A stretch of DNA of 64,000 nt from Flectonema sp. DT1601 (taxonomy: Eukaryota; Euglenozoa; Diplonemea; Diplonemida; Diplonemidae): positions 186,001-250,000 of the forward strand of contig OZ025799.1 in NCBI GenBank assembly GCA_964019425.1, written 5' to 3'. A program made the position numbers and the translations under genes. Below are positions 1 to 64,000 of the stretch, in pieces. Positions within the stretch are counted from its first letter, which is position 1, and each line of letters opens with the position of its first letter. The notes under the pieces were generated by a model. It saw nothing but the letters and a program-made list of their open reading frames with translations. It ran no database searches and had not been told where the DNA came from.

Positions 1-3000
1 CAATTGGGAATGGACCACACGAAGAAGTGAATGCTCCTGCTGGTGCAGCTGTTGGCACAAGAGTAGGGACAGCTGTTGGGACTGCAGTTACTACACAAGC
101 ATCGAGAGTAATATCAGCCTGTCCTCTCTGTCCAGGTGTGTGGTTTACCCATCCACCGTCAACGGCTCCAGTACCGAATGCCCACACGAAGTTGAGTGCT
201 CCTCCCTTAGTCAGAGTCATATCACCCGCAGCATCACCAGTGTTCAGTGAACGATAGAATACAGCCTGTTGTTTTATTTAAATTTATAGAGGCTACACGT
301 TCTTAATTAGACAACAAAAGATTAGATAAAATCATTATGATTCACTCCGTGACTTGAGTTAGAAAATAAAGTTCATATTCCATACCGTAATCACTCCTCC
401 AGCATTCGTCAGAGACACCTGAGTGACGTCTTGGCTTCCGTCAGCTCCAGGTGCTGCAAAACCAGTAGAAATAATTCTGTCAGAAATCTTCGTCGCATCA
501 AATGCGATTGGATCGATCCCAGTCATACCTCCTGAAGTAGTAGCAGCTCTGAATCCTATCGCTCCATATCCGGCAGTAGTGGCTGCGACATTGAACTGGA
601 TAACATCAACTCCGCTAGCCATCCCGATCTCGTAGTTGATAACAATATTAGCATTACCTGTAACAATTGGGAATGGACCACACGAAGAAGTGAATGTTCC
701 TGCTGGTGCAGCTGTTGGCACAAGAGTAGGGACAGCTGTTGGGACTGCAGTTACCACACAAGCATCGAGAGTAATATCAGCCTGTCCTCTCTGTCCAGGT
801 GTGTGGTTTACCCATCCACCGTCAACGGCTCCAGTACCGAATGCCCACACGAAGTTGAGTGCTCCTCCCTTAGTCAGAGTCATATCTCCCGCAGCATCAC
901 CAGTGTTCAGTGAACGATAGAATACAGCCTGTTGTTTTATTTAAATTTATAGAGGCTACACGTTCTTAATTAGACAACAAAAGATTAGATAAAATCATTA
1001 TGATTCACTCCGTGACTTGAGTTAGAAAATAAAGTTCATATTCCATACCGTAATCACTCCTCCAGCATTCGTCAGAGACACCTGAGTGACGTCTTGGCTT
1101 CCGTCAGCTCCAGGTGCTGCAAAACCAGTAGAAATAATTCTGTCAGAAATCTTCGTCGCATCAAATGCGATTGGATCGATCCCAGTCATACCTCCTGAAG
1201 TAGTAGCAGCTCTGAATCCAATCGCTCCATATCCGGCAGTAGTGGCTGCGACATTGAACTGGATAACATCAACTCCGTTAGCCATCCCGATCTCGTAGTT
1301 GATAACAACATTAGCATTACCTGTAACAATTGGGAATGGACCACACGAAGAAGTGAATGTTGCTGCTGGTGCAGCTGTTGGCACAAGAGTAGGGACAGCT
1401 GTTGGGACTGCAGTTGCCACACAAGCATCGAGAGTAATATCAGCCTGTCCTCTCTGTCCAGGTGTGTGGTTTACCCATCCACCGTCAACGGCTCCAGTAC
1501 CGAATGCCCACACGAAGTTGAGTGCTCCTCCCTTAGTCAGAGTCATATCACCCGCAGCATCACCAGTGTTCAGTGAACGATAGAATACAGCCTGTTGTTT
1601 TATTTAAATTTATAGAGGCTACACGTTCTTAATTAGACAACAAAAGATTAGATAAAATCATTATAATTCACTCCGTGACTTGAGTTAGAAAATAAAGTTC
1701 ATATTCCATACCGTAATCACTCCTCCAGCATTCGTCAAAGACACCTGAGTGACGTCTTGGCTTCCGTCAGCTCCAGGTGCTGCAAAACCAGTAGAAATAA
1801 TTCTGTCAGAAATCTTCGTCGCATCAAATGCGATTGGATCGATCCCAGTCATACCTCCTGAAGTAGTAGCAGCTCTGAATCCAATCGCTCCATATCCGGC
1901 AGTAGTGGCTGCGACATTGAACTGGATAACATCAACTCCGTTAGCCATCCCGATCTCGTAGTTGATAACAATATTAGCATTACCTGTAACAATTGGGAAT
2001 GGACCACACGATGAAGTGAATGTTGCTGCTGGTGCAGCTGTTGGCACAAGAGTAGGGACAGCTGTTGGGACTGCAGTTACTACACAAGCATCGAGAGTAA
2101 TATCAGCCTGTCCTCTCTGTCCAGGTGAGTGGTTTGCCCATCCACCGTCAACGGCACCAGTACCGAATGCCCACACGAAGTTGAGTGCTCCTCCCTTAGT
2201 CAGAGTCATATCTCCCGCAGCATCACCAGTGTTCAGTGAACGATAGAATACAGCCTGTTGTTTTATTTAAATTTATAGAGGCTACACGTTCTTAATTAGA
2301 CAACAAAAGATTAGATAAAATCATTATAATTCACTCCGTGACTTGAGTTAGAAAATAAAGTTCATATTCCATACCGTAATCACTCCTCCAGCATTCGTCA
2401 GAGACACCTGAGTGACGTCTTGGCTTCCGTCAGCTCCAGGTGCTGCAAAACCAGTAGAAATAATTCTGTCAGAAATCTTCGTCGCATCAAATGCGATTGG
2501 ATCGATCCCAGTCATACCTCCTGAAGTAGTAGCAGCTCTGAATCCAATCGCTCCATACCCGGCAGTAGTGGCTGCGACATTGAATTGGATAACATCAACT
2601 CCGTTAGCCATCCCGATCTCGTAGTTGATAACAACATTAGCATTACCTGTAACAATTGGGAATGGACCACACGAAGAAGTGAATGTTGCTGCTGGTGCAG
2701 CTGTTGGCACAAGAGTAGGGACAGCTGTTGGGACTGCAGTTACTACACAAGCATCGAGAGTAATATCAGCCTGTCCTCTCTGTCCAGGTGAGTGGTTTGC
2801 CCATCCACGGTCAACGGCTCCAGTACCGAATGCCCACACGAAGTTGAGTGCTCCCCCCTTAGTCAGAGTCATATCTCCCGCGGCATCACCAGTGTTCAGT
2901 GAACGATAGAATACAGCCTGTTGTTTTATTTAAATTTATAGAGGCTACACGTTCTTAATTAGACAACAAAAGATTAGATAAAATCACCGCGATTCACTCC

Positions 3001-3335
3001 GTGACTTGAGTTAGAAAATAAAGTTCATATTCCATACCGTAATCACTCCTCCAGCATTCGTCAGAGACACCTGAGTGACGTCTTGGCTTCCGTCAGCTCC
3101 AGGTGCTGCAAAACCAGTAGAAATAATTCTGTCAGAAATCTTCGTCGCATCAAATGCGATTGGATCGATCCCAGTCATACCTCCTGAAGTAGTAGCAGCT
3201 CTGAATCCAATCGCTCCATACCCGGCAGTAGTGGCTGCGACATTGAACTGGATAACGTCAACCCCAGCAGCTTTTCCGATCTCGTAGTTGATAACAATAT
3301 TAGCATTACCTGTAACAATTGGGAATGGACCACAC
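1..3335. repeat. Tandem repeat, 663-bp period, about five copies
   Basis: The same 663-bp unit recurs from the left edge to 3335, with only scattered single-base differences between copies. Each unit holds one 543-bp exon and one 120-bp intron of the DOMON gene. The introns are as alike as the exons. Homology stops sharply at 3335, where the first exon switches to signal-peptide sequence. The array continues beyond the window. Confidence 0.97.
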
Positions 3336-3397
3336 TCAGAAACAAACTGTCCCGATGCTAACTGCAGCAGAAGTAATGCTACAAGTAGCTGCTTCAT
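1..3397 (-). CDS. Secreted multi-DOMON protein, six exons seen, 3' end outside window
   Basis: The start is the ATG at 3397, 8 nt after an AACAG acceptor; residues 1-16 (MKQLLVALLLLQLASG) are a signal peptide. Exons are 3038-3397, 2375-2917, 1712-2254, 1049-1591, 386-928 and 1-265. Introns of 120 nt (2918-3037, 2255-2374, 1592-1711, 929-1048, 266-385) all start GTATGG and end AACAACAG. Splicing joins GGVIT to AVFYRSLNTGDAAG, rebuilding a DOMON domain: GYGAIGF, a GID motif, a QDVT strand, RSLNTGD and NFVWAFGTG are all family-like. Each internal exon adds 181 codons without changing frame: the C-half of one DOMON, a mucin-like linker with repeated AVPT, and the N-half of the next. Five complete domains and the start of a sixth are visible. 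DOMON domains bind haem or sugars outside the cell in other families; the ligand here is unknown. Unspliced, each exon would read as a separate 174-codon ORF, which is misleading. Confidence 0.85.
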
Positions 3398-3716
3398 TTT
3401 TTGCTCTGTTTTCTATATAAATATGGAGTGAGTAAATCTATGATACATGCTCACAGAAAGTTACTTATTATTAATAGAAATCGGCCAATCAAAAAAAAAA
3501 AAAAAAAAAAATCACATGCTAAAATTTCGTAGGACAACCAACGGTTGGATTTGTACTAAAATAAGGAAATCTAACAGCTAGCTGGTTAGTTAGCAAAAGC
3601 TGCTACAATTTCTGAGAATGTGGCAGCAGACCAAAGAAAGTCACGTTGTTACAATATATAAGAAGCAATTCGCCAACGTATGGTAAAAGATTGCTTACGA
3701 CAAACTGTATGAAGGA
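3398..3716. other. Intergenic spacer
   Basis: It holds the acceptor for the DOMON gene (AG ending at 3406), a run of about 21 A at 3490-3511 and the 3' region of the FN3 gene. No further gene is seen. Confidence 0.6.
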
Positions 3717-5081
3717 CTAACATCCGCAGCACCTCGGAGTTATAAAGTGTTGGAGCTCTTGCCAAGCTTTTTCAAAAACAGGTTTATTTTGAAGTGTCTT
3801 TGCAGTAGTATTAGGACCGTGGGGATGCATTGGCCAGAAATGAACAATTGAGTTATTCCATCCAAGGTTTAGAAGGGAACGACCATGAATCACATCAATT
3901 CGAGAAGGTGACTTCCACTGGCAGTCTAACCCTTCGCTTGGGATCGAAGAACCAAAACACTCACCACCCTTAGGTGTACTAAAACTATTACCAAACGGAA
4001 TTACGTTTGTGTAACTGTCTAATGCCTGTTGATAATAAAAGTAAGGAAGGAATGCAGCTCCACGACCAATTACTTTGTCGCTATTTTTCGGTAAAACCCA
4101 TTTTGAACGTCTAGCACCACAGCGACACGTTGGGTTACTATGTGTATTGTTACTATAAAATATCGGTTGATCGCAAGTTGCATTCATCTCGGTTGCGTTT
4201 TGCAGAGAGATCAATCTATCTGCATAACACTCACATATACAAATTGGGTCACTTGGGATATTCCTTGGTGCTCCCTCTGGTCCATTGCAACTTACGTAAT
4301 CTGCAAATGGAGTACTGCTGTGCTCGACACAGTACCTGGAGATAGGGACTTCATTGAATTTATTGAAAAAATCATTATTGTTATTAGTCGTTAAGAATGC
4401 AACTTGACCTTCCAAATCAGCGCTATTATGATTTGGTAAGAAGTCAACTTCATAAATATACTCAGACACGCGATACATTTCTGTATAAGTGACCCCGTCA
4501 GGTGTTGTTTTAAATTTAATTTCCTCACTACCGTCAACTGACACAAAGTATGTATCACCACTGTTTAGAGACACTAATGTAGTAGAGCTTTCAGTTGAAT
4601 ATTGATGAAGTGATTTTTTTGTATTCTTACTTCTATAAGTAATATTAAATTTATCGAACACACGACTACCTGATACATTCCACTGCAATGAGATTTCTGA
4701 TAGAGATGCATGTCCTACTCTGATTATGTTATAAGGATAATTCTTATCTGAAACAGATGTTGAGCAGGACACCATCGGCATACTGATTGACTCATTTCTC
4801 CATCCCCAGACAACTGAAGGATATGACGAGTCGTGTGAACGTAATTGAAATAAATATTTCGTTCCTTCTTTCAAGTAATCTATCGTTGCGTTCATACAAC
4901 CTTCCTCTGCAACCTGTAATGTCACCGTCTCATTAAAATCATTTAAAATACTTACATAATAACCATCTGTATTTGGTATCTCATCCCACACCAGTGACAC
5001 AGTAGTTGGAGTGGTGGATAAGCATTCCAAAGCTGATGTCCACTTCAAAACAGCTATAAGGAGCAGCGATAATAGTTTCAT
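3717..5081 (-). CDS. Secreted FN3-like protein with Cys-rich C-terminal domain
   Basis: The frame opens further upstream with a GTG, but I choose the ATG at 5081: it starts a good signal peptide (MKLLSLLLIAVLKWTSA) and lies 18 nt after a TTTTTTTCACAG acceptor. The product is 454 aa. Residues about 18-110 and 115-200 look like two fibronectin type III folds (TVSLVWDEIPNTDGYYVSI; ISLQWN, then a Gly-Asp-x-Tyr turn). The C-terminal half is Cys-rich (CICECYADR, CRCGARR, CCGC at the end) and has several N-glycosylation sequons. I see no membrane anchor, so it is probably secreted. I do not recognise the C-terminal domain by name. It sits next to the DOMON surface gene. Confidence 0.75.
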   Translation of the reverse strand: MKLLSLLLIAVLKWTSALECLSTTPTTVSLVWDEIPNTDGYYVSILNDFNETVTLQVAEEGCMNATIDYLKEGTKYLFQLRSHDSSYPSVVWGWRNESISMPMVSCSTSVSDKNYPYNIIRVGHASLSEISLQWNVSGSRVFDKFNITYRSKNTKKSLHQYSTESSTTLVSLNSGDTYFVSVDGSEEIKFKTTPDGVTYTEMYRVSEYIYEVDFLPNHNSADLEGQVAFLTTNNNNDFFNKFNEVPISRYCVEHSSTPFADYVSCNGPEGAPRNIPSDPICICECYADRLISLQNATEMNATCDQPIFYSNNTHSNPTCRCGARRSKWVLPKNSDKVIGRGAAFLPYFYYQQALDSYTNVIPFGNSFSTPKGGECFGSSIPSEGLDCQWKSPSRIDVIHGRSLLNLGWNNSIVHFWPMHPHGPNTTAKTLQNKPVFEKAWQELQHFITPRCCGC

Positions 5082-5404
5082 TATTGCAGTTAGTTCCACC
5101 TGTGAAAAAAAGATAAAAACTGATTGAGGTTATAACATAGAACTCCATCCTTAACTTAACGAGGGCCTAGGGATAGTAAATGTTAAGTTATTTTTGCGAC
5201 CATCGTCTGTCAAGCTTCTTAGGAGAGGCAGTAGTTTCGGACTATGTGAAGTATCAGAGCAATTCTCCTCTTTGAATTAAGAGAAAATAGGAGAATCGCA
5301 ATGATTATATAAAACAAATAAAAAACAAGAAAGGAAAAAGAACTGTCCTCCTTTCTTGTTAACTCAAGTACCGATGAAACCGGTGCCGAGTCATTTTTAT
5401 CGAA
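5082..5404. other. Intergenic spacer
   Basis: It contains the acceptor of the FN3 gene (AG ending at 5100) and the 3' region of the next gene. Nothing else is seen. Confidence 0.5.
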
Positions 5405-6490
5405 CTACAAGATTATCTTTTTTTGAAAATTTAACGGCTTCTCCATAGGAGGTTCTGGTGCCATCCGTCTAAGGATTGCCATTTTATTTTGTTGGATGAC
5501 TTCTGCGGATTCGTTCGGATGACCGAGCCACCACAATTTCCCTTTCATAGAAGTGTCGTATTGATTTTTATTAAGTTTTGATGCCCGCTGATCAGCAATT
5601 AATAAATACGATCCTTCCTGTGGAACCTGTCCAACAGCGTCCCACTGCATGTTCACGGAGATTTTCCAGCGGTCTGAACCTTTTGTTTCAGACCAGACTG
5701 CTGCTGAAGTTCGAATAGGATCAGAATCAGTGACTGAAAACAAACTGTCGCTGTAAGTCCACTTGTGTTTATATCCAGGTTTACATCCACGTCTTGATAG
5801 TCCGTAACTATTCTCTTTATTATAAGTAACAGATTGAACCATGCTGTTCTTTCTTCTCAACATAACATTCTCTGAAGTAGTATGAAGATCTGGAGTTCTT
5901 TCCCAACCTGCTTGGAACTTGTCTCCGTCAATCTGAGCTATTGTACGCATTCCCACATTTCTTTGATTTGATTGTTTTTGTTCAACTTTCATGTCTGCGA
6001 GGATGTACCAATCCCAAGTCGATCCATCAGCAGGACCCTGAAAACTAGAATTAGTAAACTTGCTCTTAATGGAATTATATTCAAAAGCCTGAGGTGGCTT
6101 ACTATGATTATCATTCCTAATCGTTGTGAATTCTGGATTGGTGTTTCTTAATGAAGATGGGTAGGGGTTCATCCTTGATTCAAATTGTTTTATCGGTTGT
6201 GTGAGGGGACCTTCTTGTGATGAGTCGATGTATTTTGCTGCTTTTACTTCTTGTGTTTCAACAGCATCATTTTCCATGTTTGATCTCTTCATATTCCTCA
6301 CAGTACCGTAATTATAATTATCAAACAGTAGTGGAGTATGTTCTTGTTGAACCATTCCTCCATCGAAGAATACTCCCAAAGCTTTCCTCAACCCCCCACA
6401 AGAGTATAGCTGCTGTCTGGCAGTTCCTTCATCACAACAAGTCACTTCCATAAACTTCCTTAGATCTGAGTGTTGGGAAAGAGCCATCAT
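5405..6490 (-). CDS. UBA-like domain protein of unknown function
   Basis: This is a 361-aa soluble protein. Residues about 10-45 (KFMEVTCCDEGTARQQLYSC, then ALGVFFDGG) fit the UBA-like three-helix fold found at the N-terminus of many ubiquitin-pathway adaptors. The rest is polar, with no recognised domain, although residues 240-340 contain Trp- and Tyr-rich segments that look folded (WKISVNMQWDAVG, KGKLWWLGHP). An acceptor (GTTTTAG) lies 7 nt before the double ATG. Without a second ubiquitin-related domain, a proteasome or p97 adaptor role is only a guess. Confidence 0.7.
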   Translation of the reverse strand: MMALSQHSDLRKFMEVTCCDEGTARQQLYSCGGLRKALGVFFDGGMVQQEHTPLLFDNYNYGTVRNMKRSNMENDAVETQEVKAAKYIDSSQEGPLTQPIKQFESRMNPYPSSLRNTNPEFTTIRNDNHSKPPQAFEYNSIKSKFTNSSFQGPADGSTWDWYILADMKVEQKQSNQRNVGMRTIAQIDGDKFQAGWERTPDLHTTSENVMLRRKNSMVQSVTYNKENSYGLSRRGCKPGYKHKWTYSDSLFSVTDSDPIRTSAAVWSETKGSDRWKISVNMQWDAVGQVPQEGSYLLIADQRASKLNKNQYDTSMKGKLWWLGHPNESAEVIQQNKMAILRRMAPEPPMEKPLNFQKKIIL

Positions 6491-6866
6491 ATTTGTTCTA
6501 AAACACGGTAACTAGATACCTGTATGATTAGAATTGAGATATTACACATGATTACACAACAATTTATAAATGAAAACCTAAAAGTCATAACCTCATTCAA
6601 CATCTTTCCTATGTAATGATCTAATTTTATCAGTCGTTATGTTCTTCTGTTATAAATAAAGTTTCTTAAGTAAAAACACACAAAAACAAAGCTACTATTC
6701 TGCCAATCGTTAGGTGACCAGTTTCCTTGGCTGGTTACTTCCGTACGAATTTACGTCTTTCAAAAAAATAAAAAAATCAGAAAAAAAATGTTGCGCACTG
6801 TTTGTTTTGTGTGCCATTACATAATAAATAATTTCCCTAAAATTGTTGAAAACACAAAAAAAACAA
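6491..6866. other. Intergenic spacer
   Basis: AT-rich, with short A and T runs. No gene is seen. Confidence 0.5.
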
Positions 6867-9023
6867 TCACTCAGTTCGGAAGGCACCAAATAACGTGCAG
6901 CTGAATTCATCTCCTGGATTTGCAGTTGGTTTTTGTGAGGTTCCCTTCGGAAGGTGTAGCAAAGCATTAGCGTCTCTCATACTTAGTAGTCGTGATGATA
7001 TCTGTCTTCCTGTTGAGGAAGCAATAAAAGAAGAAGTCTTACTGTCAAATACAACAGTAACTCGATGGTATTCAGGTCTTTCTGTATCGAGTTTGATTGG
7101 AGACGACATGAGTTTTGCAGTTACTACCGAATTACGACTTTCATTAAGAGAATAACCAAGCATTAATTTAATTGAGGGGACACAAAATAACTGAAAACAC
7201 ACAAGACAACTAACAGGATTTCCAGGAAGACCGAACACAGCTGTTCCATTACTCGTAACAAACGTGGTAGGCTTACCAGGCTTCATGCTGATACGTTGGA
7301 AATGAGTCTGAGAGTTAGGTAATGAACTTATTACTGTTTTGATGAAATCCTTTTCACCCATACTAACACCACCACTTGTGATAATAATATCAGGTTTTAA
7401 ACTCATTGCTTTATCGAATGCTTGTCGGACATGTTGTAAATCATCCGACACGATTCCTAAGTCTGTGAGAGTGTAACAATTATGAAACTGTTGCTCGAGA
7501 ACAGCCGTAATAATTGACCGATTACTATCAAATATCGACACAGAGTCTCTCAATCCCTCACTATTCGGTGATACAATCTCATTACCAGTAGACATGATAA
7601 CAACATGAACAGATTTCTTAACAGATAATGACGTAATTCCCATTGAAGCCATAATTCCTACGTCACCTGGTTGAATTATACTATTAGCTGGTATCAGTAA
7701 AGCTTCTTTTTGGATATCTGACCCTTCCTTTCGAATGTCTTGCCATCTTGTTATTGAATACCCCGGCGGTATTATTTGAATTAGGTCTTCGCTTCCTCCC
7801 TCACCTTCTTTAACCAACGCAGTATTCTCAACCTGAATAACTGTGTTACAGTGTGGGGGTATTGCTGCTCCAGTTGAAACCCTGTACGCGATTGGGTAGT
7901 TCGATTTATTTTCATTACTTTTTTTTGCTTTTAAAATATCAGAAGCTCCAGCAGTTCCGATAGTGTTACTGACTGAGAATATTAATTGTTCTGAAGTAAA
8001 GTCATCATCACAAATTGCATATCCATCTTTAATAGAAGCATTGAAAGGAGGATGTGAATATGGAGCGTGAATTGATTGAACCAAAACCTTACCAACAGAA
8101 CTTGTTATGTTGACATTCTCAATGTTGGAATTCTTAGGTGTGTGTTGCTCGACTAATTGATGAGCAAGTTTCATATCAATCATTTCATGTGGTGATCGTC
8201 TTGGTCTGTTACTAACACTTTGTGGTTGTAACCTTTCTGATTGTGAGCTATCCGTAAGCATATCATTCAATACTTCAGTTAATAACATTACATCAACACC
8301 AACAGGGATGTTACTAACAATACAATTACCTATCAATGATGATGCTGATCTGTTAATCTTGTTGTCGTACAACTGGTTTGTCATTCCTTCTAACTGTCTT
8401 CCTGATTTTAAGATAACATCAGCTGCGGTATCTCTGCTGGAGAAACTGTCTCCACCAATGACTAAGATACAATCATATAATAAAGACTTTGTTGTTAATA
8501 AACTTGTTAAGTCTGAGTCTGAGAGAACCTTCTCAACATGAGTATCAAACGTCTGAGATAGTCTTGTTGAGATATTGATTGATTCGTTCTGGTTGTTGAA
8601 GTCTACAACGAGGATGGTCTTTCTGAATGACATCGCTGATGATAAGTCAGAAATTATCAGTTTCAAAATCCCCGCCTTCTCAAGTGAAATGACCTCAGGA
8701 ATCGTTATCACTAACGTACCATTACAGATACCAGCAACACCTGTGTGGAATGGATCTTGGTATATTTGATTTGCAATTCCCTGAAGCATTCTTCCGTTAC
8801 AGATGTCTGTTACTTTACGTGCAGTGTCGTCGCATTCTCTCATCCCAGTACCTCCAGAAATTAGAATTGTCTTCTCGGTTGCGGTTTCAATGCAATTTCT
8901 TAATTCGTTGTCGTTATTGTTTTCAATTACAGTTCGGGTTACTTCAACACCAAGTTCCTTTCGAAGTATATTCAAAGAGGGGGTAGCAGTACCTCCAACG
9001 TCCAGCAGTAAGATGCCGCTCAT
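6867..9023 (-). CDS. Molybdopterin molybdenumtransferase, MogA-MogA-MoeA fusion
   Basis: A 718-aa protein for the last steps of molybdenum cofactor synthesis (MPT adenylylation and Mo insertion), the role of gephyrin and plant Cnx1. Residues about 1-128 resemble MogA, with ILISGGTGMRECD matching the MPT-binding loop. Residues about 131-275 look like a second, degenerate MogA domain (VIGGDSFSSRDTAADV). Residues about 300-718 are MoeA: PPFNASIKDGYA, STGNEI, IIITSGGVSMGEKDF, KPGKPTTF and FGLPGNPVSC are classic motifs. Gephyrin is G-E and Cnx1 is E-G, so two G domains before E is unusual. The acceptor TTTTTTCACTACAG ends 22 nt before the ATG. The product implies molybdoenzymes such as sulfite oxidase or nitrate reductase, which are not in this window. 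Confidence 0.93.
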   Translation of the reverse strand: MSGILLLDVGGTATPSLNILRKELGVEVTRTVIENNNDNELRNCIETATEKTILISGGTGMRECDDTARKVTDICNGRMLQGIANQIYQDPFHTGVAGICNGTLVITIPEVISLEKAGILKLIISDLSSAMSFRKTILVVDFNNQNESINISTRLSQTFDTHVEKVLSDSDLTSLLTTKSLLYDCILVIGGDSFSSRDTAADVILKSGRQLEGMTNQLYDNKINRSASSLIGNCIVSNIPVGVDVMLLTEVLNDMLTDSSQSERLQPQSVSNRPRRSPHEMIDMKLAHQLVEQHTPKNSNIENVNITSSVGKVLVQSIHAPYSHPPFNASIKDGYAICDDDFTSEQLIFSVSNTIGTAGASDILKAKKSNENKSNYPIAYRVSTGAAIPPHCNTVIQVENTALVKEGEGGSEDLIQIIPPGYSITRWQDIRKEGSDIQKEALLIPANSIIQPGDVGIMASMGITSLSVKKSVHVVIMSTGNEIVSPNSEGLRDSVSIFDSNRSIITAVLEQQFHNCYTLTDLGIVSDDLQHVRQAFDKAMSLKPDIIITSGGVSMGEKDFIKTVISSLPNSQTHFQRISMKPGKPTTFVTSNGTAVFGLPGNPVSCLVCFQLFCVPSIKLMLGYSLNESRNSVVTAKLMSSPIKLDTERPEYHRVTVVFDSKTSSFIASSTGRQISSRLLSMRDANALLHLPKGTSQKPTANPGDEFSCTLFGAFRTE

Positions 9024-9522
9024 TGTTATTTATTTTTTGAAACTGCTGTAGTGAAAAAAGTTTATTAGAAATTCCAATGTTTCACAGTTTATTTATTGAA
9101 TCTACCGTATTGAAAAATGCCTCAACACTCTTCCATACTTGTGTGTGTGTGTGATCCTATTTTTTTTTTTTTTTTGGCTCGAAAATAATTGTTACTAATA
9201 AAAAAAACAAAAGAAAGTTACAAAAATATAAAAAACCAATATTCTTTTTTTTTTCTTTTTTACGGGCAGGTAAGATGCATCCCGTTGGTTCTTCTACGTA
9301 ATTTGTTTGATAAGCAGAAATAAAAAAAAAAAAAATAATTTAAATAATTATTTTGTAAAAAAAAAAAAAAAAAAAAAAAAAGTTCACAGATTGTTTATTT
9401 CTGCTTTGTAATTTAACATCAAGAACCTAAAAAGCATTAAGAATAGACGATGCGTTTTTTTAACCCTGTGATCCACCAGAGTGAATTGCTATGTGTGTCA
9501 GTCAATGGGACTTGAAAAAGTT
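9024..9522. other. Intergenic spacer with homopolymer runs
   Basis: It holds T runs near 9161 and 9245, A runs near 9322 and 25 A at 9357-9381. No gene is seen. Confidence 0.6.
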
Positions 9523-11736
9523 TCAAGTTACCCCGTCAAAAGTAGAGTGTGGTGATAGATAAGAATAGTTACGTTTATTAGAATGCGTAGATCCTTTGTG
9601 GGTGTGACCTCTCGTAGTTTTATTTTGCTTTCGTTCTGCCTGAACATGTTGTCTATATGATAATCGTAAGATTCTGTCATCAGTATCGATGTCTTCAAGA
9701 CACTGATCTAAAGAATCAGAGTAGTCATCACCACTTTCAGAAATATGAATCCCAGCTAGTGATTCAAAGTCAGAATCAGAAACAGAACAGCTGCTCGGTA
9801 ATCTAAGACGTGGAGAGTCTGATTGACTGCTACCTCCCTTTGTTGGAGTGTTTTCAATTTCAGTTAAGACATCTTTTCTCTTTCTAAGAGATTTTAAAAG
9901 TCTTCCCAAAACATGAATATGGTCCCCAGTTACAGTTACAAGTTCCTCAGTTTGGGTTTGTTGTACCTCAGCAACAGAATGCATTACTACGTGATGACAT
10001 CTTTTTAAGAAAGGTGATGATCTTCTGTGTAACGATCGTAATGATGATGGGCTTCTAAGAACAGGTGTCGGATACGTTGGAATTTCCAACTTAGACACAG
10101 CAACGTTCATACCCTGACGAAGTGCTTCAATGAAACGAAGGCTCTGAGAACACCATTTTGAGTATTCTTGCGGAAAATTAAAAGGAAATCGATCACATCC
10201 CCTACCTGGAGGCATTCGAATTCCCAAAGATTTCAAAGTTTTTCCAATACGCTTTGCTTCATAAAAAGGATAAGTTAAATAATTGACGAATTCTAAAAAC
10301 TTATCGAGACTGTATTCTTGTCGGTCGTGTCCACCAGTTTTACAGCTACACTTTTCAGGTAGTGATGGATGCTTTGATAATTGATCAGCGGTAGGTCTTT
10401 TATTAGAATCGACAATCAAGCAATCCTTTATGAACGTTAATATTTCCGTTGATAACGTTGCAGGAACTCGAAAGTCAGAAATACAACTCGGATGAAACAA
10501 GCAGTCCCTCTGAACGCCAATAAATTCATCCGGCCAGGGTCCACTTTTATGAGGTGTCGCCAACACTAATAACGTCAGTCCCAAAGACCAAACATCAGCA
10601 GCGCTAGTAACACGACTACCACCTTCAGTTGATGTCGTGCTGCTGTCGTCAAGAAGCCCTTGTCTTGTATCCAACATCGATCTACCAATTCCAGCAAGCT
10701 CAGGTGCTTTATAAATCCTTGTACACATTATATAAGGAGACATCGCGTGTGTTATACCTTCATTTTTAGTACCTCTTTTGCTTGTTCCGAAATCTGCTAA
10801 TTTCACTTTCCCAAACCGATTAACTAAAATATTTGAAGGCTTCACATCTTTATGAATTATCGAACACTGATTCATACGCTGCAATCCGCATGTTATTTGC
10901 TTAAATATATTGAGAAGGACTGATTCTGGGAGAGTACCAGCAGAAGAAGAGTCCAACAAAATTGTTTCATCGCAGTCATGACGAGTGTGTTCGTCACAAT
11001 TGCAAGCACAGTTTTCAAAATATGGTTTATAATGAAATAATCCATTACGAGATCCTACGATTGTGAGAATCGCGATAGCAGCTGAAATGTAAGGAGTTAG
11101 AGAAACTTGTATTCCTTCACCAGGAAATGATGGAGGAAAGCGAGTCGATATACGATTTAGGATTCGTTGGTCAATTAAAGAAACGTGAGACTGAAGATCA
11201 CTCAATGCAAGCTCCATGTATTCTAAAACAAATTCAACAGTTTTTTGTTCAGTTCCCGAAAGTCTGATTCCAAATAAACGTACAAAGTGAGGAGAGCTGC
11301 GAAATAATCTATTCACCTCACCTTCAACTGATGCAGCTACACCATGTCTTGCTGTCTCATCGATAACCATCTCAGCTACTGGTTCTAAATTAGATGACTT
11401 CCCAGGTGTTATTGTTATTTCCTTACGAACAAAGTATTCTCTTTTCTTTTGGTAGCCCGGTGCTCTGAATCGGTATATCGATCCTTGTGCTCCTCGTCCT
11501 ATCTTTTCTTCGCTTCCCTTCCGCTTCGCTATATCTAAATAATAAAATAGACACTGTGCGCACCCCGCCTCGTTGCATTTTTTTGAATGCAATATATTAG
11601 CACCTTGGGCCCCATCCGTCGCTGTTTTCACGATGCTGCCCTTCTCTGTGATGACAACACTACAATTAGCTTCTTGAACTGTGACTCGGTTGTCGGTAAT
11701 TTGGACGGAATCCTGGTACCAAGACTCATCCGTCAT
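9523..11736 (-). CDS. Protein kinase (Ser/Thr type)
   Basis: A 737-aa protein with a kinase domain at about residues 75-470: glycine loop IGRGAQGSIYRF, a VRKE lysine strand, hinge EYMELALSDL, catalytic loop IIHKDVKPSNILVN, ADFGTSK and KAPELAG, and a C-lobe with WSLGLTLL and a conserved Arg in NKRPTADQL. The catalytic loop reads HKD instead of HRD; the Asp, Lys and Asn needed for catalysis are present, so activity is likely. There is a long insert, with a Cys/His cluster near CACNCDEHTRHDCDE, between the hinge and the catalytic loop. The loop most resembles STE/MAP2K-like kinases. The C-terminal 200 residues are Ser-rich and low complexity. The acceptor CCCACAACAG lies 17 nt upstream. The substrate is unknown. 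Confidence 0.9.
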   Translation of the reverse strand: MTDESWYQDSVQITDNRVTVQEANCSVVITEKGSIVKTATDGAQGANILHSKKCNEAGCAQCLFYYLDIAKRKGSEEKIGRGAQGSIYRFRAPGYQKKREYFVRKEITITPGKSSNLEPVAEMVIDETARHGVAASVEGEVNRLFRSSPHFVRLFGIRLSGTEQKTVEFVLEYMELALSDLQSHVSLIDQRILNRISTRFPPSFPGEGIQVSLTPYISAAIAILTIVGSRNGLFHYKPYFENCACNCDEHTRHDCDETILLDSSSAGTLPESVLLNIFKQITCGLQRMNQCSIIHKDVKPSNILVNRFGKVKLADFGTSKRGTKNEGITHAMSPYIMCTRIYKAPELAGIGRSMLDTRQGLLDDSSTTSTEGGSRVTSAADVWSLGLTLLVLATPHKSGPWPDEFIGVQRDCLFHPSCISDFRVPATLSTEILTFIKDCLIVDSNKRPTADQLSKHPSLPEKCSCKTGGHDRQEYSLDKFLEFVNYLTYPFYEAKRIGKTLKSLGIRMPPGRGCDRFPFNFPQEYSKWCSQSLRFIEALRQGMNVAVSKLEIPTYPTPVLRSPSSLRSLHRRSSPFLKRCHHVVMHSVAEVQQTQTEELVTVTGDHIHVLGRLLKSLRKRKDVLTEIENTPTKGGSSQSDSPRLRLPSSCSVSDSDFESLAGIHISESGDDYSDSLDQCLEDIDTDDRILRLSYRQHVQAERKQNKTTRGHTHKGSTHSNKRNYSYLSPHSTFDGVT

Positions 11737-11915
11737 TTGTTGTTCGTCAACGCCTGTTGTGGGAACATGCTCTCATTCTTTATATCAACTTATATAAAAT
11801 TGTCAGTAGTACTTCCCTTTACGATAAAGGGTAGCTAGCAACACTACAAAGACCAGAAAGGTTAAGCGCAGTGATTGAAGACAGAATTTGACTACCAGAG
11901 GCAGCATACTAAAGT

Positions 11916-13202
11916 CTAATGATTTTTTCTCATTTGAAATGATGAATCAAATGCGAATCCTTTCTTTCTCAACTGTTTTGCACTTTCTGATGTTGGAAGA
12001 TCACGATCAGGCATGTATGGATTCATTCCTAACTCTTGAACAGCTCGTCTCTCTGTTTTATAAGTAGTTATAGACCCCTCGACTAATAACAATGTAAGAA
12101 TACTCTTAGCTGATGCATAATCAGTTGTGTCTATAAGGAAATCAATGTATGCTTCCCAAAATAAAGGAGATGTACGCATGTGAGAAATACAACGTGACTG
12201 AATGTCCTCAACAATTTCTTTGCAGAGTACGCGCAGTGATTCAACTTCTTTATCGATTGATTCTCCGTCACTAGGACGGCTCTCTTTATCTTTTAATAAG
12301 TTCATCGAAACTCCTCTGAGAATTAATATAATGTAAACTCCTTCAGCTACTGTTGGAGGGTGATGGTATTTCAGTTTTTTTTTGTATATTCCAAGTCCAA
12401 TTTCGTACAACTTATACTTACATAATACCCTCAAAGGTTCATAACCAAGTGCCCTGGCCATCCCAACGTGGTGTTTGTTCATTAGCCTTTCCAGCATTGA
12501 AAACTTTTCTTGAAAATCTTTAGCATCGGCACTGAGTCGGTTAAATAACTTCAACATCGCCAACCAGTGAAAGGGAAGAACAGTAACGTCATTGCTTAAG
12601 CACCATTCTAGTAAGTTGGTGGCGCTATTCTCGTCCTCTGAGACTTGTAGAAGGGATATGTAGTGTTGGCCTCCAGGTTTGTGCCTTTTGTCAATCATTT
12701 CTTTAAATATTAACAGGCATTTTGTCTTTGCCTCAGGCTGCGTTAATATTCCAGCTTCCATATCCTTGACTGCCAGTCCCATGACTGCACCATAGCAGTG
12801 TGAGTCTGGATAGATCCTCTCTTTCTTCATGAGTTTCCATATTCTCATCATATCAAGAGCAGTGTTAGGGAAGTTGTCGTATCTTGTTAGGTATGTTCTG
12901 AGAACGTATGAATAGGTTTCGGTACTTCCTTTTATTTTATCTGTTTGCATCCATTCTAATAGAGTGTTACAATGATGAACAGATCCTAATCTTCTGTACA
13001 AGCTTAGTGCCATATTGTAGTGAACTAATCCGACACAACTCGCTTTCCGTCGTTCACTTTCTATCAGAGATAACACTTCACTGCTGATAGACGATGCGTG
13101 AGATAAAACTCGACTTCCACTCTCTCGTCTTGACACCTTTACATTAGCAATAGACTTCGCTAGGTAGGCTACGAGATTCTTATTCTGGTGTAAAGCAGCC
13201 AT
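11916..13202 (-). CDS. Pentatricopeptide repeat (PPR) protein
   Basis: A 428-aa helical protein. Residues about 55-180 hold PPR-type helix pairs: HYNMALSLYRRLGSV with HHCNTLLEWMQ, TYSYVLRTYLTRYDN followed by ALDMMRIWKLMKKERIYPD, then CYGAVMGLAV. More degenerate repeats run to about residue 330. PPR proteins usually bind organellar RNA, and kinetoplastid-type mitochondria have many of them. The N-terminus (AALHQNKNLVAYLAKSIANV) could be a mitochondrial presequence, but this is not decisive. The acceptor CGCGCAG is 20 nt upstream and is less T-rich than most here. Exact target unknown. Confidence 0.75.
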   Translation of the reverse strand: MAALHQNKNLVAYLAKSIANVKVSRRESGSRVLSHASSISSEVLSLIESERRKASCVGLVHYNMALSLYRRLGSVHHCNTLLEWMQTDKIKGSTETYSYVLRTYLTRYDNFPNTALDMMRIWKLMKKERIYPDSHCYGAVMGLAVKDMEAGILTQPEAKTKCLLIFKEMIDKRHKPGGQHYISLLQVSEDENSATNLLEWCLSNDVTVLPFHWLAMLKLFNRLSADAKDFQEKFSMLERLMNKHHVGMARALGYEPLRVLCKYKLYEIGLGIYKKKLKYHHPPTVAEGVYIILILRGVSMNLLKDKESRPSDGESIDKEVESLRVLCKEIVEDIQSRCISHMRTSPLFWEAYIDFLIDTTDYASAKSILTLLLVEGSITTYKTERRAVQELGMNPYMPDRDLPTSESAKQLRKKGFAFDSSFQMRKNH

Positions 13203-13462
13203 TTTACATATTGTTGTACCGCCTGCGCGTAACGAACGGTTTCATTATTAATATCTACAAACATTTCACCATTAGTTAGATCTCTCTGTACGCGACATTT
13301 AATGTACTGCTTCCCCTTAATATAAAAATAAATGAAGTACATTATGCTCATAAGACACAAATAATTATGTTGTGAAAATCTAACAATAAACAAAGTACGA
13401 TGTACCACCTGTGGTACATCGTTTAATGTTTTATCTATTTAGGCAGCTAGTAAATTAGTACC

Positions 13463-14047
13463 CTACTCAGGGACACACTCATCGTGGTACGACTGTCCTC
13501 CTAAAGTTGTGTATTTGTTGCATAATATTTGACTGCCGCATTCCCCACAGATAGGAAAATGAATTTGTTTGAAATTATTAACGCAATGAGGATGGAGTAA
13601 TGCTTGTCCGAATGTTAATGGATCTGAGAGAGTGACACCTTCACTGTTGACTGGTTTGTTGCAAAGACTGCAGTTCAGATTTAATTCAATTTCACAGCGA
13701 GCGTGGACGACTAATTTCTTTCCGTCAACTTCGACTGTTACTTTTTCTTTATTAATTGGATACTTACAAAGATCACAACTTACGATACTTCTATCAGTTG
13801 TGAATGACCCAACGCACTCTGGATGAACCTTTCCTTGTAATCTATCTGACTTGCATCTGCTGTAGCCATCTCTCATCTGTTTGCCGCAGTAGTCGCATTC
13901 AAGAGCTCTGTCATCGATATATCCTAATTTACATTGTCTGTGTAGTTTAGCAGTTTCACCATCAAGTTCATATAACAGATATTTTCCAATTAAATCACCT
14001 CCGCAGTGATCGCAACTCGGAATCGATTGTTCAACAGCTCTTCTCAT
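13463..14047 (-). CDS. Protein of five single-zinc CxxC...HxxC modules (half-LIM-like)
   Basis: A 194-aa protein made almost wholly of five repeats of about 38 residues, each with CxxC followed some 20 residues later by HxxC: CDHC/HRQC, CDYC/HPEC, CDLC/HARC, CSLC/HPHC and CGEC/HDEC. Each could bind one zinc ion. The spacing resembles the first zinc site of LIM domains without the second. It is probably a protein-interaction scaffold. The acceptor CATTTCTATTCTCAG ends 27 nt before the ATG, and a short upstream ORF lies in between. No catalytic motif is seen. Confidence 0.75.
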   Translation of the reverse strand: MRRAVEQSIPSCDHCGGDLIGKYLLYELDGETAKLHRQCKLGYIDDRALECDYCGKQMRDGYSRCKSDRLQGKVHPECVGSFTTDRSIVSCDLCKYPINKEKVTVEVDGKKLVVHARCEIELNLNCSLCNKPVNSEGVTLSDPLTFGQALLHPHCVNNFKQIHFPICGECGSQILCNKYTTLGGQSYHDECVPE

Positions 14048-14073
14048 TAAATTATAAACATTATCATACGCAT
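14047..14073 (-). promoter_or_regulatory. Upstream ORF whose stop overlaps the main start
   Basis: Between the acceptor and the zinc-protein ATG there is an 8-codon ORF (MRMIMFII) ending in TAA, whose last A is the first base of the main ATG (TAATG). If the AG at the end of CTATTCTCAG is used, the mRNA carries this uORF and may depend on termination-reinitiation. Confidence 0.4.
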
Positions 14074-14163
14074 GCTGAGAATAGAAATGAGAGTATTAAA
14101 AAAAAACGGACCTTTTTAATAATATAAATTAACTAAACGATAAGTGTAAGTGATTAGAAATAT

Positions 14164-15528
14164 CTATTTCGCAAAAAAAGACAACGCAGCTTCTTCATAA
14201 GGGATGATTGTTGGAGTGTTTGCGATGGATTCTTCTGTTGATTGAAATGACTGATGAAGATCATCTCCGATGAGAATCATTTTATTGGTTTTGACAACTG
14301 GAGTCTCACACAGTCTTCGAAGGAATGAAATCGTCGCAGACTTTGGTTTTGAACTACTCAACGCTATCGGTCCCACCATAAGACCGGACTTGGCAGATGC
14401 AAAGTCACAAAACAGTTTTTCCTCAGATGCCGGTCCGATTCCCGTATACGTCCCAACAGCCGGAATGGGTAGTTTTGTCGATACTTCCGTCTTCTTTTTC
14501 CCTTTTGTTCTTTTTACCGTATATCGATGATCCAACGATGATATTATTTTACGATTTAATTGCTGTGCAAAAAGTAAAATTCCACGCATCGCTTTTTGTT
14601 CGCTTTCCGTGAATGGGGTGCACGTCGGGGAAGAAACCCCGTTTTCCAGAAACACATCACTATTACCTTCACAATTTGCATGTAGCAATGACAATCTACC
14701 TCCAAAGTGGACAGAACTTGCGATACATACGCACTGGATGATTGCTTCAAATAATATTGCGCTAATCGATGATGAAAAACAAGAGAAGTACGCAACAAAT
14801 GGCTGAGGAGGATCATGGTTAAGTGATAGGAGAGCATTTCTAAAACTACCATGTTGAAAACCAAAGCAATGCCTTTCACATGTTTTAAGTAGAGTTGTAG
14901 TTGTTGCATACGGCAAGTGATGCGTTTCGAATGACTCGTTGATGAAAACATCACATTTAGAACTGAGCATCATTGCGAAATCTTTATTGCAATTTAGTTC
15001 TTCGTTTAGAAGTAATAAATTATCAACTACTTCAACACCAGCAGGTTGCATCATCGACATCGCTGAGGATAGCTCACTGGGATGATCTACAACTATGATG
15101 TCAGAATCAACGAGTGTTTGTAGATACTGTTCTGCCACTCCTCTTACACCTGGTCTCGGGCTATTTGGTTGGTTTACATTAACTAAATGAACTAACAGAC
15201 AAAGTGAAGACTGCGCAATCACTGTATTTAACGTTCGTATTACTTGTCCTGATAAAGGGATCACTCTCTGTTTAGAATCGTCAAGTTCAATCCCGAGTGA
15301 AATCTGTAAAATAACTCTTTTTCTTGCAATTAAAGTACTATCAATCATTGCTGTCATTTCTCTTGATTGTTTTAAAACGTGAAGCATTCCACCCACCACA
15401 TTTCTTGGCATTTCTTTTACAAGATAGCCAACAGCTTTGTCCATGAGATCCACAAAGTCCTCTTCTGCTTGTGTTGGATGGGTCGACTCTTTAATTGGAC
15501 TATTGTCTTCACTATGTAGTTCCTCCAT
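14164..15528 (-). CDS. Phosphoglycerate kinase-like protein, predicted inactive
   Basis: The frame opens with a TTG two codons earlier; I take the ATG at 15528, giving 455 aa. Residues about 65-230 follow the N-domain of phosphoglycerate kinase: RKRVILQISLGIEL for the first strand, VIRTLNTVI for the first helix, SLCLLVHLVNV where PGK has the SHLGRP loop, VDNLLLLNEEL for the ENLRF region, and CDVFINESFETHHLPYATTT for DVYVNDAFGTAHRAHAST. The Asp/Asn of the first strand and the Arg residues that hold 3-phosphoglycerate are replaced, so catalysis is unlikely. The C-terminal half keeps a few PGK-like pieces (VGPIALSSSKP). Such PGK-fold proteins may be structural; I cannot assign a site. The acceptor CTTTCTACACAG is 49 nt upstream. 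Confidence 0.65.
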   Translation of the reverse strand: MEELHSEDNSPIKESTHPTQAEEDFVDLMDKAVGYLVKEMPRNVVGGMLHVLKQSREMTAMIDSTLIARKRVILQISLGIELDDSKQRVIPLSGQVIRTLNTVIAQSSLCLLVHLVNVNQPNSPRPGVRGVAEQYLQTLVDSDIIVVDHPSELSSAMSMMQPAGVEVVDNLLLLNEELNCNKDFAMMLSSKCDVFINESFETHHLPYATTTTLLKTCERHCFGFQHGSFRNALLSLNHDPPQPFVAYFSCFSSSISAILFEAIIQCVCIASSVHFGGRLSLLHANCEGNSDVFLENGVSSPTCTPFTESEQKAMRGILLFAQQLNRKIISSLDHRYTVKRTKGKKKTEVSTKLPIPAVGTYTGIGPASEEKLFCDFASAKSGLMVGPIALSSSKPKSATISFLRRLCETPVVKTNKMILIGDDLHQSFQSTEESIANTPTIIPYEEAALSFFAK

Positions 15529-15831
15529 AGTCAATCAACAGGTCTATTCATGCACGTATTTAGTTGACAAACATAACCTGTGTAGAAAGTTATAATATTA
15601 AATCAGTTTTTTTTTCTGAATGAATGCGACAAAACAAAAATAAATAAAACGACTGACGCCGCGATGTTAATTACTTTTTGTATTACGGGGATGGCCTAAT
15701 GGGAATGTGGGCAGTATTTTTTATTATTATTTTTTTTTTATAATTCCGTTTTGTACTTTCGACAAAAAAAAGCAACCAGAGTGGGGATCTATTTGTTTGT
15801 GTGAGACAACCCAAAAAAAAAAATCGCGGGA
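15529..15831. other. Intergenic spacer
   Basis: Short A/T runs and the 3' region of the BBS8 gene. Nothing else is seen. Confidence 0.5.
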
Positions 15832-17361
15832 CTATATTGCAGTAAAATGTTGCCTTAACTGTTTCCTGAGTTCTAGTGACTCAGTGTGGTCGGGGTACTG
15901 TTCTAGTGCTTTCATTGTCAGTGTGTAAGCTTCTTGAAAATCACCTAATTTAAAAGCGAGTAGCCCACCATTAAATAAAGGTTCATGAACATGCGGATTC
16001 AATCGCGTGGCAGTCTGAAAACAAGAACGAGCCTGATCAACGTGTGTTTTTCTAAGTTCTAAGATACCCAAATTATTAAAAGATTCACTGTGACTGCTAT
16101 CAACTGAAATAGCAACCTTAAAGGCTTGGTATGCAAGTCCTAAATCTCCGATTCCAATGGCTACTTGACCAATATTGTACCAAATGTCTGCCATGTTATC
16201 GTCAGAACTTAAAGCCAACGCTCGCTCAAAGCAACTGAGAGTCATGTCGTATTGAGATGCGTAGAAGCAACAGAGTCCTAAATTATTCCAAAGTTCTGTA
16301 TTTGTTACGCCCATCTGAAGTAGTCTTCGATAAAGTCTGAGTGCTATCTCTGGCTGGTCTTCGTAAAAGTGATTAGCAGCAAGACAAGCAATCGCCTCAG
16401 AGTTGGAGCTGTCGAGAGCAAGAACTTGTTTATAATACTTCACGGAGCTGGTCGTGTTATTTAATTGCTCATGAATTCTAGCTTGAGCTAATATCAAATG
16501 AGTATCATGCGGATGCTTCTCAACTCCTTTATCAAACAATTCTAACGCTGTGAGAGGCTGGTCTAGTCTGTGAAATACCTTCCCTAACTCTAAGCACGTC
16601 ACGATCATTTCTTGGTTCTTTAAACTGCTTTTAAATTGTTTTTCTGCATCTCTGTAGAGTCCAAGTTGATATAAACACTTCCCCAGTCTAGCTTTCCACC
16701 ACCAGTCGTTGTATTCAGCTGCTTTTGTGGCTTCTGCTCCTAACTCGAGAGCTTTCATGGGGTTATGGTCGTGGTATAGAATGAAATCGCAAAGAACTTT
16801 TGCAAGGGGAGGTCGTTGAGCGTACTTCTTCATGTCGAGTCGATCAACGTTGATGAATGGACCTCCAGGTTCAGATTTCATACTGGCGGTACCGAGACGA
16901 ACAAATCTTCCGACAGAAGTAACAGGTCTTGCAGAACCTGTTGTTGTTGATCCTTGAAAGGCTGCTTCAACATTACCAGACTTAGATCCTGGTCTTGATT
17001 GAGTTCCTGGACGTAAAAATCCAGTTTGTAACCTTCCCCCTGTAGAAGGTCTCACTGCTTGTGATCCAGTAGAAGCAGCGCTGTTGGGTCTTTCGAATGA
17101 CGTACCTGGTCTCGGCATGTTGCTCATCGCATTCTCATCGAGAAGTAGCTCCGCAACACCTTCGTCTTCCATTTCTGTATCGTCGATCCAATTCTTCTGA
17201 GTCAAAGCCCTGGCTTTGATGTACCAAACTTGTTTATCATAAGGATTATGTTCAAGTATTTCTGTACAGATGTCAATAGCAGCATCGAATTTTCTCCTTC
17301 TGAGTAAACTGAGAGCATACACCGCACGGTCTAAACTATTCTTACTGGGAGGTTCTGTCAT
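15832..17361 (-). CDS. BBS8: BBSome subunit BBS8 (TTC8)
   Basis: A 509-aa protein close to full length for TTC8/BBS8, a TPR subunit of the BBSome that carries membrane proteins in cilia. Landmarks shared with animal TTC8: RRRKFDAAIDICTEILE at the N-terminus, ELLLDENAMSNMPRPGTS, a disordered Gly/Arg/Pro segment at 85-140, VGRFVRLGTASM, GPFINVDRLD, DWWWKARLGKCLYQLGLYRD, DQPEIALRLYRRLLQMG, NNLGLCCFYASQYDMTL and the ending ELRKQLRQHF. TPR units fill about residues 225-505. The acceptor CTTCTCGTAGTTGCAG ends 19 nt before the ATG. It shows that the organism has a flagellum with BBSome traffic. Confidence 0.97.
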   Translation of the reverse strand: MTEPPSKNSLDRAVYALSLLRRRKFDAAIDICTEILEHNPYDKQVWYIKARALTQKNWIDDTEMEDEGVAELLLDENAMSNMPRPGTSFERPNSAASTGSQAVRPSTGGRLQTGFLRPGTQSRPGSKSGNVEAAFQGSTTTGSARPVTSVGRFVRLGTASMKSEPGGPFINVDRLDMKKYAQRPPLAKVLCDFILYHDHNPMKALELGAEATKAAEYNDWWWKARLGKCLYQLGLYRDAEKQFKSSLKNQEMIVTCLELGKVFHRLDQPLTALELFDKGVEKHPHDTHLILAQARIHEQLNNTTSSVKYYKQVLALDSSNSEAIACLAANHFYEDQPEIALRLYRRLLQMGVTNTELWNNLGLCCFYASQYDMTLSCFERALALSSDDNMADIWYNIGQVAIGIGDLGLAYQAFKVAISVDSSHSESFNNLGILELRKTHVDQARSCFQTATRLNPHVHEPLFNGGLLAFKLGDFQEAYTLTMKALEQYPDHTESLELRKQLRQHFTAI

Positions 17362-18023
17362 TTTCGTGGTATTGTTTTGACTGCAACTACGAGAAGTAAC
17401 AATTCAGTGATGATTCATAACATAAATAATATTAACTACCTCTTTGTCTTAAATATCATATCTCGTCCTCTGTTATTAATGAGTTATTGAATTAGTACTG
17501 TAGCTCGTTTGATAATAATCCCAGGCAACAGATTATAAATACGAACTGTAAACAAAATGGAAGCAACTCCCAACAACACACGAAAAAGAAATGTAAGAAA
17601 GGTTCTGGAAATATAACAAACTTTGCTATGCATTGCGCGAAACAAGAAATCACTTTTTTTTTTTTAAATTTTTTTTTTTTTTTTTTTGGTTCCTTTTTTT
17701 TTTTTTTCCTTTCCCACTTTTTGTTGTCTATTTTGTGCTAAGATTCGGGAGATCAGCGTTATTTTATACGCAAAAATAAAAAAAATAATAATAATAATAA
17801 TAACTCACACATGGGGCAAAAACTAAATTTCACGGCTTATACCTAACAGCAGCAAGCTGATTTTTATATTAACTTCATCCTTGGAGCCTCTATGCTGTTT
17901 GCTAACAAGCAACACTGTAGTTTCAGTCGTCGCTGTTCTTTTTTTCTACATCGACAAGAACCTGTAGGACAGAAATATATTGCGTAGTATCCCTCTACAT
18001 GGTGATTAAGTTGATTAATTGCT
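17362..18023. other. Intergenic spacer with T runs and an ATT/AAT microsatellite
   Basis: T tracts at about 17653-17706 and an (AAT)n microsatellite at about 17785-17803. The part next to 18023 is the SFT2 3' region. No gene is seen. Confidence 0.6.
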
Positions 18024-18543
18024 CTAGGATATTCCAATGAACTTTTTAATAGTTTTCCTCCCAATGTCTAATGGCATGTATGATAAACCATACCAAATAA
18101 GTGAGGCATACTGAATAATACAAAATAAAATAACAATAGCAACGTTTGCAATCCAGAATGCTGCAATAAGTGTCCACACCATTGTAACCAGCAGGATAAC
18201 TGTTACCTCGAGTCGAGTGTCTAAGAACATTCTCTTTAGTTGTTTCATTGGTCCCATGAAGAAACAACTTCCACTTATGGAAATCACGTTTGCAAGTGAG
18301 CAAAATACCCCAAACTGAACATAGTCACGGGATATGATTGCGAGCCACGACATCAGTGAGAGAACCAAACCCAACCCAACACAAACAAAAAATCCAATTG
18401 CCCTGTTTCATTAATTTTTTTTTTTTTTTTTGATACTACCACTACGATACTTTGATTGATAACAAAAACAAAACATACCGCTGCTTCATCGTCAATTTCG
18501 GGCACATGTTTTCCTCATCATCTCCAGTGATACCGCTTAGCAT
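18024..18543 (-). CDS. SFT2: SFT2-family vesicle transport membrane protein, one intron
   Basis: Two exons (18479-18543 and 18024-18402) encode 147 aa. The 76-nt intron starts GTATGT and ends ATGAAACAG; joining gives KLTMKQR-AIGFFVCVG in frame, which restores the N-terminal part of the family that exon 2 alone lacks. There are four membrane segments. Family signatures are SGSCFFMGPMKQLKRMF, then LIAAFW and YGLSYMP near the end. SFT2 proteins act with SNAREs in endosome-to-Golgi fusion. The acceptor TTTCTTGTTTAG is 14 nt before the ATG. Length (147 aa) is near that of human SFT2D proteins (about 160). Confidence 0.93.
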
Positions 18544-20482
18544 TTTACTGTTGGATGCTAAACAAGAAATTATTATTATTATTGTTATTTATTTATCGAA
18601 ATCAGGTATCATTCTGCGCGTTGTGTATCGTTTAGTGTTTTGTTTTGTTTTGTTTTCTGGAATACAATGTACATTAATATTGATCATAAGTAATAAACGA
18701 GAGCTTAACTAAAATAGTAAATAACTGTTGGGTTTGTGGGACGGAGGGAAGGGAAGATGCCGAAGAACAGGGAAAAAAAAAAAAAAAAAAAAAATGAAAC
18801 AAAGTGAGAGTTTTTTTTTTTAGCTAAAAGATTATTTCAGTGAATTATTAATTAATTTAATTTTTTTTTTTTTTTCTTCTTTTTTTTTCCCCCACACAGC
18901 AACGTAAAATCGTAAAATCAAAAAAGTTTTGTTCGATCCTCCAAAAAAGCATGTCATGTTATGAGATACCACAACACTTCATAAGCTACCGATGCCATCA
19001 TATGCAAGTTGGGTGATTGTTTCTTTATTGCTACTGCCTACAATCAGAATTCACAACAACAGTCTCTTCACGACAATCTCTTCATGTAAAAGACTCCTGA
19101 TGTGTATCTCAAGGTAATTACGAGCAATAAAGGTTTTTAAAAAAAAAAATGATTTAAATCGCAAAAAAAATAAAATAAAATAAAAAACATAATATTATAA
19201 AGATATATAAAAGAAAAGACAAAAACATATTTGGTTTTTTTTTTTTATACCAAAAATCTTATCATATGCAAAAAATTATTCAGACAAAGCCTTACATTTT
19301 GTTGAGCGGACAGAATTACTGGCGACACAACAGATAAAAAACGGCTCTTAATTTAAATAGTTTCTTCTCCGACTTCGTCGGTGCAAAGGAAAAAAAAAGA
19401 AGAAAAAAATTAGGGGAAAAAAAAAGACGAATTTATATATTATATATAAAAATAGTTCTACCCATCCCAGTAGCGAGTGAACATCCCAAGCGTTCGACAA
19501 GTGTCCTGGAATTGGTGGTATTTTTGATTATTTTTTCCCTCCCCTCTTTTATTGAAGTGTAGTAATGTTGTTAGGTGTAACATCATAGTTAGTAAAAAAA
19601 AAATAAAAATTAAAAAAATTTAAAAAAAAAGTGAGTAATTAAAAATAGAAAAATGTGGGTAACAATTACAATGAAATACCAGGCAGGCTGAATACGTTTG
19701 TTCAGAGTACGTTTCCCAGTAGCTGACAGAAAAAGCAACACCACACTTATCGAATCGAGTGAGAAATTTCGCAAATTTTTTTTTTTTTCTTTCTTGCAAT
19801 GGTTGATGTGGGAGAACAATAAAAAAAACAACACCTTCGTGTTGTTCAATGAGGACAACAAGAAGAATGTCCTCCGAAACACTTTCAGCAATCTATGAAA
19901 ACTCCGGTTATTCGCACTGTAAGAGGTTGGTAGAATATGTGCGCGAAACCGTTTTGAGTTGTCAATGTTCAGCTTTTGATAAAATTGTCAACAGTCGTAT
20001 AACAAAATACTCACAGCACTCATTTGGTAAACGGAAGAGGGGTTGGAAAGGGTTATTAACAATCAGACAGCGTCCGCTCGGCAGAGTCAGGGAAATGAAA
20101 ATTTTCCTGACTGAAAGGGGAGGTGAAAGGATTAACAAAAAAAAGAAAAAAAAATATCGAAAATCTCCTACTTTTAAAAAAACCGACACTAATTAACCCA
20201 AACATAAGTAAGTGAATCATGCTCCTATTATTAAGCACTTGAAAACACAAAAAAAAAAAAAAAAAAAAAAAAAAACAGAATAAAAAAACGCTGAAGGGTC
20301 ATTTATGTTTAAAGGTTAGATAAAATCATCGTAGCAAATAAAATTTAAATTGCTTTGATAATTTTATTCATTAACAATGACGAAGACTACTGTCTTCTTT
20401 AAAGTAGCAATGCCGCCTTGTGACCAAACTCCAGAAGTGGGCAACAATGTGATAACTTGCTGGTATCTATGAAGAAAGTTAA
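18544..20482. other. Gene-poor spacer
   Basis: AT-rich, with many A or T runs of 10-25 bases (for example near 18776, 18860, 19776 and 20249-20275). Short open frames here are low complexity and lack acceptors or family motifs. I see no gene. Confidence 0.6.
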
Positions 20483-21601
20483 CTACAATCCAGATTGCAC
20501 AAGTAGTTTGAGATATTTAGTCGAATGTTTCGATCCGATGGAGAGAAGGAGATCGCAAGAGGGGTGCGGTTTAACTGTTTTCGTCGTCTTTAGCAGGGAC
20601 GCTGAATATGATCCAGATAGTTGTAGTAAAGTGAGTCCATCAGATGATCCCTTCGCACAATTCATTAATATTGAAAGCCCTGTTGTCTGACCTGTCGCAG
20701 AAGCCATGAGAATTCTCAGACCATCTCCGTGTTTTGTTACAGTTTTGAGATAGTTCGCAGAATTGTTTAACATTTCGATACCAATTTGACCCTTTGAAGC
20801 TGTTCGAAGAACTTTCAATCCATCACCTGATTGCTGAAATGATAAGGTCTCAATTAATAAACAAATACCTCCTTGATTCTCACTACCAGCTTTCTGAAGA
20901 ATCTTAAGACCCAGTCCTGTCTTTTCACTAAAAAGTGATTGATCTCCAGCCGCTGCAAGCAGCGCTCTCAATCCAATGCTGTCATCACTACTAGTAGCTT
21001 GTAAGACTTCAAGACCGGCTCCTTTGCGTTGATCAGGGTTGTTATTTGTGATGGAATTTGATTGTTTAGAATTAGTCAGCAATTCAACACCAGGATGTCT
21101 TGTCTCAGAACTGCATACGGTTGATAACATTTGAAGACCATCTCCTTTTACTAATTCAACGTTTGTTGATATAGTTGTTGCAATACCTTCTGTTGATAGT
21201 TCCTTTACTGTTGAGGTAGATTTTATATGTGGAACTGTAGGCATTGCTTGTAGATAAGCCAAGACTCTGAAGACTTCCCTAAACTCTAGTCTGTTTAAAA
21301 TCATAAGTCCATCACCACGTTGATACTCGGAAGCCTTACTCTGAAGTTTTGACTCAGGTTGCTTCTCTACTGCTGGTTGCTGTTTAACTTCCTCAGGTTT
21401 CTTTACTTTTTCGATTGATTTCTTTGTAGTCCTTCCTCCCTTAAGTAACATTTGCATGTCTGCGCCTTGTAAGTATTTCAAAAGGCTACCCACAGCATCT
21501 TCAGGATGTGCTTTCAACAGATGCAGCAACATCTCGTTTAAAATAAAAGCAATGTTCTTCTCCCTAGTGTAACGTATGTTGATTGCATTGCAACCAACCA
21601 T
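20483..21601 (-). CDS. RIIa-like domain protein with GDGLxxL repeats
   Basis: A 372-aa protein. Residues about 12-45 (NIAFILNEMLLHLLKAHPED, then VGSLLKYLQ) match the RIIa/DPY-30 dimerisation-docking helix pair, common in flagellar proteins that bind AKAP-type helices. After a Lys/Glu-rich linker come about seven repeats of roughly 30 residues around the core G[DA]GLxxLxxA, often with a partner GIxLL half-repeat: GDGLMIL, GDGLQML, GAGLEVL, GLGLKIL, GDGLKVL, GDGLRIL and SDGLTLL. I do not recognise this repeat as a named family. The acceptor TTCCCTTCCCAG ends 21 nt before the ATG. A flagellar scaffold or radial-spoke-type role is an inference from the RIIa domain only. Confidence 0.7.
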   Translation of the reverse strand: MVGCNAINIRYTREKNIAFILNEMLLHLLKAHPEDAVGSLLKYLQGADMQMLLKGGRTTKKSIEKVKKPEEVKQQPAVEKQPESKLQSKASEYQRGDGLMILNRLEFREVFRVLAYLQAMPTVPHIKSTSTVKELSTEGIATTISTNVELVKGDGLQMLSTVCSSETRHPGVELLTNSKQSNSITNNNPDQRKGAGLEVLQATSSDDSIGLRALLAAAGDQSLFSEKTGLGLKILQKAGSENQGGICLLIETLSFQQSGDGLKVLRTASKGQIGIEMLNNSANYLKTVTKHGDGLRILMASATGQTTGLSILMNCAKGSSDGLTLLQLSGSYSASLLKTTKTVKPHPSCDLLLSIGSKHSTKYLKLLVQSGL

Positions 21602-23517
21602 GTTGTCGTAAGAGGGCTGCTTCTGGGAAGGGAAGTAATATTTTTTATTTAAATAATTTAATTATCGAATCATATATTCCTTTTTGTAATTATGAGTCAG
21701 CTACGACTATTTACTGAAACAAACAATCAACACCCACTCCATATGAATTACTCTCAGAATGGAGGTTACTTTTGTTGGTCTGCCTGATGAAGTGCACTCG
21801 TAGTTTGGGGAAGAAAGGAAATCAAAAGGAGAGATCATAACTGCTCAGCTGATCTGATCGATTTGGTCAGGCTGAAGCACCGAAAAACCGGGAAATGGAT
21901 AGCGAGTCTAGTCGCAGATATCACTCACTCTGCTGGCCTCTTAACGGTTTTGCTATCATTCTGAGTACGTAACGTTAGTGTTTATTCGTTATTTTTCTTT
22001 TTCCTATTTTTGTTCCTTTTTTTAATTCGTTTCCGTTCTTTCGTGATGTGCAAAAACTAACTCATCAGTAGCAGAAAGGCCACAAACGATACAAGAACTC
22101 AGTACCAGGTTGATTGTTTCTACTTACAACAACACTTAAGAAATTTGGAATCTCAGTGTTGATATTGAGAATTTTTGTTGAAAACGAGAATGGAAGAAAA
22201 GACGTTTCCCTTAAGGTACGTAGAATAACAGATTTCCTTAAAGGGTGTTAGCAGAATGTTATAAACAAGAAAGCGCCCAAGATTGACAAGCAATGAAAAG
22301 ATTCCTGCTGTTAATATTTCAGATTGAATTTTGTTATTTTTTATTCTGTGAACTAACAAGGAAAACTAGAGAAAAAAGAAGAAAGAAAAAGAAAAACCGA
22401 CAAGATTAGAAGCTGGACACCAACTACCAGTCACAAATTATTTTAGAAGTTATCTTGCGAAGAACGAGGTAAAGCTGCTTAAAACTTCGGAAATGTCTCA
22501 AATGCGGAAGGGAAGACTCAACAAGTTAAAAACTTGAAAAAGGTACATCGGATACACTCACCGAAGCAAGCAGCAATGACATAAAATAATAACTTGAGGG
22601 TTGTCAAGTAGTCGTCAAGGAGAGAACAACAAAGATCAGCCATCCTGCGATCACTGATCTCTTTATTGCTATCAACAGCGATAAGGCACAAATAAGAGGT
22701 TTATAAGAGAACAAGAAGACCATCAGCTACGAACACTAACGTAATACTAAATCACAGCTACAACCATATTCAGTCAGGGCTAACAACGTCAACTTATGAG
22801 TTTAAGAGAGGAAAAGGTTAAGAAAAATCAACATCCAGTACCAACGTATTAGCCACAATAAGCACAAGAGTTTGCATCTCATTGATGTTATTTTTGATTA
22901 AAGGTAAGAACAGCTATCACCTATCTATACAAAAATGAGATTAACATTGTTTTATGACTTTTTTTTCGATACCTCTATGAGGCTGTTAATGGAGATTAAC
23001 ATGCTATGGAGAAGGACAAAGAGAGGAAGCATCGCCAGGTTGGGACAGATAGATACCATCACGCCTCACATCATAATGAGGGGTAATGAATGACTAGACT
23101 CACAACAGTGACCAGAAAAAAAATTATAAAAATTTTAAATGGAGTTTGAGAAAAAACACAAAAGGGTCAAAAAAAGATAATTTTCATTGCCAATCACAAC
23201 TGACAAAGAGAGAGGTAGAGAAAAACTTTTGTACGCGATGACCCTTTTTTTTTTTTTTTTTTTTTTTCTCATTGTTTCACTGACAGGCTGGAATAAGCTC
23301 AACTTACCAACGTGGTCAGTATCAGAGTACTGTAAGGAGTACATAGGTAGAATTATAATAGTAAAGAAGTGAAAGGATCAGACGATAAATTGTGGTAACA
23401 ATCGTCCCATGTTCATTATTTTTTATTCAAAAAAAAGAAGAGAGGAAAAATATTTAAAAAATAAAAAATAAATCAGTGTTGAAACTGAAAAGAAGACAAA
23501 TATTGAAAGCATCACTT
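21602..23517. other. Gene-poor spacer
   Basis: Purine-rich on the plus strand, with a T run at about 23246-23267. No open frame with a family motif was found on either strand. Confidence 0.55.
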
Positions 23518-25062
23518 TTACTTTCCAACAATTCCGTTGTAGTCGGCACACTGATACGGAAGAAGACTTTCAGCAATTATGTTTGGATATTTTCTTTTTG
23601 GGGAAACATGCATATCCCTCAGTAGAATATCATGGTAATGAGTCTGGTGAAGCAACACTTGATTCGCGCGAGACGGGTGATTTGGAATGAAAGATCTCGC
23701 CCAATGTTTAAGTGCTTCTATACCATTGCTAATAACTTGCTCAGATGGTAGGCTACCTGCTGCTATATGTCTTGCTAACCACTCTGCCTGAAGACCAGAT
23801 GTCAGCACGTTGTACAGTGTCCCAATCTCGCTGCCTACAAAAGCTAAATTATTAACATTCTTCGGAAGCATAAAACGATATAAATAAAGACCGTCCTCTT
23901 CGATTCCGAGTGACTTCACAATTTCATCTTCAAAGTAGGAATATCTTTTTCTGTATCCAGTGGCATAAATAATAAGATTCGAATCAAGCTTGTCGCCGTC
24001 CTTCAATACTATACCGTCCTTACATAGACTGCTGACTTCACCTTTTTTACTCGAGATTGTGCCTGCAGCGACATTTTGTTTTAATTCAGTGTTGATTAGG
24101 TAAGCACATTGGTAAAGGTCAGGCACTATTCCACTCTTCGGTCTGAAGTCTCCTTTTAGTCCAAGCTGATAGGCAAATAGTATTTCCAATAATTTGAAAA
24201 TAGGTTTCGTAATAGGTTTTGAAATCTTACAAAAAAGACGAATCGGAAGCGAAGAATCCGGAAGCGGAGCACTCTCCCCTGCCACCAAAGCTCCACCAAA
24301 ACGACTAGAAACAACGTATTGAAATGGTATAACACCTGCGATCATACGAGGTGTAGGCCAGTGAGGTTTTCTCTGCAACATAGTAACACTCTTAGCTGGT
24401 GACTTTGAAGCAGCAATTGCAACATCGACCGCAGTTTTGCCACCTCCGATGACGACAACATTCTTGTCTTTGGCGATGTCTTTATTCGTGAAATCAACAC
24501 CGTGGATGAGTTCCCCTTGATAGGTATCAATTCCTTCAGTAAAAGGAGGTTCCTTTTTAGTACCGTACATTCCAGTGCATACCGTTAGAAAATCGAATTC
24601 ATGAGTCTTTGAATCACCTCCTCCAACAGGAACGGTAGTAACTGTCCATCCTTCTCCACTTCTCTTAACAGATGATACTGTTGTATTCAGTTGTAGATTG
24701 TCACGTAGATTGAAGTGATCAGTGAAGTCTTCAATGTACTGATGGATCTGTTCTCCAGTTGGATAGGATCCCCATCGAACTTTCTTGTGCGGAAAGTCTG
24801 GAAATTCGTAGAGCTGCTTCATCACCTGGAGTCCAAAACCTTCGTAGTTTTCTATCCAAACACCTCCAACTCTGGAAGCACTGTCGAAAGCAGTGACAGG
24901 AATACCACGTTCCGTCAGTGATCTTACTGTCTGTAACCCGGCTACACCACATCCCATTACACAGACTCGAGGACTTGTTTTTCTATTAGAAATACCAGCC
25001 CATTGCCTGAGAAAAGGAAACTTTCGAGTAACAAATCGAAACCTACAACAGGTGTTCATCAT
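23518..25062 (-). CDS. Flavin-containing monooxygenase-like protein
   Basis: A 514-aa FAD/NAD(P)H enzyme of the FMO type, which oxygenates N or S atoms of small molecules. VCVMGCGVAGLQTVRSL at about 33 is the FAD Rossmann loop. KNVVVIGGGKTAVDVAIAA at about 200 is the NADPH loop. YQGELIHGVDF just before it corresponds to the FMO identifying motif region. LIIYATGY near 365 is the ATGY motif. The basic, Arg-rich N-terminus (CCRFRFVTRKFPFLRQWAG) looks like a mitochondrial presequence. The acceptor ATTATTTTATCAG is 17 nt before the double ATG. Substrate unknown; related N-hydroxylating and Baeyer-Villiger enzymes are alternatives. Confidence 0.88.
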   Translation of the reverse strand: MMNTCCRFRFVTRKFPFLRQWAGISNRKTSPRVCVMGCGVAGLQTVRSLTERGIPVTAFDSASRVGGVWIENYEGFGLQVMKQLYEFPDFPHKKVRWGSYPTGEQIHQYIEDFTDHFNLRDNLQLNTTVSSVKRSGEGWTVTTVPVGGGDSKTHEFDFLTVCTGMYGTKKEPPFTEGIDTYQGELIHGVDFTNKDIAKDKNVVVIGGGKTAVDVAIAASKSPAKSVTMLQRKPHWPTPRMIAGVIPFQYVVSSRFGGALVAGESAPLPDSSLPIRLFCKISKPITKPIFKLLEILFAYQLGLKGDFRPKSGIVPDLYQCAYLINTELKQNVAAGTISSKKGEVSSLCKDGIVLKDGDKLDSNLIIYATGYRKRYSYFEDEIVKSLGIEEDGLYLYRFMLPKNVNNLAFVGSEIGTLYNVLTSGLQAEWLARHIAAGSLPSEQVISNGIEALKHWARSFIPNHPSRANQVLLHQTHYHDILLRDMHVSPKRKYPNIIAESLLPYQCADYNGIVGK

Positions 25063-27107
25063 TTTAGTGATTTAAGAAACTGATAAAATAATAGATTCAC
25101 TTTGCGAAGGTTTTTGTATTTTTCTCCAACAATGTTTTTCTACTATATAAATTGTTAAAGTCTGAAAATGGGGTACCCAGACCCGCTAACTATTTTACAC
25201 ATTCGCCTCAGCCATACTCTATGTTACTGGAAGGGGTGACAAACAACTGATGTGCGGGGAACTCCCAGAATTTTGGTTCAGAGACCTACCATGCGGTAGT
25301 TTTCGTTGATCTATACAAGGCTTGTAAACACCTTTCACCGCTTTTCAGGTTCCAGCAAATTTCAGAGAGGTGATTTAAAATTCTGAGGAGGATGAGATTC
25401 TTAATGAATCCTCTGAGCAGTTACAGAGTTCAACGAGTTTTAGTTTCTTCAGCTTTTTTCCTCCGAGTGTAGTGTTCTCGGATTTAGCCAGAAAGAAAAC
25501 TCGTGGATTTTATCTTCAAGGAGTTACATAACCTTGACTTGATATTGATACGTTGGTCTCATTCTTTTATCAGCTTGCAAGATTATTTATTTATTTACGA
25601 AGCCTAGGAAGCCAAATGCCAGGAAAAGCTCAACAGGGTAACAGTTATAGCGCTACCAGCAACCGTGAGACTCTCACAGACGATAAGAGACGTAGAATAA
25701 CCTGGAACAAATGACTACCTAAACCCACCGTCCACGCGAGCAGACAGTGTTAGAGACGGCTGATAAATAGATAGGTAGCACATCAGCTGCTAAGAAACGA
25801 ACGAGAACAAAAAAAAATAAATAAAAAAAACTTTGGTTTTCTTGCCTGGGCTTCATTCCATCAGGCGAGATATGTAGAGATAGATGGCACATGTGTGATG
25901 ATATTCTCAGCATGAGGGATTTAAAGTTATTCATAATTACCAAAGATAGTTTAATCAGATTATTTAGGTTTATCAAAGAAAATAGAAGACAGAATACTAG
26001 CAGACAAAGAAAAGTAAAAGAACTGGACTAGCATGTGGTTTCTTCCCGGAATTTGAAAAAAAAAAAAAAAAAAAAAAAAAAAACAGAGGAAAGTAAGTAT
26101 TACTTAGTATAACAAAATTCGTTTCTTTTTTTGTATCTTTTTAAACTGATCTTTTTTTTTTTTCTCTCTCTTTTTTAACAATGAGGACAAAAAAAAGAAC
26201 AAGCAGTTTAAATTGGAAGATAAGAAAGGAAGCCAATAATTGAAGCTGTTTCACAACAAGTGATAATTCAATATACTAACTTACACTTAGTTAGTATTAA
26301 TGGTTATCAATCAAAAGAAGGGGAGAGGGCGGGAAAATTCAAATCGAATGCAAAAGTTCGTAGGACTTACACTTAGTTAGTTAGTATTTTACAGACGTCA
26401 TCACTAATCGAGAAGTGTTCACTAAATCGTAAGGACATCAAACAACTAAAGGTTTAGTTTTTTCCCCTCAAATTTCTAAAAGGTGATGTCTTGCTACAGC
26501 AAATTGACACTTATTTGCTTCTCAATAATATTATAGTTAGTAAAACAAAACAATAATAAAAAAAAAGTATAGGTCGACGGAAAAACCACAAAGTGGCCAC
26601 ACGAAACTGTAATCCGGGTTAGAGTAAAACAAGTTAACCTGAGGACAGAATGGACTACAAACTACTGCCGATAATATTTTTTAAAGAAAAATTATACAAA
26701 TTAATAAGAAATTCCTGTCGAAGCCCACAGTAAACTAATGAGCTTCTGAGGTAGGGAAGCATCATTTCGTATTAAATATTTTTTTTATTTTAGAAGCCAA
26801 ATGCAAATTCTAACGTTACTCAGCACGTTATTATTTGCATTTGCTCATTTCGTTCGCTTTTTCGAAAGTAGAGATCTATCTCATTATAAAAAGTTTTCCA
26901 CTTTTTTTTTTTTTTTTTTTGACAGCTGGGTTCCCCCTTCCATCTCGATTAGCTGACAATAGTCGCATCTCACAGAGAGGAGATCTTCTAAAAAACAGAA
27001 AACTTTATCACAAACGACGTTGCAATCATGGAATGAAGAAAAAAAAACGAATAAACAAACAAGTAAACGCGAAACAATCAAATTCGGATAAATAGAAAGG
27101 CTGAAAA

Positions 27108-27139
<32 letters not shown>
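25063..27139. other. Gene-poor spacer
   Basis: Mixed AT-rich sequence with 28 A at 26056-26083 and 29 T at 27111-27139 abutting the foldback element. The stretch 25140-25720 has more balanced composition, but I find no coding frame there. Confidence 0.55.
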
Positions 27140-27310
27140 GAGATTTTCGCTATTGGGGGGTCCAATAATTCCATTTTCGCTATTCAGTAAAAGAATTTTT
27201 TTTTTTTTCGCTGTTCACTGAATATGATAATTTTTTTTCGCTATTCACTGAAAGTGATAATTTTTTTTCTCCATTCAGTAACAAAAAAAAAAAAATTTTC
27301 GCTGTTCATG
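27140..27310 (+). repeat. Left inverted arm of foldback element
   Basis: About six copies of the subrepeat at a spacing near 30 bp, oriented TTCGCTATTCACT. Confidence 0.8.
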
Positions 27311-27409
27311 AAAAAAAAAAAAAAAAAATTGGCACTTTTTTTGCCCACCAAAATATCCTTGAACATTTTCATACAAATCTGTGAATAAATGGAAAAAAAT
27401 AAGGAGGCG

Positions 27410-27698
27410 CTAAAGCTCTCCGCCAGGTTGGAACGACTTTTTCATCGCTGTGTCGAGGCCTTTCTGCTGGTCTGACATCAGTGCATACCCGTCGAAAAAA
27501 TCTTCACCAAGCGATTTTCCCCACTACGTGGCTTGTCTTAAACCCCCTTCCCGAAGAACAAGAAGCGAGGGTTACCCTCGCGCGAAGTGCATCAAAGGAT
27601 TGAAAGGTTCCCTCAATACTAGGTCTTGTGTCAGCCAAAGCTGAGGCAGGCTGAGTTTCAGTGGCAGCAGGTTGAGTTTCAACTATGTTTCCGGGCAT
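27410..27698 (-). CDS. Small spliced gene inside the foldback element, 78 aa
   Basis: Exons 27576-27698 and 27410-27523 are separated by a 52-nt intron (GTAACC...CACGTAG). Joining gives FDALRAR-WGKSLGEDFFDG in frame and a 78-aa acidic product ending KKSFQPGGEL. Without splicing the frame runs to a nearby stop. A strong acceptor, GTTTTTCTGTCTCTCTAG, lies 43 nt before the ATG, so it looks like a host-style transcription unit. The N-terminal 30 residues are Thr/Gln/Pro/Ala-rich; residues 36-75 are predicted helical. I do not recognise the family. The 5' splice site lies in a near-perfect palindrome (GCGAGGGTAACCCTCGC), so the intron is less certain than the others here. Confidence 0.5.
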
Positions 27699-28478
27699 CT
27701 TAGAGATTGAGAATAAGAGTTCGTAGTAAAAGAGTAAAAGCCTAGAGAGACAGAAAAACGTTTATGATTAGGAACTTGTACGTTTTACCGAACGAAGCAT
27801 CGTAGCCGACCAGTTTCCTTCGAGAATCCGCAGATGGTGCAGGGCTAAACCGAGATGAGGAAGATAACACCCGCACACGGATGTTGAGATAACGTTTGTA
27901 TGATGTTCATCTGGCTTGACGAGATTAGCAAAGACAAGTACTCACGGAAAGGTTGGGTTGTTCGTCAGGTCCTGATAGTGTGCTCAGCCTCTGAAAAATT
28001 TACTGAGTGCATGCAAAGAACGGTATGTGTGCAGGGCTGGGTCACCTTACAGAGAACTGTTGTCCTCTTACACGTCATTCCAACCGAATTTCAAAGTCAA
28101 GACACCTGCGAGTTACAGACAGCCTGGTCGCAAGCGACACTCCTGTTTCTGACCGGGTTATCAGGGTATCTAACTCATGCAAGCATGAGAGCTTTTTTAA
28201 GGCTACTTTGAATTATCAAGAGCGCAGTACTGCCCGAAGGGTTCCCGCGTGTCAAGATGCATTTGCATGTACTGAGCAGAAGTTCCAGAAAGATTACTTT
28301 TATCATTTCCCAAGTCATCACATCTTTGACCGTTTGTGTTATTGGCTTTCAATCAATCCATTATCATAAATTCACAGATGAGTGTGCTGAATAGAAAGTA
28401 AAACGGCACAAAGCTTTTGTCCAAGTGACAAAAAAAATTGTTCAAGGTACCAGCATGTTCCCAGGAAAGAAGAAAAAG

Positions 28479-28528
<50 letters not shown>

Positions 28529-28560
28529 GGAAAAAAAAATTTTTTTTGGCAGTGGAAAAA

Positions 28561-28835
28561 GTTGTAACTTGTAGTGAACAGCGAAAAAAAATTTGCAACT
28601 TGTAGTGAATAGCGAAAAAAAATTTATAACTTGTAGTGAATAGCGAAAAAAAAATTTCAACTTCTAGCGAATAGCGAAAAAAATTTGTAACTTGTAGTGA
28701 ACAGCGAAAAAAAAAAATTTCTTTTACTGAACGGCGAAAAAAAATTATCACTTCTAGTGAACAGCGAAAAAAAAGTTACTGCTTTTAGTGAATAGCGAAA
28801 ATGACATTATCAGGCACCCCAATAGCGAAAATCTC
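28561..28835 (-). repeat. Right inverted arm of foldback element
   Basis: About nine copies of the same subrepeat in inverse orientation (AGTGAATAGCGAAAA), spaced near 31 bp. Confidence 0.8.
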
Positions 28836-29201
28836 TTTTTTTTTTTTCAGAGGAAAAGATCTCCTCGCTTCACCCAATTTTTGATTTACTATGCTCCATA
28901 GCAAATTACTGAAAATAATGACACAAATAAGGTTCTTTTCATTCAATGAAAAAAAGATTTTGCACGATATTAATTACACGCGCAAAACACCGCTCGACAA
29001 AAAAGAAATCCTTTAATTATGTTGAAAATGGAATTGCGAACTACAATTATTCCAAAAAGGGGGATAATATTACGTTTTTTGAAGTAAGAAGAATATGAGA
29101 CCAGATTTACTACTTTTTGGGATAGTTAGCAGCAGTGACACGCACATAGAAAGAAGTCGAGAGAAGTTTCTCTCTGAGAAACAAAAATGAGAATAGTTTT
29201 T
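28836..29201. other. Spacer between foldback element and TauE/SafE gene
   Basis: It starts with 12 T, then ordinary AT-rich sequence and the 3' region of the transporter gene. No gene is seen. Confidence 0.5.
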
Positions 29202-30449
29202 TTAAAAATAGATTCGATAAACTGAAAGCATTACAAGAGACACAGCCCACACAGAGGTTGTCACAACTATTGGCAACCCTGTCGGTACACTCCAGTCAAA
29301 GGCTCCTGCATAACGAAGACCTGAAATTAAGACCAAAAAGAATATAATTAAACGAGAAGTAGATTGTGATATCCTTGGAGCTAATATGTATTTTCCAAGA
29401 AGGAATCCTAACATTCCACATACAAACGCTGTGATGTGTACTGCTCCAGGTACAAAACCATCTGATATCGCGTGAGTAATTAAAGATTCAAGACACATTC
29501 CCCATGCTACAGGACCATACACAACTCTAATATCATCAATTGGAGTACCAGCAATAGCAAAATACGCCATCGCTGGAGGACCAGGTGCAGACACCACTCC
29601 AAACATGAATCCAGCAACCATTAAAGCACCAGCGTATCCTAGTAAGAATTTACCATCAGACTGCATGGTGTGTGGTGGGATTGCTTTTTTTATTCTTGAT
29701 ATGAGACAACAGGAAGATGAGGTGTCGTCGTCTTGAACTACCTCTGCGTCTGTTGAAGGTGAAACTTCTAATTCTTCTTCATTGAGTTCTTCATTGAGTT
29801 CTTCATTGAGTTCTTCATCGTCTTCTAGTTCCTTCATTTCTACACCGTTAGTTGACTCTCCTGCGTCTTCCTCAACGTCTAGAACTTCGTAGTTTGTTTG
29901 TGAAGTTTCTTGATGAATTGTATCATTGTGAGTGGTGGTTTTGTTCTTCTTTTTTGGAAGAAGAATCGAAGTTAGTTTCAGTGCAGCAATAACGACAAAC
30001 ACACACCCCGAAACGTACTTCACAGATTCCCTGTTCAGGAAGTAGATAAATATAACACCAGTCACAACACCAAGTGCTGAAGGAGGAATTGTTAAGAACA
30101 ACAGTGCGATTCGTTTTAATAATAATTTATTCATAACGCAGAGACTAAGTGACTGAATTCCAAATATCGCAACGGTTGAAACGATGATCGCGTCACGTAA
30201 ATCTCCTCCGAGACCTTCTCCACCTCCTTCGTCACATAAACTCATCGTGCCATTCGTTAGTTCCATGTCACTACATCCAGGGAATCCCATAACCCAACCT
30301 ACTTGCCATAGACATATGAATGTCAAGCCTGCTCCAAAAGCCGTAACGCCATTAACGGCTCCGGCAATAAACGCAACTAGTCCAGTAAATACACAAACTC
30401 TGATACATGTTGCACAGAAATAATATCCAGCACCACTGAATAGATTCAT
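29202..30449 (-). CDS. TauE/SafE-family (sulfite exporter-like) membrane transporter
   Basis: A 415-aa membrane protein with about eight hydrophobic segments in two halves. The first half has FIAGAVNGVTAFGAGLTF, the second GFMFGVVSAPGPPAMAYFA; both resemble the repeated Gly-rich signature of TauE/SafE permeases, which move sulfite or organosulfonates. The halves are joined by a cytosolic acidic loop containing ELNEELNEELNEEELE, coded by a 15-bp minisatellite at about 29769-29816. An acceptor (ATAATCAG) is 12 nt before the ATG. The substrate here is unknown. Confidence 0.85.
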   Translation of the reverse strand: MNLFSGAGYYFCATCIRVCVFTGLVAFIAGAVNGVTAFGAGLTFICLWQVGWVMGFPGCSDMELTNGTMSLCDEGGGEGLGGDLRDAIIVSTVAIFGIQSLSLCVMNKLLLKRIALLFLTIPPSALGVVTGVIFIYFLNRESVKYVSGCVFVVIAALKLTSILLPKKKNKTTTHNDTIHQETSQTNYEVLDVEEDAGESTNGVEMKELEDDEELNEELNEELNEEELEVSPSTDAEVVQDDDTSSSCCLISRIKKAIPPHTMQSDGKFLLGYAGALMVAGFMFGVVSAPGPPAMAYFAIAGTPIDDIRVVYGPVAWGMCLESLITHAISDGFVPGAVHITAFVCGMLGFLLGKYILAPRISQSTSRLIIFFLVLISGLRYAGAFDWSVPTGLPIVVTTSVWAVSLVMLSVYRIYF

Positions 30450-30686
30450 AGCTGAAGCATTCTGATTATGAAAATGATGATATTAACTAAAGAAGCGAAC
30501 TGATTGAATTACTTTAAAGAGATGAAAGATGGTTTCCTTTTTTTTTTTGTTTTTTTTGGACTAAAATTATTATAACCACACAAATCTTGTCTGGTTTTTT
30601 TTGTTTTTAGCTGCACACACTGTGCAGTAACTTAATAATATAAAAATGTGAGAAGAAGGTATTTACGTAGAATAGAGTTGAAGATA

Positions 30687-30914
30687 TTACTGCCGACCAG
30701 TTGCCAGTTTCATTACTAATGCTTCTTCGCATCCCTGAAATAGTACTGCGTGGGCTGATGTGATGTCACTACTACCTAATGTGCTCTTCTCGAAGTCATC
30801 GATGCCACAATTAATTTTCTCCACTAAATCACAAGACGCTGTCAATCTCGTGACCAGATTTGTTAATTTATTGTGCACACGATCAGCGATCGTTTCAATG
30901 TTTTCATCCGACAT
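30687..30914 (-). CDS. Small helical protein, 75 aa
   Basis: I start at the ATG at 30914 (the frame opens with a TTG four codons earlier). A very good acceptor, TTTCTTTTCATC...CTTCTGCAG, ends 17 nt upstream, which is the main reason to call it a gene. The product (MSDENIETIADRVHNKLTNL at the N-terminus) is mostly helical with hydrophobic heptads at about 5-40, and one Cys in a CEEALV segment near the C-terminus. Its size and helical character are like small subunits of tethering or adaptor complexes, but I cannot name a family. Confidence 0.65.
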   Translation of the reverse strand: MSDENIETIADRVHNKLTNLVTRLTASCDLVEKINCGIDDFEKSTLGSSDITSAHAVLFQGCEEALVMKLATGRQ

Positions 30915-31044
30915 GAAGTGATGCAAACAACCTGCAGAAGTGTTTTGATGAAAAGAAATATCAACCAGTTGTATTGATTAACATAAAAGGTCAGGGTAAC
31001 AAACACCAAAAAAAAAGAAGAAGAAAAAATTCCAATACTCCCTT

Positions 31045-32322
31045 CTATATGACTAAGCATTTCCCAGCTAAATTTGCAACCTTCCGTTGCCCTTCAGTGA
31101 TGGTAAATTTATTTGTAGTTTTTTCAGAAGGGTTTAAATTATTGTTTGAAGCAATCCATTTTGAGCACAAATCAACCAGAGGAATGTTACTCATACTATG
31201 TTGAGATAATAAATACATTGGACCAGGCTCTTGTATAGATTCTGTACTGGCTATACAGGGTTGTGAACCAGTATTAAGAAACCCATAACCAAAAAAGACA
31301 CAGTAGTGGGAGTACACTCCGTTGTACAATGCTGGGAGAGAGGTACCAGGATTACGATCGTAAGGAAAAACAATAAGCTTTCCATCATCAATAATACTTT
31401 TAATTACAATTTCAATATCATCAGTTGTGGTTTCCAACACATAGGCATCTTTGAACAACAAGACATCAACAGCCAACCTTTCAAGGTTATTTATATTAAA
31501 AATTTCACCATCAGCGGAATAGCTGCGTTCAACTGCTGTTTCCAGGAGTGTCTTTGCATCTGATGGTAGTTGTTGGTTGTAGTACTCTTTTACCATTCGT
31601 AGTGCGGCAAGGCCACATGATGGTCCGACTTGTCTTTGCCATGGAACATTGACGCAATGATAAGTAAAACATAATTCTGAAACAGTGAGTGACTCACACG
31701 ATGATGATATGAGTGAATGCAACTCTTCATTATCGCGAGATTGGGAAGGAAGCTCTTGAACCAATCGCTTTCTCATCCAGGTAACGTTTTCTCCTTCTCT
31801 CGGATTATCAATATTATCCATCGCAGAAGAATCCATTTTATTCTGTCTCTGAGACAGCATCGATTCCAGAGCTAATATAGCCTGTTGATTAAACTTTCTT
31901 AATACTGGTTTATCAAGATTAATTCTTTGACAGAACATGTATCCACACTTCTCATAGAAACCTTTAGCAGTGGAAGTCCAGAGGTATATGTAGGTGTAAT
32001 TCAATTCTTTAGCAACTTCCTCTAATCCAGACATGAGTTCTTTGCCGTATCCTTTTCCTCTGTGTTTTGTTGAAATTACAACAGATGTGATGGCGCATGC
32101 CATCCCTTCTCCAGTTTCCGCAGCATTTTGAATACGAGCACACCCAACACATTCTGATGAGTTATCGTTTGATTCTAAGAGAAGTCCGAAGGTTCTTCCT
32201 TCTTTTTTATTTTGAATCCTCTCCAGTCTCATCTCCAATGAAATACCTGGCCATTCCTCACATAGACATTCACACGCCTCTCTACAGAGTGAATCGTTGC
32301 TTCCTAACTCAACAACTTTCAT
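31045..32322 (-). CDS. NAA80-ACTMAP fusion: actin N-acetyltransferase plus actin maturation protease
   Basis: A 425-aa protein with two domains that act in turn on the actin N-terminus. Residues 1-140 are a GNAT acetyltransferase most like NAA80: REACECLCEEWPGISLEMRL, the acetyl-CoA loop KHRGKGYGKELMSGLEEVAK at 86-105 and KGFYEKCGYMF match NAA80 segment by segment. Residues about 225-425 match ACTMAP (C19orf54): RQVGPSCGLAAL with Gln231 and Cys236, ETAVERSYSADGEIF at 261, FPYD at 319, a His at 339 in YSHYCVFFGY, then PGPMYLLSQ and a C-terminal GKCLVI. In animals ACTMAP removes the acetylated first residue of actin and NAA80 re-acetylates the new end. The acceptor CTTCTACATCCCAG is 10 nt upstream. 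The domain calls rest on remembered family sequences; catalytic residues are all present. Confidence 0.88.
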   Translation of the reverse strand: MKVVELGSNDSLCREACECLCEEWPGISLEMRLERIQNKKEGRTFGLLLESNDNSSECVGCARIQNAAETGEGMACAITSVVISTKHRGKGYGKELMSGLEEVAKELNYTYIYLWTSTAKGFYEKCGYMFCQRINLDKPVLRKFNQQAILALESMLSQRQNKMDSSAMDNIDNPREGENVTWMRKRLVQELPSQSRDNEELHSLISSSCESLTVSELCFTYHCVNVPWQRQVGPSCGLAALRMVKEYYNQQLPSDAKTLLETAVERSYSADGEIFNINNLERLAVDVLLFKDAYVLETTTDDIEIVIKSIIDDGKLIVFPYDRNPGTSLPALYNGVYSHYCVFFGYGFLNTGSQPCIASTESIQEPGPMYLLSQHSMSNIPLVDLCSKWIASNNNLNPSEKTTNKFTITEGQRKVANLAGKCLVI

Positions 32323-32606
32323 ATTTCCAGAACTGGGATGTAGAAGTAATTGACCAATTGTAAACTATATTCACCTTCGTATCCAACTTGTGTTATAAAT
32401 AGTTCAGTACTTGTAGTGCATCCGGTTCAGTACCTACCAACAAAAAGGACTCAAATCACTATACAAGAATAAGAGGCTAGGGAGGTGCAATCCACGTTGT
32501 AGTCAAAACTCGAAAAACAAAATCCCTTGAAACATCTTGACGGCTTGTCAAAGATATTTAAAAAAAAAAAAAGTAAAAAAAAAAGTAAAAAAAAAAGATT
32601 AAAGCC

Positions 32607-33464
32607 TCAGCTTCCTTTGGATCTGATTTTAATAATCAGCGTGTGTCTTACTCCTTCTGCTAAGGGAGTGACAGAGTGCTCAACGTTTCCGAGATGCATT
32701 AATGCATGACCGGGTTTGTTGTGTGGAAAATCTGTAGTTGTTTCTTCATGAAAGACGCGAAATTTAGCCCCACTAAAACCATTAGATAAACAAATATTTA
32801 ATGTGGCGAGGTCTCCATCAAGGTGTCGAGGCCAGTCATTATTTGTCTTGGTGTCGTATCGCATTACCTTTGGGAGGATTTCATAGCTCTCATTCTTTAA
32901 TGATGGGAACAGTTCTTTCATAAAAGGATCAAATTGCTTCATGAACCCTTCAAATAAACCACTAAGTCCTAAATAAGACATTCTTAAAGCTATTCCACTG
33001 TCATTCGTGACATTTAAAAAGTTCTCAATCTCTCTAGTTAGATTTTTACAGAAATGAGGAGTGAACAACGGAAATGCAAACACGTTGCTTGAATGAGACT
33101 GAACAAAGTTCGGTTTTAACGGTTGCAGCAGCATTTCATTAGAGAAGCGACGCATTTCAGGGAACATAGGCTTATAGTCAATTTCCTGTATTAAAGACTT
33201 CTTTTCTTCACCAGCACCATGCATTCTTAAAACCAAGTGAAATGTTGATTCACGTTGGACGCAGTAGTCAGCCAGCGTCCTGCCATCTTCAAGTTGTTTG
33301 CCAGCAAAGATTAGTCGTTGTTCATTAAGTTCTATGTCTAAGAGTTCTCGTAATTTTCTTTTCACATCACCAACGGTATCCCTTGATGAATAGTCTAGAG
33401 TGTATGTCTCTCCTTGAAGTGTTTTTACAAACAGTTTCGGATCACCTTGAAAATAACCACTCAT
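32607..33464 (-). CDS. Ubiquitin-like domain fused to a 2-oxoglutarate/Fe(II) oxygenase
   Basis: I start at the ATG at 33464, because the acceptor CTTTTCATTTCAACAG ends 19 nt before it and a longer frame would begin upstream of that site. The 285-aa product has ubiquitin-like residues 9-85: [26 protein letters not shown] and STFHLVLR are nearly identical to ubiquitin, but the end reads MHGAGEEKK instead of RLRGG, so it should not be cleaved or conjugated. Residues about 125-283 form a prolyl/lysyl-hydroxylase-type double-stranded helix with iron ligands His214, Asp216 and His263 (HLD; GNVEHSV) and the 2OG-binding Arg273. Enzyme activity is expected. The ubiquitin part may target it to proteasomes or ubiquitin receptors; this is inference. 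Confidence 0.9.
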
Positions 33465-33784
33465 TGTAGAAGAGAAAACAAACCTGTTGAAATGAAAAGT
33501 ATAAATTATCACAGCAGGTTATTGCCTTTTAGATCGATTCCCTCTCTGACATTTTTTTTTTCCTTCTTGCTGTTAAGCAACCAACTTACACAAATTGTAA
33601 TATGTTGGAATAGTTTCTACTCCTCAAGTGTTCTCAGTTGTTGTCTGAGTTCGAAGTTTGAAAAATGTAATAATAATAAAACAATCGAGAGGATAAATGG
33701 GAGAACTTGTTTCAAAAGAAATGCGCCAAAACAGTACAATCGAAATCCACGTTATTAAATTACGTATAACCCGGATATAGTTTT

Positions 33785-34321
33785 TCATACTTTTATTTTG
33801 ACGAAATGACCCGACGGAAATGATGATTTAATTTCATGTTCTGGATTACTAATTTGAATAAGAGCATTACAAACATGCATGTGAGTGCATACTAGTATAG
33901 GTGAAGGGAGATCAGCGGTGTAGAGGTAGTTAACAAAGTGAGCAAGGCGCTCTTTTAGATGCCGAGTCCTTTCAGGTCTTCTTATTGCTGTTGAAGGAAC
34001 AACTGATTTGTATTCTTTTGAAATAGTGCAGCCGAATGTTTCTGAAGGATATGGAACAGCGTCAGGTAGGTCTGCATGTTGTCTGGAACTTAAAAACTCA
34101 ACTACTCCCCACTCCAGACAAACTTCTATTCCGCTCTTCTTAGCAAATGGTGCTATCGTTTCCAATGTTCTTAAGAATGGTGAGCAAATTATTGTTTTTA
34201 TTCCTGTCTTATCCAACTTCCCTGCCAGTGCTTCAGCATTCTCGCGACCAACATCCTTCAAACGAGATCCGAATGTCTGATCGTGTCCCCGCTTCTCATG
34301 TCTGAGTATGTATATTTCCAT
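33785..34321 (-). CDS. Histidine phosphatase (phosphoglycerate mutase superfamily)
   Basis: I start at the ATG at 34321 since the acceptor TTTCTTCAG ends 10 nt upstream; the frame extends further but that part would lie before the splice site. The 178-aa product begins MEIYILRHEKRGHD, where the catalytic His follows Arg (RHE in place of the usual RHG). CSPFLRTLETI is the second phosphate-pocket segment, EWGVVEF supplies the acid, and CTHMHV near the C-terminus holds the second His. The size fits small family members such as UBASH3/TIGAR-like phosphatases. Only 80 bp separate it from the stop of the next gene upstream. Substrate unknown. Confidence 0.85.
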   Translation of the reverse strand: MEIYILRHEKRGHDQTFGSRLKDVGRENAEALAGKLDKTGIKTIICSPFLRTLETIAPFAKKSGIEVCLEWGVVEFLSSRQHADLPDAVPYPSETFGCTISKEYKSVVPSTAIRRPERTRHLKERLAHFVNYLYTADLPSPILVCTHMHVCNALIQISNPEHEIKSSFPSGHFVKIKV

Positions 34322-34400
34322 TCTTATTGTACTGAAGAAACGAATTAAAGAAAATGATAACAAAAACAACATGAGTTATTTCTTAGTAATAATTGTTGTT

Positions 34401-35561
34401 TCATCCGTTGGGAAGTTTTGCAATTAAATTGGATACAATACTAGCCTGCTCTGATCTTTCAATTCTAATCAAAGCTTCATTACAAAGAGAGATATCTTCC
34501 CAGAGAGTGTTGTCAGTTGCTGCTTCGGCTTTTCGGATGCTATCGCATCTGTCTTTTTTTGTTAATTCTTTCAATATTGAAGACTGTTGAGTCACCCACG
34601 ATGATATTGAATCGTGTGGTGATTTATTAAATGATTCATTCATAGTTGATCGACGGAAAATATCCTTCGCAGAGTCGACAACAGATTCTAATTCTAGCGA
34701 TAGTAAATTAATTGACTGTTGAGCAGCATTATACTTTGCAAGCCAATCGGTATTTTCATTTCCAACAAAGACATCTCCAGGAAGTTGATGTTCGCTTGAA
34801 CCCGGAATACTGACAACAAACATAAACGAATCGATGCTGCTTAGTTTTTTTAATAAAATTTCTCGTATAAGAGATGAAACACCCGATACCTTACAATCGA
34901 ATTCATTTTCAAGAAACCGATCTGATTTTACCAACCCGGTTGACTTGTCTATAAGTTTATTGTCTTCACAATACAATAAAAAAACACTTATTATATCATC
35001 CTTCGTCGATCCTATTGTTTTTATAGGTGAGGCAGCACCAAGATTATATAACTGGTGGAGAACACTCCGTAGTTCATTATTTTTTAAGTTTAGTTTATAT
35101 TGTGGTATTTTACCGTGTGCGTCCACACATATATTTACAGATGACGGAGGTGATTTTCCAATTGGAAATTTGTGAGATAAGATAACATAACAACCTCTCG
35201 TTCCTTTTTGATGTTCCCACAAAAGTGTCTTGTTTGGTATCGAAATAGAAATCTTTTTAATTACATCAGTGAACGGAATGGTTTCCTTATCGCTATTGTG
35301 TAGTTGGAAATTAAGTTGAATTGTTTTTGCTGTTTCAGTCGCTCCAGCAATTGGCAGTCCATGTACGATAGAAGAGTAGCATACAAGTGTTAGCTTTATC
35401 GGTTCAGCTTCTCTTACATAGAAATCAGTTGCTGATGAGGCTCGTTGTTTTAAAATTCTTTGTAAAGTCTTTTCTATTTGGATCCCCTCGATCAACATAT
35501 CCCTGTCTTCACACTCACAGAATATACTATTTATTTCAGAACAGAGTTTTATACGTTTCAT
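34401..35561 (-). CDS. BAF60/SMARCD-like SWIB domain protein (chromatin remodeller subunit)
   Basis: A 386-aa protein aligned by eye with BAF60/Swp73. SSVNICVDAHGKIPQYKLN corresponds to the segment just before SWIB. Residues about 175-255 follow the SWIB/MDM2 fold: ELRSVLHQLYNLG, IISVFLLYCEDNKLIDKSTG and a FDCK..GVSSLIREILLKKL run. The C-terminal part (NKSPHDSISSWVTQQSSILK) matches the BAF60 end with FI.DWL..Q...LK. It is divergent, so a different SWIB protein is possible. The acceptor TCTTTTTTTACAG ends 17 nt before the ATG. Nuclear role inferred. Confidence 0.7.
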   Translation of the reverse strand: MKRIKLCSEINSIFCECEDRDMLIEGIQIEKTLQRILKQRASSATDFYVREAEPIKLTLVCYSSIVHGLPIAGATETAKTIQLNFQLHNSDKETIPFTDVIKKISISIPNKTLLWEHQKGTRGCYVILSHKFPIGKSPPSSVNICVDAHGKIPQYKLNLKNNELRSVLHQLYNLGAASPIKTIGSTKDDIISVFLLYCEDNKLIDKSTGLVKSDRFLENEFDCKVSGVSSLIREILLKKLSSIDSFMFVVSIPGSSEHQLPGDVFVGNENTDWLAKYNAAQQSINLLSLELESVVDSAKDIFRRSTMNESFNKSPHDSISSWVTQQSSILKELTKKDRCDSIRKAEAATDNTLWEDISLCNEALIRIERSEQASIVSNLIAKLPNG

Positions 35562-35729
35562 GCTATCAAATAAGAATCCTGTAAAAAAAGATATAAATAA
35601 TCACAACGGTTCCCGAATCAGTTTTGAGGGGCAGAAGCCCGTGCTGTCGGTGAATAGACAAAACTGAACTATGAAACTAATAATAAATTATAATAATGAA
35701 AAACAAAGTTTTCGTATGTGTAAGTGAAA

Positions 35730-37931
35730 TCATTGCCCAGGGAGACAGGAATTGCGAGGAAAACGAACAGCACCTTTAGGGGAATGTATCTGACCAGGGA
35801 ATATAGGAAGATAGAACTCTGTTAGTGGAGGTGGAAGTGTTAGGTAATCATCAACAGTTGAAAGACGAAGTCGATTTGATGGTCTCAGCTGCTTCCGAGG
35901 AATCGATTGAACTGAAGTATCAGAAGTGGTTTGGTTGCTTAATTCACAATTTGAATTTTGACTTGATTGAGTCTGGTCTTTGTCTTGACTACCACATGAC
36001 TCACCCTCACTCACTACTCTTGTTCTCACAGTCGGTTGATTCACTCCCGCAGTGAGTTGTTTAAGTAAGGATTCCCTAGCAGCGAGTATTCTTAATTCAC
36101 GTGTTCCAGCATGTGTTGTTATTACTGCCCACCAAGCCTTTAAACTATTTATTAATGATCTCGCAGGCAACACACCAACACTACTCTCAAGCATTGGACA
36201 ACGTAACATCAGTTTTGGAAGATGTAGAGAGTGTTTTAAAAGCGTTTCATGATGAAGGCATTCAGTAAGAAACTTTTTTTCTTCGATTGTAAATCGAAGT
36301 GATTGTTGAGTTGGTTGACCTGTTTCATTAAATCTTAACTGAGACATTGCATTGATGAAAGTATCAGAAATATTCATCATGTCAGTAACTCTCTCATTTG
36401 TACAATCCTTCATTCTCACAGATGACTTAGACTTACGAGGTAAACGATGATTTAGATTGCTACTTGTTAGGTATGCTAATTTTGTTTTTCTCGCATGTGA
36501 CTGAATAAGTCCAGATACCAAATCAACAGCTTCTAAAGGTTGAATCTTCTGAAGCGGGCTCTTTGTAATTAAATTATCAGGTGAGAGTAATGAAACATCA
36601 TAATTACTACTTTGAACTCCTAACCAACTGAGTGATCGAAACCAATCAGTCATTTCATGTTCTTTACCACTCAGTTGATCGTATTGATTGGTTATACTGG
36701 ATTGAAGATCTTTAACTTCCTTCTTCCACATGTTTAATTTCCTCATTACTTCAACTGCGGCGGTAGTTCTTCCATTCAAACCTTGTAGTTCTTTTTGTAG
36801 TTTAATTTCTTCTGCTAGTAGTCGATTTTTTATTTCTTTTTTCTTTTTTTCAAGTTCTAGTAATGATGTTTTCTGTTCTGCTAATTGACTTTGATCCCTT
36901 TCGAGATCGTGAGAGGCGTTTCGACGTTTCACCGCATCCTGTTCAATAGAAATTCGATTTCTCTCCAGCTGTGCGACTACTTTTAGGTATTGAGTGTGAA
37001 CTTCTTCAAGATTGTATCGACAACTGTAATATTCGTCGTGGAGGTCTCGAAGTGATTTTCGCTTTACGGTATAGGAATCTTCAGACCATTTTAGCTCTCT
37101 CTTTGTTTTTTCAATTAGTGTGTATTTGTCTTTAAGAAATCTATCTGTGGTAGCCCACTGTTCTTCTAACCCTTCGAGAGAAGTGTTTCTTGATTCTAAA
37201 ACTTTTCTTGCTTGCGAGATGTGTTGTTGTTGTTGTCGTACTTCAACTTCTCGTAATTCTATTGTAGACGCCAACGCAGCAGATGTAGCTGTGGCTGCAG
37301 TTATGTTCTCCTGAACGTCTGCTCTCAAATTTGTTACTTCAATTCGAATTCGTTCTATTTCACTCTCCAGTTGCTGTTTTGATTTTAACCTGACGGATTG
37401 ATTACTTTGTAGTTGATGAAACCTTCTTTCAAACTGAGCGTCACTGGCTGTCATGTTGTCTTCTATGACGTTTATAAGTGTTGAATCTGATGTTATATTT
37501 ATAGCTTCGTCTTCAATGGATGATTGTTGTTTTTCTAATGCTGCGTATGTATGTTCTTGTTGTGACAAGACTGAGTCTTGTGAATTCAGATCTTTTCGTT
37601 TTGCTGCAATTTCTCGAGCTCGTTTTTCACAAGTTTCAACGGCAGCTTCTCGTCTGTCAAGTTCAGCTTTTCTGTTTTCATTTTTACTTTCTGCCTGTCG
37701 AACAGTTCTTCTTCGATCGTCAACTTTCATTTCCGCTTGTCGGATATCTTCGACTCGTATCTTTGCTAAGAATTGAGCAGGTTTCGCAACTTTTGTTTTT
37801 ATTTGATGACCCAATGCAGTCGACAAATTTCTCTTCATCTTCACTGCCGGTACATCTGTTAACGTTGATAATACTGTGGGCAATGATAGAATCGGTCGTT
37901 CTGCATCATTTAAATTACCCGGGCTGGTCAT
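35730..37931 (-). CDS. Long coiled-coil protein, function unknown
   Basis: A 733-aa protein with dense heptads at about residues 60-430, rich in Lys, Glu, Gln and Arg (for example RQAEMKVDDRRRTVRQAESK, LLAEEIKLQKELQGL). The last 300 residues are less charged and may be folded; they contain FTIEEKKFLTECLHHETLLK and a Pro-rich end. There is no signal peptide or membrane segment. The acceptor CAGTTCTATTTCAG is 33 nt upstream and the leader has an overlapping uORF. It could be a cytoskeletal, basal-body or flagellar protein, but nothing in the sequence decides this. Confidence 0.75.
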   Translation of the reverse strand: MTSPGNLNDAERPILSLPTVLSTLTDVPAVKMKRNLSTALGHQIKTKVAKPAQFLAKIRVEDIRQAEMKVDDRRRTVRQAESKNENRKAELDRREAAVETCEKRAREIAAKRKDLNSQDSVLSQQEHTYAALEKQQSSIEDEAINITSDSTLINVIEDNMTASDAQFERRFHQLQSNQSVRLKSKQQLESEIERIRIEVTNLRADVQENITAATATSAALASTIELREVEVRQQQQHISQARKVLESRNTSLEGLEEQWATTDRFLKDKYTLIEKTKRELKWSEDSYTVKRKSLRDLHDEYYSCRYNLEEVHTQYLKVVAQLERNRISIEQDAVKRRNASHDLERDQSQLAEQKTSLLELEKKKKEIKNRLLAEEIKLQKELQGLNGRTTAAVEVMRKLNMWKKEVKDLQSSITNQYDQLSGKEHEMTDWFRSLSWLGVQSSNYDVSLLSPDNLITKSPLQKIQPLEAVDLVSGLIQSHARKTKLAYLTSSNLNHRLPRKSKSSVRMKDCTNERVTDMMNISDTFINAMSQLRFNETGQPTQQSLRFTIEEKKFLTECLHHETLLKHSLHLPKLMLRCPMLESSVGVLPARSLINSLKAWWAVITTHAGTRELRILAARESLLKQLTAGVNQPTVRTRVVSEGESCGSQDKDQTQSSQNSNCELSNQTTSDTSVQSIPRKQLRPSNRLRLSTVDDYLTLPPPLTEFYLPIFPGQIHSPKGAVRFPRNSCLPGQ

Positions 37932-37953
37932 CCTCGAAGAGTACTGATTTCAT
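37915..37953 (-). promoter_or_regulatory. uORF overlapping the coiled-coil gene start
   Basis: An ATG 22 nt before the main ATG opens a 12-codon ORF (MKSVLFEDDQPG) in another frame that ends inside the gene. If the acceptor at ...CTATTTCAG is used, this uORF would compete with the main start; a second AG 12 nt before the ATG would remove it. Confidence 0.4.
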
Positions 37954-39978
37954 GTATTGATGTACTGAAATAGAACTGGATAATTAAAACATAGCAGTGA
38001 ATACAATACTAACCTTCAAATAGAAACGATAACAAACAAACAGATTCGACGATGTTTCTACTTTTTTTAAGGAAAAATTCAAAAAAACGAAATTTCAGAA
38101 TAATCACTAATCTTTCTCAGAGTTAATGAGAAGACTCAGAGGAAATATTTAAAAAAAAAAAAAAAATTCTTTCTTCTGTGCTGTCGCAAGACGGCCAACC
38201 AAGAACCTCTCGCAAGAAAAGTCCACGAGAGAGATTAGTCGCTCGTGGTACCCTTAATTGTAGTTGTAATTTGTACACTTACATTAGATGGCGCTGTAGG
38301 AGCTACCAAACAGGATTTAGATATCTGATAGAAAGTTTTGAACTGAAGCGTAAAAACCCGAAAACCCGTCCGCTGTTTTTCATTGTCTTCAGCATAACCC
38401 GTGCCCAGCTACCAGCAGTTGAGAAACAAATATAAAGACAGAACGAATATAACCTGCCAAAGGATAGGAATGTAGGCTAGTAAACTAGAGCACTCTACTG
38501 GTCAAAAGTAGCTGCTGTTCGTTTTTTGGATGCGAAGTAAAATGTTCGCAACCATCCAACACCCACCTGACAGGAAGACGAAATTACTTCATCAAAAGAA
38601 ACGTAATATTGAAACGGAAAAACAAAAAAAAAAAAGACGGAAAAAAAAAAAAAAAAGAGGTCTGTAAAAAAGAAAAAGCAAAGTCCAGCCTACAGGTTGA
38701 AAGCCTAACTGCGGTTAAAGCCAGCAACACTTCCAATAAATAAAACAGGAAGTCTATGAGCTATTCTCATGCTTAAAATTTTTGTTCGCAAGACTTCACT
38801 CGCCAGAGTAATGAAGATTCTCTCAAGCGTATTCGTTCCCTCATTGCTCATGTGCAATATTTTCTTCTTCGAGGGAAAAACAGACCAAATTTCACAACGT
38901 GTTCACACCATGACTAGGCATGCTGTTAAAAGCATCAAGAATAACAAAGAGAAAAAGAAGGGGGAAAAAAAAAGAATTTCACTCTAACTTAAGTTAAATA
39001 CGGAAATTCTTTGTTATGCTGATGATGTCCTTATGTGCTATGAAGAAGAAAAAAGAAGAAAGAAAAAAAAAACACTGATTGAAAAAAAAGAAAAAAAGAG
39101 GATAATATTGTGCATGAATGACAGTGGTAAAACGTGCTCAACCCACACGTGGTACTTTCTAAGCACATTCAAAAAAAAGAAAAATAATAAGAAATATCGT
39201 AAAGAAAATACCACAAGAGTTGTGTCACCATCCGCGTGTACTGAGAGCTGCACTGACTACCAAAACTAATGCAGTAACTAAACGTTGAATATTTCATTCG
39301 GTTTCTCTGTTTTTTCCTTTGTTTGTTTCTTTTGAATTGCTGTAGTGACATAATAAAAAATGAGTCGACGACGAACATATTCTTTTTTCATAGATTCTTT
39401 TCTTTTTTATGCTTTTATCTCAACCCAAATGGGCAACGACTACTTTTAATACATATAAAACAGGTTGTTAATTAAATTAAATCAAGCATGAACATCGCTT
39501 GTTATGTTTTTTTTTTTTTTTTTTAATTCTAATCGGGTCGCCACAGTTCAAGCTGAGCAGCAGCGTAAAAGCAATCATAGACAAGAAGTGACTTCAATTA
39601 TTTTTATATTTTTAAATAAAAGTATGACGCCAAATTCATAAGAAACAACAAAAGGGTTAATTTGGATGGGGCAACAAAAAAAAAAAAAAAAAAAAGACTT
39701 GCACCGTCTCCCCGAAAACAATTCACCCAACCGGTATGGGTATATCTTACTTTAAATCGAACATGTATGTACGGAGGGAAAAGGGAGGGGGGAGGCTATC
39801 ACCAAAAGTGGAGAATGGTCTCTATGTTCCGTCAGATAGTCCTTGGAGACTGTTCACGTTTATTGCAACCAACGCGTCCAATACATACCGAGAAACATGT
39901 CACAGAGATACTGTCTCACAAGATACATTCGTTTTAACATTTTTTCTTATATCGCTTTCCTTCTTTGTTTCTTTCTTG

Positions 39979-40022
<44 letters not shown>

Positions 40023-41842
40023 ATCAACAAACAATTATATAACCCACACTTTTCTCACTTTTTTTTTTTTTTTTCTTTCCGAAGTTTCCTTCTCACGTCC
40101 AAATGCTTTGCATGACTAGACAATAGTTTCATTCGCACTGAGGCTTGTTATAGACTTTCTTTGTTCATATGTGACAACTCATATTGCAGCTAATCTACAT
40201 TAACATTCCGTTGGGAATAATCATTACCTGTGAAATAAATTACTCGCACTTTTTTTAAATATTTTGCAGATGTTTTTTTTTTTTTTTTTTTTCCCCGACC
40301 CCCATTTAAATTCCCGCTAGTGATGAATTTAGATTGCAGTACACATTGAAAAAAAAAAAAATAAAAAAAACCGAACGTTTTTATGTGCAAGCAAAAAGTC
40401 AACTGCGGGAGAGGAGGCTTATTGATCAACGCTAGATTAAAGGATATTTAACCCTCTTAAAAAAAGAAAATGTCTTGTATTGTTGTCTCAGATGGAGAAT
40501 ATAGACACGACTTAAGGAGCTCTTTTTTTTTTTTTTTTTTCGCAAATCGCAAGTTAATTCATAACCTTTTCGAAAAAGTGTTTCTGGAAGAAAGAAGAAG
40601 CTTCCAATAAACGCGAAGAATCTTGTTCAACAATTAACTACTCGTTTGGTATAGTGATATATTTTGCGAAATTCCAAAAGTGTTGGAAAATCGAAAGGGA
40701 AGAAACCAAAAGTGGTTGCATTGAACAACAGAAAAGGGGAAAACACTATAAAGGGATTTATCGTATAGGAAAAACAAATCGGATCAGTTCTTTTAAGAAA
40801 AGAGATCACCGCATGAAAAACCCTAACTCAGCCGGCAATCGCCACATTGCGGGATGCCTTTGGCAAAAAAGTTATCATAATTTAATAAACAAATAATGGA
40901 AAGAGTTGAACATTGAAAGGAGGGGAAAAAAAAACACTATCACACAACATTAACTTGCAAAAAGAAATCAAGAGTATCGGAGCTTCCAATAGAGCTTCGT
41001 TATTATTTATTATTTACTTTTGACGTGGGATTTTTAATAAAAGAAGTAAATATCAGCAATTTAAGAAGGGGAAAAGAAAAAGAAGAAAAAAAACTCCTTA
41101 CACTTAATTATTTGTTTCACGAATCCATTCGGACTAAGAAACCCTGAAAAGACTACATGTGCTGTCGTCAGGCAATCCAGTTATTATCAAACTGGAACCT
41201 TATTCAGCAGCACTTCTTTGGGTCTGCTTTCACAGTAAACTGAAAGATAGATTAAGGAAGCTAACCTTACAAAAAGAGAGTGTAATGTTGTAAGGGGTCA
41301 GCAAGACTGCATGGCATTGTAGTTTCCTTTGATATTAATTATTACCCACAGAATAAAAACAATGAATATTAACTCATATATAGTTGTCAAAAAAAAAAAA
41401 AAAAAAACAACTTTCCATGCCGCCAACCTTTTTCTTGTTCTTTAAAACAATTGCTTGTTTGGATTCAAAGAAAAAAAAAAAAAAAAAAGAAGGGATTGGG
41501 ATTTTTGTTTTGAAAACATTTTGAAAAATGATTATTGCACTACATAACTAACTTAAATTGCCTTCCAACACTTAACAAAAAAAAACAGAGGGTCCCAAGA
41601 AATCTCCACTCCATGAATAAAAGAGGCATCACTGCCCCGACTGAAAGCCTAACCCAACAGGGAGAGCATCAGACTCGATTAACTTAAATAATGTGTGCAG
41701 AGGACTATATTCTCAATACACACCATTTGATGAGATCGCCATTACAATGCTTGTGTTAGTTAATATCAAATTGGACTTTTTACAACAGCAGTTTGCTTGC
41801 AAGCTCGCAGGTTACACGTCCTTTCCTTCTTGGTAGATAACA
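37932..41842. other. Gene-poor spacer, 3.9 kb
   Basis: The largest stretch without a gene. It holds A runs at about 39671-39695 and 39979-40017 (39 A), T runs at about 39508-39523, 40271-40291 and 40525-40540, and a short stretch resembling reverse transcriptase near 39.0 kb. Open frames are Lys/Phe low-complexity artefacts. Confidence 0.6.
39000..39053 (+). other. Possible LINE reverse transcriptase fragment
   Basis: One plus-strand frame reads TEILCYADDVLMCYE, which resembles the YADD catalytic strand of non-LTR retrotransposon reverse transcriptases. The flanks degrade into Lys-rich low complexity and no other RT block is clear. It may be a relic or chance. Confidence 0.2.
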
Positions 41843-42364
41843 CTAGTTCTCAACAGCAACAATGTGTTCCTTTGAACAGATATCAGGTAGGAAAGATGTA
41901 GGTTTTGGTTTTAGAGGAATAGTAGTTATGTCTTGTGAACAACTTGGACAAGTTCTAGCCCTGTTAAACCAGCCATCAACACAGGCAGAGTGGAAACAAT
42001 GGTTGCAACTGAGAACTCGAATTTGCTCTCCATCAGAATGGTCTTCCAGACACATTGCACAGTCAGATGATGTTAACTTGTCGGGTAGACAATCACTTCC
42101 AACAGTAACAATATAACTGTGATTGTTAATTTCCGTTTCAGTTAATCCTTTTTTAACTGGATTCTCTTGAGCATCTGGGTAAGCTGTAAATATAAACCCG
42201 AACTCGTTATCAAATAGTAGCCTGGCCATCAGCTCATCTAAAGTTGTACAATAACCGACAACATCTTTAGTACCATCCCCAGGACAATTTTCACTCCAGT
42301 CACCACCATGTGGTTGTGCTGTAGTTGTTTCTATTTCGCTAGTAGCTGAAGCTCCACATCCCAT
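41843..42364 (-). CDS. RING-H2 E3 ubiquitin ligase with N-terminal lipidation signal
   Basis: A 173-aa protein. The N-terminus MGCGASATSE fits dual myristoylation (Gly2) and palmitoylation (Cys3), pointing to a membrane such as the flagellar or plasma membrane. Residues about 100-145 are a C3H2C3 RING: CAMC, then LSCNHCFHSACVDGWF and CPSC, with all eight zinc ligands present, so E2 binding is expected. The middle part (LMARLLFDNEFGFIF) has no known domain. Acceptors lie 26 nt (TTTACTTTAACAG) or 8 nt (TTCTCCCAG) before the ATG. Confidence 0.88.
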   Translation of the reverse strand: MGCGASATSEIETTTAQPHGGDWSENCPGDGTKDVVGYCTTLDELMARLLFDNEFGFIFTAYPDAQENPVKKGLTETEINNHSYIVTVGSDCLPDKLTSSDCAMCLEDHSDGEQIRVLSCNHCFHSACVDGWFNRARTCPSCSQDITTIPLKPKPTSFLPDICSKEHIVAVEN

Positions 42365-42811
42365 TTTTATGGCTGGGAGAAGGCCTCTACCTGTTAAAGT
42401 AAAATTATTAATCTCAAACTACTAATTTGTAATCAGCTACGATGTGCTCTAGATTATTAGAGTGATATTCTTAATGAGATATTTTCATAACTGTAATACC
42501 TGTTAAGAATAATAATATTCAAACGTGTTTTTCCCATTTTTAAAAAATAAAAAAATAAAAAAAAATAACTTATTGGGTAAATGTTAAAAAATAAACTTAA
42601 TGAGTCTGTCGAAGACTACAATAATAAGAAACAAAATCAGCTGGCTATCGGGAGCTGGAAGTGTAGGTTTTGTATTGCAAGGTTTCTAACAGAAGCTAGT
42701 CATCCACACAAATATTTTTCATAAAAACAGAAAAACATAATATTGCTCGGCAAACATAACAGAAAAATAACTCAAACGAACAATAAGGTTTTTATGTAGA
42801 ATCTACACTAT
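42365..42811. other. Intergenic spacer
   Basis: The acceptor of the RING gene and the 3' region of the giant gene. Nothing else is seen. Confidence 0.5.
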
Positions 42812-45800
42812 TTAGATAACAAAACAAACAACAAGAATAATCATCACAGATACTAACTGAGAACTAATTCCAATTCCAGATGAAGGAGTGACCGATGCAA
42901 TTACCGGTTGCAGTGTGTTCGGAACAGATGAAGGAACAGCAGTCGGTATACCAGTCGGTAAACCCGTACTGACACCACTCGGAGTTATTGTTGAGAGAGG
43001 TGCTGGTACCGTGGTAGGAGGAACAATAATAGTAGCTGTTTGGTTGTTTATATTATTGTCACTACATTACATTAATTACTTTTATTCCATAATCACATAC
43101 TCGTAAAGCCGGTAGCTACAGCAGTCGAAAACAGTTCATTACTTCTAAGTTGTGAATTAGGATCATTCAATTCTTGTACAACAACATCAGTGATAGCGCT
43201 GATTAGAATTGCTTCACTAAATGGAGTTGGTGTGAACTCGATTTCAAATTCAGCTTTTGCTTGAATCTCATTCCCACTCGCCAACACTTGCAGCCATCTG
43301 TAACTCTGAGTTGAATTATTTCCGCTGCTATTGCTTACGAAATTATAACAATACCCACCATCTGGTGACGTCCCTGACCTGTCTACGGATGTGATACCAA
43401 GCTTTGCACGTCTTGCAGGCAATCCACAGCAGTACAACAACGTCGTATTTTTAACAAACTGCAACGTCTTACGGAGAGTTATCGCTATTTGGTCTTCGAA
43501 TATGGAAGCGTTAACAGATTGTAAGAAAGATCTAAACTGCGCTTGTGCTTCAGTAGATGTAGTACCATTAAATGACCTTAACGTCATCGCTGCGTGGATA
43601 ACCGGTGGTGGTTGTACTTGAGGTTCACTTGAATTAGTTTTTCCAACAGAGAATTGAAGGGAATTAACAACTTTTCCATCACATCCAATACCACTACAAA
43701 TAAATTCTAATACCATTGCTTCGCATTGTCTTGTAAATCGAAGACTACCTATGCTAACAACACCCATCGTAGATACAAATACACGACGTTGAAGGACATC
43801 AATGTCACCTGCCTGTTTTTTATATTTTAATTTCAATGATTTCGTCAAATAAAAAACATCAGAACGTACCACATTTAGTTATTATCATTAATTTTAGAAC
43901 AGAAAAGTGAGAATAAGAAAAGCAGAGTTTAGTAAAACAAAAAAGTATTCATTTCTGCAGTTTCCTAACATCAAAGGGTAATAGCATTGAGTTATTTAGT
44001 TACATACCTGTGTCCATTGTCCTAGATAAGAACCTTCACCAGAATGGCATATCGCGTTTACTTCTATTGTACTGAAATTATCAGCTTTTACAATCTGGTA
44101 TTTGTTTTTTTTTTTTTTTTTGATGATAAAGAGTAAAATCATAATAATAATAATAATAATAATAATAACATCTGCCAGTGTTAAAGTAAATACCTTATCA
44201 AATTCATCGACAATATGAACAACGATTTCGTAAGGCTCTCTCATTATACTGCAGGTTCTGTTTCTGTGTTTGGGGTTCTGTTTATATTTTCAAATAAAAT
44301 AGTTTTATTAAAAATAGATTTATTCAAAAACATACAACATATAGTTTAGATGACTCTCACAAGGGCTAAAGACAAGTATTCTATTTATTGATTGCATGAG
44401 AAAACTTCCTTCAACAGTTCCCTCTTCAGTTCCATAAACAAAAGGACATCCGAACGAGAAGTAAGCTTCTGGAGGACCTCTGTAAGTTGCATTAGAGGTG
44501 ATGTACTCACCGCTAACTAATCGAAATTGCTGAGAAGCTGATGAACTGATCCCATCGAAAAACCAACTAGATCCACCACAGTGACTAAATGAATCTGATT
44601 CGTATTGACAACCCCCACTAGGTATACCACTATAACAACTCTGTCGAACAGACACAGAATCCAAATCGATAGACAGACACGGTATAGCTGCTGGAACCAT
44701 CGTTACCAAAGCATTGCTACCCTCATCACCAGATGATATAATTTGATTCAACGAGTCAACCACAACAATCTTATAAATTACTGGTAATCCGTACAACCAG
44801 TACATTCCAGTGTGAATTGGAATCCATTTGTTTTTTATTTTGATACTAACTTTCAAAGCAGCAGGTGACTTAATAAAATACAAAGGAGTTGGCACAACTA
44901 CTGGAGGCATTTGCAAGACTGTGTTATTTACAAACGGAGTTTCAGCAAAGATTGTGATCATCCACGGAATGTGAGGACATGTTGGACACGTCCAGTCAGA
45001 AGTCGTATTTATATTTCTAATTGCGATCATTGCAATGCCTGCCGTTGATGTGACTTTTGAAATATTCCAAACTTGAACATGACATGAGACACAAGGCTTT
45101 CTCTTAGCCACTGCATTGAAGACTGTTCCCATGTCTCCATCAGCCTTTGTTGAGGTGTTTACATATGTTTGTAATTTTATATAAATAGTTTCACCAACTA
45201 AAAATGATGGTTCTCCCTCAGGTGTCAGCGCGCGTCTTTCAGATATAAAATCATCACCGCACTCGTTGTTTGAATGAACAGCACACACCGATTTTGAAAT
45301 GTTGAAATGCATTATATCAACAGATATGATATACAGTTCTGATAGTGCAGAAGTGTATAAATTAACCATTGATGTTGGTAGCAGTGATGCTGAAGGGATA
45401 TGACATTCACCGAATAAAGGAAAATACCCAGATACCTTAACAAGATCAGTATTTATAACACGAACACCGCAGCTGTTTGGATTTGAATAAGTTGTTGAAC
45501 AAATAAAACAGTTTGGTGGTATCATTGCAGAGCCATCAATTATTATTTGACTTGTCGTCCAATTTAAATTATCACCTCGACCGTTAATTGGTTCACTTTT
45601 AGTATTGACAACAACTAGTTCAATATCAGTCGTTTGATTTGCTATCTTGTGTGTTGGTTGACTGGACCAACTCCATGAAGACTTCTCAAGTATCGAATAC
45701 GACACATGAACTGTCACATTAGACTCATTCCTCTCAGGCGCTATCATATCTGATGGAGATCTAAAAACTAAATCACATTGACATTTCAAATTATGAGGTG

Positions 45801-48800
45801 CAGCTTTAAATATTATGTTGAATTTCGCCTTACCTTTGCGAACAAAAGCTGATCCTGGCACAGACAAATCACATCCTTCATAATTACACTTCAGAGTTGA
45901 AAATGTAACTGGGGATTTCATTGGTTCAGTTGATATAAACCAGTTTTGTTGATTTCTTGATCCGACCAACAGGATTTCTAATGTAAATATTTCACCAACG
46001 AATCCCTCAATAGGATGATCACTAACTGTAATGTGAGAAGCAGGAACCGTTAAATCAATTAGAATAGGATTTCCTTTCCTTCCAAGTAGTGTAACAGGAA
46101 TATTTGGATAGTTTTGTAATCTTACAATGATTGGATAATTACTTCTGATGTCAGAAACAGATATTTTCATTTGACCAGGAATAGTATTGTCATAGGTTGG
46201 ATACGGGATTCCATTTAGAATAAAAGTACCTGCAGTAATAACTGGATAAGAACCTCCCTCAACAAGAACACCTGCAGTAGATTTATTGCTAATTGGATTC
46301 ACAATACTAAGAGGAGGTAATCTTACACTCTGAAGAGTAGCAACAACCGACTTTGATCGATGTATCTGAGATAACGGTTGCATGGATCTGTAACTCGGAC
46401 CTCCAATGCTGTATGCACGATCACCCAGATCATCAGCTGCGTATACATTAAAATAGAAAACACCAAGTTGAGTTGTGCGACTAATATTAGCCATTTGAAG
46501 AGTCTTTCCAACAGGTATCATAATTATCTGTTGGATTGTTGTTAAGACAGTGAGATCTATCTGTTTTCCTGCATACGAAATTGAACATTTAAAACAAGCT
46601 CTGTTGAATGCGATTACTGCTGTTGCGATTCCAAATAATGAAGAAATCTGTTTATGTTGGGATAACACATAAAGTGATCCACCACCTCCGTTACCAAAAC
46701 TCTGAGGTAGAAGTATTGGTAGTTGTGATTGACCACCAGATTCGTATGATGGAAAATTATTTTTATCAGACCTAATAACAGTCAGTGAAAAGGGAACTCT
46801 TCGATAAACAGCTGTCGGAGGAACACCTCCGAGAATCCATCCAATTGGACATGAAACGATTCTAAATTCCATCACATTCGTATCACTAACTTTGTTTCGA
46901 AGTATCGTATACGTTATTCGATCGTTGTGTTCATATCGCAATTGAACAACACACTGAGCACATGGACGAGTAAAATAAAACTTAACTTCCGGCCACTGAA
47001 AAACGTCATTCCGTGAGAACATTAAATCTGATTGAGATACTTCACAGCTGAGCGATGATCCGAATTTTAAAAACCCTCCATTACCATATTTTAGAAGAAG
47101 TCGTTTATCAGATGAAACCGACTTTGCAATTATCGAAAGACGTCCCGGCAATGAGGAAGTCTGAATTTCCATAACTGAACTACGAAGCTGCTGTTTAACA
47201 AATAGTTTTAATGTGAGTGTGAAGGTTGATCCAATCCGGATGATGTTTTTATTTTTTTCGATCATAGCAGGATCGTGAAGGGATTCAACTTCTGAAGACA
47301 CCAACGGAATTGTTTGATTTGATATGAGAACTTTCAAATCCTCAACGTCATCAACGAGTTTGACACGGAAATTACGAGATTGTACTTTTCTTGTCTCCGG
47401 AATTAAATAATCAAATCTGTGAGACCTTATATCGACATCAGTGCAGTCTTGGGCGCCATTTTCAATATCTGCCGTCATGTAGCAAAGAGTTACTACAAGA
47501 AAACAACTTTCGCATGGTTCTGAAAAAACTGCGAAAAACACCACCACACCATCAATCATTTTAACTAAATTCTGTTCTGGTCCGATTGCTGGTGACAGCG
47601 ATGAGAGTTTGCCTTCTATCGTTTCTGCGGTGAAAGTTTTCAAATTGCTAAAAGAAGTCTTTTTCAAAGTATACACTTTAAGTTGTCCACCATTATTACA
47701 TCCAGTGTTGTACTTTGAATTAACCCTTACATACATACCACCAAGACCCCAAAAACGAGGAAAATTAGGGTTTTGGATATCAAAAGAAGCATTAGTAATG
47801 TGAACTTGTACTGGAAAAGGAACTCCAGATATGATTGAGTCAAAGCCTGAATACTGGAACGGGACATCTTCAACCGTATCAAAATTTCTTTTATTCGACA
47901 GGTATCCGTTTTCAGGCCACGGAACAAATCTGAGACCTTTGTTAGGATTTTTAAATTCTAAATTATTAAAACACTCAACATCGTGAATGACGTAGTCTTC
48001 TATTGTTAATTTAAGACTCGAATCAGTCAAATACTGTTCATCATACCCAACATCATTCCAATAAAAAGTACCCAATCCAATCGTAACCTCACTAAGTAAT
48101 CCATCACTAATAATTGGTACTAATTTCATTGATATTGTTGTTGATAATAGTTGATTTGAGTATAGAGGTCCCATTCTTATTAGTGGGAGCCATCTGTTGT
48201 TGAGAGGTTGATCGAGTCCCATTATTATGCTTGAACCAGAAGTAGAAGTGAGAGATATGTTGTATTTCAAATGAGCATCAGCATAATAATAAACATTTAA
48301 ATAATTATAAACAAGATATCCAGTGACAGTGAATATTCCATTTGTTTCTGTTGAGCCACAACCTGTACCAATTCGTACAACTCGTCTTGTAAGTGATTTT
48401 GACTGATCATGAAATTCAATTTTTGGATTCACATCAGGAACGATCGTCAGCGTTACTATCGCACAACGAAGACTGTCGGTGTATATTCCAATTGGCCTTG
48501 TTTTATGTTTTGCACAGATATAAACTATTCCGTTATTCAACGGACCCTGCGTGCTTGGATCGATATCCGCATACGTTAATTTTAATAAACCAGATCCAGC
48601 AACACCGGGACTGACGTCATCAAGGGATGGTAAGTCAGCTTTCAACTTTACCAATCCATAAGAATAAGAACTAGATGATTGATACTTCGAATTGACTTCA
48701 AATACCGGAGCTTCCCAATTCCCAGTTTCAGTCATCTTTTCTAAACAACATTGAGCAGTAGCAGAGCCTGATATGGTTATATTCCTATAAGTAAAATCTA

Positions 48801-51800
48801 TTTTATTATCCACCAATACAGATAGCTTCAGTTCGATTCCCTCTGCCATACCAGAAATGGTTGTTGTAATGTAAGGATTTTGGTGGTTGCTGTCATTAAA
48901 ATCTATGCCGCTTGTAATAGGAGTAACCTGAATGTATCCTTCACTGTTGAATGTACCTCCACCTTCGTAAATACTGAGCTCCACCATAGAATCACAAGAA
49001 TACTTACCATGCTGTGTCATTGCGTGTACGGTTATAGTTTTCAGTTCAAAAATACCCGCTTTTGACATTGGTAAAATTTTTTCATACAAAGCAGAAAATC
49101 TCAAATTAAAACTGTGATTTCCTCCATCTAAACGAGACGTAATAATTGGTGACGACTCAACGACATCCGATTCAACTAAATTAATACCAACTGTCGGTTG
49201 ATTTTGAGTTGTTGGCGTAGTTTTAACTTCTTCAACCTCAATAAATATCCACCACTTAGGCCATGATAACTGACTTGTTATAATTGAAGTATTGCTTTGT
49301 CTTAGTACCGCTTGAACAGTTATTGAAAATGAAGAAGATTTTAATTTATTTGATGCTCTCGACGGATCGAATACGATAGTTTGATGAGATGCTTTGCAAT
49401 CAATTCCAAAGTTTACTAATTTCTTATCGACGAATGACAATTTTAATGAGCCTCTCAAACTATCACCAGTCTGACCTGTAGGACCAATTCCCGCAGTACT
49501 ATGAAAAGTAAACAAACAGTTTGAACATGGTTTATTCACATTTAATATCATACTTGCTGATGTGAATCCATTCTGTGTCGTCACCGGATAGGATTTAACT
49601 TTGCAGTAATCTGACTGAGAATTACTAAAAGCACATCCAACATAACCCTCTGACTGGACTAAGTGAACACCACGAGAATTAGATAACCCACTACTTGTTG
49701 ACAGTGATTCATCTGAATAAATCATAACAAATATATCACCATTATGAAACCTATCCAAAAGTACTTCACCAGTATCCGTTACTGTTGCTGGGTATACCGA
49801 AATCGCAATACCTGTACTGATGTCAGCAGTTTTTTCGATAGTATAGTCTCCTGAATGCTTTCCTACAACAAGAGTGTTTGCAGGGACTCGAACTGAAGTT
49901 TGAATAGTCAGCTCAACGACACCACAATCAAATATCAGTAAACAACCATTTACATAATCACGATTAGCTGATAATCTGAAATCAATTCCCCAAAGATCTC
50001 CTCCTAAAGGAATGGCACGAGCGTTTGATAATTTTAAACTATCATCTTCATTGAGAGGAGGATTTGCATAATTTTCTGGTGACGGTTTTCCATTTGATAA
50101 CCAAATCACAGAAAGGACATCTCCGCGTGGCTCACCATCATTAAGAGTTGCAGTGAATGCCAAAGGAAATCCGTTTGAATTTTGTATCAGTTTTCCTGTT
50201 GATGTCGAAGCCTTGAATATAATTCTGTAGGGGATTAGTACTTCTAAATATGTGTTCTGATCATTTTTAACCCAAGGTTTCACTGGTTGACTAACTCTAT
50301 CTGACAACACATCCAGAGGCTCAATGTGAACAACTTCTAATTCTCTTGGCTGAAGTCTTTTTATTATCAAAATATATTCTGAAGTCGTAGTTATGAATGT
50401 TCCACTATTTTGAACATAAAATTTAAAAGTTGCATTGTTGACTGCAGACGCAAGAATAGGTTTAAATGTGACTGTGTACTTACCACCAATGGGCCAGGTT
50501 TTATTTTGATGCTGATTCAGTTGAATGACTGCGTCTGGGACGCTATTGGAATCGTTTGCTGATCTTATGACTGACAGTGAACCCGCCGGACTAAATTCGG
50601 GTACCCCTCGATAATGAGGAATTATCTGAAAATTACATATCGATCCGTGATAGCAAACCAACTCTTCTGAATCATCATCCATAATAACAGTTATCGACGT
50701 CGGATACTTCGATTTCATATTCACCCAAAACGATTGAGAAGAAAGAGTTAATCGTCTACTTGGTATCGTCACTATTATTTTAATACCACAACCGAATAAA
50801 TTATCAGGACACGATGACTGATATTGTAAAAGTATTGTACGATATTCTAATGAAGATCCCCAGTCTTCTTTCAGACCATTTGTTGGTCTTTTATATTCAC
50901 CTTCTTCATCATAACAAGAAGACTCTAAGCTTTTTACAATAAAATCACCAGGCTCAGTAGCAGTAGAATACTCGTTGCAAGAAAGTCCAGCCCATGATGC
51001 GGTTTTCTGACAGCGGACAACTTCAACTGACATGTCTTCTGGAGGAAGAGAGACACCTGATTCCGACACCAAACTAACAGAGAACATAATTACAGACCCT
51101 GTCTCTACTACAGTTGATCTTGACATAATACCGTCTTCTGTAATATCAGTGTCAGGTATATCGCTGTATTGTAATTCCGTTGTACTGTTATATAGCGAAA
51201 ATCGATTTGCGTTCTTACCAGTCGTTGAGTTGCTATTTTCCTCAAAAGTCCCGCTGATTTTCAACTGTGTTGGAGTTGCAGCTACATAGTCTCTCCAGTA
51301 GCGAGTGTCTCCACCTTCTTTTGTATTTCCTTTGTTGTACAGTTGATGTACTACTCCCCGTTTGGAATACGTGCCAGCGGCAGCCTTAAAAACACAGATT
51401 TTGTAACGACCAGATGCAGAAGTGTATACTGGAGGAAGAATAAAAGGTTTCGCACTGTGAAGCACAGCTGTTGAAGTCGCAGATGGAGTAAGAACATGCC
51501 AGTCGTCGATTCCGGTGAAGTCCGTTGGAGAAGACGATGGAATGGGACAGTTTTGAGTTTCATTTACGACAGTCAATAAATCAAACTGATGACCATCAAT
51601 TAAACAACTAACTCCAGTTGATAAATCAGTCTTACACCAATTAGTAACATGTGAATCAATTATTGTTACGTTTGTTAGTAACTTCGATACATCAAAACTT
51701 AAGAATGAAGGATACGTAAACAAAAGGAAATTATTCGTTAATTTGTTGGGAATTTGCACCCAAGCTGAAGAGCTGTTTTGGCGAAAGCAAACTAAGTATG

Positions 51801-54800
51801 CACCAGGTTCTGGCATATGGATAACAGGAGATAGCGCAACTAATGAAGGACACGTTCCAAAATATGGTTCACATTTAGTATCAGTAGACACCACGCCATG
51901 AGAACGACAGTTGCTGTGGACAGATGTCCAATCGTCAACTGAGTCTGTCCACTTTGAGTCACCTGGAAATGAATTCTCAGGAGGTATTTTATACTGAACA
52001 ATTTTAAACTGATTACTGTCACTAACAAATGAATTATCACCGTAGCCTTCCATTATAAACCCATCTGCTTCAGTTCCCCCAACATACGTTGTTAGCCCAC
52101 CAGCAACTGCTGTTTCAGCCTGAGAAACATTCAGATCAGATTCATTTTTTAAATTTGTTATTTGCTGAAGTATTGAAGACAGCGACCAGTTCTTCACTAA
52201 CGCTTTCTGAGTTCGGAATTGTCCTTTTGGAGCGAGGGAGGTATTTGAGTGAGGAATTTCTAACCAAAGAGCGCTATCCTTAAGATACGTACCAGTTCTG
52301 TAAGTGTTTGAATAAAGACAAACTCGATACTCAACAGAAGCATCTTCAGCTACGTGTGGTAGTTGGATTACGACGGATGCTCTTCCAGCATTTGTCGATG
52401 AAATGCTTAACTCATTCTCTAAAGGTTTATCTGATGAGCACAGTGCTGTCGTTCGGACAACCGCAGCGCGATCATCCTCATGAAACCAACCATTAAGATT
52501 GATTAACTGTAATGAAATAGCTGCTCCGTTAGTTGGGATGCTGTCGTTGTGGTTAACTTGCCATACAATTTGATGACTTTTCACACTTAAATTAGACACT
52601 CGAAACCATGACATGTCTTCAATAGATTTAATACAAATTTGATAAACACCAACCACTTGTGGGATTGGTATTCCGAATTCAAAACCAGAAATATTTGACA
52701 TCGCTCCAAATGGTTCATTCAAATCAACAGGTGGCTGTAAACAGTCACCCGTTGTGGTTATCAACTTCGACATTGTTGTGATGAGAGTATCACCATTCGC
52801 TGATATTAAATAACCACCTAAAGTCATACCAGTGAACACTTGATATCCTTTTAGAGTTTTAAAACGATTATCTACTACGACAGTTACTTCATTTTCAGGA
52901 GTAATTAACATCTGTAAAGAAAGTCTAACCCAGTTAGGAGTTCCACTTTGCTTGTAGCAAATCACAGCTGTTCTGTTGTACTCTGGTAGTGGTATTGTAA
53001 TGGAAGATGCAATAGAAGGTAATCCCGAGATGGTTTCACCTTTTTGCGCTTTAGAGATATCATCATAATAAGAAGGAGTGATTTGTATGTATTTATTTAA
53101 TAGTGTCATCTCTGTTGATGTTTTTTCAGAATTACAAGAAGACCCGGAACATAATTGCATAGCTAATTCACTCTGACTGCATGCAATAGCGTGACTCGAG
53201 CTACTGCTGTCATGGTATAAACCACTTTGCTGAAGTGATCCACTGCCATCAACTTGACAATAACTATTCACAAATACCGGCATTGACACAGCAATAGCTG
53301 TGCGATTATTACACGTAGAAGTACTCCAAACTATATTCAATATATCACCTGGGTATTGACAGTAATATGGATTCTGTTCTAGGCACTCTCCTGGAGACGA
53401 AGACATCAACTCAGAGCTACGATCTTTAATTAGTATTAACGCTTCTGCATTAGGACGATATTCCGACATTAAAAGTGACAAAGTATGATCTTCCCATGCT
53501 GATAGATACCAATTACCTGAAATATATTGACCTCGTTGTTTCATTGTAATCGGATCGTGGTTGTGATAAATGATGTTGGTACCAGTTGGTGATGCTTGTA
53601 GAGTTTTATAATTGAAAGCTCCTTGTCTATAACAGACTCTCCAATCTCCCTTTGGAATTGTAATGTAAAACGAAACAGACGTAACTGAGTCATCATTGAG
53701 AAGATTTCCTCGACATGATATTTTTGTATTCGACGAATCCAATCCGAGGTTGGAATCTTGGCAGTCATAAGTTCCTCCATCAAGGTTTATCGCTCCCAAT
53801 TCTCTTATCTCTAAGTTAGAATTACTATAAGAACAAGGTCTATGTATTGGTACTAGTTTAACTAATGAACCAGAATCATAACTACTCAGTGACTTGTTAA
53901 TGTTGTTTCTATTAATTTGATTCCATGGAGCTGACGATAACAACTTCCACTCTGATGATACGTCAGTCGTATTGGATATTTCAACAACGATAGGACCATA
54001 AGTAGCTACTCTACTGTCATTCATATACCACGTAGCTGGAGATGGGTATTTTATACCTATATCTCTTCCCCAATATTTTGGTTGTAGGATAGTAGGAGTT
54101 AACTCGGATCTGAATTGAATGCCCGGAAGATGTTTATAAAACTGACTCATGGATGACTGATTTACGTCACTGATCCAAGAAAGCATTCTAAAACCACTAT
54201 TTGCAGTGCAATTACTATTAACAGGGGGGTTAGCGCAAGCAATCCGATAACAAACGTACCATGATATTGATTCATCAGAGATGTATATATTTGCATTTGT
54301 ACTTTCAATGTTGGTAGCATTATTCATACCAAGAAATGATTTTAAACTGTGAGATCCTATCGCATAGGGTGATTCATCTTCGTTGAATCCACCGACGGTA
54401 TTATTATTTGAGTAGTCGTATTCGGTTGTCCAGCATCCTTCATTAGGACGAGATCCCTTGTATATTGATTGAATACCGATTGTTTTTATTGTTTTTGATT
54501 CGTCAGATTTCGATTTTCTGATTAATCGAAAATAATCACCTCCTTTAGGAGACCAATAATTTGAAGTATCAGTCGATGGATAGGAACTCAGTCTCAATTT
54601 CTTATCAAAAAAAGCTATTTCTCCGTATGAATCAGGTTGTAAGTCAAAAGCCATCCATTCAACATCTTCTGATATTATTTTAAAGGAAAATGATGATGAT
54701 GATGATGATGATGATACGCAATTGGTTCTGTCACTGCATAATGGTATCTTTTTCCACATCGGTATTTGATCAATCGTTGTGTTGCTCAGCCAATGTCGTC

Positions 54801-56028
54801 TCCATTCCGAACGCTGAAGTTTATTAGAGTAGCAGATGTCATATTTCTGTCCTACGGAATTCTGACCTCCAGGTAGTTTCACATAAACATACGCATCGCG
54901 TTCTATGTTGGGGAGATTATCTCCTGCAGGGGAGTAGGTGCCAGAGCTGTACCATGAATCAGTTAAAGGATTTGAATGTTGAGTACCGAATAGTCCAATA
55001 CCACCTGCTGTCCCACCTAAATAGAATCCTTCGTAACCATCTGGTGTCCAAGTACCGTCTTCTAATGTGTTGTTGGATCCTATGTACTGTGATCCAAGAT
55101 TTTGAAATTCATAAGTACAAGAAGTCCCTTCAGGTACAATTTTCAAATTATCACCTTGAGCACAATAATAGTCATCTGACTTACACTCAGAAGGAGGATA
55201 CGTAAAATTATATTTGTCGTTGCTCAGAATTTGAATAATCGCGTATTGTGAAGATGTCGTTTCAGGAAGATAGTACCACGTTGTTGATTGCTGACCTTTG
55301 AATATGTAATTACCTTCAGACGTGAATAGTAATTGCCACTTTCTACGATTAGAAACTGGTTCGTTATATATTTGAGAATCTAATTTTATTTTATAACAAA
55401 CAATGAAATTAACATTATGACTCGGAACTGAGAATGTAAAGTGAGCAGTAGTCGCAAATTCATTTTTTTCAAAAGTCTCTGAAGTAGCCAATCCAAAGTG
55501 ATTAAAATGCATTAAACGACTGGCATCAGGATATCGACTACAGTCTTGATCTAAATTTGATGAATACGAATAAAGAGCTAACTCTATAACTCCAATGTCG
55601 GAGGTATTCCATAACCTAACTGGAAGTGAATTAATAACTGCCGTGATGGATATTCTTATTTCCTGACCTTCAGTGAATTCAGTAGTAGAGAACTCTGATG
55701 TGATGTTAGTGAAACTGATTTTTGATTCAGATGTTGAAACTGATAGAGATTTCGTTGATGAAATCGACTTCGACTTACTCAAACTAATCGACTGCGACAC
55801 AGTTGGAATACTAAGCGAACTTGTGATCGAATGCAATGATAAGCTTTCTGACGATGTCCTACTAACAGAACGACTATCTGATTTCGAATTTGAATCTGTC
55901 GGTAGCGACCAACTCTTCGTCGAAGTCAAGCTCATCGTCAGACTATCTGAAAAGGTCTCTGTTCTCGTTACCCCATCAGCATTCCTTAATAATAATAACC
56001 ATATTAAAAAAACATGAACCGACTTCAT
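42812..56028 (-). CDS. Giant cell-surface protein, five exons, about 4,261 aa
   Basis: The acceptor TTGTTAATTTTATAG lies 18 nt before the ATG at 56028. Exons: 44336-56028, 44194-44263, 44008-44094, 43101-43812, 42812-43035. Introns of 72, 99, 195 and 65 nt start GTATGT, GTATTT, GTATGT, GTATGT and end in A-rich CAG; the joined frame is open and a multiple of three. If the first intron is ignored, the frame ends at 44320 without any anchor. Residues 1-19 are a signal peptide; 20-105 are Ser/Thr-rich. The ectodomain then repeats modules ending in xVCYR-type strands (about residues 100-1550) and, later, modules with PCxxC (KPCSNC, EPCESC, RPCAQC, RACFKC, KPCVSC). The last exon encodes a Pro/Thr/Ser stalk and a hydrophobic tail, SVMIILVVCFVI, fitting a GPI signal or membrane anchor. 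Many N-glycosylation sequons. Similar giant Ser/Thr-started surface proteins are known in free-living kinetoplastids. Function unknown. Confidence 0.8.
54692..54715 (-). repeat. In-frame trinucleotide repeat (Ser run)
   Basis: GAT/ATC-phase repeats inside the giant gene encode eight or nine serines in a row, after NRTNCV. Confidence 0.7.
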
Positions 56029-56347
56029 GGAAATGAAGCTCGTCTCCTATAAAATTAACAAAATAACATTAAAAAAAAGATAGTCGGGTCGTCATCACAA
56101 TGCTATTGGATCATAATAATGAATCTGGTTTATAATAAATAGTAATATTCTACTTTTCACGAATGGTTTTTTTTCCATTCGTTGTATCGAGCGATATAAC
56201 AACAATAAAATATATATTGTTTTCTAAAAATATAGTTCTAAAGAAAGAAAAACAGCTGACAAAAAAAAAGAACAAAAAAACATGTTAAAGAATTCAATGA
56301 AATTGAAATATTGTTATAAATTGCTTTTGGAGAGAGCTCCATAAGAG
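56029..56347. other. Intergenic spacer
   Basis: The giant gene's acceptor and the 3' region of the caspase-like gene. Nothing else is seen. Confidence 0.5.
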
Positions 56348-57238
56348 TTATTGGTATTCAAGAGTCATTGTAGCAGAGAACATAGAGCCACCACTAGCAG
56401 GTGATATTGTAATAGTAGTTGAAGCAACATTTATTAATGTACCTAATACCCTTCGGAAATCAGTTCTGTCATTTATTGGTTGTGAATTCAGACCAACAAT
56501 AACATCACCAGGACTAACCCCAGCTAGAGATGCCGGTCCGTTCTTTCTAATCGCCAATACCTTCACTCCATTGACTCCGCGAGAAGAAAAGTCAACTAGT
56601 TCGAGTCCGACTGAGGGAAGTTTTATTTGATGAGATGCTTGAACGGGTGCAGGGGAAACAGAATTAATAGTGCCAACAGTTTGTGCTGAAGATGGTAATA
56701 CAGGAGTAAGACAATCATCATATTCTGAAACAGAACTGACTGCTGCTCTAATAAAGTTAAGTACAGTCACTCGCTGAAGAGTAGTAGCGAAGGATGGATC
56801 TACCACGAGTGTTGTGAAAAATCCTGGTGAGAGTCGAAGCATTTCGCTTATTGAGATATAGCTCATCTGGTCAGTACCACGAGTGTCGTAGCAGGCTATA
56901 GACTCCACACCTGATTGTTCAACACAATGAGATGATATAAATATTATTGTTGCTTGTGAACCAGATTTTCCAATTCCTTTTATTTCTCTCTGAATACCAA
57001 TTTTTGTAGCCGCTTCGTTATACAGTTTTGAGACTGTAAATCCCAACTGTGAGAGAACTTCTGCGATCTTATTGCAATCCTGAACTCCTTCATCACGTCT
57101 TCCCATTTGCATGTATGTGTCGCACCCAATTACGATACCTCGACGAGTAGACGGTTGTGAGTCTTCTCTGACTCCGCATGTCATTCTCATTACCACATCA
57201 TCAATAATATGAACATCACTCCCCGGCAGGTGAGGCAT
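56348..57238 (-). CDS. Caspase-like (C14) domain fused to PDZ, predicted inactive
   Basis: A 296-aa protein. Residues about 33-165 follow a caspase/metacaspase p20 fold: RRGIVIGCDTYMQMG, a D-x-C-N helix (DCNKIAEVLSQLGFTVSKL), ATIIFISSHC with the His at 104, then TTLVVDPSF, where active enzymes have DACHSG. The nucleophile Cys is replaced (Ser149), so proteolysis is unlikely. Residues about 208-290 form a PDZ domain: GLELVDFSS, VLAIRKNGPASLAGVSPGDV and GLNSQPINDRTDFRRVL, typical of HtrA/DegP-type PDZ. The acceptor CATCTCCTAACAG ends 11 nt before the ATG. A scaffold or pseudo-protease role is likely. Confidence 0.75.
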   Translation of the reverse strand: MPHLPGSDVHIIDDVVMRMTCGVREDSQPSTRRGIVIGCDTYMQMGRRDEGVQDCNKIAEVLSQLGFTVSKLYNEAATKIGIQREIKGIGKSGSQATIIFISSHCVEQSGVESIACYDTRGTDQMSYISISEMLRLSPGFFTTLVVDPSFATTLQRVTVLNFIRAAVSSVSEYDDCLTPVLPSSAQTVGTINSVSPAPVQASHQIKLPSVGLELVDFSSRGVNGVKVLAIRKNGPASLAGVSPGDVIVGLNSQPINDRTDFRRVLGTLINVASTTITISPASGGSMFSATMTLEYQ

Positions 57239-57333
57239 TTAAAGATATCCTGTTAGGAGATGATGTACTAGTCAATACAAAATAAATAAATTTATTAACT
57301 ACTTATAAAGTAACTTATTGTTTTAAACAGAAC

Positions 57334-57948
57334 TTATTCTTCTTCTTCTTCTTCTTGGACTTCTCCGTTTTCAATGGCGAGAAACTTTTCTTTTTCTAGT
57401 TCACCAGTTAAGTCGCAGACTTCGTCGATCATGTTTTTAAGTCTACCCATGATAGCTCTCGCTTCTTGTTTACAATTTTGAAGTTCTGAAACTTTTGATG
57501 TTAACATCGTATCAAGTTGAGAACGAGGAACTGTTTGTAATTCCGCTCGAGCACCAGATTTGATTTCTGGATCGATACACTGACGTTCAAAATGTGCTTG
57601 GCATTCCTCGAGTTCTTTTAGTTTTGCTGAAAGGTCATCTGTTGATGTGTTTGTTGTTAATGATTGTTCAGTCATATATAAACACCTCCATTCTTCCATT
57701 TGTTTTTGTAGCTGTTCTTCAGTATCAGTAGCTGTAAGATCTTTGTCTTTATCGTAGCTTTGACCAGTGTAGGTTTTAAATTCTTCCATCTTCTTTTCCA
57801 GCTGTTCTACGAGATCATTTGTATCCATTTCTTTTAGTTTGACTTCTTCTTCGTTGGTTTGTTGTTTTACCGTTTCTATTTCCACTTCTGTTTCTCTTCT
57901 CAATTCCTCAAGTTCTCTTAACTGGTCTTCAAGAGTCACATTAGTCAT
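57334..57948 (-). CDS. Acidic coiled-coil protein, 204 aa
   Basis: Almost entirely helical, with heptads from residue 5 to 185 and repeated DxxxQLxxxxEE motifs (LEDQLRELEELRRET, DLVEQLEKKMEEF, DTEEQLQKQMEEW, DLSAKLKELEECQ), giving an internal repeat of about 35 residues. It ends in a Glu run (EVQEEEEEE) coded by a CTT/GAA microsatellite. The acceptor TTCGTATTCTGACAG is 11 nt upstream. No named family recognised; probably a cytoskeletal or flagellar filament protein. Confidence 0.75.
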   Translation of the reverse strand: MTNVTLEDQLRELEELRRETEVEIETVKQQTNEEEVKLKEMDTNDLVEQLEKKMEEFKTYTGQSYDKDKDLTATDTEEQLQKQMEEWRCLYMTEQSLTTNTSTDDLSAKLKELEECQAHFERQCIDPEIKSGARAELQTVPRSQLDTMLTSKVSELQNCKQEARAIMGRLKNMIDEVCDLTGELEKEKFLAIENGEVQEEEEEE

Positions 57949-58405
57949 GGTGTAAGTGGCTGTCAGAATACGAAATGTATAGATTTGTTGTATTCAACTC
58001 AATACAAAAAAACATATTAAAAGAAATCCTTCTTTTTTTTTTTTTTTTTTTTTTTTTTTTCCTTCATTTTATTTTTGTCTTCCTCTATTCTATATCTCGT
58101 TATGTTAAAGAACTTTTTTTTTTTTTTTTTTCTTCCTCGTCTTTTTTTTTGTGTTTTTTTTTTTTTTTTTTTGAATTTTCTTTAAAACATAATACTGTAA
58201 TGTAACGCTTTATTCAGATACTACGATTTTGAAAATATGAAGACATGGGGGATTGAACTGGAGGTTCCTTATGTTACTTACGCGGATACTGTGTTAATCA
58301 AACATTACTATACTAAAGAAAATCTCAGCACAGCTATCAACAATCAGTGGAGTACCTTCCGCGATGAATCTTTTGTTAATTACCGTCCTCCCAAAAAGGA
58401 AATAC
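57949..58405. other. Intergenic spacer with long T runs
   Basis: T tracts of 17-28 bases at about 58033-58060, 58112-58130 and 58155-58172. No gene is seen. Confidence 0.6.
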
Positions 58406-59350
58406 CTATGCCGTAATCCAAGGAAATATAGTACCAAAACACAAGTGTTGAACGACAGGCCATTGGGCTAATACTTCCCCGTGATACATTTTTAACATCC
58501 CTTTGTTAATTTTTGTCCAACCCAACGGGAATAACGATGCTAATGTCGGTGAGTTCTCTCCAAAGTTTCCAGTCTTGTTAGTACGAATCCAGTTAATGCC
58601 TTCGAGGTACATGTATTCAGATGCACCGTCGGCACAGGTTTTCAAAACATCAGCAGGGGAGATGACTCTGTGATCAAGTAACTGTGAAGACCCCCAATAG
58701 AAAGTTAAATGATGATAATCATCTAATCCCCAAACTCCTTTACTTCCGGCAGGTTCAAGAGAGTAGTGCGTTTGCAGCCTTCGCATTAATGTGATGTACT
58801 TTCCGAATACTGAAAGAACCATGTACGCTGATTCACTTGGTTGAACAGCTCCAATCTTTGCTAGACAGTACAAGACCATTACGAAGTTTAATTCATGACC
58901 TGTTCCGTAGTCAATACGAGTCTCGTTACCAAATGCATCCTTCCAATAGACAGCTATCTCTGGAGCAAGAGACTTATTGCTGTCAGGGAGTAGTTTCTCG
59001 AAAAGTGGAATTGCGTTCTCACACATTCTAGTGTGCCATGTTCTAAACGCTTTGTTACCGTATCTCTGTTGTGTGAGGTCCTGTAGTGGAATATCATCAA
59101 TCGTTGAGTATAACTCTTCTAAAGCCGCTTCCATACCTTCTAATATGCTGCTTTTAGGTTGAGCCTTTCCCTCTGCTACTGTCATTCCCTTCACTGCATC
59201 GTTCAAGTTTGATAATAAAGCCGTCAGTTGAGTGTAACTCTCGCTCTTTAGCCAACGATCGCAGTCTTCTTTGGTACGAATTCTCTTCCTCGCTGGTTTA
59301 TCGAGCGGGTCTTCAGGAAGAACGGTAGGTTTCGCCCACGGGGCTGCCAT
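58406..59350 (-). CDS. PTPA: PP2A phosphatase activator PTPA
   Basis: A 314-aa protein, full length for PTPA (PPP2R4), a peptidyl-prolyl isomerase-type activator that loads metal into the PP2A catalytic subunit. Signatures: RIRTKEDCDRWLKSESY, YGNKAFRTWHTRM, DYGTGHELNFVMVLYCL, LQTHYSLEPAGSKGVWGLDD with HHLTFYWGSSQL, GINWIRTNKTGNFGENSP and the ending MYHGEVLAQWPVVQHLCFG. Key active-site residues (GxGHE, VWGLDD) are present. The acceptor ATTCCCTTTGCAG ends 24 nt before the ATG. Confidence 0.97.
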   Translation of the reverse strand: MAAPWAKPTVLPEDPLDKPARKRIRTKEDCDRWLKSESYTQLTALLSNLNDAVKGMTVAEGKAQPKSSILEGMEAALEELYSTIDDIPLQDLTQQRYGNKAFRTWHTRMCENAIPLFEKLLPDSNKSLAPEIAVYWKDAFGNETRIDYGTGHELNFVMVLYCLAKIGAVQPSESAYMVLSVFGKYITLMRRLQTHYSLEPAGSKGVWGLDDYHHLTFYWGSSQLLDHRVISPADVLKTCADGASEYMYLEGINWIRTNKTGNFGENSPTLASLFPLGWTKINKGMLKMYHGEVLAQWPVVQHLCFGTIFPWITA

Positions 59351-60326
59351 ATTGTTATACTTTGATAGCTCCTACTGCAAAGGGAATAGCACAGTTAAGT
59401 GTTTCAGTACCAACTTGTTATTGTGATTGACAACAAGGACTCTCGTTCGTGTAAAGCATCTTTGACCAATTCGAGTCCTAATAATTGTGATTGTGAATCC
59501 AAAAGGAACCTCACTCACCATCCCTCGCCAATACCCGTCAAGGCAGGTCTTGCGCTCTGTCTTTTTGGGGATGGGATATAAAGTTGTAGATTGAGATTTG
59601 TTTTCTGTTTTTGTTTTTTTTAAAAAAAAACTTCCTTGCTCAGTCTCCTCTCTTACTTTTTTTTTTTTTTTTTTTTTTGCTGTGTGTTATTTAGCTCTTT
59701 CCCAAGTGTTTTATGTTCACTGAATAGACTGACTAAATACCATGACATTGCAGTGACAAATGTATGTAACATGTGTGTGCACAACATAAAAAATATTGCT
59801 AAATTGGTAGGCTTAGAAGGTTCTTCCTATCTAATTAGCGTTTCTCTATTGTGTTTTTCTTGTATATTGTTATTGTTGATGTTGTTGTTGTTGTTTTTTT
59901 TTGTTTTCTTCTGGTGCAGTTCAGGGTTAGAATCTATGACGAACAAAATGAATAAATGAAAACAAGCGGACAATAAAAAAAAAAAAAAAAAAAAAAAAAG
60001 GATTTCTTTCTTAATTAATATAACAAACAACATCAGTTTTGAATAATTCATAAAAATATAAAAAAACAAGGAAAAAAAAAGAATCAAAGCAACCTTAACA
60101 CAATAATAGTAAAGAGGTAAATTGAAAAATTAATTTCTAACGGAATGTCTGATGATTCCAACGTATCTTGCGAGACAGCTGCTAAAGGCTTCCTTCCGCA
60201 TTCAGCAGAGGATACAAGATAATAAACACACAGGGCTTTAATTACTGAATAAATAGAACAGAGGAATGGCATTCTCTTACAGGACAACTGATAAGGGAAT
60301 GAACAAATGGGGTCAACAGGACCAAA
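59351..60326. other. Intergenic spacer
   Basis: PTPA acceptor region, T run at about 59658-59678, A run at 59977-59999 and the 3' region of the Jupiter-like gene. No further gene is seen. Confidence 0.55.
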
Positions 60327-60750
60327 CTAAAAACAAATCGATGACTTGCCTCCAGGAGGCGCGTGAATGCGAGTCGTCGGGCGATCAGAAATAACATTAC
60401 CACTATTTTGACAGGCGTTTGAAGCCCAGGCATTTGACGACTGTGAAGTCCTTCGTGCAGATGCTGCCTGCTCGTCTGGAAGAGTCGCAGCAACTGCTGC
60501 AGGCTCACGTTGCTGACATGGTTGTTGTTCTACTACTGGAGCGACTTTCGCTGCTTTTTGTGGTTCCGGCTGTTTTGTTTTGAAATATTTAAGTCAATCA
60601 CTATTTGGAACTTCAGGAATTAATATCACAAGTAATACACACCTCTCCCCAACCCAATGAGAATGTTGAATCACCACCTGGAGCTGCTACTACTCGCGTA
60701 CTTCTCTTTCCCATCATTTGGTTTCTGTTGCATGGATCTCCATTCACCAT
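60327..60750 (-). CDS. Jupiter/HN1 (SPIRAL1-like) small protein, one intron
   Basis: Exons 60643-60750 and 60327-60569 are joined across a 73-nt intron (GTGTGT...CAAAACAAAACAG) to give 116 aa. Exon 1 ends STRVVAAPGGDSTFSLGWGE, which matches the Jupiter/HN1 start (SRVL.PPGG.S.FSLG); the C-terminus TTRIHAPPGGKSSICF repeats the same PGGxS core and recalls plant SPIRAL1. The middle is disordered (Ala, Gln, Pro). Members bind or stabilise microtubules. The acceptor AATATTTCACATCAG ends 16 nt before the ATG. A simple open-frame scan misses this gene because neither exon is long. Confidence 0.8.
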
Positions 60751-61524
60751 TTTGAGGATGTATATTCTGATGTGAAATATTAACGTAATTAAAATTATTA
60801 TTATTATGTGTGTGAATTCAACAGTCTTGTCTTTTAGTACGTCAGAACAAAGCCTTCAGTCCAACGGATGAAAAATCCACGCAAACTAGCACGGGATATT
60901 AGTAAGCTTTCCGACTGCTTTTTATCGCTTTTGTTACTTTTTCATTTCATTTTTTTCTCGATTCCCAACCATTCGTAAAAAAAACAATATTTGACTGCGA
61001 ATAGCAGTATAAACTTCAACTGAAAAATCGAGCTTTTTCAGACAGCATTGGATTGGTTAAGTTTGAGGAAGCAACTTCTCATAGAATGTACTTTCGAATC
61101 AAACAAAACATCCGCCGTCAGAGATCAGTAGCTCTTTAGTAAATGCGCTCCAGAAGTAGGTTCACAAAACTGAAACAAACTTCTATTAAACCTGCTGTTT
61201 GTCAGCTAATAGTTTTAGACATCAGCAAGAAAAGGCTCACGGAAGCAACTTCTCACACAAAAGAATTCTGCTTTCCTTAAAAAAAAAATATAAATAAATA
61301 AAAAGATAAACAGGTTGAGTCAGCATACAATTTCAGACTTCACGCCGACTGAACCAGCGGATGAAACTTTTAAGTAACTGCGTCTGCTAAAAGAAAATCT
61401 TTCGCATAAATAAACTTTCGTCCACTTGCAATTCCCAATGAGGCTGTGTAAACAACTGATCACTAATTTGTTGATTGTGTTGCTCAAGTAATGTCTGTAG
61501 TCAATCCGTTCGGTAGTCTCTCAC
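60751..61524. other. Intergenic spacer
   Basis: Mixed sequence with no coding frame recognised. The far end is the glycosyltransferase 3' region. Confidence 0.5.
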
Positions 61525-62721
61525 TTAGCATTTGCCGTCTTTACCCCAGACGCCGTTCTTAGCCAATTGTTTCTTTTTGCGTGCGATTCCTCCAGGAAGA
61601 TGATTCGCGTGGTATGCAATAATATCCTCATGGCTTCTAACCTTATGCTTACCAGCAGGAAACAGTTGTGGATCCAGTACACAATATTCAAATGTGGGTG
61701 ACTGCAACTTAGCATCAGACTGTCGCTGACAAAATCTAGCAGACTTGAAAAATGAAGGCTTCTCTAATTCATAAGTAGGTTTCCACACAGCAGGTAGTTT
61801 CTTTAACTTTGAACCCCAATCACCATAGTAATGCGGATTCAAGTTAAGTTCCTCATTAAATGCACGTTGTATTGCACGTTGATCTCCTGCTCCATCTGTC
61901 GGGCTTAAATTAGGACTATTAGCATGAGCATAACAGCTCTTCATTGCTTTTTTAAAGAGCTGTAGCAGTTCTTGGTTACGACTACTTGCGTAGTAGAATC
62001 CAGAATTAAGTAAGAAACAAGCCGGATCCATTTTGGACAAGTCACTTGGGATCTCCCTACAAGCAGGGTGATTGCTTTGATAAACAAAATCATATTGCAA
62101 TGCGTTCTTAAAGAATGGTAACGGATCTTGCTTAAAAACACAGTCAGCATCGATAATAATAACGTCAGCACCTGCTTCTAGAAATGCTATGAGGGCATCA
62201 ACTTTTTGACATCCCATAATGTTAAATCTGTTGCTGTTAAGCTTTATTTGCTCTGTAGTTTCAATACCAGGAAGTTGTATTGATTTAGCGGGTCCCATAA
62301 ACTGAGTTGCATTGTAGTCGAATGCGAGAACCATGAAATCCAATCCATGTTTTTGAGCATGGCATTTCCAATTATCAAACATTTCTTCATAAGCATTATT
62401 CACCATTGTGACTAATATAATGTTCTTCAATTCTGGATGAAGGGTCTTGTCTTTGTATAGCCCTGCACTGTTTTTCCACTTCTCCCTCACCTCATCTTCG
62501 AAGCTCATTTTCGTTTCTGTTTTCATACGCGGGACAGCAACACTCGTCGTATTTGTATTTTGATATTTTTTCAGCTCTGCTTCATACTTATCGTCCTCTC
62601 TTTTTGCAATAGCGTTTAATAAGTCTCGTCGTTGTTGGTGGCAGTCGTCTTTGTGAATTAAAATCATCACTAAAATGGTGACGACGATGACATACAACAC
62701 CTTTGGAGTAGTGGAGATCAT
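61525..62721 (-). CDS. Type II Golgi glycosyltransferase (PF03407-type)
   Basis: A 398-aa protein with a short cytosolic end and a membrane anchor at about 8-22 (VLYVIVVTILVMILI), so type II and probably Golgi. The catalytic part resembles the nucleotide-diphospho-sugar transferase family PF03407 (plant RRA/xylosyl- and galactosyl-type enzymes): NIILVTMVNNAYEEM, KVDALIAFLEAGADVIIIDA with a DxD-type acid cluster (DADC), NSGFYYASSR, DQRAIQRAFNE and a C-terminal HANHLPGG. Sugar and acceptor are unknown. The acceptor GTTTTCCTTAACAG is 14 nt before the ATG. It could modify surface proteins such as those coded here. Confidence 0.87.
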   Translation of the reverse strand: MISTTPKVLYVIVVTILVMILIHKDDCHQQRRDLLNAIAKREDDKYEAELKKYQNTNTTSVAVPRMKTETKMSFEDEVREKWKNSAGLYKDKTLHPELKNIILVTMVNNAYEEMFDNWKCHAQKHGLDFMVLAFDYNATQFMGPAKSIQLPGIETTEQIKLNSNRFNIMGCQKVDALIAFLEAGADVIIIDADCVFKQDPLPFFKNALQYDFVYQSNHPACREIPSDLSKMDPACFLLNSGFYYASSRNQELLQLFKKAMKSCYAHANSPNLSPTDGAGDQRAIQRAFNEELNLNPHYYGDWGSKLKKLPAVWKPTYELEKPSFFKSARFCQRQSDAKLQSPTFEYCVLDPQLFPAGKHKVRSHEDIIAYHANHLPGGIARKKKQLAKNGVWGKDGKC

Positions 62722-64000
62722 TTGTACTCCTTCACCTGTTAAGGAAAACTAAATAAGTGTTCTAACGGTAATTGCACACGATGCCTTTCAATACCCTCCT
62801 CCTAGTTGTTACATAACTCCAAGACAAATCCTGTTTAAAAATAAAACAATGACACTTCTAAATAAGGATGACACAAACTGAGAGAAGAGTGTTCTTATTG
62901 GGATATGCTTACCAACGTACATACCCATACCCCAGGGTTGGGGTTGGGTTATTCGTGTTTTTCTAGGTGCTATATTTCTGTTCCTTCTTTTTTTTTTTAA
63001 ATGTTCCTACTTCTGTGGCTTCGAAAAGGCTAAAACCCCACCACATATGAATGTTTGATGTATTCTCGCTGTGCGTCTATGGCGACGTGGTGAGTGTACG
63101 CTTTTGCAAGATTGTGATGGCAGTTTGGGTTTTCTCTACCTAAAAGGGTTAGTTCACATTTGAAAGTTCCATTGCTTTTTATTTTGTTTTCTTTCTTGAA
63201 TGATCACTTTTAATTTATTATAAAGTAGACAATCAAAAAGTGGACAGCAAACATATGTTCTGCTACTCGTTAGCGATTGCTATAAACATCGGTAAACTGT
63301 AGTTTGAACGCTGAACACATGCTATATATTTCTCTCAATTATCAGAGAAAAAAAAGGTTCAGAAGCTAAGCTTGATTTATCCTTTCAAGATATAAGTTTG
63401 CTTGGTCGCTTTTTTTTTTTAATTTGATGAAAAAAAAAAAGAGAAGAAAAAAAATATCTTTCGGAATCAGTTTCGTATCTGACTTGCGTAGTTGTGTTTG
63501 CAAAAAAAAAAAAAAAAAAAAGGGAAAATGGAAGAAAATCGGATTTCATAGAGAGACTTTTTTTTTTTTGTTTTTTTTTGTTTTTTTTTCCCCGAACAGA
63601 TCTTTTTTTGTACTGCAGCTGGAATTAATCAGCGAGAACTTTGTTGGCATCATGGCTGAGAGAGAATGCATCAATCACAGTTTGACATAAATAAGACTGA
63701 GCCAAGTATTCAATAACATACGGTATTCCATCAGTCAAACTGCGAGCATAAATAATAAAAATAGCTGCTAGGAAAGTCTCACAGGGGTTACGAAATGAGG
63801 AATGAAATCGTTTTTAGCGATTGAGATGTTGTTAAAGGAGCACTGCGTGAATTTTTAAGAGAGGGGTTGTACTAATTATTACCGGTTTGAGAAAGTTTCC
63901 ACCGTGTTCCGGCAAGACGTACAGAATAATTTACAATTTATTATAAGAATTCGAGTCGTTGTTTTTAAAAAAAAAAAAAAAAAAAAAAAAGGAACATTCG
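62722..64000. other. Spacer to right edge
   Basis: The glycosyltransferase acceptor, then AT-rich sequence with A and T runs (about 63500-63519, 63560-63588, 63968-63990). No gene is seen; a gene beyond the edge may have its 3' region here. Confidence 0.5.

Follow-up and report, generated by a model that had tools for sequence, protein, structure and literature searches.

A single gene of Flectonema sp. DT1601 encodes an NAA80-like acetyltransferase joined to an ACTMAP-like protease

One ORF of 425 aa, on the minus strand at 31045–32322 of the window (the whole 64-kb stretch of DNA that was analyzed), was found by translation and Pfam search to carry an NAA80-like GNAT acetyltransferase and an ACTMAP-like protease in one chain. 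In animals, NAA80 and ACTMAP are separate genes. The minus frame was free of stops over 425 codons, which random codons would achieve with a probability of about 1e-9 (at 61/64 per codon), and the plus-strand frame of 31045–32322 was packed with stops. In the Pfam profile search of the 425-aa protein, PF00583 matched residues 13–128 with 54.1 bits (cut-off 20.7) and PF21646 (ACTMAP-like_C) matched residues 229–346 with 74.5 bits (cut-off 27; E = 1.3e-20), the latter at 31285–31638 (minus strand, as for all features of the gene below). A sequence-only reading had already described both domains in one polypeptide at these coordinates. The open frame and the two matches bear this out, and the strand, which that reading did not give, is minus; its positions for the motif RGKGYGK (residues 88–94) and for Gln231, Cys236, and His339 were also correct. 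The full-length protein had a single match in its own genome (89.5 Mb in 92 contigs), and within this genome PF21646 matched the fusion gene alone, also when E values of up to 10 were admitted.

NatB, a general enzyme, acetylates the Met of newly made actin. We consider it quite likely that the fused gene encodes one bifunctional enzyme that finishes the N-terminus of actin. New actin (Met-Asp-Asp-Asp-) would first receive an acetyl group on Met via NatB, the C-terminal papain-like protease would then remove acetyl-Met using Cys236, His339, and an oxyanion hole including Gln231, and the N-terminal NAA80-type acetyltransferase would transfer an acetyl group from acetyl-CoA to the exposed Asp2. 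On this proposal, which goes beyond the observations, actin would be the substrate of the fused protein, each half would be active, and the fusion would couple the two steps, which would then take place in one encounter with actin. What was observed directly is the open frame, the two domains, the invariance of the presumed catalytic residues, the nearest families among those tested, the single copy, the MDDD actins in the same genome, and the co-inheritance of the halves across relatives.

The acetyltransferase domain (approximately residues 1–193; 31744–32322) was delimited by Pfam, sequence, and structure searches. Fly and human NAA80 were the nearest PDB chains, among the matches listed, with both the single sequence and the profile, and NAA80 occupied ranks 1–5 when the predicted fold was searched against the PDB. 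Thus, among PDB sequences and folds, within which closeness was judged, the identification of the GNAT half as NAA80-like agreed by sequence, profile, and predicted structure. The predicted structure had a GNAT fold with the acetyl-CoA loop present; RGKGYGK (32041–32061) is presumably this acetyl-CoA-binding loop, and its Gly93 was conserved in 31/31 aligned sequences. The end of the domain had earlier been put near residue 140. This was too short, since the structural match to NAA80 extends to residue 187, so that the last GNAT strand, WMRKRL (residues 182–187; 31762–31779), is part of the acetyltransferase. Trp182 and Arg186 of this strand were kept in all 44 aligned sequences. It is preceded by a low-confidence insert (approximately residues 138–178; 31789–31911) with one predicted helix (146–162), in which Leu141, Leu152, and Glu153 were invariant in the homologue alignment. 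The insert lies in the same place as the β6-β7 loop of human NAA80, which is proline-rich and binds profilin according to the accessible part of PMC7864067. There was no Pro-Pro anywhere in the 425-aa protein, so the profilin-binding polyproline loop of human NAA80 is absent here and a different insert takes its place.

Like NAA80/NatH of animals (PDB 5wjd and 6nas), its nearest PDB relatives, this half has the GNAT fold and keeps the substrate-site Trp, whereas the animal enzyme is encoded by a separate gene and has a contact Arg that is missing here. Trp24 (32251–32253) aligned with the substrate-binding W36 of fly and W105 of human NAA80, and Arg32 (32227–32229) with fly R43 and human R112, while the other substrate-site Arg (fly R38, human R107) had Gly26 or a gap opposite in the alignment; the roles of the Trp and Arg residues are taken from the part of PMC10318143 available to us. 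It is conceivable, but in our judgment unlikely, that the protein performs the same dual N-terminal chemistry mainly on a substrate other than actin, or on a wider set of acetylated N-termini. The missing equivalent of Arg107 and the lack of the profilin-recruiting loop would fit such a substrate, as would the Arg32 column, where 26 homologue rows had a residue and 22 of these had Tyr. However, the Trp is retained, P0001–P0004 have Arg in this column, and of the remaining 22 rows 19 have Arg or Lys two residues past the Trp. Insect NAA80 also has no polyprolines (PMC7864067, in its accessible part), so this loop is not a defining feature of NAA80. The actins of the same genome likewise speak against another substrate, since six of the seven conventional actins found start with Met-Asp-Asp-Asp (MDDD), the classic substrate.

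These actins came from a search of the organism's own genome, which gave 41 actin-family matches, some of them interrupted as by introns; together with the profilin genes, they mark the genome as eukaryotic. The 5′ ends were inspected at 18 of the matching loci, of which seven were conventional actins by sequence; the other eleven were taken as actin-related proteins or pieces short of the start. The six MDDD genes, clustered on contigs C2 and C72, start MDDDQQAIVCDNG. The seventh (C30:523491-524669) starts MSEEDQQAIVCDNG, with MSEEDQQAIV in place of MDDDQQAIV, and its N-terminal processing may therefore differ. By analogy, processing of the MSEE start could follow that of muscle actins with their Cys-acidic start, from which the acetylated second residue is removed as described in the accessible part of PMC8358657. 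The conventional actin genes on C2 and C72 formed same-strand tandem arrays, and four profilin genes of nearly equal score formed another on contig C12.

All 22 ORFs of at least 180 aa in the window were minus-strand ORFs, and a bias to one strand also showed in four further stretches of 10 kb (plus:minus 0:3, 0:3, 0:1, and 5:1). Such a bias is suggestive of directional gene clusters like those of organisms with polycistronic transcription. An ORF at 32607–33512 (minus strand), immediately upstream of the fusion gene, had a ubiquitin-like domain joined to an OGFOD2-like match of borderline score, 30.8 bits against a cut-off of 31. Also on the minus strand were an intronless ORF of 3902 aa at 44320–56028, which had no Pfam match at E 1e-4, and a single ORF at 56348–57238 in which a PDZ domain comes after a Caspase-like (Peptidase_C14) domain.

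The protease domain (approximately residues 196–425; 31048–31737) was predicted with confidence to have a papain-like fold. Four of its residues were identical in all 44 aligned sequences: Gln231 (31630–31632), presumed from papain-like families to belong to the oxyanion hole; Cys236 (31615–31617), the presumed nucleophile; His339 (31306–31308), the presumed general base; and Asp322 (31357–31359). Cys236 is the presumed counterpart of C132 of human ACTMAP, whose role is given in the accessible part of PMC13367750. In the homologue alignment, 31/31 members matched PF21646 at E ≤ 0.01. The proposed membership in the ACTMAP family was supported by a Pfam score far above the cut-off together with a papain-like predicted fold in which Cys and His are invariant, and the putative ACTMAP orthology of this half is based on the Pfam model. 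No named animal ACTMAP was among the matches listed in homology searches, which draw on candidates that share words with the query, in two cases on no more than the 8000 sharing the most. In the PDB, the protease half had no sequence match among the best 60 of 81 and the best 60 of 65 listed, and the structure search with this half gave no ACTMAP entry among the matches listed; neither result speaks against ACTMAP. Peptidase_C39_2 (PF13529) scored 17.3 bits, below the cut-off of 24. In the homologues P0019 and P0033, the protease half contained a PDZ match, placed after the Cys motif and before the next helix.

Human ACTMAP is not known to be a fusion. The protein studied here resembles ACTMAP/C19orf54 of animals in its PF21646 domain, its papain-like fold, and the invariant Cys, His, and Gln, and differs in that the protease is joined behind an acetyltransferase; human ACTMAP has a mass of about 45 kDa in the accessible part of PMC13367750.

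The protein homology search returned 39 proteins including the window's own, of which 31 contained both domains and eight contained PF21646 alone. A further search added at least five two-domain proteins (P0040–P0044), and another at least one more relative, the fragment P0045, which had a GNAT match only and stops inside the start of the protease. Three relatives carried organism names and all were diatoms: Cylindrotheca closterium (P0007), C. fusiformis (P0009), and a Bacillariaceae MAG (P0005). Both domains were also present in two transcript ORFs labelled complete, P0002 (EukProt, 67% identical) and P0008 (MMETSP). Because 30 other proteins from genome, metagenome, and transcriptome sources, including these two ORFs, match both domains, it is unlikely that the fusion is an accident of assembly. 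A fusion of this type is not unique to the window gene, and entries for fused proteins already stand in public protein collections, where P0007 is named “Actin maturation protease” in UniRef. P0007 aligns with 89% of the query at 30% identity and has both domains in the same order, with the last GNAT strand and the protease motifs conserved; it differs in its length of 551 aa, with more insertions, and in having WPK in place of WPG...R.

The eight proteins with PF21646 alone started inside the acetyltransferase (five) or shortly before its last strand (three), and the last GNAT strand (W-x-R/K-K-R) was kept in all of them. Judged from these protein sequences, they look like shortened gene models and not stand-alone proteases. 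In the comparison of fused and split forms that the sequence-only reading had proposed, fused forms made up 31 of the 39 proteins and no convincing split form was found among the eight; no named animal ACTMAP was among the matches. The same reading had called the fusion direct Rosetta-stone evidence that the two steps work together outside animals. The fusion is conserved and supports a functional link, although the word “direct” goes too far, as a fusion is indirect evidence. The recurrence of the fused protein in diatoms and in further sequences makes cooperation of the two steps probable outside animals as well.

The histories of the two halves were compared in 36 two-domain proteins split at the domain boundary, none of which was dropped and several of which had shortened N-termini. 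The pairwise distances of the halves were correlated with a Spearman coefficient of 0.86, in which the pairs are not independent. In the trees of both halves, P0001 and P0002 were nested together, joined by P0003 and then by P0004, with local supports of 0.75–1.00. One old fusion whose halves were kept together would give such co-divergence. The pattern also weighs against the idea that only the protease or only the acetyltransferase works and that the other half is an inactive docking module. The acetyl-CoA loop does vary in a few members (Gly91 was present in 29/31), but across diverged members little or no variation was seen in the presumed catalytic residues and the fold residues of either half, and we regard an inactive half as quite improbable.

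GNAT-DUF3335 proteins are known from bacteria. That the gene is a comparable fusion of a GNAT domain with a papain-like peptidase, unrelated to NAA80 and ACTMAP, is very improbable: according to the accessible part of PMC10318531, members of DUF3335 (PF11814) are often fused to GNAT domains, an architecture that also joins an acetyltransferase to a papain-like domain, but this is another papain-like family, and PF11814 did not appear here among matches with E ≤ 1, a range in which HMMER removes by its filters most matches beyond about 0.1, against 1.3e-20 for PF21646. Scans with two short motifs gave 15 pattern matches in viral contigs and 23 in bacterial and archaeal contigs, none of which was confirmed as a relative by tblastn.

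Actin processing in Dictyostelium was reportedly studied by Redman and Rubenstein in 1981, and Haahr et al. are said to have defined ACTMAP in Science in 2022. The accessible parts of the literature naming ACTMAP contained no mention of an NAA80-ACTMAP fusion, and a prior report, for example in Haahr et al. (2022), is possible. In the part of PMC10318143 available to us, the ACTMAP step, which takes off the acetylated residue, and the re-acetylation by NAA80 are described as animal-specific, and the available part of PMC11853071 describes actin N-terminal processing as widespread but not universal among eukaryotes. The presence of both domains in one non-animal protein, in a protist and in diatoms, makes the animal-specific view directly testable.

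The bifunctional actin-finishing enzyme proposed here might also be the older form, made once deep in the history of eukaryotes and kept in many single-celled lineages, from which the animal genes arose by a split; we find this history possible but doubtful. If it holds, a pathway called animal-specific would be ancient and lost from most of the well-studied non-animal models. The gene fusion supports a functional link between ACTMAP-type and NAA80-type domains, and organisms with the fusion open this link to testing by mass spectrometry and by knocking out just one gene. An active fused protein would, in addition, offer a way of preparing processed actin with one chain.
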